From: Bradyrhizobium sp. SZCCT0148
GTDB lineage: Bacteria; Pseudomonadota; Alphaproteobacteria; Rhizobiales; Xanthobacteraceae
Reading direction: 5' to 3'
NCBI RefSeq assembly: GCF_018129985.1
Contig: NZ_JAFCKT010000001.1
Coordinates: forward strand, 124,001-188,000
DNA length: 64,000 nucleotides
The notes beneath the pieces were generated by a model, which had not been told where the DNA came from, did not search any database, and saw only the letters and a list, made by a program, of their open reading frames with translations. The position numbers were made by a program, and so were the translations under genes. This document shows, piece by piece, positions 1 to 64,000 of this stretch (position 1 is the stretch's first letter; each line of letters starts with the position of its first letter).

Positions 1-1
1 A

Positions 2-1075
2 TTGCGCGGCCTCCAGGCGGGACCGCAGGCCAATCTCGACCGCAATCCGATCGATGTGACCCTCGCCGGCCTGCAGCCCGATCTGCTTCGCGCCGCCATT
101 CGCATCCTGCTCGCCAGTCCCTCCTACGATGCGCTGGTCGTCATTGCCGGCTCGTCGGCCGTCGGATCGCCGGCCCTGATGGCCGATGCCATCCGAGACT
201 GTCTGCCGCTCAGCGACAAGCCGGTCATTGCCTATGTCAGCCCCCACGCGCCCGAGGTGGTTTCCGTCCTCACCCGGCGCGGCGTCCCGGCCTACACGTC
301 GGCCGAGAGCCGCGCAGCTGCGCTCGATGGGCTGTTGCGGGCCGGGGTGCCGCAGCATGTCCCGACATCCGGCGTGATCGAGGCGTCAGTCGATATCGGC
401 GACTTCCCGACTGGTTCGCTGGATGAGGCACAGGCCAAGGCGTTGTTCGCTCGCTTTGGCCTTCCGGTCGCTGCAGAGAAGGTGGTTGCAACGGCCAGCG
501 AAGCGGAACGGGCGGCACGCGATCTCGGCGGCCGGGTCGTGCTCAAGATTCTGTCGCGCGAGATCGCGCACAAGAGCGACGTCGGCGGCGTTGTGGTCAA
601 CCTGACCGCTGACACGGTCGGCAGCCGCCTGGCGGCAATGGCAGATGAGGTCGAGGCCAGGACCGGGAAGCGGCCCGAGCAATTCCTTGTGCAGGAGATG
701 GTTTCAGGTGGCGTCGAGATCATTCTCGGAATGCATCGCGATCCCCTGGGAACCGCCATCCTCCTCGGCATGGGCGGGGTCACCGCCGAGCTGTTCAAGG
801 ACACCACGATGCGTCTGCTGCCGCCGGAAGGCGGCCTCGGTCTGTCCGAAGCGAGAGCGATGGCGCGCGAGCTCGTCTCCTGGCCGTTGCTGGATGGCTT
901 TCGCGGCCGGCCGAAATGCGATGTCGAAGCGCTCGCGGAAGCGGTCGTCGCGTTCTCGCGCATGGTTGCGCAACTCGGCGATCGACTTTCGGAGGCGGAG
1001 ATCAATCCGGTGTTCGTACTGCCGGCAGGCCGGGGCGTGAAGGCGGCAGACGGATTGGTCATTCTCAATGCCTGA
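2..1075 (+). CDS. ADP-forming acyl-CoA ligase, C-terminal part (5' end outside window)
   Basis: The reading frame is open at the left edge, so only the C-terminal 357 residues are visible. The first ~100 residues look like the end of a succinyl-CoA-ligase-type CoA-binding domain. From about residue 140 an ATP-grasp_5 domain follows, with VLKILSREIAHKSDVGG and the LGMGGVTAELFKD glycine loop. ADP-forming acetyl/acyl-CoA synthetases of this type convert acyl-CoA, ADP and phosphate to acid, CoA and ATP or the reverse; the acyl substrate cannot be read from the fragment. The gene end overlaps possible early starts of the next gene, so the two were probably co-transcribed. Family assignment is firm, substrate unknown. 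Confidence 0.85.
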   Translation: MRGLQAGPQANLDRNPIDVTLAGLQPDLLRAAIRILLASPSYDALVVIAGSSAVGSPALMADAIRDCLPLSDKPVIAYVSPHAPEVVSVLTRRGVPAYTSAESRAAALDGLLRAGVPQHVPTSGVIEASVDIGDFPTGSLDEAQAKALFARFGLPVAAEKVVATASEAERAARDLGGRVVLKILSREIAHKSDVGGVVVNLTADTVGSRLAAMADEVEARTGKRPEQFLVQEMVSGGVEIILGMHRDPLGTAILLGMGGVTAELFKDTTMRLLPPEGGLGLSEARAMARELVSWPLLDGFRGRPKCDVEALAEAVVAFSRMVAQLGDRLSEAEINPVFVLPAGRGVKAADGLVILNA

Positions 1076-1097
1076 ACAAGATCGGATGGAGCTCCAG

Positions 1098-2122
1098 ATG
1101 GCCAGTGGCGGAATCATCAATCGCGACAGCTTTTGCGGGAAGGGCTTTGCCGTGCTGCGCCGGCGAGGTCTTGCCATTTTCGCCTGTGCTGTCGTCGCGG
1201 GCCTCGGACTGACGCCCGCGCGCGCCGAATATCCCGACAAGATCATCAAGATCGTGGTGCCCTTCGCAGCCGGCGGCGGGACCGACATCATGGCACGAAC
1301 GACAGCTCAGGAAATCCAGACCGATCTCGGCAAGCCCGTCATCATCGAGAACAAGCCGGGCGCAGGGACCATCATAGGAACCCAGACGGTGGCGACCAGC
1401 GAGCCCGACGGCTATTCGCTGCTGATGGCGACCTTCGCGCACGCGGTCAACCCGAGCCTGTACAAGAAGCTGCGTTCGATCCGCACCGGGATTTCGCGGC
1501 GGTCTCCCTGATCGCGCGGTCCTTCAATATCGTCGTGGTCAATCCGGCATCGAAGATCAACTCGATCGCCGATCTGATCACCGAGGCCAAGGCCAATCCG
1601 GGCAAGCTCAATTTCGGCACCTTCGGCACCGGCACATCGGCCCATCTCGCGGGCGAGCTGTTCAATGCGATGGCGAAGGTCAACATGACGGCGGTGCCCT
1701 ACAAGGGCGCGGCGCCCGCGATCAGCGATCTGCTGGGAGGGCAGATCGACGTGATGTTCACCACGGTGGCAAGCGCGGCCTCGCTGGTGGCAGCCGGGCA
1801 GCTCCGCGCGCTGGCCGTCACATCCGCCGAGCGGTCGGCGGCGTTTCCGCAATTGCCAACCGTCGCGGAAGCCGGGGTTGCCGGCTATGCGGCTGAGTCC
1901 TGGTACGGATTGTACGCTCCGGCCAAAACGCCCGCGCCGGTGATCGCACGTCTCAATCAGGCGATCGCAAAAGCCGTCCAGTCCGGTGCGTTCAAGAAGC
2001 TCGAGGCGAACGAAGGCCTCATCATGGTCGGCAGCGCTCCGGAAGAGCTCGACCGCTATGTCGCCCGGGAGGAGGAGCGCTGGCGCAAGCTGGTCAAGGA
2101 CGCGAATATCGAGGTGCGATGA
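1098..2122 (+). pseudogene. Bug/TctC-family periplasmic solute-binding protein, frameshifted
   Basis: Two overlapping frames together make one tripartite-tricarboxylate-transporter receptor (Bug family) of about 340 residues. The first frame has a signal peptide (ending near TPARAE), then YPDKIIKIVVPFAAGGGTD and the NKPGAGTIIGTQ motif. It is in frame through YKKL at 1461-1472. Homology then continues in the +2 frame with FDPHRDFAAVSL and runs to the stop at 2122. Restoring one C near 1473 (CTGCCGTTC instead of CTGCGTTC) would join them. Start 1098 is chosen for a GGAG six bases upstream. Either a recent loss-of-function mutation or a sequencing error. No TctA/TctB membrane genes are adjacent, which is usual for orphan Bug proteins. 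Confidence 0.85.
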
Positions 2123-2177
2123 GTCTCGCGAATCCGACCAATATCCGGGGCCGCGAACGGCCCCGGATGTCGTCCAA

Positions 2178-2969
2178 TTAGAATCCCAGTCCGCAAGCCC
2201 GCCGGATCGCGATCTGAACCGGCGAGGGTGGCAACGCCGGATCAAGTTCGCCCCTCGGCAGCAGCGGAGGTTGTGCCATGAAGCGCGGCCGCCTTCCGCG
2301 GTGGGGTTGCGCGGAATGAACGAGGAACGGGTGGCACAGATAGACGCTGCCTGCCGCACCGGTCGCCAGTTCGATCTCGCAATCTTTCGTCGAGGCCCAG
2401 TCCTCGGCAGCGAGCTGCCGGAGCGTCGCGCCCATTTCGCCATAGGGCAGCAGCTCCCGCGCGATCGTGGCATGCGAGCCTTTCCGGATTCGCGTGGGCG
2501 CATCATCGGCGCCGACATCCGAGAACAGGAAGAGCATCAGCAATGCGCGTCCGCTGCTCTTCACGTTGGCGCGCCATTCCATAAAATCCGGATTCGCGGT
2601 GCCAAAGCTCACGTCGACATGCCAGCCGTCATCGCCAGGAGCTTCCGTCGAGGGAAAGCGGATCGGAAAGGTTCCGAGCCCGCCGGGCGCAAGCCAGCGC
2701 CCGTCGCCGGCGAGTTGATCATAGACCTTGTGCAGAAGCAGCGTGTTCGCAGCCTCGATGAAAGGGGGTGTAGCCTTGAATCCTACGCGGACAACGGCTC
2801 GGGTCCAATGTTCGGGTTGGTCCGGTGACAGGCCGATATCCGCCCACAGCTGGTCCCTGCATTGTTTTGCAAGGTCGTCGCTGAAGGCATTCTCGACTTT
2901 CACGAAACCGTCGTCGATGAAGCTCTGGACCTGACGCGGGGTCAAGCCATGATGTTCAAGCTTGGGCAT
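2178..2969 (-). CDS. Phytanoyl-CoA dioxygenase family protein (Fe(II)/2-oxoglutarate oxygenase)
   Basis: A 263-residue protein of PhyH size and pattern. The HxD iron-binding pair is seen in DGWHVDVSFG around residue 145. The distal part LCHPFLVHSAQPHRG followed by RPRFMAQPP supplies the third histidine and the 2-oxoglutarate-binding arginine. Such enzymes hydroxylate small organic substrates with Fe(II), O2 and 2-oxoglutarate; the substrate is not predictable. Start at the ATG at 2969; a GTG at 2975 in the same frame is also possible behind the same GGAG. It converges on the frameshifted Bug gene and has no obvious operon partner. Confidence 0.8.
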   Translation of the reverse strand: MPKLEHHGLTPRQVQSFIDDGFVKVENAFSDDLAKQCRDQLWADIGLSPDQPEHWTRAVVRVGFKATPPFIEAANTLLLHKVYDQLAGDGRWLAPGGLGTFPIRFPSTEAPGDDGWHVDVSFGTANPDFMEWRANVKSSGRALLMLFLFSDVGADDAPTRIRKGSHATIARELLPYGEMGATLRQLAAEDWASTKDCEIELATGAAGSVYLCHPFLVHSAQPHRGRRPRFMAQPPLLPRGELDPALPPSPVQIAIRRACGLGF

Positions 2970-3213
2970 AGACACATTTCTCCGTTCGGCCAGCGCATCG
3001 CGCAGCCGTTTGATCTGATTGGCGCGTATGCGCCGGAACGACGATCTGCCGTTCAGATCAGCGGAAAGAATGTGGAGAAGAACATCATGCAGAAGCGTAT
3101 AGCGCGACGGGCCGCGAGATCAAGACCACTGCCCATTCGGCTCGCGCGTGTCGGCAGCCTCTCGCCGAACGAGAAGGCTGCCGCATGCTCATGCGGGCGT
3201 CATATGGTCATTA

Positions 3214-3591
3214 TCATGGGCAAGAGTGACGCAGGCCGTCATTGCCCAGATACGTTCCTGAGCCCGGATCGTAGGACCGATAGCGCTGCGCGCAATAGGA
3301 GGCGGCGTTGGATTGCGCCTGGCTATTGGCGATCGCGCCGCCGATGATTGCGCCCGCCGCAAGGCCGCCCAGAACGGCTGCGCCGCCACCACCGTAATGC
3401 CCGCCATGATGCCTGTGGCCATAGCCGTGGCCGTGGCCGTGTCCGTAGCCATGCCGGTACTGCACCTGCTGCACGCCTTGGTCGGGACCGGGATTCGCGA
3501 TCGGCATGGGCGCCGCGAGCACGGGTGAAACGGCCGTCGAGAGCATCGCTCCGGCGGCCGCAAGGGCGACGAACGTTCTACGCATTGTCAT
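3214..3591 (-). CDS. BA14K family exported protein
   Basis: A 125-residue exported protein. It starts at 3591 behind GGAG with six-base spacing; upstream ATGs at 3603 and 3636 lack such a site. A signal peptide (FVALAAAGAMLSTAVSPVLA) is followed by a histidine/glycine-rich stretch (GYGHGHGHGYGHRHHGG), a short hydrophobic glycine-rich segment (AAVLGGLAAGAIIGGAIA), and a C-terminal BA14K motif with CAQRYRSYDP and GTYLGNDGLRHSCP. BA14K proteins are known from Brucella as immunoreactive, lectin-like envelope proteins. The His-rich stretch could bind metal (inference). An exact EcfG-type promoter sits 33-57 bp upstream, suggesting general stress control. Confidence 0.88.
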   Translation of the reverse strand: MTMRRTFVALAAAGAMLSTAVSPVLAAPMPIANPGPDQGVQQVQYRHGYGHGHGHGYGHRHHGGHYGGGGAAVLGGLAAGAIIGGAIANSQAQSNAASYCAQRYRSYDPGSGTYLGNDGLRHSCP

Positions 3592-3623
3592 GTCGGGCTC
3601 CATGTTGTCGAGGATGCAGGAGC

Positions 3624-3648
3624 AACGGCCGCTCACCCGCTCCGTTCC
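3624..3648 (-). promoter_or_regulatory. EcfG-type general stress promoter for the BA14K gene
   Basis: On the minus strand GGAAC (3648-3644), exactly 16 bases, then CGTT (3627-3624). This matches the EcfG consensus of alphaproteobacteria at every position. The transcript would start near 3617, about 26 bases before the ATG at 3591. Confidence 0.7.
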
Positions 3649-3883
3649 TCTTGATGCGAGGCGAGCGTCACAGCGTCGCAGAAAATGAAAGGTTCGTAAG
3701 GATGTCGCTCGACTGGCTTCGCCGGGGCCGACGCCATTGCTCGGCGTGGCCCTCGGGGTTCCCGATCATTGATCTGAAACAATGATGATTCCGACCACCA
3801 ATGCTAGAAGGATTCGCAAGTCGCGACTCACGGCTCCCGGCCGGTCGCGACAATCGCAACGCGCGCTGGAATCCGAGGGCTGA

Positions 3884-4549
3884 ATGGGACGACTGCTGAA
3901 TATCGTGACGCCGCTGCATACGGCGACCAAGCGCGACTACATGGGGCGCATGAACGACGACAAGATCGGCTGCTCGCTCAAGGCGCGGGAATACGAGGCC
4001 GATTATTGGGACGGCGACCGCCGCTTCGGCTATGGCGGTTACCGCTTCATCGAGGGGCGCTGGGCGCCGGTCGCCAAGGCCCTGATCGAGACCTATGGCC
4101 TGAAGGACGGCTCCAGCGTGCTGGACGTCGGCTGCGGAAAGGGTTTCCTGCTGTACGAGATGCAGAAGATCCTGCCGGGCCTGAAGGTCACCGGCTTCGA
4201 TATCTCCAAGCACGGCCTTGCCAATTCGCATGAGCAGGTGAAGCCCTATCTCTTCAACTATCGCGCCCAGGACATCTACCCCTATGGCGACGACAGTTTC
4301 GATCTCGTCATCTCACTCGGCACCCTGCACAATCTCCGGCTCTATGAGCTCGAAGCGGCGCTCAAGGAGATCGAGCGGGTCGGCAAGAACAAATACGTCA
4401 TGGTCGAGGGCTACCGGACCGTCGCCGAATTGCACAACCTCGAATGCTGGGCGCTGACTGCGGAATCCATCCTGCACACGTCGGAATGGATCTGGCTCTA
4501 CGGCAAGCTCGGCTACACCGGCGATTACGAATTCATCTATTTCGAGTGA
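3884..4549 (+). CDS. Class I SAM-dependent methyltransferase
   Basis: A 221-residue protein with the Rossmann methyltransferase core. Motif I is VLDVGCGKGFLLYEM near residue 83, an acidic strand end follows in VTGFDISKHGL, and motif IV is FDLVISLGTLHNL. The substrate is unknown. The gene ends 13 bp before the alcohol dehydrogenase gene, so the two very likely form an operon. I suspect a role in making an unusual sugar or polyol, since such pairs occur in surface-polysaccharide loci and an exopolysaccharide cluster follows, but this is inference. A 7-bp inverted repeat (ATCATTG/CAATGAT, 3765-3786) lies about 100 bp upstream. Confidence 0.85.
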   Translation: MGRLLNIVTPLHTATKRDYMGRMNDDKIGCSLKAREYEADYWDGDRRFGYGGYRFIEGRWAPVAKALIETYGLKDGSSVLDVGCGKGFLLYEMQKILPGLKVTGFDISKHGLANSHEQVKPYLFNYRAQDIYPYGDDSFDLVISLGTLHNLRLYELEAALKEIERVGKNKYVMVEGYRTVAELHNLECWALTAESILHTSEWIWLYGKLGYTGDYEFIYFE

Positions 4550-4562
4550 TCGGGCGCGCCTC

Positions 4563-5606
4563 ATGGACATCAAGACTGCCAAGGCCGCCATTCTCGTCGA
4601 GTCGGGCAAGCCGCTGATCGTCGACGAGTTCACCTTGCCGGACACGCTCGAGCATGGCCAGGTGCTCGCGCACGTGCACACCTCCAGCATCTGCGGCGCA
4701 CAGATCAACGAGATCGACGCCGTCAAAGGCGTCGACAAGTTCCTGCCCCACCTTCTCGGACACGAAGCGCTGGCCACGATCGTCGAAACCGGTCCCGGCG
4801 TCGTCTCCTGCAAGCAGGGCGACACCGTCGTCATGCATTGGCGGCCGGGCAAGGGCATCCAGTCCAACACGCCGGCTTATTCCTGGCGCGGCAAGCGCCT
4901 CAATGCCGGTTGGGTCACCACCTTCAATGAATATGCCGTGGTGTCGGAGAACCGTGTCACGCCGGTTCCCGCCACGATCGACCGCACCAGCGCCCCGCTG
5001 CTCGGCTGCGCGGTGACGACCGCGCTCGGCGTCGTCAACAACGACGCGCAGATCGCCATCGGTGAAGCCGTCGTCGTGTTCGGCGTCGGCGGCGTCGGCT
5101 TGAACATCGTGCAATTCGCCGCGATGGTCGGCGCTTATCCGGTCATTGCGATCGACCGCCTCGACAACAAGCTGGCGATGGCGAAGGACTTCGGCGCCAC
5201 GCACACAATCAACTCCGACGCGGTCAAGGACGTGGCCGCGGAAGTTCGCGCCATCACCGGGGCCGACGGGCCCGACAAGGTTGTCGAGACCACCGGCGTC
5301 AAGAATCTGATCGAGCTCGCCTACGAGATCACCGCAAAGAAAGGCCGCTGCATCCTTGTCGGCGTTCCCCGTGAGAAGGCCGAGATCTACACGCTGCCGC
5401 TCCATTTCGAGAAGGTGCTGAAGGGCTCGGAAGGCGGCCAATGCCAGCCGGCGCGCGACATTCCGCGCCTCGTGCGCCTGAGCGACGCCGGCAAGGTGAG
5501 CTACCGGGGCATCGTGACTCACGAATTCGCGCTCGACGACGTCAACGACGCGCTCGACCTGATGCGCAGCGGCACCTCGGGCCGGATCCTGCTGAACATC
5601 AGCTAG
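4563..5606 (+). CDS. Zinc-type medium-chain alcohol dehydrogenase without the structural zinc loop
   Basis: A 347-residue MDR-family dehydrogenase. Catalytic zinc ligands are visible as C44 (SSICGAQ), H67-E68 (LGHEAL) and C149 (LLGCAVTT). The NAD(P)-binding glycine motif GVGGVG is at 174-179. The four-cysteine structural zinc loop normally found near residues 95-110 is absent and replaced by MHWRPGKGIQSNTP. It should oxidise an alcohol or polyol, or reduce the matching carbonyl; the substrate is unknown. It lies 13 bp after the methyltransferase gene and is probably co-transcribed with it. Confidence 0.87.
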   Translation: MDIKTAKAAILVESGKPLIVDEFTLPDTLEHGQVLAHVHTSSICGAQINEIDAVKGVDKFLPHLLGHEALATIVETGPGVVSCKQGDTVVMHWRPGKGIQSNTPAYSWRGKRLNAGWVTTFNEYAVVSENRVTPVPATIDRTSAPLLGCAVTTALGVVNNDAQIAIGEAVVVFGVGGVGLNIVQFAAMVGAYPVIAIDRLDNKLAMAKDFGATHTINSDAVKDVAAEVRAITGADGPDKVVETTGVKNLIELAYEITAKKGRCILVGVPREKAEIYTLPLHFEKVLKGSEGGQCQPARDIPRLVRLSDAGKVSYRGIVTHEFALDDVNDALDLMRSGTSGRILLNIS

Positions 5607-5930
5607 CGCTGCAGCAGATCACGGACGGGGTGCAGCGTTATCCGGGCTACGAATGCGAGCTGCTGGAAAATGGCTTCCTGATCGGCCGCTCGGCACTGCC
5701 GATGGCCCGGAGATCGAAGCCTTACGGTCCTGCCTGCTCGGCGATGCCCGGCCCGCGCGGTCGGCGCCATCGACGGCGTTGCTGGTCGTCGCGAGGCCGG
5801 GCTCGGCACGCTGGCCATCCAAGCCGTCCTTTTTCCGCTTGAACGGGCCAATTCACAGGCCTTCCGGTTTCGCGTCCCTCCCGTAACCGCCGGTTAACCA
5901 TGGATATTTACGGTGTAGCAAGCCTCCGAG
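5607..5930 (+). other. 324-bp intergenic region without a recognisable gene
   Basis: The first ~130 bp keep an open frame continuing with sensible codon use (QQITDGVQRYPGYECE, then ENGFLIGRSALPMARR), with no start codon or ribosome site. It may be the remnant of a lost gene but I cannot name it. The last 50 bp before 5931 contain GGTTAACC and an AT-richer stretch likely to hold the promoter of the exopolysaccharide cluster. Confidence 0.4.
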
Positions 5931-8135
5931 ATGGGGCAGTCAGTTGATTTCGAGTCCAATCCCATGGCGTTCGGTCGAAGCGCATCTCCGCGAAGCATCG
6001 CCCCGACGGAGCCAGCGGCTTCGTGGGAAGCGCCGCGGGCTGCGCGGACGAATCCCGAGAGCGCCGCGCCCGCGCTGATCAAGGGCTCGCTGACCGTCTC
6101 CGGAGCTCTCGCTTTCCTGCGGGAGAACGGCCGGCGGATTCTGACGTTGGCGCTGGCGTTGTTCGCCCTCGGCATCATCGTCCTGATGGTTCTGCCGGTT
6201 CGGTACGCCGCAACGGCCTTGGTCGTGCTCGATCCCCGGGAATTGCGTGTCACCACGGAGCAGGACGTCTTGCCGGGCATCGGCCAGGACGCCGCGGCGC
6301 TTCAAAGCCAGATCGAGATCGCCAAATCGGACGGCTTTCTCCGTCCCCTGATCGAACAGCTCAAGATCGCCGATGACGATGATATCTCGGGCGGTCATAC
6401 CGACATGACGCGCCTGCTCGAGAAGTTCCGCAGTCGCCTCGAGATCACGCGGCGCGGGCTCACTTACGTCGTCGCGATTTCCTTCACCTCGAACCGCCCC
6501 GAGCGGGCCGCCTACTATGCCAACGCCATCGCCGCGGCGTTCGTCGCCAGCCAGGGCCGTGTCCGTACCGAGGCCACGGACGAGGCGGCGGACTGGCTCC
6601 AGGACCGGCTGAAGGCGTTGAGCGAGCGCCTGCGCGCATCGGAAGACGCCGTCGCCGCCTTCAGGCTCGAGCATAAGATCCTCAGTGCCGGCAAGGATTC
6701 GACCACCCAGCAATTGCGGGTGACCGATCTCAATCAGCAGGTTTCCGCCGCCCGCGCGCGCACCGAGGAAGCCAAGGCGCGCTACGAGCAGGTGCAACGC
6801 GATCTCAAGGCCAATGTCGAAGGTCCCGTGAAGCAGGACCTCCTGAGCATGCTGCGCGCGCAACGCTCGACCCTGAACGACCAGATCGCGCAGAAGAAGG
6901 CGGTCTATGGCGATCGCCATCCCGATCTCGCGATCTCCTACAGCCAGCTGGCGGATATCAACCGGCAGATCGAGGTCGAGCGGAAGAAGAACATCGATAC
7001 TGCCAAGTCCGAATACGAAGCTCAGCGGGAACAGCAGAACGCGCTGGAAAAGCAGCTCAAGGCGGTCGAGACGCAGATGCTGGTCGACGGCCAGGCGCTG
7101 GTGAAGCTGCAGGAGCTGCAGCGCGACGCCGATGCCAACAAGAACATCTACGAGCAGTTCCTGTCGCGGTTCAAGACGACCAACGAGCAGCGCCAGCTGC
7201 AGAGCTCCCAGAGCAAGGTCGCCTCGCCCGCCATTCCGCCGTTGCGCTCGACCCGTCCGCCGCTCGCTCTGCTGCTGGCAGCGCTGATGATCGGATCGCT
7301 GTTGACGTCGACCGCTGCCGTCGCGGCGTTGACGAGCCTATCCGGCGGGCCCGCGCCTGCCGAGGCGGCCGTGCAGGCGGCTGAGGACCGGCAGGTCCCG
7401 CCTCGAGTCCCGCAGCAGGTCCAGCCTCAAGTCCAAACGCCGGCCGCCGTCGCTCCCCGGCCCGAGGCGATGCCGCGGCTTCCTGTCTGGGCCCGCATTC
7501 CCGATCTGGCGTCTGCGTCCGGGACCGCGACCAGCACCGTCTGGCAGCGACCGATCGCTGCTCCGGCCGAACTCGATCTCGGTCCGTATCTGCGGCCGCT
7601 GCTCGAGCGGATCGATCGCGTACCGGTGCGCGGCTGCAAGGTCGCTCTGGTGCTGTCGGTCGGCAAGAGCGCTGGCGGCAACACCGTTGCGCGTTCACTC
7701 AATCGTGCCGCCGTGAACAGGGGCATGATGAGCGTGCTGATCCGGCTGCAGGGGGAATTCGCAGGACACCAGCCGCCGGTGACCGAATGGAACGACGGCT
7801 CGACCACGGCGGGACTTCAGTCGATCGACGAGCTTCTCAGCGCCGGCCGAAAGGCCGATGCGAGGCCTGAGGACGATATTCGTTCGGAGTTCGACCTGAT
7901 CATCGTCCATGCCGGCAATCTCGCCTTGCAGCCGGATGCGATCGCGCTGGCCGCGCATGCCGACCTGATCGTCCTCGTGGCGCGCGCCGGCGAGCTCGGG
8001 TCGGCGGCGATGCGCCGGGTGACCGCGGCGCTGTCGCGCTATAGGACCGTGCCGATGGGGCTCGTTGTCAATCACGCGCCAGCGGATTCGACGACGCCTC
8101 ACCCCGAGGGCGGCGCATTGGGCCTTGCGGTTTGA
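5931..8135 (+). CDS. GumC/Wzc-like polysaccharide chain-length protein with degenerate kinase domain
   Basis: A 734-residue protein. A cytoplasmic leader is followed by TM1 near 69-90 (ILTLALALFALGIIVLMVLP), a Wzz domain with YAATALVVLDPRE, a long periplasmic coiled coil (about 220-430), TM2 near 444-467, a proline/glutamine linker, and a C-terminal P-loop-like domain from about 565. The latter reads VLSVGKSAGGNTVARSLN where a bacterial tyrosine kinase would have a Walker A motif, and there is no tyrosine cluster at the C-terminus, so it is probably catalytically dead. Role: control of export and length of an exopolysaccharide at the inner membrane. The next gene starts at its stop codon. Confidence 0.88.
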   Translation: MGQSVDFESNPMAFGRSASPRSIAPTEPAASWEAPRAARTNPESAAPALIKGSLTVSGALAFLRENGRRILTLALALFALGIIVLMVLPVRYAATALVVLDPRELRVTTEQDVLPGIGQDAAALQSQIEIAKSDGFLRPLIEQLKIADDDDISGGHTDMTRLLEKFRSRLEITRRGLTYVVAISFTSNRPERAAYYANAIAAAFVASQGRVRTEATDEAADWLQDRLKALSERLRASEDAVAAFRLEHKILSAGKDSTTQQLRVTDLNQQVSAARARTEEAKARYEQVQRDLKANVEGPVKQDLLSMLRAQRSTLNDQIAQKKAVYGDRHPDLAISYSQLADINRQIEVERKKNIDTAKSEYEAQREQQNALEKQLKAVETQMLVDGQALVKLQELQRDADANKNIYEQFLSRFKTTNEQRQLQSSQSKVASPAIPPLRSTRPPLALLLAALMIGSLLTSTAAVAALTSLSGGPAPAEAAVQAAEDRQVPPRVPQQVQPQVQTPAAVAPRPEAMPRLPVWARIPDLASASGTATSTVWQRPIAAPAELDLGPYLRPLLERIDRVPVRGCKVALVLSVGKSAGGNTVARSLNRAAVNRGMMSVLIRLQGEFAGHQPPVTEWNDGSTTAGLQSIDELLSAGRKADARPEDDIRSEFDLIIVHAGNLALQPDAIALAAHADLIVLVARAGELGSAAMRRVTAALSRYRTVPMGLVVNHAPADSTTPHPEGGALGLAV

Positions 8136-8137
8136 CG

Positions 8138-9277
8138 ATGACAGCATCGCTGCGTCGTCGGCTGGCTGCTGCGACGCTTCTCTCGATCTCGTTCGGTCCG
8201 TCGGCCTTCGCCGACACTTGCGTACCCGTTCCGCAGACGGTCGCGCCCGTGAGGCTTGCCGCACTGTCCCGCGGCTTCAATGCGGACGGCTGGATCAACG
8301 GCGAGGTGCCAGGTCGCGAATTGCTGCAGCAGTTGCGCCTGGCCGGAATGAGTCACGTCCGGCTGCCGGTGCCGGCCGAGCGTGTGATGCCGCGTTTCGC
8401 ATCGCCGGTCGAGCGCGACGGGACGCTGGCTGTGCTCGACAAGGCGCTGAAGCAGCTCACTGCGCTCGGCTATGCCATCTCCGTCGATCTTCACCCCGGC
8501 GAGCGCTTCAACCGCCTGCACAAGGAGGATCCGGAGGCGGCGCTGCGCGAGATGCAGGAGGCCTGGCGCAGCCTCGCGGGACCCATGCGCTCCTATCCGG
8601 CCGATCGAATCTTCGCCGAGCTGCTCAACGAGCCCGATATCGACGCCGACACATGGCAAAGGCAGGCCGAGTCGCTCGGCGGCTTCGTGCGCAAATTGCT
8701 TCCCGCCAACACGCTCATCGTCGGTCCGGTCAACTGGCAGCGCGCGGACTCGCTGCCGCGGTTTCGTCCGCTGGACGATCCTGACGTCGTCTATGCCATC
8801 CACTTCTACGATCCCATGGTGTTCACCCATCAGGGCCATTGGGATGCGCAGGATCCGCTGCACGACATCATGGACCTGCCTTATCCGATCGATGCCGGCG
8901 ATCCCAAGGTTCGCGCAATCCGCCAGGATCTGCAGGCGAGGGGGGCGACCAAGGCGCTCGGCATGCTCGATACTGCGATTGCCGCCGCCCGGGACAAACC
9001 GGGCGCCGATCGCTGGCTCGCGCCCGCGCTTGCGTGGCAGCGGCAGTTCGCGCGGCCGATCATCGTCAACGAATTCGGCGTGCTGAAAGCCGGCGCGCCC
9101 AGACAGGCCCGGCTGCGCTGGCTGGCGGAGGTCACCGCTTACGCCCGCGACCATTGCTGGGGCTGGACGCATTGGGAGCTGGCGCAGGGCTTCGGCCTCG
9201 TCGACCGCAGCACCGGCAGGCCCGATCCCGACGTGATGCGGGCGCTGCTTGGCACGGCGCGGCCCGGCCGGCGCTGA
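8138..9277 (+). CDS. Glycoside hydrolase family 5 (cellulase-like), exported
   Basis: A 379-residue protein with a signal peptide ending in PSAFADT. The GH5 acid/base glutamate is in FAELLNEPD (about residue 165) and the nucleophile glutamate in IIVNEFGV (about residue 312), with catalytic-barrel signatures GMSHVRLPVP and AISVDLHPGE between. It should cut a beta-1,4-glucan-like polymer in the periplasm. Placed between a chain-length protein and a polymerase-like membrane protein, it probably trims or releases the polysaccharide made by this cluster, as BcsZ or ExoK do elsewhere (inference). A TTG at 8132 in the same frame overlaps the previous stop and could also start translation. Confidence 0.88.
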   Translation: MTASLRRRLAAATLLSISFGPSAFADTCVPVPQTVAPVRLAALSRGFNADGWINGEVPGRELLQQLRLAGMSHVRLPVPAERVMPRFASPVERDGTLAVLDKALKQLTALGYAISVDLHPGERFNRLHKEDPEAALREMQEAWRSLAGPMRSYPADRIFAELLNEPDIDADTWQRQAESLGGFVRKLLPANTLIVGPVNWQRADSLPRFRPLDDPDVVYAIHFYDPMVFTHQGHWDAQDPLHDIMDLPYPIDAGDPKVRAIRQDLQARGATKALGMLDTAIAAARDKPGADRWLAPALAWQRQFARPIIVNEFGVLKAGAPRQARLRWLAEVTAYARDHCWGWTHWELAQGFGLVDRSTGRPDPDVMRALLGTARPGRR

Positions 9278-9360
9278 CATCGCGCCGGTTCGCTATCGTT
9301 AACGCATCGTTACGCATCACCCCGCTATCGTGCTCGCCGCGCGATGCCAAAGGACGATCG

Positions 9361-10920
9361 ATGAGCGCCGGGGACTTGACCCAGGATCAGAGCGTGCAGG
9401 CCGTGAGATTGCCGCCGGCCTGGCGCGAGCTGGCTGTGACGTTCTGCATCGCCGTGGCCGCGATCGGCTTTGTGCCGGTCCTGCATCTGGCCAATCCGGC
9501 TCTCGGCATTGTCGTCGAGGTGTTCGTCGGCATCGCCATCGTGCTGGCGGTCCCCACCTGCGCGCCTGCCATCGCGATCTTCGTCCTGTTCTTCCAGAAC
9601 CTGTTCGTCTCGATCCTGTCGCCGCTGGTTCCGCTGCCGTCCGATCTCGACTTCATCAAGGGCTACAATTTCCTCGTCTGCTCCGTGATGTGGCTGGCGA
9701 CGTTCGGTCTCTACGTGCTGGGCCAGCGGAATCAATCAACCGAGGTGAACCGGATCATGCGCTGGGGTGTCGTCACCCTCGCCGTGGTGTCGCTGTATTT
9801 CGCGATCGGCTTCGTCCAGGACGGACAGCCGGCGGCGGTCTATCTGCGCAATATCGTGCTGCCGCTGTTCCTGTTCCAGCTTTCGCTGCTGACCGCCGCG
9901 ACCTACGAGATGCGCATCACGCCTTTCCTGGTGACGCTTGCGGTCATCCTCATGCTGTGCGGCTACGTCGAGTTCGCCTTCCGCGATGTCTGGCTGGCCA
10001 TCACCAACAGTTATACGTTCTGGGGTTTCGACGAACTCAAGGCGACTCACTCGGGTGTCTGGGAAGCCCAGATGCGGGCCACCGGCAACGTGCCCGTCGA
10101 TCTCAAGGACCGCTTCAGCTTCGACTTCCTGAACACGCCCCTGCTCGAAGGCTTCGGCCTGTCAAAGATGCTGCGCATCAACGGTCCGAACATGCACCCG
10201 ATCAGCTTCGCCTACGGGCTCGCCTTTCTCACCTTGTTCCTGTTTTCGGTCGGACGACCGCTGCTGGCCCTCGCCGCGTTGCCGCTGCTGGTCTTCTGCA
10301 GCGTGAAGGGCGCGCTCATTACGGTCATCTTCGTGGCCGCAGCCTGGATCGGGACACGTCTGATCGGCGCCGTGACGACGTTGTTGCTCGGCTTCCTCGG
10401 CATGATCGCCTTTGCAATTCTGGCGATCCGCCTCGGACTTCAGATCGGCGACTATCACGTCATCGGGTTGATGGGTGGTTTGGACGGATTCGTGCAGAAA
10501 CCCTTCGGCCGCGGCCTCGGCATCGGCGGCAATTTGGCAGATAGCTATTTCTCCATCGACTGGAGCGCCGCGCAGGCCGCGGGGACGATCGACGGCGCGG
10601 TCGAGAGCGCGATCGGCGTTCTCCTGTACCAGATGGGCGTTGGCGCCTTCGTGCCGTTGGCCTTCTATTTCGCGATGGCGCTCAAGGCCTGGCGCCTCTA
10701 CGCGTCGTCGGGCTATCTGACGCAGGGGCTCGCAGGCTTCGGCGTCATGGTCGTGCTGCTGAATGGATTGTTCCAGGAAGAGGCTCTGTTCGCGCCGCTC
10801 GCGCTCGGACTGATGTTTTCCCTCACCGGTCTCGTGATCGGCAGCCATGTGCGCATGCAGGGCGTGGCAAGCGAGCGGGCTGAAATCGAACATGCCGCGC
10901 ATTATCAGCCGATAACCTAA
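9361..10920 (+). CDS. Polytopic membrane protein, O-antigen ligase/polymerase-like
   Basis: A 519-residue protein with about ten or more hydrophobic segments, for example CIAVAAIGFVPVLHLAN, VVEVFVGIAIVLAVP and TTLLLGFLGMIAFAILAIRL. A large hydrophilic loop sits between about residues 215 and 280. The layout resembles Wzy/O-antigen ligase proteins but I see no strict Wzy_C motif, so the call rests on topology and position after a GumC-like protein and a GH5 enzyme. Start 9361 gives an N-terminus MSAGDLTQ; the frame is open far upstream but that part overlaps the GH5 gene in another frame. Likely polymerises or ligates the exopolysaccharide repeat unit. Confidence 0.72.
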   Translation: MSAGDLTQDQSVQAVRLPPAWRELAVTFCIAVAAIGFVPVLHLANPALGIVVEVFVGIAIVLAVPTCAPAIAIFVLFFQNLFVSILSPLVPLPSDLDFIKGYNFLVCSVMWLATFGLYVLGQRNQSTEVNRIMRWGVVTLAVVSLYFAIGFVQDGQPAAVYLRNIVLPLFLFQLSLLTAATYEMRITPFLVTLAVILMLCGYVEFAFRDVWLAITNSYTFWGFDELKATHSGVWEAQMRATGNVPVDLKDRFSFDFLNTPLLEGFGLSKMLRINGPNMHPISFAYGLAFLTLFLFSVGRPLLALAALPLLVFCSVKGALITVIFVAAAWIGTRLIGAVTTLLLGFLGMIAFAILAIRLGLQIGDYHVIGLMGGLDGFVQKPFGRGLGIGGNLADSYFSIDWSAAQAAGTIDGAVESAIGVLLYQMGVGAFVPLAFYFAMALKAWRLYASSGYLTQGLAGFGVMVVLLNGLFQEEALFAPLALGLMFSLTGLVIGSHVRMQGVASERAEIEHAAHYQPIT

Positions 10921-10944
10921 AGCCCGCCTCAGATGGCTGTCGCA

Positions 10945-10969
10945 GGAACTTCCGCTTTTTCCCGGCGTT
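10945..10969 (+). promoter_or_regulatory. EcfG-type general stress promoter for the 11006-11696 genes
   Basis: GGAAC (10945-10949), 16 bases, CGTT (10966-10969): a full match to the EcfG consensus. Transcription would start near 10976, about 30 bases before the ATG at 11006. Confidence 0.72.
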
Positions 10970-11005
10970 GATCGTGCTCGCCGCAAAAAGGGGCCGGTCC
11001 TGGCC

Positions 11006-11224
11006 ATGAAAAACTTTTCCAACGCCGCATTCTCTCCCGACGTGATCGCGATCATGACGGGCGCCCTGGAAGCCGCGGTCGCGAGCCTTCCTGAGCCCGT
11101 GCATTCCTCGCATGTCACCACGCTCGCCGAATCCATCCTGCGCACCGCCGGTGCCGGCGAGCGCAATGCCGCTGACCTGCAGAGGATCGCCCTGATGGAG
11201 CTGCAATTGATTCCGCGCGCGTGA
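11006..11224 (+). CDS. Small conserved-type hypothetical protein (72 aa)
   Basis: A 72-residue soluble, helix-rich protein without a signal peptide. It has patterns such as VIAIMTGALEAAVASLP and a terminal MELQLIPRA. I do not recognise a named domain. It stands directly behind an exact EcfG-type promoter and 10 bp before a small exported protein gene, so it is probably the first gene of a stress-induced operon. Codon use (G/C at third positions) matches real genes around it. Confidence 0.65.
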   Translation: MKNFSNAAFSPDVIAIMTGALEAAVASLPEPVHSSHVTTLAESILRTAGAGERNAADLQRIALMELQLIPRA

Positions 11225-11234
11225 GGGACCGAAC

Positions 11235-11696
11235 ATGAGGACCACATTTGCCGCCGCTATCATCGCGTTGCTCGCCACGCTCTCGGCTGCGCGCGCGGAA
11301 AGCTGGACAACGTACCGGATCCCTGAAGCGGGAACATCGGTGGATATTCCCTCGTCGCTCTTTACGGAGCTTGCCGGCAAGCCCGACGGCCTGGGCCAGC
11401 GGTTTCAGACCGCTGATGCTCGGGCCGATCTTACCGTGCAGACTGTTTCCAACAGCGAAGGTCTCTCGCCGTCCGCATTCCTTGCCAGGAAGGGGCCACC
11501 TGCCGGCATCATCTACAAGCGTATAACCCCGAAGTTTTTCGTCGTTTCCAGCATCAGGCGCGACAAGATTTGGTACAACCGCTGCAATTTTTCACGCGGC
11601 TATGTGCATTGCGTGCTGATCAATTACCCCGCCGCCGAGAAGCGGCAATGGGATGGCGTGGTCACGCGGGTCAGCCATAGCCTGAGCGCCAACTGA
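11235..11696 (+). CDS. Small exported hypothetical protein (153 aa)
   Basis: A 153-residue protein with a clear signal peptide (FAAAIIALLATLSAARA, cleavage before ES). The mature part begins with WTTYRIPEAGTSVDIPSSLF, a pattern seen in periplasmic proteins of unknown role in this group. It carries two cysteines (NRCNFSRGYVHCVLIN) nine residues apart that could form a disulfide. It follows the 72-aa gene by 10 bp and should be expressed from the same EcfG-type promoter. Function unknown. Confidence 0.75.
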   Translation: MRTTFAAAIIALLATLSAARAESWTTYRIPEAGTSVDIPSSLFTELAGKPDGLGQRFQTADARADLTVQTVSNSEGLSPSAFLARKGPPAGIIYKRITPKFFVVSSIRRDKIWYNRCNFSRGYVHCVLINYPAAEKRQWDGVVTRVSHSLSAN

Positions 11697-11701
11697 ACTA
11701 C

Positions 11702-11737
11702 GCAAAGAAAAAGAGCTGCCCGAACAAGTCGGGCAGC
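11702..11737 (-). terminator. Rho-independent terminator of the low-complexity protein operon
   Basis: Perfect 9-bp stem GCTGCCCGA / TCGGGCAGC (11715-11723 with 11729-11737) around a 5-base loop. Read on the minus strand it is followed by CTTTTTCTTT. It ends the minus-strand operon 12 bp after its last stop codon. Confidence 0.88.
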
Positions 11738-11749
11738 AGGGCCGTGAGG

Positions 11750-12184
11750 TTAGCGTGCGGTCGTCGATGTCGTCGACATCGTCGGCTTCGAGCCCGGCAC
11801 ATGCGACATCGTCTTGGTCGTCGAGCCGACCTCTTCACCAGCCTTGACCTTGGTGCGGGTATGCGAGCGGCTGAACGTGCCGCCCTCATGGGCCTGCGCC
11901 CGGGCGTTGGAGTTCATCACGGGGCCGTTGCCCTTGTTCGTGCTGACGCCGGTCTGCGCCTTGCCATCGACGGCAGCGGCGCTTCCGCCGGCCGCGATCG
12001 ACGAGCCGGTGCTGCCGTTCGCCGAGGTGGAGGTCCCGCCGGTGCCGACCGTCGAGGCGGAGGTGCCGCCTGCCGCGGCCGAGCCGCCGCTTCCGCCCGT
12101 GACGCTCTTCTGCGCGAGAGCCGGGGAGGTGGCGGCAAGCAGAGCTGCAATTGCCGCGGTCGCGAATATCGTTCTCATGTTCAA
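11750..12184 (-). CDS. Exported Gly/Ser/Thr-rich low-complexity protein (144 aa)
   Basis: A 144-residue protein with signal peptide (ATAAIAALLAATSPALAQ) and a mature part rich in Gly, Ser, Thr and Ala, including TVGTGGTSTSANGSTG. It ends in a threonine/serine-rich basic tail. Start 12184 is supported by GAGG seven bases upstream. It shares the VGTGG element and composition with the gene at 12614, so the two are probably diverged relatives. It is the last gene of a three-gene minus-strand operon closed by a strong terminator. Function unknown; a surface or matrix role is a guess from composition. Confidence 0.75.
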   Translation of the reverse strand: MNMRTIFATAAIAALLAATSPALAQKSVTGGSGGSAAAGGTSASTVGTGGTSTSANGSTGSSIAAGGSAAAVDGKAQTGVSTNKGNGPVMNSNARAQAHEGGTFSRSHTRTKVKAGEEVGSTTKTMSHVPGSKPTMSTTSTTAR

Positions 12185-12199
12185 TCCTCTCGATGAATC

Positions 12200-12553
12200 T
12201 TAGGGGGACGAGGTCGAAATCGTGCAGCCGTTGACCGTGATGGTGCTGGCGCTGGTCGAGCCCGGCCCGCCTGCGGTCGAGGACGAGCTGGAGACGTTGC
12301 CGCCGCCCGCCTGCACATGCACCGACGATCCGCCGGCCGAACTCGAGCTTGAAAGCGAACCGCTTGAGGCCGTCGAACCGGTCGTGCTTGAACCCGATGA
12401 GCCGACCGCGGTGATGCTGCCATCGGCATGTTTTTCGACCGTGACCTTGCAGGTCTCGCCTGATGCCGTCTTGCCGGTCTTTTCCATGGTGGTTGCCTGA
12501 GCAGCGCCGGTCATCAAGCTCAACGCTGCGATCGCAATGATTGATCTGTTCAT
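12200..12553 (-). CDS. Exported Ser/Gly-rich protein (117 aa)
   Basis: A 117-residue protein starting at 12553 behind GGAGG; an ATG 36 bases further upstream lacks support. Signal peptide IIAIAALSLMTGAAQATT. The N-terminal mature part TASGETCKVTVEKHADGSI has a folded look. The rest is serine/glycine-rich (SGSLSSSSSAGGSS), and a final TITVNGCTIS supplies a second cysteine, so an intramolecular disulfide closing the chain is possible. It is the middle gene of the three-gene operon. No named family recognised. Confidence 0.72.
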   Translation of the reverse strand: MNRSIIAIAALSLMTGAAQATTMEKTGKTASGETCKVTVEKHADGSITAVGSSGSSTTGSTASSGSLSSSSSAGGSSVHVQAGGGNVSSSSSTAGGPGSTSASTITVNGCTISTSSP

Positions 12554-12613
12554 GCGAGTTCTCCTCCAACAAAGACGAAGGAGCGGCATCGCTGCCGCTC
12601 CCGGGTCAAGGCA

Positions 12614-13150
12614 TCAATCCTTGTCCTTCTTCATCTCGCCCTTGTTGTGGCCCTTGCCCTTTTCCATGCCCATGTCGCTGGCATGACCCGCAGACGAGCC
12701 GGCCGCACCGACCGTCGATCCGCTCTTGCCGTCGCCAGCCGAGGAACCGCCGGTGCCAACGGTCGATGCGGAGTTGGAGCCGCTGCCAGCCGCCGAGCCG
12801 CCGGTGCCGACGCTGGACGAGCTCTTGCCGCCGCCGGCCGATGAGCCGCCGGTGCCGAGCGTCGAAGCCGAGCCGCTGCCCGATCCGCTGCCGGCCGCGG
12901 AGCCGCCCGTGCCGACGCTCGAGCTGCTGGTGCCGCCGCCCGCCGACGAGCCGCCGGTGCCGAGCGTCGAGGCCGATCCGCTGCCAGATCCGCTGCCGGC
13001 CGAAGAGCCACCGGTACCCACGGTCGAGCTGCTGGTGCCGCCGCCCGCCGACGATCCGCCGGTGCCGACGGTCGAGCTCGATTGCGCAACGGCAAGCGCG
13101 GTGCTGGCCAACAGTGCGGCCGCGGCCGCAGAAAGCTTCAGGATCCTCAT
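12614..13150 (-). CDS. Exported protein with eight TVGTGGSSAG-type decapeptide repeats
   Basis: A 178-residue protein starting at 13150 behind GGAGGAG. Signal peptide ILKLSAAAAALLASTALAVAQ. The mature chain is almost wholly eight copies of (T/S)(V/L)GTGGS(S/A)AG, joined alternately by 6-residue (GGTSSS, GGKSSS) and 7-9-residue (SGSGSGSAS) linkers. A final 23-residue tail is rich in Met, Lys, Asp and His (EKGKGHNKGEMKKDKD). No named family is recognised. It is the first gene of the operon. The repeat length and composition suggest an extended, flexible or fibrous secreted chain. Confidence 0.8.
   Translation of the reverse strand: MRILKLSAAAAALLASTALAVAQSSSTVGTGGSSAGGGTSSSTVGTGGSSAGSGSGSGSASTLGTGGSSAGGGTSSSSVGTGGSAAGSGSGSGSASTLGTGGSSAGGGKSSSSVGTGGSAAGSGSNSASTVGTGGSSAGDGKSGSTVGAAGSSAGHASDMGMEKGKGHNKGEMKKDKD
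12686..13072 (-). repeat. Tandem repeat coding for eight decapeptides; 105-bp higher-order unit
   Basis: Copies 1, 3 and 5 of the decapeptide start 35 codons (105 bp) apart, and copies 5 and 7 start 33 codons apart. The array is therefore a two-decapeptide unit repeated about four times. The last copy has decayed to TVGAAGSSAG. Confidence 0.85.
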
Positions 13151-13202
13151 GTCATCTCCTCCAGGGTTTTTCAAAATCAGATTGCCAAATCAGGCTCGGG
13201 AT

Positions 13203-13227
13203 AAAGTGGCAATCAGGCAAACGTTCC
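13203..13227 (-). promoter_or_regulatory. Possible EcfG-type promoter of the low-complexity protein operon (imperfect)
   Basis: On the minus strand GGAAC (13227-13223), 16 bases, CTTT (13206-13203) against consensus CGTT. The 12-mer GGAACGTTTGCC here recurs exactly at 13897-13908 in front of the 26-aa protein gene. Distance to the first ATG (13150) is 52 bp. Confidence 0.4.
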
Positions 13228-13393
13228 AACGGTTGTGCACGTTGGTGCATTTTGATCGCCCGCAGCGGAGCTCACCGCACCTGCAGCGATGCGCGTTGGT
13301 TCGCGTTCATCCTGCATTCATCCGCACGAAGTGCGCACCGCTCTTGCGCCGCGTTCCCGCGACGTAGTTAGTTCACTCAGAATGCGTCGATCG

Positions 13394-13780
13394 TTACTCG
13401 ACGATCGCAGAGCGCAGCGCAGCTGCCGAGCTGGCAGTGCGACTGGAACGCGCAGGCGTTGCGTGGCTCGGGCTCAGTCGAGGTTTGTGCGCAATCTCGG
13501 ACGTCTGCCCCGCTGATTCCGCCGACGCCAACGCCTGGCTTGCAGCGCGGTTTGAGGCCTCTGAGACAAGCAGATCCCATGATGTCTCCATCGCAACCAT
13601 GCTTGACGTGTCCAGAATGATCTTCTCAGGCAGGGCGCGCGCGGAATGGATGCGAATGACCGATCGGTCGACACCAGCGCCAGCGGAGACATCGTTGAGT
13701 GGAGGCAAACTGCGGTCGAGCGCGAACAGCAACGCCGCGACGAATGCACTTGCGAACACAAGGTAGCGAATGATGGGCAT
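13394..13780 (-). CDS. Small membrane-anchored hypothetical protein (128 aa)
   Basis: A 128-residue protein with one N-terminal hydrophobic segment (YLVFASAFVAALLFAL) that may be an uncleaved anchor or signal. A hydrophilic part follows, ending in a Ser/Ala/Arg-rich tail. No family recognised. An exact EcfG-type promoter lies 83-107 bp upstream, giving a leader of about 75 bases. The ribosome site in front of the ATG is weak. The gene points away from the low-complexity operon's promoter region and is divergent from the 26-aa protein gene. Confidence 0.6.
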   Translation of the reverse strand: MPIIRYLVFASAFVAALLFALDRSLPPLNDVSAGAGVDRSVIRIHSARALPEKIILDTSSMVAMETSWDLLVSEASNRAASQALASAESAGQTSEIAHKPRLSPSHATPARSSRTASSAAALRSAIVE

Positions 13781-13862
13781 CAGGAATTGACCGCGAGATG
13801 GAGGAAGCGCGACTGCGAGCCGAGCCGCTTCTCCACGGTCTGCCGCATGCGGTGCTGCGATG

Positions 13863-13887
13863 AACGCGGCACCGGCCTGCCCGTTCC
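13863..13887 (-). promoter_or_regulatory. EcfG-type general stress promoter for the 128-aa protein gene
   Basis: On the minus strand GGAAC (13887-13883), 16 bases, CGTT (13866-13863), a full consensus match. It lies back to back with the plus-strand near-match at 13897. Confidence 0.65.
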
Positions 13888-13896
13888 GCCGATAGG

Positions 13897-13921
13897 GGAA
13901 CGTTTGCCACTTTTTCCTGTT
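13897..13921 (+). promoter_or_regulatory. EcfG-like promoter for the 26-aa protein gene
   Basis: GGAAC (13897-13901), 16 bases, TGTT (13918-13921), one mismatch to CGTT. The ATG at 13957 is 35 bases downstream. Confidence 0.5.
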
Positions 13922-13956
13922 TTGCTACCGGGAGCAGCTGATTGGAGGAGAGGAAG

Positions 13957-14037
13957 ATGCCCATTTTGATTCTCTGGGCCGTGCCCGCCATCCTGGTCGT
14001 CGGCGGCGGCATTTATCTCATTGGACACATGCACTGA
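13957..14037 (+). CDS. 26-residue single-span membrane protein
   Basis: ATG at 13957 is preceded by the very strong ribosome site GGAGGAGAGGAAG. The frame reads MPILILWAVPAILVVGG, then GIYLIGHMH and TGA at 14035. Almost the whole chain is one hydrophobic helix ending in His-Met-His. It lies behind an EcfG-like promoter and just before a 14-bp perfect hairpin, so it is framed like a complete one-gene transcript. Short stress-induced membrane peptides of this kind are known in other bacteria; no family name can be given. Confidence 0.7.
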   Translation: MPILILWAVPAILVVGGGIYLIGHMH

Positions 14038-14044
14038 ATGCGAA

Positions 14045-14078
14045 GGCCCCGGTTTCGATGATGGTCGAAACCGGGGCC
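14045..14078 (+). terminator. Strong hairpin after the 26-aa protein gene
   Basis: Perfect 14-bp stem GGCCCCGGTTTCGA / TCGAAACCGGGGCC with loop TGATGG, starting 7 bases after the stop codon. There is no U-tract, so it may stabilise the 3' end or act as a weak terminator. Confidence 0.6.
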
Positions 14079-14298
14079 GCAGCCCGCCTGGCTTGGCGTC
14101 GGTCGATGCGTCAGCCGCACGGCCTCCGGATTTCTTATCTTGATTGCGCCGTTAGCCGTCGGCGCCACGTTCAGGCGCTTAGGCGATTTGCCGTTACACG
14201 CAAGTATCTACGACGCAGGATGAGCCCTGGCCCGCTTCCGCACGGCCTCTGGTTCGCCCGCTTGGTCGAACTCCGCAGGGAGCGCGGAGCGTCTCAAA

Positions 14299-14760
14299 TC
14301 ACGCCTTGCCGCACGAGCTGTTGCTCTGATGTAAGCTGGCGACGTCGGCACGGCCTTGGCTTTCCGCGACCTGGATCAACGTGATCGCACCGGGCGTGAT
14401 GATTCCCATCTGTGGCTGGGCGGAGAGGTAGGTGGTGCTGCCGGCGCGCAGATCGAGGCTCACTTTCTCGCTTCCCTGTCCGAACAGATTGCTGCTCAGT
14501 GGAAGATTGTTGACCGCAACCTCGTGGCGGCCCGGAGGCAGGTCGCAGGCCAGGAAACCTGCAGCCTGACTGCCTCCAACGGGGCGTCCATCGACCGAAT
14601 AGCTCGGTTGGATCGCGAAACCCAGGGCGGATGAGCGATAGACCACCAGCCGCGCCGTATTTGCCTTGACGTTATCCGTCAGGGCCGTGCTGCCCATCGG
14701 CCCTGATGCACACCCCGCAAGCAGGAAAGCCGCAACGAAAATCCCCGGACGCAAGCCCAT
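14299..14760 (-). CDS. Lipoprotein of unknown function (DUF2846-like)
   Basis: A 153-residue protein starting at 14760 behind AGGGGG. A signal peptide with lipobox LLAGCAS (cysteine near residue 17) marks it as a lipoprotein. The mature part has RLVVYRSSALGFAIQPSYSV, DGRPVGG and PPGRHEVAVNN, a beta-rich arrangement like DUF2846 (PEGA-like) domains. It would sit on the periplasmic face of a membrane. A longer frame to 14802 exists but adds residues in front of the signal peptide. Confidence 0.75.
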   Translation of the reverse strand: MGLRPGIFVAAFLLAGCASGPMGSTALTDNVKANTARLVVYRSSALGFAIQPSYSVDGRPVGGSQAAGFLACDLPPGRHEVAVNNLPLSSNLFGQGSEKVSLDLRAGSTTYLSAQPQMGIITPGAITLIQVAESQGRADVASLHQSNSSCGKA

Positions 14761-14860
14761 TCCAACCCCCTGATTCAGTCCAACAGTCCCCGGAGGAATC
14801 ATTGGCGAGGGTGGTGGACGAAGTCAACCGCGACTTCTGGTCGTGCCGCGCGAGCTCGTC

Positions 14861-15892
14861 TCAGCGCCACCCCAGCGCCGGGGCGACGTGCTTGAGGATC
14901 GCCTCGATCGCATGCGCGCAGTAATCGACCCCGAGCTGGTTCGGGATCGTCAGCAGCAGCGTGTCGGCCTCCGCGATCGCCTCGTCCTTGCGCAGCTGCT
15001 CGATCAGCGCATCGGGCTCGGCGGCATAACTCCGGCCGAAGATCGCCCGGGTCTGCGGGTCGATGAAGCCGATCTGGTCCTCGCCTCCGCGCTCCCGGCC
15101 GAAATAGGCGCGGTCGCGATCGTCCATCAGTGCAAAGATGCTGCGGCTCACGGAGACGCGGGGCTCGCGGGCGTGGCCGGCGTCCTTCCACGCGGCGCGA
15201 TAGGCGCGAATCTGCGCGGCCTGCTGCACGTGGAAGGCTTCGCCGGTCTCGTCGTTCTTCAGCGTCGAGCTCTGCAGATTCATGCCGAGCTTCGCTGCCC
15301 ACACCGCGGTCGCATTCGAGCCCGCGCCCCACCAGATCCGCTCGCGCAGACCCTGCGCATGCGGCTCCAGGCGGAGCAGCCCCGGCGGATTCGGAAACAT
15401 CGGATGCGGATTGGGCTCGGCAAAACCTTCGCCGCGCAGGAGATCGAGGAAGACTTCGGCGTGGCGCCGGCCCATGTCGGCGTCGCTCTGGCCCTCGGCC
15501 GGGCGATAACCAAAGTAACGCCAGCCGTCGATCACCTGCTCGGGCGAGCCGCGGCTGATGCCGAGCTGCAGCCGGCCGCCGGCGATCAGGTCGGCAGAGC
15601 CGGCGTCCTCGACCATGTAGAGCGGGTTCTCGTAGCGCATGTCGATCACGGCCGTGCCGATCTCGATCTTGCTCGTCCTCGCGCCGACCGCCGCGAGCAG
15701 TGGAAAGGGCGAAGCCAGCTGCCGCGCGAAATGGTGCACGCGGAAGTAGGCGCCATCCGCGCCGAGTTGCTCGGCCGCGACCGCAAGCTCGATCGATTGC
15801 AGCAGGGTGTCTGCCGCGGAGCGGGTCTGCGATTGCGGCGAGGGGGTCCAGTGTCCGAAGGACAGAAATCCGATCTTCTTCATGGACGTCAT
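14861..15892 (-). CDS. LLM-class flavin-dependent oxidoreductase (luciferase-like)
   Basis: A 343-residue single-domain luciferase-like protein. N-terminus KKIGFLSFGHWTP, then GADGAYFRVHHFARQLASPF, EIGTAVIDMRYENPLYM and DLIAGGRLQLGISRGSPEQV, all typical of the FMN/F420 bacterial-luciferase fold. The start may be 15892 or the second ATG at 15883. It follows the LysR gene by 21 bp on the same strand and is probably co-transcribed with it. Such enzymes are flavin-dependent monooxygenases or reductases; with a styrene-monooxygenase pair next door, a role in the same catabolic or detoxifying pathway is possible but unproven. Confidence 0.85.
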   Translation of the reverse strand: MTSMKKIGFLSFGHWTPSPQSQTRSAADTLLQSIELAVAAEQLGADGAYFRVHHFARQLASPFPLLAAVGARTSKIEIGTAVIDMRYENPLYMVEDAGSADLIAGGRLQLGISRGSPEQVIDGWRYFGYRPAEGQSDADMGRRHAEVFLDLLRGEGFAEPNPHPMFPNPPGLLRLEPHAQGLRERIWWGAGSNATAVWAAKLGMNLQSSTLKNDETGEAFHVQQAAQIRAYRAAWKDAGHAREPRVSVSRSIFALMDDRDRAYFGRERGGEDQIGFIDPQTRAIFGRSYAAEPDALIEQLRKDEAIAEADTLLLTIPNQLGVDYCAHAIEAILKHVAPALGWR

Positions 15893-15913
15893 TTAATGCA
15901 GGGCAGGACGGCG

Positions 15914-16843
15914 TCAACCACCCGCATGGATGGCGGTGCCTGCAGACGATGCAATCGCGAAATGGTCGGCGCGCTCGACCAGGAGGTCCAGAAAGCTTCG
16001 CGCCCGCGGCGACATCCAGTGCGTCTCCGGATAGACCGCGTGCAGCGGCAGCGCGGCGATGCTGTAGTCCGGAAGCACATGTTCGAGCTCGCCGCTGCGA
16101 AGACCGTCGGCGGCATTCCACTCGGGCAGGATCGCGATGCCGAGATGATGCATCGTTGCCTCCTGCATCGCATCGGCGTCGTCGACCTGGATGGGGCCGT
16201 TGACCGATGCGACGTGACGGCCGTGCTCGGATTCGAACGCCCATTGGTGCGCCGGCGACATCCTGGAATAGACGATGCATTGATGCGAGCCGAGATCGTC
16301 AGGCGTCCGCGGCAGCGGGCGGCCGTGTAGATAGGTGGGTGTCGCAACCAGATGGCGCTGCACGGTGCCGAGCCGGCGGGCAACTAGCGTGCTCGCCTCC
16401 AGATGTCCGATCCGCAAGGCAAGCTCGATGCCTTCCTCCACCAGGTTCACGAACCGCTCGCTGAAGCGGATGTCGACCCTCACTTCCGGATAATTCCGCA
16501 CATATTCGGCAACGATCGGCATCATGTAGCGCCGTCCGAACGACGACGGCACGCCGATCCGGAGCGTGCCGGTGGGACGGGGCGCCGCTTCTTCCACGCT
16601 CGACCGCGCCATGTCGAAGCTGCCGAGAATCTGGCGCGCCAGCTCGTAGATCCGGTGCGCCTCGGCCGTCGGCTTGAGCGTGCGGGTCGTGCGCAGGAAC
16701 AGCTGCGTGCCGAACTCGCTCTCCAGCAATGCGATGCGCTTGCTGATGGCGGGTTGGCCGATCCCCAGCTCCTTGGCAGCCGCCGAGAAGCTGCCGCCCT
16801 CGAGGGTGCGGACGAAGGCGCGCAGGCAATCGATCCGGTCCAT
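15914..16843 (-). CDS. LysR-family transcriptional regulator
   Basis: A 309-residue LTTR. Winged helix-turn-helix at the N-terminus: LRAFVRTLEGGSFSAAAKEL followed by IGQPAISKRIALLESEFGTQLF. The rest is a periplasmic-binding-like effector domain. It is transcribed away from the styA-like gene, and a 17-bp palindrome of the T-N11-A type lies 5 bp upstream of its start. The standard arrangement of a LysR activator divergent from its target suggests that it controls the monooxygenase pair and itself plus the LLM oxidoreductase. Confidence 0.9.
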   Translation of the reverse strand: MDRIDCLRAFVRTLEGGSFSAAAKELGIGQPAISKRIALLESEFGTQLFLRTTRTLKPTAEAHRIYELARQILGSFDMARSSVEEAAPRPTGTLRIGVPSSFGRRYMMPIVAEYVRNYPEVRVDIRFSERFVNLVEEGIELALRIGHLEASTLVARRLGTVQRHLVATPTYLHGRPLPRTPDDLGSHQCIVYSRMSPAHQWAFESEHGRHVASVNGPIQVDDADAMQEATMHHLGIAILPEWNAADGLRSGELEHVLPDYSIAALPLHAVYPETHWMSPRARSFLDLLVERADHFAIASSAGTAIHAGG

Positions 16844-16847
16844 GATC

Positions 16848-16864
16848 TATTCCAAGTTGGAATA
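16848..16864. promoter_or_regulatory. LysR-type palindrome between lysR and styA-like genes
   Basis: TATTCCA AGT TGGAATA is a perfect 7-bp inverted repeat with a 3-base centre, fitting the LTTR box T-N11-A. A further half-site TATTCC occurs at 16880-16885. It abuts the lysR start, so the regulator probably represses its own gene when bound here. Confidence 0.65.
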
Positions 16865-16948
16865 AATCATATCCCGGTTATTCCGTAGTGTGCAACACGG
16901 CCGGTCGCTAGGCTTCCTCAAAACAAGCGACCAGGGGAGGAGACGACA

Positions 16949-18199
16949 GTGGCACGCAACATCGGAATCGTCGGCGCCGGCATCGCCGGCCTGCACCTCG
17001 CGCTCTATCTGCAAAAGCACGGCGTGGACGCCACCGTCATCACCGACCGGCCGCCCGAGGATTACCGCGACATCCGGCTGCTCAACACCGTTGCGCACCA
17101 CCACGTGACGATCGCCCGCGAGGACTATCTCGGCGTCAATCATTGGACCGATCCGAAGGACCATTACTATTATCACGACCACGTCTTCAATTTTCCGCAG
17201 CCACTGAGCTTTCGCGGCGACTTCTCGAAGCCGAGCCGCGCCGTCGACTATCGGATCTATCTTCCCGCGCTGATGAACGACTTCGCCAGCCGCGGCGGCA
17301 GGATCGAGTACCGCCGCATCGAAGAGCGCGACATCCGTCCGCTGGTCGCCCGCTTCGATCTGCTGGTGGTATCGACCGGCAAGGGTCCGCTGGGCCAGCT
17401 CTTCACCTACCGTCCCGAACATACGCCCTATTCGCAGCCGCAACGGCGGCTGTGTGTCGGGCTCTACACCGGCGTGCGGCAGCCCGATCCCATGAACGTT
17501 ACGCTCTCGGTTTCTCCCGGCCACGGTGAGATGATCGTGATCCCGACCATCACCTTCGGCGGCATCGCCAACGCGCTGCTGATGGAGAACGTGCCGGGCG
17601 GCGACATGGAAGAACTGGCGATGCTCAGTTACGACGACAATCCGAAGCACTTCCTGAAGGTGCTGCTGGGCAAGCTGGAGAAGCATCATCCGACGACCTA
17701 TGACCGCATCGATACCTCGCGCTTCGACCTCGCGCAGCCGCAGGATCTCCTGCAAGGCGGCGTCGTGCCGACGGTGCGCAACACGGTGGTCGAATTCGAC
17801 GACGGCAAATGCGCGATCGCGCTCGGCGACGTCCATGCGATCGTCGATCCCATGATGGGCCAGGGCGCCAACGTCGCCTCCTATGCGGCCTTCGTGCTCG
17901 GCGAGGAGATCGTCAATTCCGACGCGTTCGACGCCCGGCTGTGCGAGAAGATCGATTTGAAGCGGCAGGACCGCGTGCTGGCGGCGTCGCGCTGGACCAA
18001 CGTGATGCTGCAGCCGCCGACGGAAGCGCTGGGCATGCTGATCGGCGCGATGAGCCAGAACCCGGCGCTGGCGAACGAGTTCACCGAGAATTTCAACTAT
18101 CCGGACCGGCAGTGGGACCACATCTCGACGCCGGGGCGCATCCAGGCCTGGATCGAGCGCATGTCGGCGCCGGCCGAGCCGATCAGGGCGATTGCGTGA
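16949..18199 (+). CDS. styA: Styrene/indole monooxygenase large subunit (StyA-like, group E flavoprotein)
   Basis: A 416-residue FAD-dependent epoxidase. The FAD-binding motif GAGIAGLHLALYL opens the protein. Stretches RLLNTVAHHHVT, KPSRAVDYRIYLP, LLVVSTGKGPLG, DLLQGGVVP and GQGANVASYAAFVLGEEI match the StyA pattern as I remember it. StyA uses FADH2 supplied by a separate reductase to epoxidise styrene or indole. The partner reductase gene follows after 6 bp. No styrene-oxide isomerase or phenylacetaldehyde dehydrogenase is visible, so indole or another alkene may be the real substrate. Confidence 0.87.
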   Translation: MARNIGIVGAGIAGLHLALYLQKHGVDATVITDRPPEDYRDIRLLNTVAHHHVTIAREDYLGVNHWTDPKDHYYYHDHVFNFPQPLSFRGDFSKPSRAVDYRIYLPALMNDFASRGGRIEYRRIEERDIRPLVARFDLLVVSTGKGPLGQLFTYRPEHTPYSQPQRRLCVGLYTGVRQPDPMNVTLSVSPGHGEMIVIPTITFGGIANALLMENVPGGDMEELAMLSYDDNPKHFLKVLLGKLEKHHPTTYDRIDTSRFDLAQPQDLLQGGVVPTVRNTVVEFDDGKCAIALGDVHAIVDPMMGQGANVASYAAFVLGEEIVNSDAFDARLCEKIDLKRQDRVLAASRWTNVMLQPPTEALGMLIGAMSQNPALANEFTENFNYPDRQWDHISTPGRIQAWIERMSAPAEPIRAIA

Positions 18200-18205
18200 G
18201 GATCG

Positions 18206-18709
18206 ATGCGAGCGGAAATTGAGATGCCGCGCGCCAATCCCGCCGCGTTCCGCGAAGCCGCCTCGCGCTTCGCGACCGGCGTTGCGGTGCTGACCGCGCT
18301 CGACGAGCACGGCCGCGTCTGCGGCATGACCGTGAACAGCTTCGTCACCGTCAGCCTGTCGCCGCCGACCGTGCTGGTCTCGGTCATGCCGGGCCGCATG
18401 CACCGTGCGATCTCGGCGACGGGACGTTATTGTGTGAACGTCCTGCCTGATCATGGCCGCGACCTCTCGCGGCATTTCGCCAGCCAGCCGAACACCGGCG
18501 CCAGCCCGGATTACGACATCGTGGACGGCCTGCCGCGGCTGTCGGGATGCGTCGCCTGGTTCGCCTGCGAGGTCACGCGTCACGTCGATGTCAGCGACCA
18601 CACGCTGATCATCGCCGAAGTCTCGGCGTGCGACCATGACGACACCACCCCGCTGGTGTTCTTTTCCAGCCGGTATCATCTCGGCCCCGGTGTGCCGGTC
18701 GATCGCTGA
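18206..18709 (+). CDS. styB: Flavin reductase subunit of the monooxygenase (StyB-like)
   Basis: A 167-residue protein of the flavin_reduct (PF01613) family: FREAASRFATGVAVLTAL, then MTVNSFVTVSLSPPTVLVSV and a conserved terminal FFSSRYHL. It reduces FAD with NADH for the StyA-like epoxidase. It starts 6 bp after the styA-like stop, at 18206 or the ATG at 18224, so the two are translated together. It ends 24 bp from the convergent methyltransferase gene. Confidence 0.87.
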   Translation: MRAEIEMPRANPAAFREAASRFATGVAVLTALDEHGRVCGMTVNSFVTVSLSPPTVLVSVMPGRMHRAISATGRYCVNVLPDHGRDLSRHFASQPNTGASPDYDIVDGLPRLSGCVAWFACEVTRHVDVSDHTLIIAEVSACDHDDTTPLVFFSSRYHLGPGVPVDR

Positions 18710-18733
18710 CGCCCGCGTGAAGCCGTGACGGCC

Positions 18734-19417
18734 TCAGGCGTAGGCCACCCAGCCTCGGAACGCGAAGCCGGTGTAGAACAGCGTGGGGTCGGAGAAGCCG
18801 GCCTCCCGCAAAATAATTTCGTCTTGGGCGGGCGCGAGAATCTCCAGATGGTTGGTGACGGCGTTACGTGCGGCGGCCGCCTGCTCGGGTTCGACGCCGG
18901 CGGCGGCCAGGAACGCGGAGTAGCGCGACAGCCACAGCGGGCGCTCTTCCTCGCCGTCGGGCGCGCTCAGATGCGCGACCACGAACGGTGCGCGCGGCTT
19001 GAGCCGGCGGCGGATTTCCCAGGCGATGCGGCGCCGTTCGGCGACATCGACGAAGTGAAGGGTCAGGAGGCAGCTGGCGCCGTCGAACGGTTCCTCCGGC
19101 GCGTCATCGATATAGCCTCGATGCAGGCGCGCACGCGGTGCGAGCGGCCCCAGGGTCTGCCCGGCCAGCGCCAGCATCGCCGCGGACGGATCGACGCCGT
19201 CGAAGCGCCAGCCGGGATGTGCTCGCGCAAACGCCTTGAGCTCGAGGCCGCCGCCGGCGCCGAGCACCAGCACGCTGCCGTCGTTCGGAACGCGCTCCCC
19301 CAGCAGGATCGCCGCCATGGACAGCATGGCATTGTAGCCGGGCACGAAGCGCGGCGGCCCTTCGGTGTAGCGCGCCACGGCCTGCGGATCGGAGAACATG
19401 GTTTGAATGTCGGTCAT
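18734..19417 (-). CDS. Class I SAM-dependent methyltransferase
   Basis: A 227-residue protein with motif I VLVLGAGGGLELKAFA, acidic strand end FDGVDPSAAML and a post-motif region ASCLLTLHFVDV. It resembles methyltransferase domain-25 proteins; the substrate is unknown. The Rrf2 regulator gene lies 27 bp upstream on the same strand, so expression is probably driven from the Rrf2 promoter. Because Rrf2 proteins respond to redox or nitrosative stress or iron-sulfur status, the methyltransferase may serve such a response (inference). Confidence 0.8.
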   Translation of the reverse strand: MTDIQTMFSDPQAVARYTEGPPRFVPGYNAMLSMAAILLGERVPNDGSVLVLGAGGGLELKAFARAHPGWRFDGVDPSAAMLALAGQTLGPLAPRARLHRGYIDDAPEEPFDGASCLLTLHFVDVAERRRIAWEIRRRLKPRAPFVVAHLSAPDGEEERPLWLSRYSAFLAAAGVEPEQAAAARNAVTNHLEILAPAQDEIILREAGFSDPTLFYTGFAFRGWVAYA

Positions 19418-19444
19418 GATGTTACTCTGGTGAAGGGAGCGCGA

Positions 19445-19903
19445 TCACGCGCGATGGGCGCTCATGCCTTGATGCTTGCGTGCGCCGAGCCGCTTGCGCA
19501 GGTCCTCGCCCAGCATCGCCAGCGTCACCTCGCCGAGCCGCGCCAGCAGCAGCGCCTCCGCATCGTCAAAGGCCTGATCGAGCGCGGCATTGACGGCCTG
19601 CTCGACCAGACAGCCGGGCGACTCGGTCCGGTTGCCCATCGCCAGCAGCGGGGGATTGCCGAGCGCGGCATAGATGTCGCGCAGAGTCACCTTCGACAGG
19701 TCGCAGGCGATCGTCCAGCCGCCGCCGTGTCCCTTTTCGGATCGGACGTAACCGATCTCCCGCAGCCCCGCCATGATGCGGCGGATCACGACCGGGTTGG
19801 TGTCCATGGCCCTTGCCAGCGTCTCGGACGTGAAAGGCCCGGGCTGCTGTGCCATGTGCAGGAGGACGTGGAGAACGCCGGAGAGCCGGGAATCTTGTTT
19901 CAT
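19445..19903 (-). CDS. Rrf2-family transcriptional regulator
   Basis: A 152-residue Rrf2 protein: [20 protein letters not shown] then [28 protein letters not shown] (the helix-turn-helix and wing). It contains only one cysteine ([10 protein letters not shown]) near residue 97, whereas [Fe-S]-binding members have three. It is therefore more like the YwnA/cluster-free branch, or uses single-cysteine chemistry. A 23-bp dyad overlaps the start codon, pointing to autoregulation. The methyltransferase gene follows in the same operon. Confidence 0.88.
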
Positions 19904-19939
19904 GTAACTTTATATGTTACATGATGAGCCGGCCGTCAA
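19901..19939 (-). promoter_or_regulatory. Promoter and operator of the Rrf2 gene; predicted leaderless start
   Basis: CATGTAAC (19901-19908), 7-base spacer, GTTACATG (19916-19923) form a perfect inverted repeat whose left arm contains the start codon. On the minus strand a TTGACG -35 (19939-19934) and a TATAAA -10 (19914-19909, spacing 19) place transcription start at about the A of the ATG. No Shine-Dalgarno is present. Confidence 0.7.
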
Positions 19940-20049
19940 GCCGACGTCCCTCTCACCCGACGCGCATTGATGAACGCGCGAGGCCAGCGCGTCGGCTGAC
20001 GGCGAAGCGCGGTGGAGTCATGCGCAGATCCTGATTTTCTTGCGTCGAT

Positions 20050-20988
20050 CTAAAGCAGCGCTTTGGGCAGCAGCATGTGAATGCCCTTGTTGCCGTCGAC
20101 GAGTTGGGTGACCCGAAGATTGCCGGCCAGCGAGCACAGCATGTAGGCCTCGTTACGCGTGCGGTTGGTCCGCGCGCAGACGTGCTTGACCATCTCCCGG
20201 ACCGCCTGCTTGGCGGCGTCATCGAGATCCTCGTCGAGCCCGATCGACATCAGATGCGTGGCGCTCTCGGCAAACGGCCACCGGAGGTCCATGTCCTTGC
20301 GAACCGTCAGGCGGAAGGTTCCGGTGACGCCGGTCTCGAGCGCCGTGATGCAGACCTCGCCATCGCCCTGCACGCCGTGACCGTCGCCGGCGAAGAACAA
20401 TGCGCCCTCGTTGAACACCGGCAGATACAGCGTCGTGCCGGCCCGCAGCTCCTTGTTGTCCATGTTGCCGCCGAAGGCGCGCGGAACGGGCGATCCGCAG
20501 CGGCCCCAGCTTGGTGGCGGGGCCGTGGCAATGATGCCGAAGAAGGGCGCGAGCGGAATCTCGGTGCCCCATGGCATGATGCAGACCTCGCGCTCGCGGT
20601 CGATCACCGGATGGATCGTCTCATAATCCGTGAATTCGTCCGGCAGCGTTCCGAGCAGAGGAAGGATCGACACGAAGCCCCAATCCTGACGAACCTTCAC
20701 GTTGAGGATATCGACCTGGAGGGTGTCGCCGACATTGGCGCCGCGCACATAAACCGGGCCGGTGATGAAGTGAGGTCCCGGCCCCGGCTGCATCGTCTCG
20801 AGGGCGACTCGATAGTCCTCGGGAACCAGCGAAAGGTCGTCCGGCAGCGTCTCCTTGCCACCTGCCGGGAAGCTGTGCAGCGTCACGCTGTCGCCGGAGT
20901 TGATTTCCAGCACAGGTCGTGTGCTGCAGTCCAGATAGCCCCAGACCATGTTCTCGGGCGTACTGGCTATCTCGTGGTGGCGTTGCAT
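20050..20988 (-). CDS. Acetamidase/formamidase family protein (first copy)
   Basis: A 312-residue FmdA_AmdA family amidohydrolase, expected to split formamide, acetamide or a related short amide to acid and ammonia in the cytoplasm. Visible signatures: SGDSVTLHSFPAGG near the N-terminus, FGGNMDNKELRAG, and AGDGHGVQGDGEV, the conserved Asp/His/Gly-rich stretch. Start 20988 is chosen because GGAG lies eight bases upstream and family proteins begin here; the frame is open further upstream into the divergent HTH gene. A second family member lies at 24606, beyond the ABC transporter genes; the two proteins differ widely outside the motifs. Confidence 0.87.
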   Translation of the reverse strand: MQRHHEIASTPENMVWGYLDCSTRPVLEINSGDSVTLHSFPAGGKETLPDDLSLVPEDYRVALETMQPGPGPHFITGPVYVRGANVGDTLQVDILNVKVRQDWGFVSILPLLGTLPDEFTDYETIHPVIDREREVCIMPWGTEIPLAPFFGIIATAPPPSWGRCGSPVPRAFGGNMDNKELRAGTTLYLPVFNEGALFFAGDGHGVQGDGEVCITALETGVTGTFRLTVRKDMDLRWPFAESATHLMSIGLDEDLDDAAKQAVREMVKHVCARTNRTRNEAYMLCSLAGNLRVTQLVDGNKGIHMLLPKALL

Positions 20989-21165
20989 CGGATGAACTCC
21001 AGGCATGGCGGGTGCGCTCTCGCGGGCGGGCAATCGTGCCGGGGCATCACGGGCGCGACCGGCAAAATCGTCCTTGGACATTCTAGGCTGCGGCAATCCT
21101 TCGGCTATACTGGCCTCAGGCCCTGCGCGGTGTTCCGTGCAAATGGCGGGCCGGGGGAGAGATCG

Positions 21166-21534
21166 ATGAGGCGGTCCCGTTTCACTGCGAATGAGATTAT
21201 TCATCTCCTTGCCGAAGCGAGCTCCGGGGTGTCGATTGCAGAGATCTGCAAGGCCGCCGGCATTACCGAGCGCACGTTCTATCGCTGGCGCCGCAGCTTC
21301 GGCGGCCTCGACGTCCACGCCATTCAGCAGATGAACGAGCTGAAGTCCGAGAATGTGCGCTTGCGCGGCCTCGTCAGCAATCTGTTCGAACAGTTGCGCA
21401 ACACGGACACTGAAAAGAAAGACGGCACATCGACGGCCACGCCGCAGCAGGGTACTCGCGCCAGCCGGATCGCAGCGGAGAAGTGTGGTGGCGCGTTGAC
21501 CGGCCGCTTCTCCTCGGTGCGCGTCAATCCGTAA
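21166..21534 (+). CDS. Stand-alone IS3-type OrfA-like helix-turn-helix protein
   Basis: A 122-residue protein with the HTH_Tnp_1 pattern: FTANEIIHLLAEASSGVSI, AEICKAAGITERTFYRWRR, then a leucine-rich coiled segment (MNELKSENVRLRGLVSNL). This is the OrfA half of IS3-family transposases, but no OrfB, no terminal inverted repeats and no target duplication are seen. The last 40 residues are unrelated to OrfA. It is divergent from the first formamidase gene and upstream of the ABC genes, so it may be a domesticated DNA-binding protein. Starts behind GGGGGAGAGATCG. Confidence 0.75.
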   Translation: MRRSRFTANEIIHLLAEASSGVSIAEICKAAGITERTFYRWRRSFGGLDVHAIQQMNELKSENVRLRGLVSNLFEQLRNTDTEKKDGTSTATPQQGTRASRIAAEKCGGALTGRFSSVRVNP

Positions 21535-21843
21535 CGTGCGGACTCCGCTGGGACGGATGGAACCTGCAAGCTCGTTCGCGGTTCTGCAAATTCTTTGTGC
21601 AGCGATAATGTCAAAAATGACGGAATCGTTCGCGGCCCGCCGACGTCTGCCTCGGACCGATTGCAGAACGAGCGGAAATGAGGCGCAACGCGATCAAGAA
21701 TCCAGCGTTCGCGCCACCCGCACGACATATTCATCGCCCGGTTCAAATCGCGTGCAGAATGCGTCGCTTATTTCGCCTTGATGCACGGAGGTCGGCGCCT
21801 AGTCTTTGAGCTGCCTTTCAGCAGCTCTGGAGAATTTCGCGCC
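21535..21843 (+). other. 309-bp leader region of the ABC transporter operon
   Basis: No gene seen. It holds two imperfect regulatory-looking elements: CTGCA/TGCAG half-sites 9 bases apart (21584-21602), loosely like an NtrC site, and a perfect 7-bp hairpin GAGCTGC/GCAGCTC at 21808-21827. The hairpin lies directly in front of the ribosome site (CTGGAGAA) of the binding-protein gene. I found no -24/-12 (sigma54) promoter. Confidence 0.4.
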
Positions 21844-22890
21844 ATGACCAATGATGTTCGTCCTCCGGCCACGCCGAGTGGTCGTGTGCTCAACCGCCGC
21901 CGATTCCTCGCAGCCTCGTCGATACTCGTTGCCGGCATCGGCGCCGCACCGCTCATGGGATCCGGTATCGCCTCCGCCGCCGAGCTCAAGACCGTTCGCT
22001 TCAGCGAGGCCGTGCACAATCTGGGCTACATCAACCTCTACGTCGGCATGCATGCCGGCATCTTCAAGAAAAACGGTCTCGACATGAAGGTGAGCGCCGC
22101 CGGCGGCGACACCCAGACTTTCGCGGCCGTGCTCGGCGGCTCCGCGGACTTCGCGATCGGCGATGCGACCATGGCGCAGATCTCGCGCGAGAACGGCGGC
22201 CCCGGTGTCGTTGTGGGGACCGTCGTGCAGCGCGCGCATTATTTCGGCGTCTCCAAGACGCTCAAGCCGATCACCGATCCGAAGGAGTTCAAGGGTCTCA
22301 AGATCGTCACCTCGCCGGAGCCGAACACCAATTTCAGCGTCACCAAGCGGATGCTGGAAAAGGCCGGGCTCAAGCTGGGTACCGACGCCACGATCGTTCC
22401 GGTCAATCCCGGCACCGAGATCGCGGCGATGCTGGCCGGGCAGGCGGATATGGCGGTCGCCTATCAGCCGAGCGTCGCCGCCGCGGAGGCGCAAGGCGCC
22501 AAGGTCGTGTTCGACTTCTCGAATTATGTCGGGCCGTTCTGCAACACCGGAATCATGGTGCTGCCCTCGACCATTCAGAAGGATCCTCAAATGGTGCAGG
22601 CGCTCGTCACCTCGTTCGAGGAGGCCTCGCGCAAGACCTACGCCGATCCGGCCTTCGCCAAGGAAGTCGCACGGAAGGAGTTTCCGGATTTGCCCGGCGA
22701 GGTCGTCGACAAGGCGATCGACGCGGAGCTGCAATACCTGATCCCGGCGCAGTCCGTGATCACCAAGCAGGATCAGTGGAAGAACCTCATGGACATGCAG
22801 ATCTACCTCGGCAATGCCAAGGGATCGGTTCCGTTCGAGCAGATCATCGACAACTCGTTCGCTGAAAAGGCGATCGCCAGCCTGAAATGA
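21844..22890 (+). CDS. NitT/TauT-family ABC transporter substrate-binding protein, Tat-exported
   Basis: A 348-residue SsuA/NMT1-type binding protein. The N-terminus carries a twin-arginine signal (NRRRFLAASSILVAG, cleavage near SGIASAAE). Mature signatures: NLGYINLYVGMHAGIFKKNG, DTQTFAAVLGGSADFAIGDA and PGTEIAAMLAGQADMAVAYQ. Start 21844 has a GGAG upstream; a longer frame from 21778 would put 22 residues before the signal. It overlaps the ATPase gene by ATGA. Between two formamidases, the likely ligand is a small amide or related nitrogen compound rather than nitrate or taurine (inference). Confidence 0.88.
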   Translation: MTNDVRPPATPSGRVLNRRRFLAASSILVAGIGAAPLMGSGIASAAELKTVRFSEAVHNLGYINLYVGMHAGIFKKNGLDMKVSAAGGDTQTFAAVLGGSADFAIGDATMAQISRENGGPGVVVGTVVQRAHYFGVSKTLKPITDPKEFKGLKIVTSPEPNTNFSVTKRMLEKAGLKLGTDATIVPVNPGTEIAAMLAGQADMAVAYQPSVAAAEAQGAKVVFDFSNYVGPFCNTGIMVLPSTIQKDPQMVQALVTSFEEASRKTYADPAFAKEVARKEFPDLPGEVVDKAIDAELQYLIPAQSVITKQDQWKNLMDMQIYLGNAKGSVPFEQIIDNSFAEKAIASLK

Positions 22891-23714
22891 TCGCCGAGGC
22901 TGCCACATACGCGAAGCCCGGAGAGGGCGGGGCCGTGGACGGCGCCGCCCTCCCGCTCGTGGTCGAGCATGTCGCCAAAGGCTACGATCTCGATGGCCGG
23001 GTCGTGCCTGTCATCGCCGATCTCAGCATGACGCTGCGCAAGGGCGAGATCGTCAGCATCGTCGGCCCGTCCGGCTGCGGCAAGACCACGCTGCTCAACA
23101 CGCTGTGCGGCCTGCTGGCGCCCGATGCGGGCCGCATCCGCTGGCATGGCCGGCAGGTCTCCGGTCAGCCGCAAAACGTCGGCTACATGTTGCAGAAGGA
23201 TCTGCTGCTGCCATGGCGCACCGCGCTCGGCAACACCATGCTCGGCCTCGAGATCCGCGGCGTCGCTGCCGCAGAGGCGGAAGACCGCAGCCGGGCCATG
23301 CTCGATCAGCTCGGGCTGCACGGGTTCGCGGACCATTACCCCTCGACCCTGTCGGGTGGCATGCGGCAACGCGTGGCGCTGGCGCGGACCCTCGTCAACG
23401 ATCCGGACGTGTTGCTGCTGGACGAACCATTCGCCGCGCTCGACTTCCAGACCAAGCTGCTGATCGAGCATGACATGGTGGATCTCGTGCGAAAGGGCGG
23501 ACGTTCGATGCTGCTCATTACCCATGACATCGAGGAAGCCGTGTCGCTGGCCGATCGCGTCGTCGTGCTGTCGCGGCGGCCGACCTGGGTCAAGACGACC
23601 TATCAGATCGAGTTCGGTGCCGACCGCGGCGACATGATTTCGCTGCGCGAGAGGCCGGATTTCAGCCAATACGTCCGGCGCATCTGGGCCGACCTCGATA
23701 TCGCGATCCAATGA
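22887..23714 (+). CDS. NitT/TauT-family ABC transporter ATPase
   Basis: A 275-residue ABC ATPase of the SsuB/TauB type. Walker A GPSGCGKTTLLNTL, Q-loop in NVGYMLQKDLLLPW, signature LSGGMRQRVALARTL, Walker B VLLLDEPFAALD, H-loop LLITHDIEEAV. It couples ATP hydrolysis to import by the neighbouring permease. It overlaps the genes on both sides by ATGA, so SBP, ATPase and permease are translationally coupled. Confidence 0.93.
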   Translation: MIAEAATYAKPGEGGAVDGAALPLVVEHVAKGYDLDGRVVPVIADLSMTLRKGEIVSIVGPSGCGKTTLLNTLCGLLAPDAGRIRWHGRQVSGQPQNVGYMLQKDLLLPWRTALGNTMLGLEIRGVAAAEAEDRSRAMLDQLGLHGFADHYPSTLSGGMRQRVALARTLVNDPDVLLLDEPFAALDFQTKLLIEHDMVDLVRKGGRSMLLITHDIEEAVSLADRVVVLSRRPTWVKTTYQIEFGADRGDMISLRERPDFSQYVRRIWADLDIAIQ

Positions 23715-24562
23715 CGACAGGTATCGAGACCCGCATGGTTGACGCGTCGAAGCCTGCCGCAAGCGCTGCATCGCCACGGGGCCGTGCAAGATGGCAAAGA
23801 CTGCGCGACGGCATCGCCGTGCTCGCGACCCAGGTCCTCGTCCTGGCCGCTCTTCTCGTCCTGTGGGAATACGCCACGCCGAAGGGCAGCCCCGCGGCCT
23901 TCATGTTCGGATCGCCGTCGGCGATCGCGGGCTTCCTGGCGCAGATGGCGAAGGACGGAAGCCTGTATCGCGATGCAGGCGTCACCGGCATGGAGACGTT
24001 GCTCGGCTTCTTCCTGGGCAATCTGGTCGGCACGCTGCTCGGCCTGTTGCTCTGGTATTCGCGCTTCGTCTCCCGCGTCGTTCAGCCCTTCGTCATCGCG
24101 CTCGGCTCGATCCCCATCATCGCGCTCGCCCCCATCGTGATCATCTGGTTCGGCACCGGGCTGGTCTCGAAGGTCGCCATGTCCACCCTGTCGGTGGTGA
24201 TCGTCGCGCTTGTAACGTCCTACAAGGGAGCGATCGGCGTCGACGGCGACCAGATCAATCTCATGAAGACGCTCGGCGCCTCCAAGTTCCAGATCTTCCG
24301 GAAGCTCGTCGTCCCGGCGTCGCTCACGGACATCTTCGCGGGGCTGAAGCTGACGGTCGGCTTCGCGCTGATCGGCGCCATCGTCGGCGAGTTCATGTCA
24401 TCGTCGGAAGGATTGGGTCACGCGATCTTCAAGGCCGGCTCGCTCTATATCATTCCCAAGGTATTCGCCGCGCTCGTCGTGACGATCGTCCTTGCGCTCG
24501 TTCTGACCTGGCTCGTCGGCAAGATCGAGCGGCTGCTGATTCCGTGGCGGCGCCAGGCCTGA
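23711..24562 (+). CDS. NitT/TauT-family ABC transporter permease
   Basis: A 283-residue BPD_transp_1 permease with about six membrane spans. It has the cytoplasmic EAA-type loop that contacts the ATPase (LMKTLGASKFQIFRKLVVPASLTDIFAG). The N-terminal 35 residues are hydrophilic and basic. Translationally coupled to the ATPase gene. The second formamidase gene follows 43 bp after its stop. Confidence 0.92.
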   Translation: MTTGIETRMVDASKPAASAASPRGRARWQRLRDGIAVLATQVLVLAALLVLWEYATPKGSPAAFMFGSPSAIAGFLAQMAKDGSLYRDAGVTGMETLLGFFLGNLVGTLLGLLLWYSRFVSRVVQPFVIALGSIPIIALAPIVIIWFGTGLVSKVAMSTLSVVIVALVTSYKGAIGVDGDQINLMKTLGASKFQIFRKLVVPASLTDIFAGLKLTVGFALIGAIVGEFMSSSEGLGHAIFKAGSLYIIPKVFAALVVTIVLALVLTWLVGKIERLLIPWRRQA

Positions 24563-24605
24563 CGTCGAGCGATCAACCATATTCCGAAACGCCCAGGGAG
24601 GAACC

Positions 24606-25529
24606 ATGTCCAAGCGCATCAGCAAGGCCGGAAACATCAAATACGCGCTGTCCGGGGACGACAGTTTCATCGCGAGCGTCGAGCCCGGCGAAACCTTCGT
24701 GGTTGAGTGTGCCATCAACGCCAACGACGGCACCATCCGTCATCTTGGGCAGCAGTTGACCGAGGCCGACGTAACGATGCCGTTCGTCAACGGCGCCACC
24801 GGTCCGATCGAGGTGCGCGGCGCCAAGCCGGGCGACATGCTGCGCCTCGAAATCGTCGGCATGGAGCTCGACAAGCTCGGCTTCACCGCGCTCTGGCCGG
24901 GCATCGGCATGTTTCCCGATTGGGTCAGGCGCAAGGAGTTCGGGATCCAGACGCGCGTCGTCGAGGTCAAGGACGGCCACGTGCACTGGAACGAGCATCT
25001 GAAGCTGCCCGTCAAGCCGATGATCGGCGTGGCCGGTGTGGCGCCGGTCCACGGCGCGGTTCTCACCGTCGACAACGGCCCGCATGGCGGCAACATGGAC
25101 GTCCAGGAGATCACCACCGGCAACAGCATCTTCTTCCGCGTCAACAAGGACGGCGCGCATCTCTTCCTGGGCGACTGCCATGCCATCCAGGGCGACGGCG
25201 AATGCAACGGAATGGGCGCGATCGAGATCGCGGCCAACCTCACGGTCAAGGTCTCTCTCGCCAAGGCGCCGGCGCGACTGACTCATCCGCGCATCGAAAC
25301 GGCCACCCACATCTGCACGCTCGGATGCGCGCGCCCGCTGGAGGACGCCATGCGCATCGCGTTCGAGGAGATGGTCTATTGGATGGAGGACGACTGGAAG
25401 ATTCCAGCCGCCGAGGGCTACATGCTGCTCGGTCAGGTCGCCGAAGCTCGCTGCACGCAGGTGGTCAATCCGAAATACACGTACATCTGCAAGGTGGAGC
25501 GGAGCCTGCTGGAGCGGTACCACGGGTAA
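24606..25529 (+). CDS. Acetamidase/formamidase family protein (second copy)
   Basis: A 307-residue FmdA-type amidohydrolase of normal length. Signatures DNGPHGGNMDVQEITTG and LGDCHAIQGDGECNG correspond to the metal/active-site regions of the family. It starts behind AGGGAGGAACC, 43 bp after the permease stop, and is the last gene of the four-gene transport operon. A likely route is import of an amide by the ABC system and hydrolysis to ammonia plus formate or acetate. A small 6-bp hairpin (CTGCCG/CGGCAG) follows the stop codon but has no U-tract. Confidence 0.9.
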   Translation: MSKRISKAGNIKYALSGDDSFIASVEPGETFVVECAINANDGTIRHLGQQLTEADVTMPFVNGATGPIEVRGAKPGDMLRLEIVGMELDKLGFTALWPGIGMFPDWVRRKEFGIQTRVVEVKDGHVHWNEHLKLPVKPMIGVAGVAPVHGAVLTVDNGPHGGNMDVQEITTGNSIFFRVNKDGAHLFLGDCHAIQGDGECNGMGAIEIAANLTVKVSLAKAPARLTHPRIETATHICTLGCARPLEDAMRIAFEEMVYWMEDDWKIPAAEGYMLLGQVAEARCTQVVNPKYTYICKVERSLLERYHG

Positions 25530-25685
25530 CAGGTGCTGCCGTGCTGCGGCAGGGCAATCGCACATGGCTCTCTGCGTGAGCGGAGCGCACGCCTCGTCCT
25601 TCGAGTCGACCGCTTCGCGGCTCGGCCACCGGAGGTGACGAGCCGTTCGAAACGCGTGCGACAGATATTGCCTCGAGGACTTGCC

Positions 25686-27374
25686 TCAGGCCGCACGGAC
25701 CGCCTCGAGGAATTGTCGCACCTCGCGCTTCAGGCGGGTGCTGTCGCTGGCAAGAGACTTCGCCGCGGACAGGACCTGAGACGAGGCCGAGCCGGTCTCG
25801 GTGGCTCCGCGCTGCACGCCGATGATGTTGGACGAGACCTGCTGGGTGCCCTGCGCCGCCTGCTGGACGTTGCGCGAGATTTCCTGCGTTGCAGCTCCCT
25901 GTTCTTCGACGGCCGCGGCGATGGTGGACGCGATTTCGGAGAGCTTTTCGATGGTGCCGCCGATCTCCTCGATGGCACCGACGGACTCCCGGGTCGCCGC
26001 CTGGATGCCGGAAATTTGCTGTCCGATCTCACCGGTGGCTTTCGCGGTCTGTTCGGCCAGCGCCTTCACTTCGGAGGCGACCACTGCAAAGCCGCGGCCG
26101 GCTTCACCGGCTCGCGCCGCCTCGATGGTGGCGTTCAGGGCCAGAAGGTTGGTCTGGCCTGCGATGGTGTTGATGAGCTCGACCACGTCGCCGATCCGGC
26201 TCGCGGCGCGGGACAGCTCGCTGACACGATCGTTGGTCCTGCGCGCCTGGTTGACGGCATCACCGGCCATCCGCGCCGATTCCTGCACCTGCCGGCTGAT
26301 CTCATTGACGGAGGATGACAGTTCCTCGGTGGCCGACGCCACCGACTGCACGTTGGTGGACGCCTCCTCGGATGCCGTCGCAACCATGGTCGTCACCTCC
26401 TGCGCCTGTCCGGCGGTGGCGGTCAGCGTGCTTGCAGACGCCTCGAGTTCGGTCGAGGCCGAGGATACGGTCTCGACGATCTCACCGATCATCGCTTCGA
26501 AGTCGCGCGTGATGCCGTCGACCCGGCGGCCACGCTCGATCTTGGCCTCAGCGTCGCGCGCAGCTGCTTCGTCAGATGCCTTCTTCGCGATCAGGGCTTC
26601 CTTGAACAGCTGCAGCACGTCGGCCATCGCACCAATTTCGGTCTTCTCGCCGCGATGGGTGACTTCGGCGGAAAGATCGCCCCGGCCCAGTTCCTGCATC
26701 GGCTTGATGATCGAGGCAATGCCCGCTGACACGTCGCGCATGAGAATGAAGCCGACCAACGCTCCGCCGGTCACCGCAGCCAGGATGATCCCGACGATCA
26801 CCATGAGGGCGGAGCTGTAGCCTTCGGCCGCGGCTCGTGTTTCGTCATCCGCGCCCTTGTCGTTGATGTCGATGTTCTTCTGGAGAAGTTCGTCGGATTG
26901 AACGCTCAGCTTGCCGTATTTGGCAAGCAGTTCGCGCGCTTCGAGCGCGGGACGACCGAGGATTTTCCGTGACATGTCGGTGACTTCGTCGACGGCTTTG
27001 CGGTAGTCCCCCCAGACACGCACCCACTCGACGTAATTCTTGCGCTCCTCCGGCGAGGTGATCATTCGCTCGTAGGCCTGGCGCTGGTTTTCGATGATCG
27101 CGAGGCTAGCTGCCGCCCGTTTCTCGAAGCCGGCCTTGCCATCAGCGGTTTCATTGAAGATGTGATCGCGAATCGCAATGCGATATTCGGTGATGGCGGT
27201 TCGCATGTTGCCGAGCGCGCGGACGCTGGGCAGCCAGTTGGTGGCGATCGCGACGGAATGGGCGTTGATGCCGTCCATGCTCCGCACCGCCATCGCTCCC
27301 AAGCCTCCCATCAGGAGAAGCATGATCGCGATGACCGCGATGATCTTCGAGCGAATCGACCATTTGGCAAACAT
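25686..27374 (-). CDS. Methyl-accepting chemotaxis protein (562 aa)
   Basis: Membrane chemoreceptor. TM1 about 10-30 ([20 protein letters not shown]), a four-helix-bundle type sensor domain of about 160 residues, TM2 about 190-215, then HAMP ([20 protein letters not shown]). The methyl-accepting signalling domain carries the invariant hairpin tip ([20 protein letters not shown]). No C-terminal CheR/CheB pentapeptide is present. The ligand is unknown. No other chemotaxis genes adjoin. The AraC regulator gene lies 214 bp upstream on the same strand. Confidence 0.93.
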
Positions 27375-27588
27375 GATGAAATCTCCGACGCCATTGTCAC
27401 GCGGCCGCGCGTTTCATCGCGGAAGCGGATGAGCGGTCGCCATGCCGGACATTCCGCAATTCGCGTAAAAATTGATAAAATCCCGGGCAGGCCAGCTTCG
27501 TTCCGAACGTGCCACGGCGTTCCCGCCGTCATGTCGGGGACACGTGATCGTCACGCTCGGCCGCGAGCGCTGCGCCGGCAGTGAGGCG

Positions 27589-28554
27589 TCAATGTCTTGC
27601 CGCTGTATCCGACGGAAGCTCTCCGAAGCGCTGCCGGTAGGCGCGCGCGAAATGACCGAGGCTCTGGAAGCCGCACGACAGGGCGACTTCCGTCACAGAT
27701 CTGGACGCCTCGCTGTCTGCCAGCATGGTCCGCGCGCGTTCGAGCCGCAGACGCTTCAGATACATGCTCGGAGATTCGCCGTGGATCTGTTGAAAATATC
27801 GAAAGATGGATCGGACGCTCGTTCCGGTCGCTTCGGCAATCCCGGCCACGTCGATCGGCTTGTTGAAATTCTCGACGATGAAGTCCTCGGCCTGCTTGAG
27901 TTGCGGCATGCTCGGGCGCGGTATCGAGGCATCGAGGAGGTGGCTGTGATTGTGCGGGAGATGGATCAATAGTCGAAGCAGCACCACAGCATGGATCTGC
28001 TCGATCAGCCTGTCGTGAAACCGTTGTTCCAGCGCGTCAAGTTCCTGTGCACCCCGGAACACCGTATCCCGCACGTAACGGCCGAAACTCAGGTTGGTGG
28101 CGGCCGGTTGTGCGAACTGCACTGGCCCTGAAACCTCTTCGCCGCACAGCGAGGCAAGGGTCTGTTTTAGGTCCTCCGGGTTGATACGAATGAACAGGCT
28201 CGAATGGCCGTCGGGATCGATCTTCCTGGCCTCCACGCCTTCCGGAATGACATATCCTATGTTGCGAGGGCCGGTATCGATTTCCATTCCTCGCAGAAGG
28301 AGTCGGCTGTTCTTGTGCGTCTGGAAGACAATCCTGAGGTAATCGACCGGCTGATACGTCACGTCGATCGCGGCATCGCTCTTCAACATGATGAACGGTA
28401 ATTTTTGCGTCTCGATGCTGTTGCACCAATAGGCCGTCGCTTGGCCGCCCGGTAACTCTGCCGATTGGAGGCGGCCATTGGCGACGCCTTCGAGTTGATG
28501 TGCAAGCTCCTGCACGTCGCCGGTTTGAAATGTCGGAAATCTTTTCAAGAGCAT
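27589..28554 (-). CDS. AraC-family transcriptional regulator
   Basis: A 321-residue regulator. The N-terminal ~190 residues look like the AraC_binding_2 (cupin-like) domain (LRIVFQTHKNSRLLLRGMEI). The C-terminal double HTH is clear: GIAEATGTSVRSIFRYFQQI and SVTEVALSCGFQSLGHFARAY. Members of this branch often control use of an aromatic or amine substrate. The 600-bp region upstream holds two palindromes that may be its sites. The target genes are not obvious; the MCP gene downstream is one possibility. Confidence 0.88.
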   Translation of the reverse strand: MLLKRFPTFQTGDVQELAHQLEGVANGRLQSAELPGGQATAYWCNSIETQKLPFIMLKSDAAIDVTYQPVDYLRIVFQTHKNSRLLLRGMEIDTGPRNIGYVIPEGVEARKIDPDGHSSLFIRINPEDLKQTLASLCGEEVSGPVQFAQPAATNLSFGRYVRDTVFRGAQELDALEQRFHDRLIEQIHAVVLLRLLIHLPHNHSHLLDASIPRPSMPQLKQAEDFIVENFNKPIDVAGIAEATGTSVRSIFRYFQQIHGESPSMYLKRLRLERARTMLADSEASRSVTEVALSCGFQSLGHFARAYRQRFGELPSDTAARH

Positions 28555-29157
28555 GTCGATGGATCGGAAATCGTTCGCGGAGCCCCGGCCGACGAGCGTG
28601 TTCCGGACGCACGCTAAAAAGGTAGCATAGCATGGGACATTCTCCTGACAGGAAATCCCTGCTGGCTTCCGGCAGACCTCTGCAATGCAAATTTGGATGC
28701 CGTAATTTTACGGAGAAAGTGACATCCGCCTTCGGTCGTGGCGCGGCTTGCCGGTGCTATTCGACTAGTCTCCGGCATATTGCCGGACCGACGATCTTGG
28801 CAGATATCTTTCGCGACGTGACACAGATGAATGCCATCCTGGCCGATGCGGCCAAGGTGCACCGTGTCGATGTACTGACGAGCAAGGATACGTTCTCCCA
28901 TCGCAACCCAGGCTGACGAGATGCCTGCCCGAGCTCCGCGAGCGAGCTTGGAACGACGTCGCCTTGCGCCTGTTTTGCCCGACGAAGGGTCAAGCAGTTA
29001 TCTTTTTCTTGACGTCCGTCTGGGAGCAGCGAGCTCCTGTGCGCGGGGACCCGTCCCGATTTCGTCGCGCTCTAACCCATTGATCTTGCTGGCCCCGTCT
29101 ACTGTGCATGGGGTTGTTTTCGCACTTTTCGCCCCGGCGGAGGCGGGCGCAGCCCCG
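28555..29157. other. 603-bp intergenic region with two palindromes
   Basis: No convincing gene. Palindromes CCGTAA TT TTACGG (28700-28713) and TCCGGCA TAT TGCCGGA (28771-28787) lie 146-233 bp upstream of the AraC start. A short plus-strand frame (28632-28916) runs across them but has no ribosome site and an atypical composition in its first half. The 28800-28916 part has coding-like codon use (ILADAAKVHRVDVLTSKD), perhaps a gene remnant. Confidence 0.4.
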
Positions 29158-31179
<2,022 letters not shown>

Positions 31180-31400
31180 GGCGCCTACGCATAGGACTCC
31201 GCGCTGCCGAATACAACCGACGGAGGCGTGAAAGATCGAGGTTCCACGGCCGCAATCGGGCACGTTGACCGTTCACGAGCGTAGGCCGCTCACTCCACCA
31301 CCCGCGCGACCCGCGTTGATGCCATCAGGGGTGTGACGCCTTCCACAGTTCGGCCGGCACGAACGCATCATGCTCCTCTCCAGCTTTGAAGGAGAGCCCC

Positions 31401-31676
31401 ATGTTTCTGATCGACGCGCTGCTGATCCTTGCGATGCTGTTTTTCCTGTTCCTGCCGATCAGCGACCGCCGGACGGTGCGGATGAGGATCTGCATGCTGG
31501 CGGTGTTCTCGGTTTCGATCACCCGCACCCCCATCGTGCCGGTGCTGCTCGCAAGCGTCTCCGCGCCTTCCGGAATGGCGCGCGTGCCGCATATGCATAT
31601 CGGTGAGCCCTCCTCGGGGTTCTCACCGCGGCCGACATCGGATATCCGATTGATCCATGGGCAAGGAAACCTCTGA
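31401..31676 (+). CDS. Possible small membrane protein (91 aa)
   Basis: ATG at 31401 follows AAGGAG with seven-base spacing. The first 25 residues are strongly hydrophobic (FLIDALLILAMLFFLFLPI). A basic turn and a second moderately hydrophobic stretch follow, then a Pro/Ser-rich tail. The 3' end overlaps the start of the DMT transporter gene by 20 bases. Codon use in the second half is less convincing, so the true gene could end differently. No family recognised. Confidence 0.45.
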   Translation: MFLIDALLILAMLFFLFLPISDRRTVRMRICMLAVFSVSITRTPIVPVLLASVSAPSGMARVPHMHIGEPSSGFSPRPTSDIRLIHGQGNL

Positions 31677-32601
31677 GGGCCGTCATGGATCAGTCGCCGG
31701 CCCAGCGTCGTCCGCGAATGCCTGGCTCGGCGCAATCGCGCTCATTGGCTTCGTCCTGGTGGCGACCGCGCAGGCTTCCAATCAGGTCCTGGCGCGCGGG
31801 CTCGCGGGCTCCGTCCCGCCCTTCGCGCTCGCCTTCTTCCGCTGGAGCATCGTCGCCATCGGGCTCGCGCCGATCGCGCTCAGGGAGATCCGCGATGGCC
31901 GCGTGCCGCTCGGCCGCAACATCTGGCCGATCCTCGCCGCCGGCTTCATGGGCATGTTCCTGTGCGGCGGCCCGGTCTACGCCGCCGGCGTCTCCACGAC
32001 GGCGATCCACATCGCGCTGATCATGGCGCTGTCACCGATCACGGTGCTGCTGATCTCGGCCATGCGCGGCATGGAGCATGTCGGTCCGCTGCAATGGCTC
32101 GGCACCGCGCTGGCGCTCGCCGGTGCGCTGCTCATCATCTCCGGCGGCCATCCGCAGACGCTGATCGAACTTCAGACCGTGGCGGGCGATGGGCTCGTCG
32201 TGATCGCGATGCTCGGCTGGTCCGGCTACACGCTGCTGCAATCGCGCGCCGCGCCAAGGGCCTCGCTGCTGGCGCGCATCAGCTTGTTCTCGGGCGCCGG
32301 CGCCCTGTTCTCGCTCCCGCTTGCGGCTATGGAGATGTGGGCGACGCCGGGGCAAGTCTTCAGCACGAGAGCTCTCTCCGCCTATGTCTTTGCCGGGATC
32401 GTTCCCGGCCTGCTCGCCTATGCCGGCTTCGCCTGGCTCGGCGGCAAATTTGGCTCGGTGCGAACCTCGCTTGTGCTGTATCTCGGGCCGATCGCAAGCG
32501 CGCTGCTGTCTTTCGTCATCCTCGGCGAGCCGCCGAAGCTGATCCATCTTTTCGGCGGCTTGCTGATCCTGGGCGGCGTTTGGGCCAGTCTGCGCCGCTA
32601 G
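31657..32601 (+). CDS. DMT-superfamily (EamA) transporter
   Basis: A 314-residue protein with about ten membrane helices in two EamA repeats: the first begins WLGAIALIGFVLVATAQASN, the second LVVIAMLGWSGYTLLQSRAA. Conserved LSPITVLLISAM and the terminal FGGLLILGGVWASL are typical. Such proteins export metabolites such as amino acids; the substrate is unknown. The first ~20 residues are hydrophilic and the start (31657) lacks a clear ribosome site, so translation may be coupled to the upstream small frame. Confidence 0.9.
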   Translation: MGKETSEGRHGSVAGPASSANAWLGAIALIGFVLVATAQASNQVLARGLAGSVPPFALAFFRWSIVAIGLAPIALREIRDGRVPLGRNIWPILAAGFMGMFLCGGPVYAAGVSTTAIHIALIMALSPITVLLISAMRGMEHVGPLQWLGTALALAGALLIISGGHPQTLIELQTVAGDGLVVIAMLGWSGYTLLQSRAAPRASLLARISLFSGAGALFSLPLAAMEMWATPGQVFSTRALSAYVFAGIVPGLLAYAGFAWLGGKFGSVRTSLVLYLGPIASALLSFVILGEPPKLIHLFGGLLILGGVWASLRR

Positions 32602-32718
32602 TTCCATCCGCGCACACCCTGCAGGAACCATCCGGGTGCGCGGACATTCTGATGGAAGGGTCGCTGCGAGCCCGGCTCGCGCGCGTTCTCAAATGGTCGC
32701 CTCTGGCGTGGGGGAGCT

Positions 32719-32883
32719 GTGAGTACAGTCATTGAGAACCTGCTGTTGCGAAAGCAGAAGCTCGTGGAGCAGCTCGAAAAGGCGCCGTCGGTCGAGGATC
32801 GCGACAGGATCGAGCACCAGCTCGAGCAGATCAACACCGCGCTGGATTTCCTGGCCAAGCCCGGCTCGAAAAACGCAAAATAG
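32719..32883 (+). CDS. Small coiled-coil protein (54 aa), GTG start
   Basis: GTG at 32719 is preceded by GGGGAG with good spacing; an in-frame stop at 32650 limits the frame. The chain reads MSTVIENLLLRKQKLVEQLE, then charged heptads (RDRIEHQLEQINTALDFL) predicting a two-stranded coiled coil, ending KPGSKNAK. It ends 3 bp from the convergent GntR gene. A weak EcfG-like element (GGAAC-N16-CATT, 32624-32648) is 70 bp upstream. Function unknown; size and helicity suggest an adaptor or oligomerisation peptide. Confidence 0.65.
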   Translation: MSTVIENLLLRKQKLVEQLEKAPSVEDRDRIEHQLEQINTALDFLAKPGSKNAK

Positions 32884-32886
32884 CGA

Positions 32887-33597
32887 TCAATCCCGCTCGG
32901 ACGTCTCCACTTTCAAAGCCTCTACCTTCAAGGCCTCAACCTTCAAGGCCTTGGCGTAGACCACGCCCGAATTGGTGATATGCGTGGTCATCAATTGCTC
33001 GAAGGCGGCGAACGCGCCCCGCGCGAACAGATCAAGCAGACTGCGGTGCTCGTCGAACGAGGTGCGGGTGCGCACGTCGATCGGTGAGGTCAGATTGGTG
33101 CGCAGCGCGGCGACGCGGCCCGAGACCAGTTGATAGGATTCGGCGAGATAGCGGTTGCCGCAATGGGTGAACAGCGCCTCGTGAAAGGCCGCATCGGCGC
33201 GGCCATAGGCGATGTTGTCCTTGGCATTGACCGCCGGCTCCATCGCCGCGATGGCCTCGCTGATCGCTGCGACCGCACCGTCGCGATCGTGACGATAGGC
33301 GAACTCTGCCGCTTTGGGCTCCAACGCGATGCGGAAGGTGCAGAGCGCGTTGATGTCGTCCGCGCTCGGCGTGAACACGAAACTCCCGACCTGCGGACGG
33401 ATCACCACGAGGCCTTGCGCCTGCAACTGGTTCATCGCCTCGCGCACCGGCGTGCGGCTGACGCCGAAGGAATTCGCCACCATCTCCTCGGAGATGGCCG
33501 CTCCCAGCGCGAACTCGCCGTCGATGATCGCCTGGCGCAGCCGCTGCATCACGCGCTGCGACAGCGATTTCGGCATATCGAGCTTGAGCGATCGCAT
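32887..33597 (-). CDS. GntR-family (FadR/FCD) transcriptional regulator
   Basis: A 236-residue regulator starting at 33597 (MRSLKLDM); the frame is open further upstream but overlaps the oxidase gene. Winged HTH: LSQRVMQRLRQAIIDGEF and NSFGVSRTPVREAMNQLQAQ. The C-terminal all-helical FCD ligand domain has the metal-binding Asp/His pattern (YGRADAAFHEALF, EHRSLLDLF). The C-terminus carries an odd triple repeat (ALKVE). It lies 8 bp after the FAD-oxidase gene and is co-transcribed with it; it probably regulates the oxidase and the divergent DapA-family gene. Confidence 0.9.
   Translation of the reverse strand: MRSLKLDMPKSLSQRVMQRLRQAIIDGEFALGAAISEEMVANSFGVSRTPVREAMNQLQAQGLVVIRPQVGSFVFTPSADDINALCTFRIALEPKAAEFAYRHDRDGAVAAISEAIAAMEPAVNAKDNIAYGRADAAFHEALFTHCGNRYLAESYQLVSGRVAALRTNLTSPIDVRTRTSFDEHRSLLDLFARGAFAAFEQLMTTHITNSGVVYAKALKVEALKVEALKVETSERD
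32909..32953 (-). repeat. Three 15-bp tandem repeats at the 3' end of the GntR gene
   Basis: Units at 32909, 32924 and 32939 (consensus ACCTTCAAGGCCTCA on the plus strand) encode three ALKVE-type pentapeptides. This is an in-frame microsatellite extension of the C-terminal helix, likely variable between strains. Confidence 0.85.
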
Positions 33598-33605
33598 CGG
33601 TGCTC

Positions 33606-35027
33606 TCAGATCACCTTGCCTGGATTGAGCAGATTGTCGGGATCCAGCGCGGCTTTCAGCGTCCGCATCAGCGCGATCTCGGCCTCGCTCCTGGCATGGC
33701 CCAGCCACCTCTTCTTCAGCGTGCCGATGCCGTGCTCGGCCGAGATGCTGCCGCCGAGTTCACGGACGAGACCGTAGATGATCGTGTCCATCTCTTCCTT
33801 CGGCTGCTGCTCGACGGAGAGGCCGGCGACCCAGGAGACCAGGTGCAGATTGCCGTCGCCGATATGGCCGTAATAGACGCTCTCGCAACCCTCGATGCCG
33901 GAGGCCAGCGAACCCTTGCAGCGCGTGACGAATTCGTCCATCCGCGCCACCGCAAGGCCGATGTCGTAGGAGATGTGCGGCCCCAGCACCTGGCCGAACT
34001 CGGCGCAGATGTCGCGCACGCGCCAGAAGCTCTGCGTCTGCGCCAGCGATTGCGCCACGGCGGCATCGGCCAGCAGCCCGCTTTCCATCAGCTCTTCGAG
34101 CCACGCCTGGAAGCGCGGCGCGTCCAGGCTCTCGTCGGTGCCCTGTGCCTCGACCAGCACGTAGAGGCCGTGCCCTGCTGCGACCGGCGGCTTGACGCCG
34201 GCGCGCGCCGTGATCACGTCCCAATAGTCCGGCCACATCACCTCGAAGGCCGACAGCAACGGGCCGAGGCCGCTGCGCGCAGCGCCGAGCAGCGCGATCA
34301 CCGCGGCGTAGTCCTTCAGCGCGCAGAGCGCAGCCATGGTCGAGCGCGGCTTCGGGAACAGCTTCAGCACGACGCGGGTGATGATGCCGAGCGTGCCTTC
34401 AGAGCCGATGAACAGATGCTTCAGATCGTAGCCGGCATTGTTCTTCATCAGCTTGTTGAGGCTGGTGATGATGGTGCCGTCGGGCAACACCACCTCCAAG
34501 CCGAGCACCAGCTCGCGCGTCATGCCGTAGCGGATCACGCGGTTGCCGCCGGCATTGGTCGAGAGATTGCCGCCGATGGCGCAGGAGCCGCGCGAGCCGA
34601 GATCGAGCGGAAAAAACAAGCCCGCCTCGTCCGCGGCCTTCTGGATCGTTTCCAGCGGCGTGCCGGCTTTCACCGTCATCGTCATCGAGGCGCGGTCGAT
34701 CTCCTCGATGCCGCTCATGCGCTCCAGCGAGATCGCGACCCAGCCGGCTTCGGGCGAGGCGCCGCGGCACAGTCCGGTGAGCCCACCCTGCGGCACGAAC
34801 GGCAGATGCGCCTGCCGGCAGGTCGCTATCGCGTCGGCCACGCCTTGTGCGTCGATCGGCCGGATCACCGCGAGCGGTGTCTGCGGCAGGCTGGCGCTCC
34901 AGTCGTTGCAATTGCGGGCGGGCACGTCAGTGCCGATCAGGACGGCGGCCGCGCCAAGCTTGTCGCGCAGGGCGCCGAGCAATTGGTCGGGCCGCTTCAT
35001 CGGGGTCACCATGTTCATGCGAGACAT
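33606..35027 (-). CDS. FAD-linked oxidase (GlcD/D-2-hydroxyacid dehydrogenase type)
   Basis: A 473-residue FAD_binding_4 / FAD-oxidase_C flavoprotein. FAD loops: FVPQGGLTGLCRGASP and LDLGSRGSCAIGGNLSTNAGG, and GSEGTLGIITRVVLKLFP. The C-terminal domain has GHIGDGNLHL and EHGIGTLKK with the metal-binding histidines. Such enzymes oxidise D-lactate, glycolate or D-2-hydroxyglutarate. Together with the GntR gene behind it and the divergent DapA-family aldolase, it points to breakdown of a hydroxy- or keto-acid. An inverted repeat is found 56 bp upstream of its start. Confidence 0.9.
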   Translation of the reverse strand: MSRMNMVTPMKRPDQLLGALRDKLGAAAVLIGTDVPARNCNDWSASLPQTPLAVIRPIDAQGVADAIATCRQAHLPFVPQGGLTGLCRGASPEAGWVAISLERMSGIEEIDRASMTMTVKAGTPLETIQKAADEAGLFFPLDLGSRGSCAIGGNLSTNAGGNRVIRYGMTRELVLGLEVVLPDGTIITSLNKLMKNNAGYDLKHLFIGSEGTLGIITRVVLKLFPKPRSTMAALCALKDYAAVIALLGAARSGLGPLLSAFEVMWPDYWDVITARAGVKPPVAAGHGLYVLVEAQGTDESLDAPRFQAWLEELMESGLLADAAVAQSLAQTQSFWRVRDICAEFGQVLGPHISYDIGLAVARMDEFVTRCKGSLASGIEGCESVYYGHIGDGNLHLVSWVAGLSVEQQPKEEMDTIIYGLVRELGGSISAEHGIGTLKKRWLGHARSEAEIALMRTLKAALDPDNLLNPGKVI

Positions 35028-35083
35028 CCCAAAATCTGGTCGCGCCCATGCGCGCCGTAGTGGGGAAAAGGGTTTGCCTCGTT

Positions 35084-35102
35084 CTTGTATGTAAGGTACA
35101 AG
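35084..35102. promoter_or_regulatory. Inverted repeat, candidate operator of the GntR regulator
   Basis: CTTGTA, 7 bases, TACAAG in the divergent intergenic region between the FAD oxidase (minus) and the DapA-family gene (plus). FCD-type GntR proteins usually bind TNGTNNNACNA-like dyads, to which TTGTA/TACAA fits. Confidence 0.5.
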
Positions 35103-35193
35103 TTAGAAAGTAAAGCAAAAACAAGGCTTGAGGGCCCTTTGGATCACTGGGGATCGGGGGCTCGTTCGAGATGGCAGCATAGAGGGTGGTGAG

Positions 35194-36078
35194 ATGACGG
35201 AGGCAATTCGCGGGTTCTGGGTGGCATCGGCGACGCCGCTGGCGGCCGACGGCAGCGTGGATTCAGCCAAGCTCGCGGCGCACGCCAAGCAGCTCTTCGG
35301 CAAGGGCGTCGACGGCGTCGTGCTGTTCGGCACCACCGGCGAAGGCACTTCGTTCAATGTCACCGAGCGCATCGCGACCATCGAAGCCGTGCTCAAGGCT
35401 GGTGTTGCGCCGGAACGGATCGGAATCGGCGGTGGCTTTCCCGCCATCAGCGACAGCATCGCACTCGCGCGCGCCGCGCTCGGTCTCGGCTTGCGCCACG
35501 TGCTGGTGCTGCCGCCTTACTTCGATCGCAGCGTCACGCCTGAGGGCATCGAGGATGCCTTTGCCGCGATCATCGATGGCGTCGGCGACGATCGGCTGCG
35601 TGCCTATCTCTATCACATCCCGCAAATGTCGGGCGTTGCGATCCCGACCGGCGTCGCTGCGAACCTGCGCAAGCGTTATGGCAAGGTGATCGCAGGTCTG
35701 AAAGACTCCAGCGGCGACTTCAAGCAGTTTCAGGCCTTCCGCGCCGCGGCTCCCGAACTCGCCATCACCGTCGGCAACGAAGCCGACATCACCCGCGCGA
35801 TCGCCGCCGGCGGCGCCGGTACCATCTGTGGCATGGCCAACGTCGTCCCTGCGCTGGTCAAGGGCATGGTCGAGGGCAAGGACGTCGAAGCGCGCATGCA
35901 GGCTGCGATCGATGTCGTGCTGAAGACGCCGTCGTTCACCGCGACGCTGAAAGCCATCCTTGCGGCGCAAACCGGCGATTCGGCCTGGCTGCGCGTGTGC
36001 CCGCCGATGCGCGCCTCGTCCGACGGCGTCGCGCTCAAGCGCAAGCTCGACGAACTGACAGCTCCTGCCGTCGCGTGA
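35194..36078 (+). CDS. DapA/NAL-family aldolase (dihydrodipicolinate synthase family)
   Basis: A 294-residue class I aldolase-type TIM barrel. The pyruvate-binding GTTGEG motif, the YHIP tyrosine and the Schiff-base lysine in AGLKDSSGD are all present, so it should be active. The true substrate is likely not DHDPS but a 2-keto acid such as a keto-deoxy sugar acid or N-acetylneuraminate-like compound. Start 35194 is chosen over 35128 by family length. It is divergent from the FAD oxidase/GntR operon with a shared operator region. Confidence 0.85.
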   Translation: MTEAIRGFWVASATPLAADGSVDSAKLAAHAKQLFGKGVDGVVLFGTTGEGTSFNVTERIATIEAVLKAGVAPERIGIGGGFPAISDSIALARAALGLGLRHVLVLPPYFDRSVTPEGIEDAFAAIIDGVGDDRLRAYLYHIPQMSGVAIPTGVAANLRKRYGKVIAGLKDSSGDFKQFQAFRAAAPELAITVGNEADITRAIAAGGAGTICGMANVVPALVKGMVEGKDVEARMQAAIDVVLKTPSFTATLKAILAAQTGDSAWLRVCPPMRASSDGVALKRKLDELTAPAVA

Positions 36079-36280
36079 GATCGCGATAAAGTTGCGGCAC
36101 GTTGCGGCGAACTCGCGTGCAGCGTGTCGCGCACGGCACGACAGCAATTCATGATTGCCGTTGCTGGTCGATCTTTCGTTAGAACGATTCCACACTAGAG
36201 CGATTCAAGCTCCGCTACGGTTCTCCTCGATCTCGCCGGCTGTTACACGCGCACACTTCAATGTCCTGACGTGAAGTGGA

Positions 36281-38614
36281 TTGAAAGTGCGTGCCTCCGT
36301 GGATGGCCTGCGTATCGGCAGCCATCGTCATCGTGCCTGCACGAGCCGTGCAGGTCTTCTGGTCGGTGCAGCCGTCCTGCTCACCGAATTTTCCTCCCAC
36401 ACGACTTGCGCGCAGGCGCAGTCGGCGCTGCCGCCGGTGACGGTGGAGGCCCCGGCGCCGCGGTCCAGGGCGGTGCGCGCGTCGGAGCAATCGTCGCGCC
36501 GCACCCAGGCCGTTGCGCGCCGCCGATCCGCCCGTAACCCAGCCCCCACGCCGCCAACGCTCTCGGAGCGCGCGGCCGCGGAGGCCGCCGCGCAGCAGGC
36601 CGCCAAGCTCGGTTATCGCGCAATGCCGAGCGCGACGACGCTGCGCAGCGGCGCCTCGCCCCTTGATACGTCGCAGGCCGTCAACGTCGTGCCCGAGCAG
36701 GTGCTCAAGGACCAGCTCCCGCGCAACATCGACGATGCGCTCATCAATGTCTCCGGCGTCACCCAGACCAACACCCTCGCCGGCAGCCAGGACGCGGTCA
36801 TCCGCCGCGGCTTCGGCGACAATCGCGACGGCTCGATCATGCGCAACGGCATGCCGCTGGTGCAGGGGCGCAGCTTCAATCCTGCCGTTGCAAGCGTCGA
36901 GGTGCTGAAGGGGCCAGCCTCGCTGCTTTACGGCATCATGGATCCCGGCGGCATCGTCAACACCATCAGCAAGCGGCCGGAGCTCTACCAGCACGGTTCG
37001 GTGACGCTGCTCGGCTCGGCCTTCAGCGCCTCGAAGACGGGCGCCGACGGCCTGCTCGACGTTACCGGTCCGATCGGCGATCAGGGCCTCGCCTATCGCT
37101 TCATCGGCTACGGCGTCAGCGAGGACTATTGGCGCAATTTCGGCCGGCATCGCGAGATGCTGGTCGCACCGTCGCTGGCCTGGTACGGCCAGGACACCAC
37201 GGTCCAGCTCAACTACGAGCATCGCGAGTTCATCTACCCGTTCGATCGTGGCACGGCGTTCAACCCGGTGACCAAGGCGCCGCTCGCGGTACCCGCCACC
37301 CGCCGTCTCGACGAACCCTTCAACAACACGTGGGGCACGTCCGATCTGCTCCAGGCCTCGGTCGAGCATCGCTTCAACCAGGATTGGAAGCTCTACGCCG
37401 GCTACAGCTACAACACCGAAACCTTCAGCGCCAACCAGCTCCGCATCACCGGCATCAACTTCACGACCGGCAACGAGACGCGCAGCAACGACGGCACGCG
37501 GGGCTCGCTCAGCAATGTCAGCTATGGAACGTCGTACATCTCGGGCGGCTTCTGGCTCGGCAACATGCGTAACGAACTGGTGTTCGGCGGCGACGGCCAG
37601 TACCGCACCATCTACCGCGACAGTCTGATCCGGCAGGCGACGCCCGCCATCAACATCTACAATCCGGTCTACGGCCTGATCGGGCCCGGCACCACAGTGT
37701 CCAACTCCGACAGCGCCCAGACCGACAAGCTCGGCCAGTGGTCGCTGTTCGTGCAGGACACACTGCATCTGACGGACCGGTTCGCGCTGGTCGGCGGCGC
37801 GCGTTACATGGACTACGACCAGATCGCCGGACGCGGAAAGCCCTTCGTCACCAACACCAACGTGTCGCAGGACAAGGTGCTCCCGCTCGGCGGCGCCATT
37901 TTTAAACTGACGGATCAGGTTTCGCTCTACGCGAGCTATACCCAATCGCTGAAGCCGAACTCGACCATTGCGCCGATCGGCGTCGTGATCGATTCCAACG
38001 TCGCGCCGGAAGAGGGCGTGTCGTACGAGACCGGCGTGAAGTTCGATGTGAACAAGCGCATCTCCGGGACGCTGGCACTCTACGACCTCGACAAGAAGAA
38101 CGTCCAGACGACGAAGACGAACAGTGCGGGCATCGTGGAGCTCCACACCGTCGGCCGTGCACGCTCGCGCGGCGTCGAGCTGGATGTCACCGGCAGGCTG
38201 ACCGACAGCTGGGCATTGATCGGCAGCTATGGCTACACGGATGCCCGCGTGACGGCGTCCGAGGATCCGACGTTACTCGGCAGAAAGCTGCAGAACGTGG
38301 CCCTGAACACCGCCTCGCTCTATCTGGTCTACGACTTCGGCACGGCATTGCCCGGTCAGCTTCGGCTCGGCGGCGGCGCGCGTTACGTCGGCGACCGTCC
38401 CGGTGATTCCACCAACAGCTTCTTCCTGCCGTCCTATGTGGTCGCCGACATCTTTGCCACCTACGAGACGAGATACCAGAACACGCCGGTGATCTACCAG
38501 TTCAACGTCAAGAACCTGTTCGACACCGTCTACTATCCCTCCGCCGTCAACAATCTCAACGTCGCCATCGGCGATGCGCGGCGAGTCTCGTTGTCGGCCA
38601 CGGTGAAGTTCTAG
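36281..38614 (+). CDS. TonB-dependent siderophore receptor
   Basis: A 777-residue outer-membrane receptor. Signal sequence about 20-45 (ending TTCAQAQ), then a proline/arginine-rich linker. The plug domain contains NVVPEQVLKDQLPRNIDDAL, VIRRGFGDNRDGSIMRNG and VEVLKGPASLLYG. A ~600-residue beta barrel follows, ending with the aromatic C-terminus SLSATVKF. The plug type is that of ferric-siderophore receptors (FhuA/FpvA group). The PepSY gene starts 2 bp after the stop, a known iron-uptake pairing. A degenerate Irr-like element lies about 90 bp upstream. Confidence 0.92.
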   Translation: MKVRASVDGLRIGSHRHRACTSRAGLLVGAAVLLTEFSSHTTCAQAQSALPPVTVEAPAPRSRAVRASEQSSRRTQAVARRRSARNPAPTPPTLSERAAAEAAAQQAAKLGYRAMPSATTLRSGASPLDTSQAVNVVPEQVLKDQLPRNIDDALINVSGVTQTNTLAGSQDAVIRRGFGDNRDGSIMRNGMPLVQGRSFNPAVASVEVLKGPASLLYGIMDPGGIVNTISKRPELYQHGSVTLLGSAFSASKTGADGLLDVTGPIGDQGLAYRFIGYGVSEDYWRNFGRHREMLVAPSLAWYGQDTTVQLNYEHREFIYPFDRGTAFNPVTKAPLAVPATRRLDEPFNNTWGTSDLLQASVEHRFNQDWKLYAGYSYNTETFSANQLRITGINFTTGNETRSNDGTRGSLSNVSYGTSYISGGFWLGNMRNELVFGGDGQYRTIYRDSLIRQATPAINIYNPVYGLIGPGTTVSNSDSAQTDKLGQWSLFVQDTLHLTDRFALVGGARYMDYDQIAGRGKPFVTNTNVSQDKVLPLGGAIFKLTDQVSLYASYTQSLKPNSTIAPIGVVIDSNVAPEEGVSYETGVKFDVNKRISGTLALYDLDKKNVQTTKTNSAGIVELHTVGRARSRGVELDVTGRLTDSWALIGSYGYTDARVTASEDPTLLGRKLQNVALNTASLYLVYDFGTALPGQLRLGGGARYVGDRPGDSTNSFFLPSYVVADIFATYETRYQNTPVIYQFNVKNLFDTVYYPSAVNNLNVAIGDARRVSLSATVKF

Positions 38615-38616
38615 CC

Positions 38617-39804
38617 ATGGCCGCGCGGCTGGGACACACCCTCAAGGCGGTCCTGTTCCAGGTCCATTCCATCGCGGGCCTGATGCTTGCGCTGCTGGTG
38701 TCCCTGATCGCGCTGACCGGCGCGATCATGAGTTTCGAGGACGAGATCGTCGATCATCTCAACGCCGGCATCATGCAGGTCGCGCCGCGTCAGGCGCCGA
38801 CGCTGATGCCGGACGAGTTGGTGGCGCGGCTGAAGGCGGCCCAGGACCTCGGCAAGATCGCCGCGGTCACGCTGTCGAGCGATCCTTCGGCGGCGGTTCA
38901 TGTCCGCTTTGCGCGCGACGAGCAGGGCGGCCGGCCGACCTCGCTCTATGTCGATCCCTACGACGCGCGCATACTGGGCTCGCCGCGCGGCGAGGTATTC
39001 TTCGCAACCGTGCGCCGGCTGCATCGCTGGCTGCTCATTCCCGGCGATGGCAAGGGCTGGGGGCGTCCGATCACCGGCACGATCGCGCTCGGCCTCATCG
39101 TCATGCTGGTCTCGGGCCTCGTGCTGCGCTGGCCGCGTCGCGCGGGCAGCGCGAAGATGTGGCTGAAGCCGAATCTCGGGCTCAGCGGCCGTGGACTGCA
39201 CCGGTCGCTGCACACCGTGATCGGCACATGGGTGCTGCCGGTCTATCTGACGATGACGCTCACCGGGCTGTTCTTCTCCTTCGAATGGTACAAGGACAGC
39301 GTCACATGGCTGTTGGCACGTCCGCACGTCGCCGCGGCGAAGATGCCCGCAAAGTCGCCCCGTATGGCCGAACGCGGCGAGCCCGTTTCGCCGATCGGAT
39401 TCGATCGGGCATGGACGACGTTCCAGCGCGAGGAGGGCGACCGCTTCTCCAGGGCCTTGCTGACGCTACCGGCGGGGACGGGCACGGCGGTTCGGATCCG
39501 GTCTTGGCGGAAGGCGTCGTCCCTGCTGGAGACCACGCGCGATGAATTCCGCATCGATGCCGTCACCGGCAAACTGCTCTCCGCGGAGCGTTATGCCGAC
39601 AAGACGTTCGGAGAGACAATCATCGCGGCCATCTACGACATCCACCGCGGCGAAATCCTGGGGTGGCCCGGGAAGCTCGCCTTCATGATCGCCGCGATCC
39701 TAATGCCGCTGTTTTCAGTCACCGGCATTCTGCTTTATCTGTCGCGCCGCAGGCTGCGGCGTCCGGCGCAGAAGCCGCTCGGGCAGCTCGTCCCGGGCGA
39801 GTGA
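38617..39804 (+). CDS. PepSY-associated TM protein, probable iron(III)-siderophore reductase
   Basis: A 395-residue inner-membrane protein with four spans: LMLALLVSLIALTGAIM, ITGTIALGLIVMLVSGLVL, TVIGTWVLPVYLTMTLTGLF and FMIAAILMPLFSVTGILLY. Periplasmic PepSY domains lie between, and conserved histidines (RRLHRWLLIPGDG, GLHRSLHTVIG, YDIHRGEILG) can hold haem. Proteins of this family (PiuB/FoxB/FsrB type) are thought to reduce ferric siderophores in the periplasm. Two base pairs separate it from the receptor gene, so both serve the same siderophore. Confidence 0.87.
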   Translation: MAARLGHTLKAVLFQVHSIAGLMLALLVSLIALTGAIMSFEDEIVDHLNAGIMQVAPRQAPTLMPDELVARLKAAQDLGKIAAVTLSSDPSAAVHVRFARDEQGGRPTSLYVDPYDARILGSPRGEVFFATVRRLHRWLLIPGDGKGWGRPITGTIALGLIVMLVSGLVLRWPRRAGSAKMWLKPNLGLSGRGLHRSLHTVIGTWVLPVYLTMTLTGLFFSFEWYKDSVTWLLARPHVAAAKMPAKSPRMAERGEPVSPIGFDRAWTTFQREEGDRFSRALLTLPAGTGTAVRIRSWRKASSLLETTRDEFRIDAVTGKLLSAERYADKTFGETIIAAIYDIHRGEILGWPGKLAFMIAAILMPLFSVTGILLYLSRRRLRRPAQKPLGQLVPGE

Positions 39805-39874
39805 GCGGACGAGGCTAGCCAACCCGCCTGCAATCGTTCAAAAGCCCATGGCCTGTCCACCCAGGATTCATGCC

Positions 39875-41107
39875 ATGAAGCTCCCGACCGTCACCCCCGC
39901 CGATGTCCGCCGCGCCCTGCTGCTGCGCGAAGAAGTCGCGCTGCTCGACCTCAGATACGAGGCAGGCTTCGCGACAGGGCATCCCCTGTTCGCCGCGAAC
40001 ATGGCCGTCGATCGGATCGCAATCGAAGCCGAGATCAGGCTGCCGCGGAAGGGCGTTCCGATCATTCTCTATGACGACGGCGAGGGGCTGGTCGCGACGG
40101 GCGCCGAGCGTCTCGCCGCGCTCGGCTACAGCAATGTCAGCGCGCTCGATGGCGGCCTGAAGGCCTGGCGCGACGCGGGCTATGAGGTGTTCGAGGACGT
40201 CAATTCCTATTCGAAGGCGTTTGGCGAGCTGGTCGAAGCGCGGCGCCACACGCCCTCGTTCAGCGCCGACGAGGTGGCGCAGTTGATCGCCGACAAGGCC
40301 AACATCGCCATCCTCGACGTTCGCCGCTTCGACGAATATGCCACCATGAACATTCCGGGCTCGGTCAGCGTGCCCGGCGCGGAGCTGGTGCTGCGGGCGG
40401 GGCAGGCCGCGCCCAGCCCCGATACCACCATCATCGTCAATTGCGCTGGTCGTACCCGCTCGATCATCGGCACCCAGTCTTTGATCAATGCCGGCGTACC
40501 CAACAAGGTGCGTGCACTGCGCAACGGCACCATCGGCTGGACGCTGGCGCGGCATACGCTCGACCACGGCGCGGACAAGCGCGGAGAAATCGGCCCGTTC
40601 GAAGGCGGTCCTGCCAACGCGCGCGACGTCGCCTATCGCGCCGGTGTTCGCCATATCGGCGCAAGCGAAATGGCTGCGCTGCTCGCGCAGACGGATCGCA
40701 CGCTCTATCGCTTCGACGTGCGCGACGCCGAAGAATATGCCGCCGGCCATCTCCCGGGCTTTCGTCACTATCCCGGCGGCCAGCTCGTGCAGGAGACCGA
40801 CATGGCCGCCCCCGTGCGCGGCGCGCGCATCGTCCTGACCGACGACAAGGGCGTCCGCGCCGACATGACGGCGTCCTGGTTGGCCCAGATGGGCTGGGAG
40901 GTTTATGTGCTGGAAGGCGGTTATGACAGCGCGCTGGAGATCGGCCCGCCCGGTGGGCTGCCCAAGCCCGATCCCGCCCACCGCTACCGCCGGCCATATG
41001 AAGGTACCGACGTTGCGGAGAAGGCGATGCAGGCCTATCTCGATTGGGAGTATGGACTCGTGGAGCAACTCCGTCGTGACGGCACGCACGGGTTTTATGT
41101 GATTTGA
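39875..41107 (+). CDS. Multi-domain rhodanese protein with a single active cysteine
   Basis: A 410-residue protein of three rhodanese-like domains: about 1-105, 115-225 and 255-360. Only the middle one has the active loop with cysteine (IIVNCAGRTRS, C190). The first (ILYDDGEGLVA) and third (IVLTDDKGVRADM) have Asp at that place and are inactive. It should transfer sulfane sulfur, for example from thiosulfate, with the inactive domains structural or regulatory. Start 39875 fits the rhodanese fold; 27 more bases upstream are open. It is probably monocistronic. Confidence 0.87.
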   Translation: MKLPTVTPADVRRALLLREEVALLDLRYEAGFATGHPLFAANMAVDRIAIEAEIRLPRKGVPIILYDDGEGLVATGAERLAALGYSNVSALDGGLKAWRDAGYEVFEDVNSYSKAFGELVEARRHTPSFSADEVAQLIADKANIAILDVRRFDEYATMNIPGSVSVPGAELVLRAGQAAPSPDTTIIVNCAGRTRSIIGTQSLINAGVPNKVRALRNGTIGWTLARHTLDHGADKRGEIGPFEGGPANARDVAYRAGVRHIGASEMAALLAQTDRTLYRFDVRDAEEYAAGHLPGFRHYPGGQLVQETDMAAPVRGARIVLTDDKGVRADMTASWLAQMGWEVYVLEGGYDSALEIGPPGGLPKPDPAHRYRRPYEGTDVAEKAMQAYLDWEYGLVEQLRRDGTHGFYVI

Positions 41108-41307
41108 TTGCGGGGCAGGCGCACGTAAGGCCTTGTCGCTGATCCGTCACCGTCTCTCTGGATGACGGTTGGCTGTCGCGAGCTCGGAATGACCGGGGTG
41201 CTGGTGGGATGCCACTTCGCCATCTTCCCTCCGTATCCGCCCCTATTGTGTCGCGCACCGTCCACGGTCTATGTGCTGCGACGTAGCTCATGATCCACGG
41301 AGACACC

Positions 41308-42552
41308 ATGCCGGCCCCAGGCCAAAGCCCTGAGCGGAGTGCCAAGGCGCTGCTACTCGAAGGCGTCAACGACAGCGCTGTCGATCTTTTCAAGGGCGCG
41401 GGCTTCAGCAATGTCGAGCGGCTGACCAAGGCGCTGGACGGAGAGGATCTGCGGCGTGCGCTCAAGGGCGTGTCGCTGCTCGGCATCCGCTCGCGCACCC
41501 AGATCACCGATGAGGTGCTGCAAGCTGCCGACGGGCTGCTCGCGGTCGGTTGCTTCAGCGTCGGTACCAACCAGGTCGATCTGGCGGCGGCGCGCAAGCG
41601 CGGCATTCCCGTCTTCAACGCGCCATTCTCCAACACGCGCAGCGTCGCCGAGCTCGTGATCGGCGAGATCGTGATGCTGCTGCGGCGGATCTTTCCGCGC
41701 TCGGTATCGGCCCACGCGGGTGGCTGGGACAAATCGGCGACCGGCAGCCGCGAGGTGCGCGGCCGCACCCTCGGCATCGTCGGTTACGGCAATATCGGCT
41801 CGCAGCTCTCGACGCTGGCCGAAGCGATCGGCATGCGCGTGATCTATTTCGACCGCACCGACAAGCTCCGCCACGGCAACACCGAACCGGTCGAGAGGCT
41901 GGAAGAACTCCTGGCGCAGAGCGACGTCGTCAGCCTGCACGTTCCGGAGACGCCGGAGACCGCGGGCATGATTGGCGAGAAGGAGCTCCGGGCGATGAAG
42001 CCGGGTTCGTTCCTGATCAACAACAGCCGCGGCACCGTGGTCGATCTCGAGGCACTTGCGCGCGCGTTGCACGACGGTCATCTCGCCGGCGCGGCCGTGG
42101 ACGTCTTTCCGGTCGAGCCGTCCTCGAATTCGGATCTTTTCAAGAGCCCGATCCAGGGCCTCGAGAACGTCATCCTCACGCCCCATATCGGCGGCTCGAC
42201 CGAGGAGGCGCAGGAGCGCATCGGCGGCGAGGTCGCGCGCAAGCTGGTCGACTATTTCATCACCGGCTCGACCATGGGCGCGGTGAATTTCCCTGAGGTG
42301 CAATTGCATCTGCGCCCCTCCGGCGCGCGCTTCAGCCATGTCCACCGCAACGTGCCGGGCATGTTGCGGCGGCTCAACGAGGTGTTCCTCCAGCGCGACA
42401 TCAACATCGCCGCGCAATATCTGGAGACCGCTGGCGACCTCGGCTATGTCGTGCTCGATGCCGATCTCGGCGGGCAGGATTCGGCGGCGCTGCTCCAGCA
42501 GATCCGCAGCCTCGACGGCACGATCGGCGCGCGGCTGGTGTTCGAGCACTGA
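41308..42552 (+). CDS. serA: D-3-phosphoglycerate dehydrogenase
   Basis: A 414-residue E. coli-type SerA (410 residues). NAD-binding GRTLGIVGYGNIGSQLSTLA, active-site segments NNSRGTVVDLEALARAL and the catalytic histidine in ILTPHIGGSTEEAQ. A C-terminal ACT domain (HRNVPGMLRRLNEVFLQRDI) is the serine-binding feedback site. It catalyses the first step of serine synthesis. Start 41308 has GGAG six bases upstream. Alphaproteobacteria often carry a longer 525-530-residue SerA as main enzyme, so this may be the second isozyme. Confidence 0.9.
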   Translation: MPAPGQSPERSAKALLLEGVNDSAVDLFKGAGFSNVERLTKALDGEDLRRALKGVSLLGIRSRTQITDEVLQAADGLLAVGCFSVGTNQVDLAAARKRGIPVFNAPFSNTRSVAELVIGEIVMLLRRIFPRSVSAHAGGWDKSATGSREVRGRTLGIVGYGNIGSQLSTLAEAIGMRVIYFDRTDKLRHGNTEPVERLEELLAQSDVVSLHVPETPETAGMIGEKELRAMKPGSFLINNSRGTVVDLEALARALHDGHLAGAAVDVFPVEPSSNSDLFKSPIQGLENVILTPHIGGSTEEAQERIGGEVARKLVDYFITGSTMGAVNFPEVQLHLRPSGARFSHVHRNVPGMLRRLNEVFLQRDINIAAQYLETAGDLGYVVLDADLGGQDSAALLQQIRSLDGTIGARLVFEH

Positions 42553-42730
42553 AGCGTTTTCGAGCGAAGTGGATACCGGTTCGCGTAAAGAACGCGTCAA
42601 TACGACAAACCGCAGACCTGTTCCGCTTCCATCGGGGCAGGGCTGCAACGCGTCATTGACGGCCGGCAGCAGGTCGCATTGAATGCGGCCTTCGCTGGGT
42701 TGAACAAGAGTACACATCCGGGTGGAAACG

Positions 42731-44392
42731 ATGACGCTGACGAGAGCGAAGCTGTGCGCATGGCTCGTGGGGACTGTGGCCGTGCTGGGCGCGAATTCCG
42801 CTGTGGCACTCACTCTGGCGGAGGATGCAGAGACGGTTTGCAAGGGCCTCGTCGGTGGAGCCGATGCCGTGAAGATCGATGCCGCGACGTTGCAGGCCCC
42901 CTCGCCAATCGCCGTCGCCGAACGCGGGCCGACGCCGTCGGGACGCATCACGCCGGCCAATCCCGGCTTCTGCAAGGTGCTCGGCCATATCGACCCCGTC
43001 GACCCCAAGGCGCCGCCGATCAAGTTCCAGGTCAACCTTCCCGTCGAATGGAATGGACGCTCACTGCAATATGGCGGCGGCGGCTTCAACGGCGTGCTGA
43101 TCACGGGTCTCGGGCTGCCGCCCGCCTATCCCTTCGACAAGCCGTCGCCGCTAGCGCGCGGCTTCGTCACCTACGGCACCGATTCGGGCCACGAGACCAA
43201 GCAGGGCGAGCCGCCGCAGGTCTTTGCGCTCAACGACGAAGCCTTCGAGAATTTCGCTCACCGCGCCTACAAGAAAGTGCGCGATGCCGCCGTTGGGTTG
43301 ATGGAGCGCGCCTACGGCAAGAAGCCCGAGAAGATGTATTTCATGGGTTCGTCCGAGGGCGGCCGTGAAGGCCTGACCATGGCGCAGCGCTACCCTGATG
43401 ATTTCGACGGCATCTTCGCCCGCGTGCCCGTCATCAACTGGGTCGGCTTGCAGCACGCCGGCACGCGTTCGGGGCTTGCGACCATGGGCGCGGGCTGGAT
43501 CAATCCGGCTCAGGTGAAGCTCGTCGGCGAGGCCGTGCGGGCGGCCTGTGACAAGGCGGATGGCTCCGACGATGCGCTGGTGCAGGACCCCGTCGGCTGC
43601 AAGGCGGCATTCAAGGTCGAGGCTCTGCGCTGCGCAGCCGGCCAGAGCGGCGATCAGTGCCTGACCGATGCGCAGATCAAGGCGATCGACACGCTGCACG
43701 GCACCTACAAGTTTCCGTTCGCGCTTGCCAACGGCCTCGACGATTATCCCGGCTGGGGCGTGTCAGGCGAGGACACTCCGGCGATCGGCCCGACCGGCGG
43801 CTGGACGGCGTGGTGGCTCGGCACCGCGCCGCCGGCGCAGCCGCCTGCGCCCAACAACGGCATCGCCTGGATCTACGGTGCTGGCGGCATTCAATATGTC
43901 TTTGCGCGCGATCCCAAGCTCGATGTCACCACCTACAAGGTGGAGGAGCACAAGGCGCGGCTGCTTGAGGTCTCCGGCCTGATGGACTCGACCGACCCCG
44001 ATCTCGGCCGCTTCCGCGCCCGCGGCGGCCGTCTCATCATGCTCGAGCACATGGCCGATTACGCCCAGAGCCCCTATGCCGGCATCCGCTATTTCGAGAG
44101 CGTCGAGCGCAAGCTCGGCAGGGCCGAGACGGCGGAGTTCGCGCGGCTCTACACCGCGCCCGGCGTCGACCATGTCGGCTCCGGCGCGCCGGCCAATGTC
44201 GACATGCTGAGCGTGCTGGTCGACTGGGTCGAGAAGGGCAAGGCGCCCGGCGATCTCGACGTCAGCGAGCAGAAGGTCGAGGCGCCCTCGTTCGCGACCC
44301 TGCGCGCATTGCCGCTGTGCCGCTGGCCATCCTGGCCGCACTACAAGAGCGGCCCCGTGACGGAGGCGTCGAGCTTCACCTGCGCGCCGTGA
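42731..44392 (+). CDS. Tannase/feruloyl esterase family hydrolase, exported
   Basis: A 553-residue protein with signal peptide (LCAWLVGTVAVLGANSAVA). Tannase-family fold: NLPVEWNGRSLQYGGGGFNG, nucleophile serine in YFMGSSEGGREG (the family usually has GCSTGGRQ), RYPDDFDGIFARVP, and the late catalytic pair around HMADYAQ and the histidine in PGVDHVGSG. It should split ester bonds of plant phenolics such as gallate or ferulate esters in the periplasm or outside. A GTG at 42722 could also start. Standing alone between serA and a gene remnant. Confidence 0.87.
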   Translation: MTLTRAKLCAWLVGTVAVLGANSAVALTLAEDAETVCKGLVGGADAVKIDAATLQAPSPIAVAERGPTPSGRITPANPGFCKVLGHIDPVDPKAPPIKFQVNLPVEWNGRSLQYGGGGFNGVLITGLGLPPAYPFDKPSPLARGFVTYGTDSGHETKQGEPPQVFALNDEAFENFAHRAYKKVRDAAVGLMERAYGKKPEKMYFMGSSEGGREGLTMAQRYPDDFDGIFARVPVINWVGLQHAGTRSGLATMGAGWINPAQVKLVGEAVRAACDKADGSDDALVQDPVGCKAAFKVEALRCAAGQSGDQCLTDAQIKAIDTLHGTYKFPFALANGLDDYPGWGVSGEDTPAIGPTGGWTAWWLGTAPPAQPPAPNNGIAWIYGAGGIQYVFARDPKLDVTTYKVEEHKARLLEVSGLMDSTDPDLGRFRARGGRLIMLEHMADYAQSPYAGIRYFESVERKLGRAETAEFARLYTAPGVDHVGSGAPANVDMLSVLVDWVEKGKAPGDLDVSEQKVEAPSFATLRALPLCRWPSWPHYKSGPVTEASSFTCAP

Positions 44393-44431
44393 ATTCTTGC
44401 GCCGCTTGTGAGCGACGCAGGCACGCACGGC

Positions 44432-44746
44432 CTACCTTGCTGCCATCGCCTGTGCGCCGCCAAGCAACTGCGCGTTGAGCCGGCCGCCGGAAAACAGCAT
44501 GTCGTCGAGCGCCTCGTCGATATCGGCTGAAATCACGGAGGTTTCGCCGTCGCGGGCGATGCTGGCCTGTGCCAGCCGCCGCATCGATTCCTTGACGAAC
44601 GCACAACTCGTTCCGTCGCTGCGCCGGGCCGCCTCGGCAATGAAAGCGTCCTCCAGCGGCAGTCCCTTGCCGTAGAGGCGGACCAGCTTGCCGCGCCCGG
44701 CCTCGTCGGGCAGCGGCACCTCGATCGCCTGGTCGATGCGGTCCGC
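44432..44746 (-). pseudogene. C-terminal remnant of an AAA-type ATPase
   Basis: About 105 codons of the C-terminal part of an AAA ATPase: DRIDQAIEVPLPDEAGRGKL, VRLYGKGLPLEDAFIAEAAR, then FVKESMRRLAQASI. Upstream of 44746 the homology stops abruptly and the frame continues into the MarR promoter region without Walker A or B. The ATPase is therefore truncated at its 5' side and cannot work. It lies tail-to-tail with the tannase gene. Confidence 0.72.
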
Positions 44747-44798
44747 CGTCAAGCGGGACCTGACCCTGGGCACTCGGTGCCGGGACGCCGCCGGACAT

Positions 44799-44843
44799 TT
44801 GACAGTGTTGACGGGCTCGGCTAGATACTTCGCATGCGAAATA
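44799..44843 (+). promoter_or_regulatory. Near-consensus promoter and palindrome over the marR start codon
   Basis: TTGACA (44799-44804), 17 bases, TAGATA (44822-44827): 11 of 12 bases match sigma70. The start would be at 44833-44834, the ATG itself, so the mRNA should be leaderless; no Shine-Dalgarno is present. TTCGCATGCGAA (44829-44840) is a perfect palindrome centred on the start codon, extended to TA...TA with one mismatched pair: the likely MarR operator. Confidence 0.75.
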
Positions 44844-45298
44844 AAGCGGCCGACGCGCGCCATCATCGGCTGATCTACCTGCTGAGCGTCGCGCAGCGCC
44901 GCTTGCAACGCTGGATGGCGGCGCAGCCCAGTAACGATGTGACGCCGGCGCAGGCGGGGCTGTTGTTCATCCTCGGACGGCAGGACGGCGTCCTGATGGG
45001 CGAGGCGGGCGCGGCGCTCGATCTGGGGCCGGCCGGGATTTCCGGCTTGGTCGATCGCACCGAGGCGGCGAAGCTGATCGAGCGGCGGGCCGATCGCGAG
45101 GACGGACGCGCCTGGCGGATATGGCTGACGCCGAAGGGACGGACCGCGCTGGCGCAGGCGAAGGCCGGCGCGGCGGAAGTCAACGCCGCGCTGACGGACG
45201 GATTCACGGCCGCGGAGATCGACATCGTTGCGCGCTGGCTGACCAGCATTCAGGACAAGTTTCCAAGATCTTCAGATCCAAGACATTCAGATGAATAA
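44834..45298 (+). CDS. MarR-family transcriptional regulator
   Basis: A 154-residue MarR protein. HTH helices are in LLFILGRQDGVLMGEAGAAL and LGPAGISGLVDRTEAAKLIE, with wing RRADREDGRAWRIWLTPKG. It overlaps its own operator at the start codon. The crotonase gene starts 12 bp after its stop. The pair suggests control of an acyl-CoA degrading step by its CoA-thioester substrate, as with other MarR regulators of aromatic-acid pathways (inference). Confidence 0.9.
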   Translation: MRNKAADARHHRLIYLLSVAQRRLQRWMAAQPSNDVTPAQAGLLFILGRQDGVLMGEAGAALDLGPAGISGLVDRTEAAKLIERRADREDGRAWRIWLTPKGRTALAQAKAGAAEVNAALTDGFTAAEIDIVARWLTSIQDKFPRSSDPRHSDE

Positions 45299-45310
45299 AA
45301 GGAGAGACCG

Positions 45311-46081
45311 ATGACAGAGCACGTCCGGATCGAGAACAATGGCGGCATCCTCACCCTCACGCTGGCGCGGCCCGACAAGAAGAACGCGCTGACGGATGCG
45401 ATGTACGGCAAGCTCGCTGACAGCATCGAATCCGCCGAGTTCGATCCGTCGGCCCGCGTGATCCTGATCCGTGGCGAGGGCGACATGTTCACCGCCGGCA
45501 ACGATGTCGGCGAATTCGCCGCGGTCGCGGCCGGTAAGTCCGAGGGCAGCCGCAACGTCGTGCGCTTCATCCAGTCGCTGGCGCGCTGCACCCGGCCGCT
45601 GGTCGCTGCCGTGCAGGGCCGCGCCGTCGGTGTCGGCACCACGATGCTGCTGCATTGCGACCTGGTCGTGCTCGCCGACAACGCCCAATTGTCGACGCCC
45701 TTCGTCAGCCTGGCGCTGGTGCCGGAGGCCGCGTCGAGCCTGCTGATGCCGGCGCGCATCGGCTATGCCCGCGCCTACGAGATGTTCGCGCTGGGCGAGA
45801 CCGTGACGGCGCAGGCCGCGCTGGAATGGGGGCTTGCCAACCGCGTCGTGCCGCTCGACAAGCTCGATGCCGAGGCGCTTGCGCTGGCGCAGCGCCTTGC
45901 CCGCCAGCCGGCCGGTGCGCTCACCGCGACCAAGAAGCTGATGCGCAATGGCGAGGTGCTGCTGGCCCAGATGCAGGCCGAAGGCGAGCAGTTCGCGCGG
46001 CGCCTGCGCACCGCCGAGGCACGTGAGGCGTTTACGGCTTTTGCCGAGCGCCGCCCGCCCGATTTCACCAAGGTCGCGTGA
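45311..46081 (+). CDS. Enoyl-CoA hydratase/isomerase family protein
   Basis: A 256-residue crotonase. The oxyanion-hole segment DMFTAGNDVGEFAA and the second loop AVQGRAVGVGTTMLLHCDLV are clear. The FVSLALVPEAASSLLMPARI stretch with one glutamate fits enoyl-CoA isomerase (ECI)-like members more than two-glutamate hydratases. It acts on a CoA thioester in the cytoplasm. Co-transcribed with marR. A GC-rich 7-bp hairpin (ACCGGCG/CGCCGGT, 46083-46103) follows its stop. Confidence 0.88.
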   Translation: MTEHVRIENNGGILTLTLARPDKKNALTDAMYGKLADSIESAEFDPSARVILIRGEGDMFTAGNDVGEFAAVAAGKSEGSRNVVRFIQSLARCTRPLVAAVQGRAVGVGTTMLLHCDLVVLADNAQLSTPFVSLALVPEAASSLLMPARIGYARAYEMFALGETVTAQAALEWGLANRVVPLDKLDAEALALAQRLARQPAGALTATKKLMRNGEVLLAQMQAEGEQFARRLRTAEAREAFTAFAERRPPDFTKVA

Positions 46082-46188
46082 AACCGGCGGCCTCGGCGCC
46101 GGTGATTCTCATTTGATAAGAAGCTTAACCAAACCTTGGCATGTCGCGGTGCAAGGTGAACCTACCTTGAACGTAGGTCCTCGCCCCC

Positions 46189-48270
46189 ATGGCAATGTTT
46201 AAGAAATCGGTAAGCTCGCTTCTCCTGACATTGATGGCTCTGCTGGCGATCGGCGCGCTGGCCTCGACGGCGTTCCAGATGGCGGGGGCGTTCGGCCGCT
46301 ATAGCGAGAGCCTCGAGACCGAGCGGCTTGCCGCAGCCGACAAGGCGATCTTCCATGGCGTGCTCGCGCTGCGCAACAATCGCGGCGACGCCCAGAGCGC
46401 GCTGCTCGGCGAGGACGATCCACGTGCCAAGCTCGGCGCCGCCGAGAAGGCCGAGCAGGGCGGCTACGACGGCATCAGTGCCGCGCTCGCGACCGTGGAC
46501 TTCGCGCGTCGCGACGAACTTGCCAACACGTTGAAGCAGCGCTGGAATGAGGCGTCGCCGCAGTTCCAGCTGTTCTACGACGAGGCCAAGCTTCCGCGCG
46601 CCGAGCGCAAGATCGAGCGGACGAATTCCTGGTACGATGCCGTCACCAAGGTGATCGACACCGCGAATCTCGCCTCCACCGCGGTGTCGAACCGTGCCTG
46701 GATGAACGATCCCTATATTGCACGCATGATTCAGGTGCGCCGCTTCGCCTGGCAGGTGCGCGATCGCTATGGCATCCATTGCTCGTCGCTCCGCTCGAAT
46801 GTCAACGGCAGCAAGCCGCTCGACGACGCCCAGAAGCGGTCTGTGGCGCAATGGGACGGCACCATCACCTCCGGCTGGGCAGGCATGGCCGAGTTGCTGG
46901 CTGCGCCTGACGCGCCGGCGGCACTGGTGACGGCAGCGACAGATGCCAAGGCCAAGACCGATGGCGTCCTCAAGCAGATCAACGAACTCACCAGGAATTT
47001 CGACGGCAGCGGCAAGCCGGCGATGCCCCCCGCGGAATGGAACGCGCTGTGCCAGTCGCCCTTTGCGCCCATCGTTGCGGTCGCCAACACGGCCCTCGAC
47101 CAGTCGATCGCGCGTGCCGAGGCCGTCCAGCAGAAAGCCCTCATCAACCTGATCGTGCAGTCGTTCGCTTTCCTGCTCGCGCTGGCCGTGACGCTGGCCG
47201 GCGTGTTCGTGGTGCGCAACCGCCTGATGCGTCCGGTTCGCGCCATTCTCGACGCCATCGCCCGCATCAGCGCGCGCGACTATGCGACGCCGGTGCCGCA
47301 ATCCCGGCATCCCGACGAATTCGGCACCATGGCTGCGGCCCTCGAAAGCCTGCGCGAGAGCGCGGCGACGGCCGAGCGCCTGGGCCGGGAGCGTGAATCT
47401 CAGCAGGCCTTGCAACTGGCCCGCTCCGGGACCGTCGACGAAGCCTGCCGTAGTTTTGACGACACCGTGCAGGCGGTGATCCAGAGTGTCGTGGCCTCGA
47501 CGCGGGAGCTCGATGCCACCGCAACCGGCGTGCGCTCGCTGGTCTCGCAATCGAGCAGCCAGACCTCCGCGGTCTCGTCCGCCGCCGAACAGGCCACAAA
47601 CAATCTCGAGACCATCGCGGCGGCGACCGAAGAACTGTCCGCTTCCGTCGGCGAGATTTCCGCGCAGGTGCAGTCCAGCGCCCGCGAAGCGCGTGAGGCG
47701 GTGTCGCAGGCCGAAAGGACCAACGCGACGGTCGAGATCCTCGACCAGACCGCAGGCCGCATCAGCGAAGTCGTGAAGATGATTCACGCCATCGCCGGTC
47801 AGACCAATCTTCTCGCACTGAACGCGACCATCGAGGCCGCACGCGCGGGCGAAGCCGGTCGCGGCTTTGCCGTGGTCGCCGGCGAGGTCAAGAGCCTTGC
47901 GGCGCAGACGGCGACCGCCACCGAGGAAATCTCGCGCCAGGTCGAGGAGATCCAGGGCGCGACGGGCCAGGCGGTTGCAGCCATCCGATCGATCGGCGGT
48001 TCGATCAGCGGAATCGACGAGAAGATGACGGCGATTGCCGCCGCCGTCGAGCAGCAGCGCGCGGCCACCACCGAGATCTCGCGCAACTTCCAGCAGGCCG
48101 CGCAGGGCACCCGCGAAGTGACCGACACCATCGGCAGCGTCGCCAGGCTCAATCAAGAGACCGGCAACGCCGGAACGGTGTTGTCGGAATCGGTCAAGAA
48201 GATGTCGGCCGACGCCGACCGTCTCCGCGTCGCGGTCGAGGGCTTCCTGGGCGCAGTCAAGACTGCGTAG
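46189..48270 (+). CDS. Methyl-accepting chemotaxis protein (693 aa)
   Basis: Membrane chemoreceptor. TM1 about 8-28 ([20 protein letters not shown]) and a large periplasmic sensor of about 290 residues (helical, with [14 protein letters not shown] and an unusual pair of cysteines). TM2 is about 320-342, followed by HAMP ([20 protein letters not shown]) and the signalling domain with tip [20 protein letters not shown]. No CheR/CheB-binding pentapeptide. The long sensor differs from the first MCP at 25686. Ligand unknown. Confidence 0.92.
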
Positions 48271-48401
48271 TCTCGCTTTATCCCTCCAGCCTGACGTCGT
48301 GCGTTCGGCATTGCCGCCGGTCCGCGCGGCGGCTACATCTGGGCCGCCTCGCTCCGTGAGCGCGGCGACAGACGCAAGACATATCAGGGATGGAGAGTTC
48401 G

Positions 48402-49340
48402 ATGCCGGTCACCCCAGACAAGGCCCAGCGCCCCTATCGCGGCGTATTCCCGGTCGCGCCCACCATCTTCGACGAACGCGGCGAGCTCGACCTCGAAGGC
48501 CAGCGTCGCTGCATCGATTTCATGATCGACGCCGGCTCGAACGGCCTCTGCATCCTCGCCAATTTTTCCGAGCAGTTCGTGCTCACCGACGCCGAGCGCG
48601 AAACCGTAATGCATGCGGTGCTGGAGCATGTCGCGGGCCGGGTTCCCGTGATCGTCACCACCACGCATTTCAGCTCGGCTGTCTGCGCCGCGCGCAGTCA
48701 ACAGGCCGAAGCCGCGGGCGCTGCCATGGTGATGGTGATGCCGCCCTATCACGGCGCGACCTTCCGGGTGCCCGAGAAGGGCATCGTCGAGTTCTTCAAG
48801 GTGCTGTCGGGCGCCATCACCATTCCGATCATGATTCAGGATGCGCCGGTCGCGGGCACGCCGTTGTCGGTCGAACTGCTGGCGCGGCTGGCTCGCGACC
48901 TCACCAACATCCGTTACTTCAAGATTGAGGTGCCGGGGGCGGCCTCAAAGCTTCGCAGCCTGATCGAGGCGGGCGGCAAGGACATCGAGGGCCCGTGGGA
49001 CGGCGAAGAGGCGATCACGCTGCTGGCCGATCTCGATGCCGGCGCCACCGGCGCGATGACCGGCGGCGGCTATCCCGACGGCATCCGCCAGATCGTCGAT
49101 CCCTATTTCGCCGGCGACCGCGAGAAAGCGAAGGCCGCCTATGAACGCTGGCTTCCGCTGATCAATTATGAGAACCGCCAATGCGGCCTGATCGCCTGCA
49201 AGGCGATGATGCAGGCCGGCGGCGTGATCAAGTCCGACGCGGTGAGGCATCCGCTCCAGCCGCTGCATCCGGCGACGAAAGCGGGTCTCTTGGAGCTTGC
49301 GAAAGAGCGCGACGCGCTGGCGCTGCGGTGGGGGAAGTAG
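48402..49340 (+). CDS. araD: L-2-keto-3-deoxyarabonate dehydratase
   Basis: A 312-residue DapA-superfamily protein. It has the sub-family pattern I recall from Azospirillum L-KDA dehydratase: YRGVFPVAPTIFDERGELDL, ILANFSEQFVLTDAER, PYHGATFRVPEKGIV, MIQDAPVAGTPLS and WDGEEAITLLADLDAGATGA. The usual GTTGE and YNxP are replaced by NFSEQ and IQDAP, as in that enzyme. Schiff-base lysine in YFKIEVPG. It dehydrates L-2-keto-3-deoxyarabonate to 2-oxoglutarate semialdehyde in the non-phosphorylating L-arabinose route. Start 48402 has GGAG six bases upstream. No other arabinose genes adjoin. Confidence 0.8.
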   Translation: MPVTPDKAQRPYRGVFPVAPTIFDERGELDLEGQRRCIDFMIDAGSNGLCILANFSEQFVLTDAERETVMHAVLEHVAGRVPVIVTTTHFSSAVCAARSQQAEAAGAAMVMVMPPYHGATFRVPEKGIVEFFKVLSGAITIPIMIQDAPVAGTPLSVELLARLARDLTNIRYFKIEVPGAASKLRSLIEAGGKDIEGPWDGEEAITLLADLDAGATGAMTGGGYPDGIRQIVDPYFAGDREKAKAAYERWLPLINYENRQCGLIACKAMMQAGGVIKSDAVRHPLQPLHPATKAGLLELAKERDALALRWGK

Positions 49341-49368
49341 GTCTCGCTGCCGCGATCGGTCTCGCCGT

Positions 49369-49455
49369 CGTCATTGCGAGGAGCGAAGCGGTGAAGCAAT
49401 CCAGACTGCGTCCCGCAGTGACAGTCTGGATTGCTTTGCTGCGCTCGCAATGACG
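49369..49455. repeat. Dispersed palindromic repeat (REP-like, CGTCATTGCGAG ends)
   Basis: CGTCATTGCGAG at 49369-49380 is mirrored by CTCGCAATGACG at 49444-49455. A second pair, AAGCAATCCAGACTG and CAGTCTGGATTGCTT, lies inside, giving a long imperfect hairpin. I know this kind of element as a very common intergenic repeat of Bradyrhizobium genomes. It fills the space between the convergent araD-like and DUF1045 genes and may also act as a terminator. Confidence 0.8.
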
Positions 49456-49468
49456 GGGTTCGCTGAGG

Positions 49469-50167
49469 CTAACGCACCAACTCCCATTCGCCAACGACCC
49501 GAAACCGCGCCTTCGCATCATCCTGCCGAAACAGCGCGATGCGGTCGATCGCCAGCGTCCCGATCCCCAGCGCCGCAAACCTTGCTTGCAGCATCTCCAG
49601 GATCGGCCCGCGGCGCTCCGCATCCAGGCGCCCCGTCAGCGTCATGTGGAATCGGAATTCTTCCATCACATAGGGGTAGCCCCAGCGGTCGAGATAGTCG
49701 CGCTGCCGCTCGCTCAGCTTCTCGGGCCCGCGTCGCGCACGATCTTCCGCCGACAGTGCGGCGCGAAACAAATCGAAGTCGCGAACGCAGTCCGCGGCGA
49801 GGCGCTGGAGCGCATCGACCGGCTCGGCCGGAATGACGGCGATGAAGCCGCTGATGGCGTCCACAATCGGCCGGATCACCGGAAGCGGCCGCGCCTTGCC
49901 GGCGAATACCGCGCAGGCGGCCATCAGCTCCGCTTCGGTCCTGCCTGATGCGAGCGCCATCGGCGCCTTCAGCGTGGCGTGAAAGCCGTATTTGCGGGGA
50001 TCGGCGCTGATGTCGCGCCAGTCCGGCGCGACATGCAGTACATCATGAGGCAACGGCAATTCGTTGCCGGTGTAGGCATCATAGCCGAGCAGCTCGGCGC
50101 CGAAGCAGGAGAGCGCGGCGTCGCGGCCTGCGGCGAAATAGATCGCGTAGCGGGGAAAACCTGTCAT
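49469..50167 (-). CDS. DUF1045 phosphonate-operon protein, 2H phosphoesterase-like
   Basis: A 232-residue protein of the DUF1045 family found in phosphonate operons. Two HxTL motifs, YGFHATLKAP (about residue 84) and FRFHMTLTGRL (about 174), are the hallmark of 2H phosphoesterases that open cyclic phosphates. In the C-P lyase pathway, 5-phosphoribosyl 1,2-cyclic phosphate is opened by PhnP, which is missing here. This protein could take that step (inference). It is the last gene of the acetyltransferase-phnM operon, 18 bp after phnM. Confidence 0.82.
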   Translation of the reverse strand: MTGFPRYAIYFAAGRDAALSCFGAELLGYDAYTGNELPLPHDVLHVAPDWRDISADPRKYGFHATLKAPMALASGRTEAELMAACAVFAGKARPLPVIRPIVDAISGFIAVIPAEPVDALQRLAADCVRDFDLFRAALSAEDRARRGPEKLSERQRDYLDRWGYPYVMEEFRFHMTLTGRLDAERRGPILEMLQARFAALGIGTLAIDRIALFRQDDAKARFRVVGEWELVR

Positions 50168-50185
50168 CGGCGCAGCATAACCACT

Positions 50186-51379
50186 TTAGGCCGCGACGAC
50201 AGCCTCGCGCGGCGCTGGCACGGCAGTCAGCAGCCGTGTCGCGTCGGTGAGATGCACGAGCTTTCCGCCTGAGATCACCGCGATCAGCCGCGGCCGCAGC
50301 TTCACGCTGTCGTCGACCAGCAGAATGTCGGCGCGGCAGCCTTCCGCAAGCACGCCGCGATCGGCAAGACCGGTGGCGCGCGCCGGCCCAGCCGAGACCA
50401 GGCTCCAGGCCTCGGTCAGCGGCAGCACGCCATCGGCGGCAAGCCGGAACGCGGCGAGCAGCTGCGCCGGATAGTAATAGTCCGACGCCAGCACCGAGCA
50501 GAGCCCCTTGGCGATCATGTCGGACGCCCTGGTCCAGCCGGTGTGGCTGCCGCCGCGCACGACGTTCGGCGCGCCGTAGACGATGGCATCGCCGTGGCTT
50601 GCCGCCGCCCGCGCGGTTTCCTCGTTGATCGGAAACTCCGCGATGCCGGCGCCGAGCTCGCGAAACTGCTGGCGCATCGCCGGCGTCGCATCGTCGTGCG
50701 AAAGCATCCGCACCTCGGCCGCGCGCGCCGCGGCCGCCAACCGCGCAACCGAAGCCGGCACCTCCTGGGCGCGCGAGACAACGCGTTCGACCAGCTGGTC
50801 GAAGGCCTCGGCTGACAGCCCGGTGCGCTCGACCATGCGGTTGCGCTTGCGCGGCTTGGCCATGTCGGCGACCGTGCCGTCCATATGGTCGTTGAAGGCG
50901 AACAGATCGACGCGGCCCTCCGAGAGCCACAGGCTGATCTCGTCTTCGGCATCGAGATTGTAGGTCTCGTGCCGCAGGTGGAAGCGGGTGTCGGCGGCGA
51001 ATTGCGGGCGCTGGCGCTCGATCGCCTCCATCAGGCCGCGCGCATTGTCGGCGCTGCGCAGGCCCGGCTCCCAGGAGCAGGTGGTGGCGTGAAACACCGT
51101 GGTGATGCCGTTGCTGATCGCCTGGCGGTCGCTGTCGGCGAGCGCGACGTCGATCGGAAAGTCGACGCCGGCGCGCGGCATCATCTGCCGCTCGAAGGCA
51201 TCGCCATGCAGATCGACGATGCCGGGCAGCACGAGCAGGTTGCGGGCGTCGATCGCCAGCCGCGCCCGGCCACGAGCGCCATCAACCTCCGCAATGTCCG
51301 TTCCGGAGACGAGCAGCGAGGTTTCGGCGAACTCGGCCCCGATCAGGGCCCGACCACCTTCCAGGAAAATGTCTGTCAC
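50186..51379 (-). CDS. phnM: PhnM-type ribose-1-methylphosphonate 5-triphosphate diphosphatase (second copy)
   Basis: A 397-residue amidohydrolase-fold protein with the PhnM pattern. Metal ligands are seen in [13 protein letters not shown] (HxD), [20 protein letters not shown] and [30 protein letters not shown] is the end region common to PhnM. It removes diphosphate from alpha-D-ribose 1-methylphosphonate 5-triphosphate before C-P lyase. It differs clearly from the phnM at 61405 (GDAFER versus TDHLEAH after the first His). It overlaps the acetyltransferase gene by ATGA and is headed by a Pho box. Confidence 0.85.
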
Positions 51380-52035
51380 GCGACCGCGCTTCGTTTGCTG
51401 GTTGAGGGAGTTGTCCGTGCTTCGTATGTCGCAAGAAAATCTTCAATCCCGAGCTTGCGGAAATCGGGCAGGGCTTCACGCAACTTGTCGTGATCCCAGT
51501 CCCACCACGCTAGCTGCGCGAGCCGCCCGGCGATCTCTTCCGAGAACCGCCGCCGCACGATACGGGCCGGATTGCCGGCGACGATGGTATAGGCCGGCAC
51601 GTCCTTGGTGACGATGGCGCCGGCCGCGATCACCGCGCCGGTGCCGATGTTGCGGCCCGGCAGCACGATCGCGCCATGGCCGATCCAGACGTCGTGGCCG
51701 ATGTGGATGTGATGCTGGCGCCGCCAGTCGAAGAACTCGGCATCGTCGTTCTCGCCTTCGAAATAGGCGCTGGAGCGATAGGTGAAATGCGCTTGGGTGG
51801 CGCGGTGCATCGGATGATTGCCAGGATTGATGCGCGTCATCGCCGCGATCGAGCAGAACTTTCCGATGGTGGTGTAGGTGATCTGGGAATCGTTGACGAC
51901 GTAGGAGTAATCGCCCATCGCGACATCGTGCAGGATCGTGCGGGCGCCGACCTCGGTAAAGGCGCCGAGCCGGGCCTCGTGCAGCTTGGCGGAGGGGTCG
52001 ATGGTCGGCTGAACCGAGAGAGCTTTGGCGGCCAT
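51376..52035 (-). CDS. Hexapeptide-repeat acetyltransferase of the phosphonate cluster
   Basis: A 219-residue left-handed beta-helix transferase with runs such as [20 protein letters not shown] and [20 protein letters not shown]. The region [14 protein letters not shown] is typical of the CAT/VatD type, and of the transferase-hexapeptide family found in phosphonate operons. It probably acetylates an aminoalkylphosphonate, as PhnO does in E. coli (inference). Start 52035 is chosen because the Pho box lies just upstream; the frame open to 52158 would run through it. First gene of the operon. Confidence 0.82.
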
Positions 52036-52081
52036 GTTGCATCCGAGGCGCGAGGGCGGGCGTTCCTCTTCGAGCGGCTTG

Positions 52082-52099
52082 ATGACGATGTCATGACAT
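52082..52099 (-). promoter_or_regulatory. Pho box of the acetyltransferase-phnM-DUF1045 operon
   Basis: On the minus strand ATGTCAT GACA TCGTCAT, matching the PhoB box (CTGTCAT-N4-CTGTCAT) at 11 of 14 positions. It is 47 bp upstream of the ATG at 52035. Confidence 0.65.
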
Positions 52100-52147
52100 G
52101 GCGATGACCGGGGATGAGGTGTGGAGGATCGCCGCACTGCAATGCCG

Positions 52148-52165
52148 GTGTCACACAAGTGTCAA
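52148..52165 (+). promoter_or_regulatory. Pho box of the phnCDE operon
   Basis: GTGTCAC ACAA GTGTCAA: both halves keep the TGTCA core with the correct 11-base period. It lies 43 bp upstream of the phnC ATG. Confidence 0.68.
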
Positions 52166-52208
52166 GCGCCGGCGTTAGCGGTGGACCCCAGCTAATCTGG
52201 AGCCGTGC

Positions 52209-53018
52209 ATGCTGGTGGTGGAAGGTCTGACGTGTCGCTTCGGCGTGAAAGCCGCGGTGGACGACGCTTCGTTTCAAGTCTCCCCCGGCGGCTTCGTCGG
52301 TGTGATCGGACGGTCCGGCGCCGGCAAGTCGACGCTGCTGCGAACCATCAATCGTCTCGCGACGCCGACGCAAGGCCGCATCCTGTTCGACGGCATCGAC
52401 GTCACCGCGCTGCGCGGCAAGGAATTGCGGCAGTGGCGGGCGCGTTCCGCCATGATCTTCCAGCAGTTCAACCTGGTCGGCCGGCTCGATGTGCTCACCA
52501 ACGTCCTGATGGGGCGCCTTGCGACGATGCCGGCTTGGCGCTCGCTGTCGCAGATCTGGCCGGAGCAGGACAAGGCGCTGGCGATGTCGGCGCTCGAGCA
52601 GTTCGATATCGCATCGCTCGCCGCTCAGCGCGCCGACCAGCTCTCCGGCGGCCAGCAGCAACGCGTCGCGATCGCCCGCGCGCTAGTGCAGCAACCCGAC
52701 ATCATCCTCGCCGACGAGCCGATTGCCTCGCTCGATCCGCGCAACACCAGGATCGTGATGGATGCGCTGCTGCGCATCAACAAGCATTTCGGCATCACCG
52801 TGCTCTGCAACCTGCATTCGCTCGATCTCGCCCGCAGCTATTGCGACCGCCTGATCGGCATGGCGCAGGGCCGCGTGGTGTTCGACGGCGCGCCGGCCGA
52901 GCTGACCGACCACGTCGCGCGCGAGCTCTACGATCTCGAAGCCGCCGACGTCATGGGCGGTGCGCCGGTGCCGGCGCCCGAGGGCATTCCCGAGCTTGGA
53001 ACGGCGGCCGCCGCCTGA
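52209..53018 (+). CDS. phnC: Phosphonate ABC transporter ATPase
   Basis: A 269-residue ABC ATPase. Walker [15 protein letters not shown], signature [17 protein letters not shown], Walker [16 protein letters not shown], and [14 protein letters not shown] (H-loop) as in PhnC. N-terminus [19 protein letters not shown]. It powers import of phosphonates with PhnD and PhnE. First gene of the transport unit, preceded by a Pho box. Confidence 0.94.
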
Positions 53019-53079
53019 GCCCGCCAACCGTTTAGTTGCAGTTTTGCGTCAACCGACCCCAACCGATGAAGAGGGTATC

Positions 53080-54015
53080 ATGATCACTCGCAGATTGATT
53101 CTTGCCGGCGCTGCCGCGCTCGCGTTTACCTCGTCCGCTTTCGCCGAAGACTGGAAGACGAAATTTCCCGAGCTGACGTTCGCCGTCGTGCCGGCCGAGA
53201 ACGCCTCCGGCGTCACCGAGCGCTGGGCGCCGTTCGTGAGCTATCTCTCCAAGGAACTGGGCGTGAAGGTCACGCTGCGCATCGCCAACGACTACGCCGC
53301 GGTCATCGAGGGCCAACGTGCCGGCAACATCCATATCGCCAGCTACGGCTCGGCCTCGTTCGCCCGCGCCCGCCTGACCGGCGTCACGACCGACGCCTTC
53401 GCCAACGACATCAACGCCGACGGCTCGACTGGCTATTATTCGGTGTTCTTCGTCAAGGCGAACAGCGCCTACAAGAGCATCGACCAGCTCAAGGGCAAGA
53501 ATCTCGGCCTCGTCGACCCGAACTCGACCTCGGGCAACAACGTACCGCGCTTCGAGCTCGACAAGATGGGCATCCATGATGCCGAGGGCTATTTCAGCAA
53601 GGTCGTCTTCACCGGCAGCCACGAGAACGCGATGCTGGCGCTGTCGCAGGGCACGGTCGACGTTGCCGCTAACCAATGGACCAGCGACGACGATTCCACG
53701 CTGGCGCAGATGCTGACCAAGGGCATGCTGAAGAATGCCGACGGCTCGGCGATGAAGAAGGACGACTTCCGCATCGTTCACAAGTCGGCGCCGATCATCA
53801 ACGGCCCCTACGCGTACAATGCCGACCTGCCGGAGGAGGCCAAGGCCGCCATCGCCAAGGCGTTCTTCGACGCCCCTGCCAAGGACAAGGCCGCGTTCGA
53901 CCGTCTCTCCGACGGCCAGAAGAAGGGCTTTCATCCCGCTACCACCAAGGACTGGGATGGCACGATCGAGCTGATCAAGTTCGTCGACGCGTTGCGTAAA
54001 AAGAAGGCGTCCTGA
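53080..54015 (+). CDS. phnD: Phosphonate-binding periplasmic protein
   Basis: A 311-residue protein with signal peptide (RRLILAGAAALAFTSSAFA) and the PhnD features: FAVVPAENASGVTERWAPF, GSASFARARLTGV, LVDPNSTSGNNVPRFEL and VVFTGSHENAMLALSQGTVD. It binds phosphonates such as 2-aminoethylphosphonate in the periplasm. Start 53080 is behind AGAGGG. A strong terminator hairpin follows it, before the permease genes. Confidence 0.94.
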   Translation: MITRRLILAGAAALAFTSSAFAEDWKTKFPELTFAVVPAENASGVTERWAPFVSYLSKELGVKVTLRIANDYAAVIEGQRAGNIHIASYGSASFARARLTGVTTDAFANDINADGSTGYYSVFFVKANSAYKSIDQLKGKNLGLVDPNSTSGNNVPRFELDKMGIHDAEGYFSKVVFTGSHENAMLALSQGTVDVAANQWTSDDDSTLAQMLTKGMLKNADGSAMKKDDFRIVHKSAPIINGPYAYNADLPEEAKAAIAKAFFDAPAKDKAAFDRLSDGQKKGFHPATTKDWDGTIELIKFVDALRKKKAS

Positions 54016-54035
54016 GTTTCGGGACGAGGCACCTG

Positions 54036-54066
54036 GAGCCGGGTCGACCGACCCGGCTCTTTCTTT
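54036..54066 (+). terminator. Intra-operon terminator/attenuator between phnD and phnE1
   Basis: Perfect 10-bp stem GAGCCGGGTC / GACCCGGCTC with loop GACC, followed by TTTCTTT. It starts 21 bases after the phnD stop. It can end part of the transcripts or protect the phnD 3' end, so that binding protein exceeds permease. Confidence 0.88.
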
Positions 54067-54087
54067 GACGGGAACCCTTTCAGGTCG

Positions 54088-54972
54088 ATGACAACAGCGG
54101 TTTCGATCCTGCCCGAGCAGCAGCTCGCCGTGCTCAACGCCGCCTATCGCCAGGCGGTCGGGCGGCGGCGGCTTCGCGTCCTGGTCGGGGCCGCGATCTT
54201 TGCCGTGGCGCTGCTTCTCGCGGCGATCGGCGCGGAAGTGAACTTGCGCACGCTCTTCACTTACTTCGGCAACTTCCTCAGCTATTTCGACCGTATCTTC
54301 ACGCTGGACAGCGGCCAGCGCGTCTGGACCGATGCCGGCGAGTGGTTCTGGGGCTGGCGCAAATGGTTGAAGATGCTTGGCGAGACGCTGCTGATCTCCT
54401 ATGTCGGCACGCTGATCGGCGCGACCTTGGCATTTTGCCTGAACTTTTTCGCGGCTGAAAACACCTCGCCCGCGCCCTGGCTGCGCTTCGTCGTCCGGCG
54501 CCTGCTCGAATTCGCCCGCACCGTTCCGGGCATCGTCTTCGCGCTGATCTTCGTGATCGCCTTCGGGCTCGGACCGATGGCGGGCGTGCTGGCGATCGCG
54601 ATCCACTCCACCGGCGCGCTCGGCAAGCTGTTCTCGGAGATCGTCGAGAATGCCGACATGAAGCCGGTCGAAGGCATCCGCTCGACCGGCGCGAGCTGGC
54701 TGTCCTGCATGCGCTTCGCAATCGTGCCGCAGGTGACTGCGGGCTATGCCAGCTACGCGCTGCTGCGCTTCGAGATCAACGTCCGCGAAGCCTCCGTGAT
54801 GGGTTTCGTCGGTGCCGGCGGCATCGGCCAGGAGCTCGTCGTCGCGATCCGCAAGTTCTATTACTCCGACGTCAGCGCGATCCTGCTGACGATCATCGTC
54901 ACGGTCTTCATCATCGACATCAGCACCGGCTGGCTACGCGGCCGCCTGTTCGGCAGGGAGGCGCGGACGTGA
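54088..54972 (+). CDS. phnE: Phosphonate ABC transporter permease (PhnE1)
   Basis: A 294-residue permease with about six spans, for example VGAAIFAVALLLAAIGAEVN and ISYVGTLIGATLAFCLNFFA. The PhnE loop GKLFSEIVENADMKPVEGIR includes the EAA contact. It overlaps phnE2 by ATGA; the two would form a heterodimer in the membrane. Confidence 0.93.
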   Translation: MTTAVSILPEQQLAVLNAAYRQAVGRRRLRVLVGAAIFAVALLLAAIGAEVNLRTLFTYFGNFLSYFDRIFTLDSGQRVWTDAGEWFWGWRKWLKMLGETLLISYVGTLIGATLAFCLNFFAAENTSPAPWLRFVVRRLLEFARTVPGIVFALIFVIAFGLGPMAGVLAIAIHSTGALGKLFSEIVENADMKPVEGIRSTGASWLSCMRFAIVPQVTAGYASYALLRFEINVREASVMGFVGAGGIGQELVVAIRKFYYSDVSAILLTIIVTVFIIDISTGWLRGRLFGREART

Positions 54973-55817
54973 CGAAGCCGCAAGCCGTCGACACGCGAGA
55001 GCTTCGCGCACGCTACCCCGATGTGTTCGACCGGCCCGCCTCGGCGCGGCTGGCCACGCCGGCGATGATCGTCGCAGCGTTCGCGATTTTCGTTTACGGC
55101 CTGGTCGATCTCGACTTCTCGCCGTCGCGCTTCCTCGCCGGTCTGAGCCAGCTCGGCTGGATCACCTTGATGATGATCCCGCCCGACCCCGGCTCGTCAC
55201 TGCCGGTCTATCTGAAGGCGCTCGGCGAGACGCTGTCGATCGCGCTGCTCGGCACGACGCTCGCGGCTGTGTTCGCACTGCCGGTCAGCCTGCTCGCGGC
55301 GCGCAACGTGGTGCCGTCGAAGCTGCTTCGGTTTCCTGTTCGGCGCTTCCTCGATTCGATCCGCGGGGTCGATACGCTGATCTGGGCGCTGGTGTGGATC
55401 AACGTCGTCGGGCTCGGCCCGTTCGCCGGCGTGCTCGCCATCGCGGTGTCGGATTTCGGCGCCTTCGGCAAGCTGTTCTCCGAGGCGATCGAGGGGGCCG
55501 ACCAGAAGCAGGTCGAAGGCATCCGCGCTTCCGGCGGCAGCCCCTTGCACGAGATCCGGTTCGGCCTGCTGCCGCAGGTGTTGCCGGTCATCGCCGGCCA
55601 GGTGCTCTATTTCATTGAATCCAACACGCGCTCGGCCACCATCATCGGCATCGTCGGCGCCGGCGGGATCGGGCTTCAGCTTGCCGAGCAGATCCGCGTG
55701 CTGGAATGGCAGAAGGTGTCGTTCCTGATCCTGATGATCCTGGTCGCGGTCGCCGCGATCGATTTCATCTCGGGGAAGCTGCGCTTTGCGATCATTGGAA
55801 AGCGGGCGGTGGCGTAA
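54969..55817 (+). CDS. phnE: Phosphonate ABC transporter permease (PhnE2)
   Basis: A 282-residue permease paralogous to the preceding gene, sharing FGKLFSEAIEGADQKQVEG and IGIVGAGGIGLQLAEQIRV. About five or six spans. It ends the transport operon and converges on phnF with a GC hairpin between. E. coli has one phnE with a frameshift; two PhnE proteins are common in alphaproteobacteria. Confidence 0.93.
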   Translation: MTKPQAVDTRELRARYPDVFDRPASARLATPAMIVAAFAIFVYGLVDLDFSPSRFLAGLSQLGWITLMMIPPDPGSSLPVYLKALGETLSIALLGTTLAAVFALPVSLLAARNVVPSKLLRFPVRRFLDSIRGVDTLIWALVWINVVGLGPFAGVLAIAVSDFGAFGKLFSEAIEGADQKQVEGIRASGGSPLHEIRFGLLPQVLPVIAGQVLYFIESNTRSATIIGIVGAGGIGLQLAEQIRVLEWQKVSFLILMILVAVAAIDFISGKLRFAIIGKRAVA

Positions 55818-55904
55818 CTTTCTTCCCTTGTGCGCGAGGCGCCGGATGAGGGGTACGCCTCCTCAAATTCAATCGGTATTGGCGGACACATACCCCTCGC
55901 CCGT

Positions 55905-55924
55905 CTCGCCGCTATCGCGGCGAG
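55905..55924. repeat. Short perfect hairpin between phnE2 and phnF
   Basis: CTCGCCGC TATC GCGGCGAG, perfect 8-bp stem, inside a CCCTCGCC/CCCTCTCCC-rich 150-bp spacer that looks like a dispersed Bradyrhizobium intergenic repeat. It may serve as a terminator for both convergent genes, though no U-tract follows. Confidence 0.5.
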
Positions 55925-55967
55925 CCACCCTCTCCCGGAAGGGGCAAGGGGAAGAGAACAAGCAGCG

Positions 55968-56699
55968 TCACCCGTTCTCCACCAAAAACTCCACCCGCTC
56001 CGCGGCGAAGCGCGAATGCTTGGTCATCAGCGGCTTGCCGTCGAGATCGTGGTCGGTCGCGTCGACCACCAGGATCGGCCGTCCGAGTGCCAGATCGAGC
56101 CGCGCGGCGTCGGTCGCATCCACGATGCCGGCCGTGATCCTCGTTGCACCGCGTCGATAGTCGCGCACGCCGTAATGTTCCAGCAGCTTCGTCATCGAGC
56201 GCGTCGCCGCGAAGACCGCCCCCGCATTCGGAAACAGCTCAGCCGACAGCCACGTCGTGGAGACGCAGATCGGCGTGCGGTCGGCCAGCCTGATCGCCTC
56301 GATCCGCACCAGCGGCGCGCCGGTCTTCAGGCCGAGCTCGCGCGCCAACTCACGGGTCGCGACATCGTCCGTCGCCTCGATCAACTGTCCGCGCGGCTCG
56401 CGGCCACCGGCCCCGACGATCTCGGAGAAGCGGGTGCGCGAGCGCAGGGGATAAGCGAGTTTCTGCGCCTCGACATAGGTTCCGCTGCCGCGCTCGGCAC
56501 GCACCAGGCCGCGCTCGGCAAGGGCTGCTAGCGCGCGCCGCACGGTGTGGCGGTTCACCCGATAGGTTTCGGCGATCTCCATCTCGCCCGGCAGTTTGTC
56601 GCCGGCCGCGAAACGGCCGTCGGCGATGCCGCGCTCGATGCCGTCGGCGACGAGGCGCCAAAGCGCGACGCCCGACGAGGCGGTGTCCTGCATGCTCAT
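55968..56699 (-). CDS. phnF: PhnF, GntR/HutC-family repressor of phosphonate genes
   Basis: A 243-residue regulator. N-terminal winged HTH (ADGIERGIADGRFAAGDKLP, MEIAETYRVNRHTVRRALAA) and C-terminal UTRA domain (GAPLVRIEAIRLADRTPICV). Start 56699 or 56693. It is divergent from phnG, with a 24-of-28 bp dyad between, the expected PhnF operator. It should repress phnG-N in the absence of phosphonate or its metabolite. Confidence 0.92.
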   Translation of the reverse strand: MSMQDTASSGVALWRLVADGIERGIADGRFAAGDKLPGEMEIAETYRVNRHTVRRALAALAERGLVRAERGSGTYVEAQKLAYPLRSRTRFSEIVGAGGREPRGQLIEATDDVATRELARELGLKTGAPLVRIEAIRLADRTPICVSTTWLSAELFPNAGAVFAATRSMTKLLEHYGVRDYRRGATRITAGIVDATDAARLDLALGRPILVVDATDHDLDGKPLMTKHSRFAAERVEFLVENG

Positions 56700-56730
56700 G
56701 TCGCGGCAACCTACTCCAGAAATCACAGCT

Positions 56731-56764
56731 TTGTCACGAAACAGTCATGGCGCTCCCTTATGAA
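56731..56764 (+). promoter_or_regulatory. Pho box and -10 of the phnG operon
   Basis: TTGTCAC GAAA CAGTCAT (56731-56748) matches the PhoB box. Ten bases further lies TATGAA (56759-56764), the spacing of PhoB-dependent promoters. Transcription should start near 56771, within the phnF operator. Confidence 0.72.
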
Positions 56765-56789
56765 GTTGTCTATTAACATAGACAACTTC
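56762..56789. promoter_or_regulatory. Operator dyad between phnF and phnG
   Basis: GAAGTTGTCTAT, 4 bases (TAAC), ATAGACAACTTC: a perfect 12-bp inverted repeat. GntR/HutC-type regulators bind such GTCTA/TAGAC dyads. It overlaps the predicted phnG start site, so PhnF binding would block PhoB-activated transcription. Confidence 0.82.
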
Positions 56790-56817
56790 GAAGCGGCAAG
56801 TTCGGTCGGAAAGTTCA

Positions 56818-57282
56818 GTGGATCAGGTGACCCAGCACAACAACCAGCAAGCCCAGCGCCAGGCCGCCATGGCCGTGCTGGCGCACGCGGAGGCGGGCGA
56901 GATCGCCGCCCGCCTCCGCGACTTCGTCCTGCCTGCCCATCAGGATCTGCGCGCGCCCGAAAACGGCCTCGTCATGCTGCGCGGCAGGGTCGGCGGGGAC
57001 GGCGCGCCGTTCAATCTCGGCGAAGCGACGGTGTCGCGCGCCGCGGTGCGGCTGGCGAGCGGCGAGGTCGGGTTTGGCTACACGCTCGGGCGCGACGGCG
57101 AGAAGGCGCGGCTGATCGCCCTGTGTGATGCGCTGGTGCAGTCTCGGGATTTTGGCGCCGTGGTGGAGCGGGACGTTATCGCGCCGTTGCGTGAGCAGCT
57201 TATGATTCGCCGCAAGCAGGCGGCGGCGGAGACCGCCGCAACGAAGGTCGATTTCTACACCATGGTGCGCGGTGAGGGGTGA
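56818..57282 (+). CDS. phnG: PhnG, C-P lyase core subunit
   Basis: A 154-residue protein (E. coli about 150) with the PhnG pattern MAVLAHAEAGEIAARL, LMLRG-like VMLRGRVGGDGAPFNLGEA and GEVGFGYTLGRDGEKARL. It is a subunit of the PhnGHIJ complex and, with PhnH, PhnI and PhnL, makes ribose 1-phosphonate 5-triphosphate. GTG start at 56818; no better ATG is seen. First gene of the phnGHIJKLMN operon. Confidence 0.92.
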   Translation: MDQVTQHNNQQAQRQAAMAVLAHAEAGEIAARLRDFVLPAHQDLRAPENGLVMLRGRVGGDGAPFNLGEATVSRAAVRLASGEVGFGYTLGRDGEKARLIALCDALVQSRDFGAVVERDVIAPLREQLMIRRKQAAAETAATKVDFYTMVRGEG

Positions 57283-57286
57283 GATC

Positions 57287-57895
57287 ATGACGACGATTGC
57301 GGAATTGCCGCCGGGCTTCGCCGACAAGGTGCTGTCGGCGCAATCGACCTTTCGCTCGGTGATGGATGCGATGGCGCGGCCTGGCTCGGTCCAGCGCATT
57401 GTCCCCGTGGCTGGAGCGCCCGCTATGATGATGCGCGGCACCGCCGCGATCGCGCTGACGCTGTTCGACCACGATACGCCGCTCTGGCTCGACGCGCGGA
57501 TAGCGGAAAGCCTGGAATTGGTGAAATGGCTGAAATTCCACACCGGCGCGCCGGTGGTGCAGGATTCCTCGATTGCGAGTTTTGCGCTGATCAGTGACGG
57601 CGGTGCGCTGCCGCCGCTCGAACGCTTCGCGCTCGGCACCAGCGAATACCCGGACCGATCCACCACATTGATCCTGCAGGTCGACAGCCTCGAGACAGGC
57701 CGCAGTTTCGAGCTGCGCGGCCCCGGCATCGACGGCGTCGCGATGCTGCATGCGTCGGTCAAGCCGTTCGATCTGTTCGAGCGCCTGCACGTCAATGAGT
57801 CGCTGTTTCCGCGCGGCATCGATGTGGTGCTGGTCGCCGATGACGCATTGGTCGCGATCCCGCGCACCACGCGCATCGTGAGCAAGGAAAGCTAG
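57287..57895 (+). CDS. phnH: PhnH, C-P lyase core subunit
   Basis: A 202-residue protein (E. coli 194). N-terminus PPGFADKVLSAQSTFRSVMD and AMARPGSVQRIV, later DHDTPLWLDARI, FELRGPGIDG and NESLFPRGIDVVL, all conserved in PhnH. It bridges PhnG/I in the core complex. Start at the ATG 57287, 4 bp after phnG; a GTG at 57272 overlaps phnG and is less likely. Co-transcribed. Confidence 0.93.
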   Translation: MTTIAELPPGFADKVLSAQSTFRSVMDAMARPGSVQRIVPVAGAPAMMMRGTAAIALTLFDHDTPLWLDARIAESLELVKWLKFHTGAPVVQDSSIASFALISDGGALPPLERFALGTSEYPDRSTTLILQVDSLETGRSFELRGPGIDGVAMLHASVKPFDLFERLHVNESLFPRGIDVVLVADDALVAIPRTTRIVSKES

Positions 57896-57899
57896 AAGC

Positions 57900-59003
57900 A
57901 TGTATGTCGCAGTCAAAGGCGGCGAACGCGCCATCGAGAACGCCCATCGCCTGCTCGCAGACAAGCGGCGGGGCGACCAAAGCGTTCCGGAAATCACACT
58001 CGACCAGATCTCGGAACAGCTTGGGCTCGCCGTGGACCGCGTCATGAGCGAAGGCTCGCTCTACGACCGCGAGCTCGCGGCGCTCGCGATCAAGCAGGCG
58101 CGCGGTGACCTGATCGAGGCGATCTTCCTGGTTCGCGCCTTCCGCGCCACCTTGCCCCGTTTTGGCGCCAGCGAGCCGGTCGACACCGGCGCGATGCGGG
58201 TGCAGCGGCGGGTGTCCTCGACCTTCAAGGACATTCCGGGCGGCCAGATCCTTGGACCAACCTTCGATTACACCCACCGCCTGCTCGATCCCGCGCTCGC
58301 GCAAGGTTTTGTGCCGGAGGCGCCGGCAATGGCTGATGCGTCCACGGCGCCGACGCCGCGCGTGACCGACATTCTCGGCCGTGATGGCCTGATCGAATCC
58401 TCGCCGCAGGCCGAGGACGGCGCCAGCGTCGGCGATCTCACCCGCGAGCCGCTGAATTTTCCGGCGGATCGCGATCTGCGGCTGCAAAACCTCGCGCGCG
58501 GCGACGAGGGCTTCCTGCTGGCGATGGGCTATTCCACCCAGCGCGGCTACGGCCGCAACCATCCCTTCGCCGGCGAGATTCGCTTCGGCGAGGTCGAGGT
58601 GGAGTTTTTGGCGGAGGATGTCGGCTTCGCCGTGCCGCTCGGCTCGATCGAACTCACCGAATGCCAGATGGTCAACCAGTTCAAGGGCTCTGCGACCGAA
58701 GCGCCGTGCTTCACCCGTGGCTATGGCCTCGCCTTCGGCCAGAGCGAGCGCAAGACCATGTCGATGGCGCTGGTCGATCGCGCGCTTCGTGCCCGCGAGC
58801 TCGGCGAAGAGGCGTTGGCCCCGGCGCAGGATGAAGAATTCGTGATGTCGCATTCGGACAACGTCCAGGCCACCGGCTTCGTCGAGCATCTGAAGCTGCC
58901 GCATTACGTCGACTTCCAGTCCGAGCTCGGCCTGCTCCGCAAGCTGCGCAAGGAATTCACCGATGCCCAGGCGCCTGACGCCATGAAGGAGGCCGCGGAA
59001 TGA
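57900..59003 (+). CDS. phnI: PhnI, C-P lyase core subunit (nucleosidase)
   Basis: A 367-residue protein (E. coli 354) beginning MYVAVKGGERAIENAHRL. Conserved LDQISEQLGLAVDRVMSEGS, GQILGPTFDYTHRLLD and LARGDEGFLLAMGYSTQRGY are seen. PhnI with GHL replaces adenine of ATP by phosphonate. It starts 4 bp after phnH and overlaps phnJ by ATGA. A short non-conserved insert around residues 140-155 (PTPRVTDILGR) accounts for the extra length. Confidence 0.94.
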   Translation: MYVAVKGGERAIENAHRLLADKRRGDQSVPEITLDQISEQLGLAVDRVMSEGSLYDRELAALAIKQARGDLIEAIFLVRAFRATLPRFGASEPVDTGAMRVQRRVSSTFKDIPGGQILGPTFDYTHRLLDPALAQGFVPEAPAMADASTAPTPRVTDILGRDGLIESSPQAEDGASVGDLTREPLNFPADRDLRLQNLARGDEGFLLAMGYSTQRGYGRNHPFAGEIRFGEVEVEFLAEDVGFAVPLGSIELTECQMVNQFKGSATEAPCFTRGYGLAFGQSERKTMSMALVDRALRARELGEEALAPAQDEEFVMSHSDNVQATGFVEHLKLPHYVDFQSELGLLRKLRKEFTDAQAPDAMKEAAE

Positions 59004-59896
59004 ACGCGCCCGCCTACAACTTCGCCTATCTCGACGAGCAGACCAAGCGGATGATCCGCCGCGCCATCCTGAAAGCGATCGCGATTCCCGGCTATCAGGT
59101 GCCGTTCGCCAGCCGCGAGATGCCAATGCCCTATGGCTGGGGCACCGGCGGTGTGCAGGTCACCGCCGCGATCCTCGGGCCCGCCGACGTGCTGAAGGTG
59201 ATCGACCAGGGATCCGACGACACCACCAACGCGATCTCGATCCGCAAATTCTTCGCCAAGACCGCCGGCGTCGCCACCACCACGGCGACCGAAGATGCGA
59301 CTGTGATCCAGACCCGTCACCGCATCCCCGAGACGGCGCTGAGCGAGAATCAGGTGCTGGTTTATCAGGTGCCGATCCCGGAGCCGTTGCGCTTCCTCGA
59401 GCCGCGCGAGACAGAGACGCGGCGCATGCACGCGCTCGCCGAATACGGCCTGATGCATGTGAAGCTCTATGAGGACATCGCCCGCTTCGGCCACATCGCG
59501 ACCGCTTACGCCTATCCGGTCAAGGTCAACGCGCGCTACGTGATGGACCCGTCGCCGACGCCGAAATTCGACAATCCCAAGATGGATAATTGCCCGGCGC
59601 TGCAATTGTTCGGTGCCGGCCGCGAGAAGCGCATCTATGCGATCCCGCCCTATACGCAGGTGGTGTCGCTCGATTTCGATGACCACCCGTTCGAGCCCTA
59701 CCGCTTCAACGCGCCCTGCGCGCTGTGCGCGGCCGAAGATTCCTATCTCGACGAGATCGTCACCGACGACAAGGGCGGGCGGATGTTCGTGTGCTCGGAC
59801 ACCGACTATTGCGAGAGCCGCCAGGCCGCCGGCCATCACGGCAGCCTCAGCGCTGCGCCCTACAAGGAGAAGGCGCAAGGAGGCATAAATGGTTGA
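59000..59896 (+). CDS. phnJ: PhnJ, radical SAM C-P lyase
   Basis: A 298-residue protein (E. coli 281). The four cysteines are C240 and C243 (CALC), C265 and C271 (FVCSDTDYC), in step with E. coli 241, 244, 266 and 272: three hold the [4Fe-4S] cluster and the last makes the thiyl radical. Other conserved parts: GWGTGGVQVTAAILGP and QTRHRIPE. It splits ribose 1-phosphonate 5-phosphate to the 1,2-cyclic phosphate plus alkane. Intact active residues mean the pathway is probably functional. Confidence 0.96.
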   Translation: MNAPAYNFAYLDEQTKRMIRRAILKAIAIPGYQVPFASREMPMPYGWGTGGVQVTAAILGPADVLKVIDQGSDDTTNAISIRKFFAKTAGVATTTATEDATVIQTRHRIPETALSENQVLVYQVPIPEPLRFLEPRETETRRMHALAEYGLMHVKLYEDIARFGHIATAYAYPVKVNARYVMDPSPTPKFDNPKMDNCPALQLFGAGREKRIYAIPPYTQVVSLDFDDHPFEPYRFNAPCALCAAEDSYLDEIVTDDKGGRMFVCSDTDYCESRQAAGHHGSLSAAPYKEKAQGGING

Positions 59897-60686
59897 TCAG
59901 GCCGCGCTCGAAAACGACCAGCCGCTGCTGGTTGCGACCTCTATCAGCAAATCCTTCGGCCGCATTGCCGCATGCCGCGACGTCTCCTTCGCGCTCTATC
60001 CCGGCGAGGTGCTGGCGATCGTGGGAGAATCAGGTTCGGGCAAGTCGACGCTGCTGCAACTCCTCTCGGGCCAACTTGCGGCCAGCGCTGGCCACGTGTC
60101 CTACCGGATGCGCGACGGCGTCGCCCGCGATCTCGCTTCGCTCGGCGAGGCCGAGCGGCGCTTCCTGTATCGTACCGACTGGGGCTTCGTGCATCAGGAT
60201 CCCGCGCAGGGCCTGCGCATGGCGGTCTCGGCCGGCGCCAATGTCGGCGAACGGCTGATGGCGGTGGGTTGGAATCACTACGGCCGCATCCGCGAGACTG
60301 CCTCCGACTGGCTCACGCGCGTCGAGATCGACACCGCGCGCATCGACGATGCACCGCGGACTTATTCCGGCGGCATGCGCCAGCGGCTCCAGATCGCCCG
60401 CAACCTCGTTACCGAGCCGCGCCTGGTGTTCATGGACGAGCCGACCGGCGGCCTCGACGTCTCCGTGCAGGCACGCCTGCTCGACCTCCTGCGTAGCCTT
60501 GTCGCCGAGCTGCAGCTCGCCGTTATCATCGTCACCCACGATCTCGCGGTTGCGCGGCTGCTCTCGCACCGCGTCATGGTGATGAAGGGCGGCCGCGTCA
60601 TCGAGACCGGTCTTACCGATCAGGTCCTCGACGATCCCCGCGAGCCCTATACCCAACTCCTCGTTTCCTCGATCCTGCCGCCATGA
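59889..60686 (+). CDS. phnK: PhnK, ATPase subunit of the C-P lyase complex
   Basis: A 265-residue ABC-type ATPase (E. coli 252). Walker A GESGSGKSTLLQLL, signature YSGGMRQRLQIARNLV, Walker B LVFMDEPTGGLDVS, H-loop IIVTHDLAVARLL. It binds the PhnGHIJ core. It overlaps phnJ by 8 bp and phnL by 4 bp. Confidence 0.94.
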   Translation: MVDQAALENDQPLLVATSISKSFGRIAACRDVSFALYPGEVLAIVGESGSGKSTLLQLLSGQLAASAGHVSYRMRDGVARDLASLGEAERRFLYRTDWGFVHQDPAQGLRMAVSAGANVGERLMAVGWNHYGRIRETASDWLTRVEIDTARIDDAPRTYSGGMRQRLQIARNLVTEPRLVFMDEPTGGLDVSVQARLLDLLRSLVAELQLAVIIVTHDLAVARLLSHRVMVMKGGRVIETGLTDQVLDDPREPYTQLLVSSILPP

Positions 60687-61393
60687 GCTCAGAGATGACC
60701 GCTATGATCGACGTCGCCAACGCCAAAAAGACTTTTACGATGCACCTGCAGGGCGGCATCGAATTACCCGTGGTCAGCGGTGTGACCTTCCAGGTCAATC
60801 CGGGGGAGTGCGTCGTGCTGTCGGGGCCATCAGGCGCCGGCAAGTCGTCGATTCTCAAGATGATCTTCGGCAATTACCGATGCGATAGCGGCCGCATCGG
60901 CATCCGCCACCGCGGCGCGCTGATCGATCTCGCCAGCGCCGAGCCGCGGCAGGTGCTCAACGTCCGCCGTTCCACCATCGGCTATGTCAGCCAGTTCCTT
61001 CGCGCCGTGCCGCGCGTGGCCACCATCGACGTCGTCGCTGAGCCGCTGATCGTGAACGGCATGAGCCGCACCGAGGCGCAGGCCCGCGCCGGCGAGTTAT
61101 TGCACCGGCTCAACATCCCCGAGCGTCTGTGGCAACTTCCGCCCGCGACCTTTTCCGGCGGCGAGCAGCAGCGCGTCAACATCGCGCGCGGCTTCATCTC
61201 GGACCTGCCGATCCTGCTGCTGGACGAGCCGACCGCCTCGCTCGACGCCGCCAACCGCGCGGTGGTGGTCGAGCTGGTGTCCGAGAAGAAGCGCCAGGGC
61301 ACAGCCATGGTCGCCATTGTCCATGACGACGAAATCCGCCATCTGATTGCCGACCGCATCGTCGACGTCACCAGCTTCGCCGCCGCGGCCTGA
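60683..61393 (+). CDS. phnL: PhnL, ATPase subunit of the C-P lyase complex
   Basis: A 236-residue ABC-type ATPase (E. coli 226). Walker A GPSGAGKSSILKMIFG, signature FSGGEQQRVNIARGF, Walker B ILLLDEPTASLD, plus PhnL-specific VLNVRRSTIGYVSQFLRAVPR. Start 60683, overlapping phnK by ATGA; alternative ATGs at 60695 and 60704 exist. With PhnG, H and I it is needed to form the ribose phosphonate. Confidence 0.94.
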   Translation: MSSEMTAMIDVANAKKTFTMHLQGGIELPVVSGVTFQVNPGECVVLSGPSGAGKSSILKMIFGNYRCDSGRIGIRHRGALIDLASAEPRQVLNVRRSTIGYVSQFLRAVPRVATIDVVAEPLIVNGMSRTEAQARAGELLHRLNIPERLWQLPPATFSGGEQQRVNIARGFISDLPILLLDEPTASLDAANRAVVVELVSEKKRQGTAMVAIVHDDEIRHLIADRIVDVTSFAAAA

Positions 61394-61404
61394 GGGACAG
61401 GGAA

Positions 61405-62562
61405 ATGAACGCCAAGCCGAAGGACATTGTGATCGCCAACGCCAGGATCGTGCTGGCGGACCGGGTGATCGAGCAGGGCTGGCTTGCTCTTGCCGACGGG
61501 TGCATCGCCGAGATCGGCGAGGGCACCGCGCCTGCGGGTGCCGAGGATGCCGGCGGCGACCTCATCATGCCGGGCCTGATCGAGCTCCACACCGATCATC
61601 TCGAAGCCCATTACGTGCCGCGCCCGAAGGTGTTCTGGAATCCGGTCGCCGCCGTGATCTCCTATGACGGGCAGCTTGCGACGTCGGGCATCACCACCGT
61701 GTTCGACTCGCTCCGGGTCTGGCGCGAGGACGGCGCCGAGGAAGTCGACGGCCGCGCCGGCGTGCTCGCCGCCGCGATCACGACCGCGCGCGAGGCCAGC
61801 CTGCTGCGCGCCGACCACTTCCTGCATCTGCGCTGCGAAATCCCGATGCCGAGCGTGGTCGAGGAAGCCAAGGAGCTGATCGACCGTCCCGACGTCAAGC
61901 TGATGTCGCTGATGGACCACACGCCGGGCCAGCGCCAGTTCCGCGACGAGGTCAAGCTGCGCGATTATTACCGCGGCAAGGGCGGCGGCAAGACCGATGC
62001 CGAGCTCGACGAGCTGTTTGCCAAGCGCTTCGAGTACCAGAAGAAATATGCCGCGGCGAACATGCGCGAGATCGTGTCTCTGGCGCATTCGCATAAAATT
62101 CCGCTGGCGAGCCACGACGACACCACGGAGGAGAACGTCGCCGACGCCGTGCGCGATCGCGTCTCGGTGGCGGAATTTCCGACCACGCTGGAGGCCGCGC
62201 GCGGCCTGCACGAGGCCGGCATCGACATCCTGATGGGCGCACCGAACGTGGTGCGCGGCGGCTCGCACTCCGGCAACATCGCCGCGGTCGATCTCGCCCG
62301 TGAAGGCCTGCTCGATATCCTGTCCTCGGACTACATTCCGTCGAGCCTCCTGATGGGGGCGCTGCAACTGCCCGAGCATGTCCCCGCCATCAGCCTTCCA
62401 GCGGCGATCCGCACGGTCACCAAGGCGCCGGCCGAGGCGGTCGGCCTTACCGACCGCGGCGAGGTCGCGATCGGCAAGCGCGCGGACCTCATTCGCGTGC
62501 ATGTCGCAGGCCAGATTCCCGTGGTCCGCAGCGTCTGGCGCGAAGGAAGCCGCGTCGCATGA
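61405..62562 (+). CDS. phnM: PhnM, ribose-1-methylphosphonate 5-triphosphate diphosphatase (main copy)
   Basis: A 385-residue protein (E. coli 378). Metal ligands in GLIELHTDHLEAHYVPRP, HLRCEIP, LMDHTPGQRQF and LASHDDTTEENVADAV; end region [19 protein letters not shown]. It makes ribose 1-phosphonate 5-phosphate for PhnJ. It sits in the classical position after phnL and overlaps phnN by ATGA. A divergent second copy is at 50186. Confidence 0.95.
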   Translation: MNAKPKDIVIANARIVLADRVIEQGWLALADGCIAEIGEGTAPAGAEDAGGDLIMPGLIELHTDHLEAHYVPRPKVFWNPVAAVISYDGQLATSGITTVFDSLRVWREDGAEEVDGRAGVLAAAITTAREASLLRADHFLHLRCEIPMPSVVEEAKELIDRPDVKLMSLMDHTPGQRQFRDEVKLRDYYRGKGGGKTDAELDELFAKRFEYQKKYAAANMREIVSLAHSHKIPLASHDDTTEENVADAVRDRVSVAEFPTTLEAARGLHEAGIDILMGAPNVVRGGSHSGNIAAVDLAREGLLDILSSDYIPSSLLMGALQLPEHVPAISLPAAIRTVTKAPAEAVGLTDRGEVAIGKRADLIRVHVAGQIPVVRSVWREGSRVA

Positions 62563-63155
62563 GCGAGACAGCGACCATGGCGGACGGGCAGGCCGGCGCG
62601 ATCGGCCCCGGCCGGCTCGTGCTGGTGGTCGGCCCCAGCGGCGCCGGCAAGGACACGCTGCTGCGACTGGCACAGGCGGCCTGCGTTGACGATCATGACA
62701 TCGTCTTTCCGCGCCGAATCGTGACGCGTGAATCCTCCGCCGACGAAGACAATGTCGCGCTCGGTCCGGACCAATTCCGCCGCGCCTGCGAGCATGGCGA
62801 TTTCGCCGTGCATTGGGACGCGCACGGGCATTCCTATGCCCTGCCGCTCGACATCAACGACGATATCCGCGCCGGCCGCACGGTCGTCGCCAACGTTTCG
62901 CGTACCGTGATCGGCGCGTTGCGCCAGACCTATGTTGATGTCGTGGTGGTCGCGATCACGGCGCCGCCGGACGTGCTGGCCGCGCGGCTGGCCGCAAGGG
63001 CGCGGCAGAGCGACGGCGACATCGCCGAACGCCTCACCCGCAGCGTCGACGACAGGTCGGCGCAGGCCGATGTCACCATCCTCAATGCCGGCAGCGCGGA
63101 ATATCACGCCCGCCAGCTGGTGCGAGTGATCAGGAACGAAGGCTGGCAGGATTAG
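62559..63155 (+). CDS. phnN: PhnN, ribose 1,5-bisphosphate phosphokinase
   Basis: A 198-residue P-loop kinase (E. coli 185) of guanylate-kinase fold: Walker A VVGPSGAGKDTLLRLA, then FPRRIVTRESSADEDN, HWDAHGHSYALP and TAPPDVLAARLAARAR. It converts ribose 1,5-bisphosphate to PRPP, feeding phosphonate carbon-ribose back into metabolism. Last classical gene of the phn operon, coupled to phnM. Confidence 0.94.
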   Translation: MSETATMADGQAGAIGPGRLVLVVGPSGAGKDTLLRLAQAACVDDHDIVFPRRIVTRESSADEDNVALGPDQFRRACEHGDFAVHWDAHGHSYALPLDINDDIRAGRTVVANVSRTVIGALRQTYVDVVVVAITAPPDVLAARLAARARQSDGDIAERLTRSVDDRSAQADVTILNAGSAEYHARQLVRVIRNEGWQD

Positions 63156-63177
63156 CCGCCACGGCAGGGAGAGCGGA

Positions 63178-63789
63178 ATGACGGTGATTGAAACGGTCGA
63201 ACAGCTGGAGGCCATCTACGGTGACGTCGGTGACGCCTCGACCGTGAAAGTCGCCGACCACGTCACCCCGCTTTATCGGATCTTCATCGAGAAGGCGCCG
63301 TTCGCGGCGCTCGCCACCATCGGGCCGGAGGGCATCGACTGCTCGCCGCGTGGCGACCTGCCCGGCTTCGTCCGGATCCATGATCCCAGGACGCTGATGC
63401 TGCCGGATCGCCGCGGCAACAACCGGGTCGATTCCCTGCGCAACATCGTGCGCGACCCGCGCGTGTCATTGATGTTCCTGATCCCCGGCTCGGGCAACGC
63501 GGTGCGCGTCAACGGCCGCGCGCATCTCTCGGTCGATCCCGAGGTGCTGGCCTCGTTCAAGGTCGAGGGCAAGGCGCCGCGCAGCGTCATGGTGATGACG
63601 GTCGATGAAATCTACTTCCAGTGCGCCCGCGCCATCGTCCGCTCCGATCTCTGGAATCCCGACAAGCGCATTGACCCGAAGACGCTGCCCACGCCCGGCC
63701 AGATCCTCGCCGAGATGAGCGACAACAAGGTCGGCGGCGCGGAGTACGATCGCATCTGGCCGGAACGGGCGGCGGCGACGATGTGGTAA
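63178..63789 (+). CDS. Pyridoxamine-5'-phosphate-oxidase-fold flavin protein
   Basis: A 203-residue protein of the split-barrel FMN family (MSMEG_1061 type): APFAALATIGPEGIDCSPRG, LPDRRGNNRVDSLRNIVRDP, VSLMFLIPGSGNAVRVNGRA and a final FQCARAIVRSDLW. It probably binds FMN or a similar cofactor and reduces a small molecule. It begins 22 bp after phnN, so read-through from the phn operon is likely, though it is not a standard phosphonate gene. Confidence 0.87.
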   Translation: MTVIETVEQLEAIYGDVGDASTVKVADHVTPLYRIFIEKAPFAALATIGPEGIDCSPRGDLPGFVRIHDPRTLMLPDRRGNNRVDSLRNIVRDPRVSLMFLIPGSGNAVRVNGRAHLSVDPEVLASFKVEGKAPRSVMVMTVDEIYFQCARAIVRSDLWNPDKRIDPKTLPTPGQILAEMSDNKVGGAEYDRIWPERAAATMW

Positions 63790-63825
63790 GGTGCTTCAAA
63801 CGCCGCGCCTCCGTAAAGATATCGT

Positions 63826-63899
63826 CTTGCCCGGGCTTGTCCCGGGCATCCACGTCTTGCGCTACATGGCAAGGCGTCGACGGCCGGGACAAGCCCGCC
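63826..63899. repeat. Dispersed palindromic repeat (GGGCTTGTCCCGG type)
   Basis: CCGGGCTTGTCCCGG near the left end pairs with CCGGGACAAGCCCG near the right end, around ATCCACGTCTTG and CAAGGCGTCGACG arms, as an imperfect 70-bp hairpin. A common Bradyrhizobium-type intergenic element, here between the convergent PPOX and SDR genes. Confidence 0.75.
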
Positions 63900-63914
63900 T
63901 TCACAGTGTCCCCG

Positions 63915-64000
63915 TCAGTTAAACGCCATCCCGCCGCTCAGCGCGATGGTCTGCCCGGTCATATAGGCATTGTCCACCAGCAGCATCACCGCCTGCGCCA
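63915..64000 (-). CDS. SDR-family oxidoreductase, C-terminal end (continues beyond window)
   Basis: The last 27 codons on the minus strand read AQAVMLLVDNAYMTGQ, then TIALSGGMAFN and TGA at 63915. This is the standard C-terminus of a short-chain dehydrogenase/reductase of the FabG type (T-G-Q/E-x-I-x-x-x-G-G). The rest of the gene lies to the right of the window; the substrate cannot be judged. Confidence 0.75.
   Translation of the reverse strand, partial: AQAVMLLVDNAYMTGQTIALSGGMAFN

Follow-up and report, generated by a model that had tools for sequence, protein, structure and literature searches.

Conserved, probable EcfG-type promoters in front of small, mostly undescribed protein genes of Bradyrhizobium sp. 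SZCCT0148

The closest described counterparts of the locus analysed here are the EcfG (ECF15) regulons of R. etli (EcfG1), S. melonis (EcfG) and S. meliloti (RpoE2). The R. etli EcfG1 motif is GGAAC-N16-CGTT (PMC3892343), while that of the S. melonis EcfG is GGAAC-N17-20-GTT, with targets that include the -10 variants CTTT and AATT (PMC6599016). Most of the RpoE2 general-stress targets of S. meliloti are still without a predicted function (PMC6180224). The sigma-EcfG regulon of B. diazoefficiens is reported to comprise more than 100 genes (Gourion et al. 2009, as described in PMC8092242), and the general stress response of Bradyrhizobium is needed for an efficient symbiosis with soybean (PMC8092242). 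A Bradyrhizobium EcfG target list was not found in the open-access literature searched, and PMC10454721 makes no mention of EcfG; the available parts of the literature searched contained no link of BA14K or DUF1236 proteins to EcfG in Bradyrhizobium. In R. phaseoli, expression of a DUF1236 gene rises strongly under aluminium stress (PMC8909678).

Five sites in the 64,000-nucleotide stretch of Bradyrhizobium DNA analysed here (the window; Table 1) share with the EcfG regulons the motif, the PhyR-NepR-EcfG core, and a target set with many hypothetical proteins and a predicted small secreted protein; with the B. diazoefficiens regulon they have the genus and the cascade in common. They differ in that the 72-aa/153-aa, low-complexity and 26-aa genes behind them have no Pfam or NCBIfam model. 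We consider it highly probable that the five sites act as promoters in the general stress response of alphaproteobacteria, with recognition by EcfG, stress induction, the extent of the transcription units and an envelope role of the products all inferred from sequence; their conservation in relatives makes it very likely that they are real switches. The genes of the window would then be new members of the known EcfG general stress regulon, undescribed in the literature searched.

Table 1. Features of the promoter cluster (positions refer to the window).
Feature	Position	Strand	Basis
Exported BA14K-family protein, 125 aa	3214..3591	-	Pfam PF07886, E 3.6e-14; export by eye
EcfG-type promoter GGAAC-N16-CGTT of BA14K gene	3624..3648	-	exact match
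EcfG-type promoter GGAACTTCC-N-TTTTTCCC-GGCGTT of 72-aa/153-aa unit	10945..10969	+	exact match, conservation
72-aa protein, signal peptide not apparent by eye	11006..11224	+	69-87% identity to window protein, 20-row alignment
153-aa exported protein (by eye), predicted PsbP/Mog1/DcrB-like fold	11235..11696	+	AlphaFold + Foldseek
Intrinsic-terminator-like hairpin after low-complexity gene 3	11715..11737	-	terminator scan
Low-complexity protein 3, 142 aa	11750..12178	-	in same 14/20 relatives as protein 1
Low-complexity protein 2, 117 aa	12200..12553	-	in same 14/20 relatives as protein 1
Low-complexity protein 1, 178 aa, Gly/Ser/Thr repeats, apparent signal peptide	12614..13150	-	
Dyad GATTGCCA...TGGCAATC overlapping -10 and leader of low-complexity promoter	13180..13214		conserved block; palindrome read from sequence
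EcfG-like promoter GGAAC-N16-CTTT, degenerate -10, low-complexity genes	13203..13227	-	footprint
128-aa protein, N-terminal membrane segment by eye	13394..13780	-	orthologues 45-54% identical, 10/20 relatives fetched
EcfG-type promoter, in relatives before DUF1236-type gene, here before 128-aa gene	13863..13887	-	exact match
EcfG-type promoter of 26-aa gene, GGAAC-N16-TGTT here	13897..13921	+	14 orthologous loci
26-aa hydrophobic microprotein MPILILWAVPAILVVGGGIYLIGHMH	13957..14037	+	28 homologues
15-bp hairpin after 26-aa gene	14045..14078	+	ViennaRNA -34.6 kcal/mol for 14038-14090

A scan of the window for GGAAC-N15..18-CGTT returned exactly three matches, all N16, at the positions 3624, 10945 and 13863 given in the initial annotation, and the two near matches listed there (13203 and 13897) are also present with the N16 spacing. 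All five sites carry the -35 element GGAAC. CGTT or NGTT at 16-17 bases occurs at four of them (three CGTT and, at 13897, one TGTT, all N16), and the low-complexity site at 13203 has CTTT. From the first base of the -35 element to the start codon there are 57 (3624), 61 (10945), 77 (13203), 107 (13863) and 60 nt (13897); the strands agree, and the first genes behind the promoters have orthologues in relatives. Taken alone, the number of exact sites in the window is weak evidence against chance: shuffled windows held 1.38 on average (N15-18 together), and 14 of 100 shuffles held at least three. Allowing one mismatch raises the count to 25; the shuffles averaged 12.2, and none of them reached 25. 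At N16 the window contains three CGTT and seven NGTT matches, and at N13-15 and N17 none of either pattern.

Genome-wide, 96 exact sites have the N16 and 42 the N17 spacing, and N10-N22 sum to 598. Without N16, the background is approximately 42 per spacing or 0.37 per 64 kb, in good agreement with the 0.4-0.5 chance matches that had been estimated from base composition, and the proposed genome scan for GGAAC-N16/17-CGTT finds N16 in excess and N17 at background. A spacer of 16 bases stands out in this genome. A control with the pattern read backwards gave 100 (N16) and 80 (N17) matches here, and the N16 count lay above this control in only six of 25 genomes of the genus; we prefer the comparison among spacings, since the reversed pattern presents a different word context and, at N17 as well, occurs about twice as often. 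The main weight of evidence lies on the phylogenetic footprints.

Among the first 30 listed of the 96 exact sites, 14 are followed by an ORF of 50 aa or more that starts 20-72 nt downstream and is preceded by a ribosome-site-like motif; the same holds for 6.9% of random positions (623 of 9052; P 2.7e-9) and for two of 13 sites with other spacings. The window's sites at 10945 and 13863 are not among these 14, because the ribosome-site match is missing or the start is too distant. Genes behind other exact sites encode, among others, a ferritin/Dps-like protein, DUF3072, two DUF1236 proteins, and a DUF883 protein whose score lies just below the cut-off; dps and DUF883 genes are typical stress genes. 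Four triples of exact sites span 10.3 kb or less, against 0.82 with random placement. They fall at three places in the genome: the window cluster and two others, with three or four exact sites in 10 kb. The initial annotation had proposed a local envelope regulon: motif, spacing and conservation bear out its EcfG-type character, but this place is not special, and the window cluster is part of a dispersed regulon.

The presumed PhyR-NepR-EcfG system is indeed encoded in the genome, with profile matches at one locus (L031) for NepR (PF18557), PhyR (PF22029/PF22233 plus a receiver domain) and the sigma r2/r4 regions of EcfG. A scan of the phyR/nepR locus for GGAAC-N15..18-GTT gave no match. Read from the sequence, its divergent promoters are GGAAC-N16-CGTA (phyR) and GGAAC-N16-AATT (nepR), and all 20 aligned rows conserve them (19 of the 24 loci fetched were used as relatives; one was the genome itself and four were short matches). 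The -10 element of the nepR promoter is [AC]ATT throughout these 20 rows and thus also departs from NGTT. The simple GGAAC/GTT pattern therefore overlooks probably genuine sites at phyR/nepR.

The -35 and -10 elements of the BA14K promoter are invariant in all 11 aligned rows and rank first of 296 template placements, although rows picked by DNA similarity spanning the promoter itself favour conservation; of the 30 loci, the alignment took in the window and 10 relatives with matches of 430 or more of 507 bases, and the other 19 match only part of the region. With 52.9 bits against a curated cut-off of 26, the protein belongs to PF07886. The rows for the 72-aa/153-aa unit were not chosen by DNA similarity over the promoter. 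Here GGAAC-N16-NGTT occurs in 25 of 26 aligned upstream regions with unalignable flanks and ranks first of 185 placements. Exact N16-CGTT is found at 27 of 30 loci with a 153-aa homologue (window included), and two of the 30 are without a site. The 72-aa gene was not found at four 153-aa loci, in three of which the promoter lies 50-74 nt directly before the 153-aa gene.

The AlphaFold model of the 153-aa protein, built from 20 sequences (pLDDT 82.4, pTM 0.74), has PsbP as its best Foldseek match in the PDB (E ~2e-5, TM 0.5-0.6), with DcrB at 1e-3. In view of the TM scores, a PsbP/Mog1p/DcrB-like architecture is predicted at the level of the fold only. Sequence identity is 7-18% among the 26 best-ranked matches, and Pfam does not recognise the protein. 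The 72-aa protein matched nothing in Pfam and NCBIfam. Within its family (63 loci, after removal of the Prescottella locus L216, E 3e-4, from 64), 19 loci have no N16/N17-NGTT within 200 nt upstream; most of these are diverged copies, and another upstream block is common to 12 of 20 aligned rows of such site-less loci. A wide spread of this family was considered and rejected (nine of 249 genomes of the order, three of 111 genera); almost all members of the 26-aa and 72-aa families in the genomes sampled belong to Bradyrhizobium.

The promoter of the low-complexity genes carries GGAAC in 15 of 15 rows, a -10 element [ACG]TTT, and N16 in 14 rows and N17 in one, and it ranks first of 247 placements. 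Its rows stem from 20 relatives, six of which have no orthologue of low-complexity gene 1 and were left out; none was picked by promoter similarity. We call it only EcfG-like because its -10 element departs from NGTT. The dyad that overlaps it is a possible binding site of a second regulator. Protein 1, which has no Pfam match, is 79-98% identical to its orthologues in 14 of the 20 relatives fetched. Of the low-complexity operon originally proposed, the joint presence of the three genes in these relatives was borne out; given a terminator-like hairpin (12602-12579) between genes 1 and 2, they may or may not be transcribed as one operon, with gene 2 a member by inference. The terminator scan found seven such sites in the region, where shuffled sequence gave 3.2 on average. 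Sigma-70-like sites were not detected in 10800-14300, which carries little weight as just 0.5 are expected. A separate promoter class GGAACNNTT-N13-WTTAT, prompted by this promoter and the diverged 72-aa copies, was dismissed as a general class: there were 37 matches in 21 of 40 genomes (reversed control, 13), 15 of them low-complexity or diverged 72-aa contexts by sequence and the others scattered.

At the divergent pair, the site at 13863 precedes the 128-aa gene in the window, as originally noted, but all 12 relatives examined have GGAAC-N16/17-AGTT before an exported DUF1236-type protein of 114-115 aa (the one profile-scanned matched DUF1236 with E 1.7e-19). This DUF1236-type gene is absent here, and no other lineage among those examined has the 128-aa gene first behind the promoter. 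At the 26-aa promoter, GGAAC is present in 14 of 14 loci including the window, followed by N16-CGTT (eight), N16-TGTT (two), N16-NATT (three) or N15 (one). The two sites rank 4 (minus) and 12 (plus) of 276 placements in an alignment that contains coding sequence, with rows picked by DNA similarity including the promoter, which favours conservation. Among 28 homologues of the 26-aa gene (two of 30 loci yielded no peptide), summed pairwise differences at codon positions 1/2/3 are 1452/162/3846; the peptide is under coding selection. The initial description of mostly undescribed small envelope proteins can be kept in so far as the products are small, most lack a family match, and several have a signal peptide or membrane segment by eye; the 72-aa protein has no export signal by eye, so not every product would be an envelope protein.

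Could the sites be chance matches, kept merely through the close relatedness of the sequences? The window shuffles and the reversed-pattern count (100 against 96) leave room for this, but the top-ranked placements at three loci, the 72-aa promoter standing in unalignable flanks, and the recurrence of the motif at paralogues elsewhere make it barely credible, and we have rejected it on conservation and spacing, even though the window shuffles by themselves would not do so and the reversed-pattern control gives no excess. It is unlikely, in our estimate, that the promoters are real but depend chiefly on a different ECF sigma factor whose -35 element is similar (e.g., of the ECF26 type), or on several sigma factors of overlapping specificity. 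The RpoE2 regulon of S. meliloti shows an overlap with 27 targets of the ECF26 factor RpoE6, and the motifs are alike (PMC6180224), B. japonicum encodes 17 putative ECF sigma factors (PMC3420878), and the low-complexity promoter departs at its -10 element; yet CGTT at exactly 16 bases is the R. etli EcfG motif (PMC3892343). A general stress response is also in keeping with the excess of N16 sites and with targets of the ferritin/Dps and DUF883 types. It is improbable that the promoters act chiefly in housekeeping or in an RpoE-like response to envelope stress, to which general stress would be a side effect: GGAAC is also the -35 element of RpoE-type promoters and the products resemble envelope proteins, but the -10 element of RpoE-type promoters is TCAAA, and the conserved position has no TCAAA but NGTT or a near variant.

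If the five units depend on EcfG, as their sequences suggest, phosphorylated PhyR would bind NepR under stress and thereby free EcfG, and RNA polymerase with EcfG would read GGAAC and, 16 bases further, CGTT or a near variant. Transcription starting just past the promoters would yield short units for BA14K, the 72-aa and 153-aa PsbP-like proteins, the low-complexity proteins, the 128-aa protein and the 26-aa microprotein. These products, mostly exported or membrane-bound by eye, probably reinforce or maintain the envelope under drying, osmotic and heat stress. Conservation singles out a limited set of small genes whose promoter is kept across many species of Bradyrhizobium, a nitrogen-fixing symbiont, including the 26-aa peptide that gene callers may miss; each of these new candidate stress genes is open to single deletion.

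Paralogues of the 26-aa gene lie in a second, similar module, with GGAAC-N17-CGTT 316-325 nt upstream in 12 of 14. Tentatively, and with somewhat less than even confidence, we propose a duplicated divergent stress module in Bradyrhizobium, in which back-to-back EcfG-type promoters serve an exported DUF1236-type protein and a 26-aa membrane microprotein dedicated to general stress. The 26-aa gene would be driven alone or behind a 77-aa exported YVVQD protein, and its product would perhaps act at the inner membrane, maybe by tuning an envelope enzyme or sensor. The microprotein has no model in the versions of Pfam and NCBIfam searched, and its gene is perhaps unannotated in many genomes. In the lineage of the window, one copy of the module would have no DUF1236-type gene and the 128-aa gene in first place.

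A further set of loci has GGAAC-N16/17-NGTT within 420 nt in 13 of 16 cases, a count from whose 16% control we draw nothing, as that control is inflated by sampled loci that include the sites themselves and by a loose pattern. In one of the two other genera in this set (G413, L261), peptide and promoter are the same as in G021, which may reflect contamination. The hairpin behind the 26-aa gene has no T-run and was not picked up by the terminator scan; it possibly marks the end of the transcript.

The initial annotation had reported three exact GGAAC-N16-CGTT sites and two near matches, and all five were confirmed at the positions listed in the table. The motif described for R. etli EcfG1, GGAAC-N16-CGTT, is identical to that of these sites (PMC3892343). 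The aligned rows for sites 10945 and 13203 were collected via the 153-aa protein and not via promoter DNA; those for sites 3624, 13897 and 13863 were picked by DNA similarity spanning the promoter, a choice that biases them toward conservation.

Promoter sites and associated features of the window (sites are named by their start coordinates)
Feature	Position	Strand	Match
Site 3624, BA14K gene	3624-3648	minus	exact
Stretch upstream of the BA14K -35 element	~3660-3720	minus	
ORFs resembling polysaccharide genes (by eye)	5931-10920		
Site 10945, 72-aa/153-aa unit	10945-10969	plus	exact
Terminator-like hairpin after low-complexity gene 3	11737-11715	minus	
Low-complexity gene 3	11750-12178	minus	
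Low-complexity gene 2	12200-12553	minus	
Terminator-like hairpin between low-complexity genes 1 and 2	12602-12579	minus	
Low-complexity gene 1	12614-13150	minus	
Dyad at the low-complexity promoter	13180-13214		
Site 13203, low-complexity genes	13203-13227	minus	near
128-aa gene	13394-13780	minus	
Site 13863, 128-aa gene	13863-13887	minus	exact
Site 13897, 26-aa gene	13897-13921	plus	near

GGAAC-N16-CGTT lies within 310 nt upstream in 27 of the 30 loci that carry a homologue of the 153-aa protein (the window included); one further locus has TGTT instead, and no site was found within this distance in the other two. The motif is retained in 25 of 26 aligned upstream regions, the flanks of which are unalignable, and the -35/-10 template ranks first in conservation among its 185 placements along the alignment. 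Four loci gave no match to the 72-aa protein; in three of them, the site directly precedes the 153-aa gene by 50-74 nt. The 72-aa family was surveyed at 63 loci whose genome records carry a title (Bradyrhizobium in 58, another name in five): within 200 nt upstream, 36 have an exact N16 site, two an N17 site, six another NGTT and 19 none; among 11477 random windows, the exact motif occurred in 0.35% and the loose one in 0.92%. The 19 siteless loci are mostly diverged copies, and among 20 aligned diverged rows, 12 have a different upstream block in common. It contains GGGAAAATTAT or a close variant, with GGAACGATT ahead of it where the displayed stretch extends far enough. At loci L193, L196, L197, L200-L204, L206, L208, L213 and L214, the block reads GGAACGATT-n-GGGAAAATTATGCAAT, and a TGTGTC...GACACA dyad comes after it in most of them.

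The 72-aa protein has its closest named record in Bradyrhizobium sp. MOS003 (99%), and a PsbP/DcrB-like fold is predicted for the 153-aa protein. Weak relatives of the latter (23-30% identity) occur within longer exported-looking proteins of many Bradyrhizobium genomes, with open frames mostly near 480 codons (five read). In those at loci L229-L233, the 153-aa-like section is in the middle, and the remainder looks peptidoglycan-binding-like and trypsin-like by eye.

Within the window, the three exact sites, each with a 16-base spacer, are the only matches to GGAAC-N15..18-CGTT. Taken alone, the shuffle test gives poor support for a motif excess: shuffled windows held a mean of 1.38 matches for N15-18 together, and at least three in 14 of 100 shuffles. 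The genome (7.17 Mb, 42 contigs) contains 96 exact N16 and 42 N17 sites. With 598 sites for N10-N22 in total (a start with two spacings was possibly counted once), the background is about 42 per spacing, and N16 stands about 2.3-fold above it. The proposed genome-wide scan favors N16 over other spacings, but not over the motif read backwards, which occurs 100 times for N16 and 80 times for N17; the N16 count exceeds this control in only six of 25 Bradyrhizobium genomes. We used the other spacings as the baseline because the reversed pattern preserves base content but not word context.

Of the 96 exact N16 sites, the first 30 on the list were inspected: 14 are followed within 20-72 nt by a ribosome-site-like motif and the start of an ORF (50 aa or longer). 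The same holds for 623 (6.9%) of 9052 random positions (binomial P 2.7e-9) and for two of 13 sites with other spacings. Only 3624 of the window's exact sites belongs to these 14. Family scans covered 13 of the downstream proteins, and the fourteenth, the window's BA14K protein, was scanned separately. The scan found ferritin/Dps-like, DUF3072, two DUF1236, AI-2E-family transporter, CHASE3 histidine kinase and PQQ dehydrogenase proteins, as well as a DUF883 protein scoring slightly under the cut-off; five of the 13 had no family match.

NepR, EcfG and PhyR are encoded together at a single locus of this genome. Across the genus (L031, the genome's own locus, at 1650-1900, and L237-L255), the phyR promoter is GGAAC-N16-CGTA/CGTC and the divergent nepR-ecfG promoter GGAAC-N16-[AC]ATT, each conserved in 20 of 20 rows. 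Targets of S. melonis EcfG include the -10 variants CTTT and AATT (PMC6599016). Both deviations make site 13203 plausible as an EcfG-type promoter, although it is a weaker candidate than the others: GGAAC is present in 15 of 15 rows, the -10 element is CTTT, GTTT or ATTT, and the template ranks 1 of 247. A perfect spaced dyad, GATTGCCA...TGGCAATC, spans its -10 element and leader; it is largely conserved in 14 relatives and may be a binding site for a second regulator. The three Gly/Ser/Thr-rich proteins share 79-98% identity with orthologues in 14 of 20 fetched relatives, which is unusual for low-complexity sequence. Seven terminator-like sites were found in the scanned region against a shuffle mean of 3.2. 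The hairpin between genes 1 and 2 may limit read-through, so that it is not certain that the three genes form one operon.

The assignment of site 13863 to the 128-aa gene holds for this genome, where this gene is the first behind the promoter and a DUF1236-type gene is absent. In all 12 relatives examined, however, the counterpart GGAAC-N16/17-AGTT is followed by an exported-looking protein of 114-115 aa, whose start lies 62-63 nt from where the -35 element begins. All twelve of these proteins resemble one another in sequence, and a scan of one of them identified DUF1236 (E 1.7e-19). The pairing in the window thus looks like a lineage-specific state. In ten of twenty fetched stretches, the 128-aa gene lies beyond the DUF1236-type gene.

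At site 13897, GGAAC is present in all 14 orthologous loci (window included), with CGTT as the -10 element in eight, TGTT in two (among them the window) and NATT in three; one locus has an N15 spacer. Summed pairwise differences among 28 homologues of the 26-aa peptide (1452/162/3846 at codon positions 1/2/3) point to a translated and selected product, and a 15-bp hairpin lies 3' of the gene. A search of 198 genomes of the family located the peptide in 11, nine from this genus and two from other genera, one of these two perhaps through contamination. Two more copies in this genome (contig positions C1:773106 and C13:46382) each follow an exported-looking protein of 75-77 aa (FYVVQD...), with GGAAC-N17-CGTT upstream of that protein's gene at C1 and N16-TGTT at C13; on the opposite strand at the C1 copy, a DUF1236-like gene (named from sequence) lies behind a GGAAC-N16-GGTT site. 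Relatives carry 14 copies away from the syntenic locus, and 12 of these are preceded by GGAAC-N17-CGTT at a distance of 316-325 nt.

At the BA14K promoter, all 11 aligned rows share identical -35 and -10 elements (template rank 1 of 296). Upstream of its -35 element, a CATCCTTACGAACA-TTCATTTTCTGCGAC stretch is conserved in most of these rows and is perhaps an activator site. The ORFs between the BA14K gene and the remaining sites resemble, by eye, polysaccharide chain-length, glycosidase and polymerase/ligase genes, and the window scan found no exact GGAAC-N15..18-CGTT before them.

No sigma-70-like sites were found in 10800-14300, where 0.5 would be expected by chance. Under stress, activated PhyR would take NepR away, and EcfG would then guide RNA polymerase to the window promoters. 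This regulation is of an already-known kind; the genes would be new members of the regulon. Apparent signal peptides and membrane segments, judged by eye, together with the predicted fold suggest an envelope role for the products. The literature searched, to which the main list of Bradyrhizobium EcfG targets (Gourion et al. 2009) did not belong, holds no description of these genes as EcfG targets; since the genes have no searchable names, some orthologues may already have been reported.

Local clustering, as originally claimed, does exceed random expectation, with four triples of exact sites within 10.3 kb among the 96 against 0.82 expected (P of at least four, 0.018), but the window is not special by itself: the triples sit at three places, namely the window, C1:477-485 kb and C1:1150-1157 kb. 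The latter two (C1:477921-485477 and C1:1150129-1156807) hold three or four exact sites each, near genes for DUF883, DUF3072 and AI-2E-family transporter proteins and small exported-looking genes.
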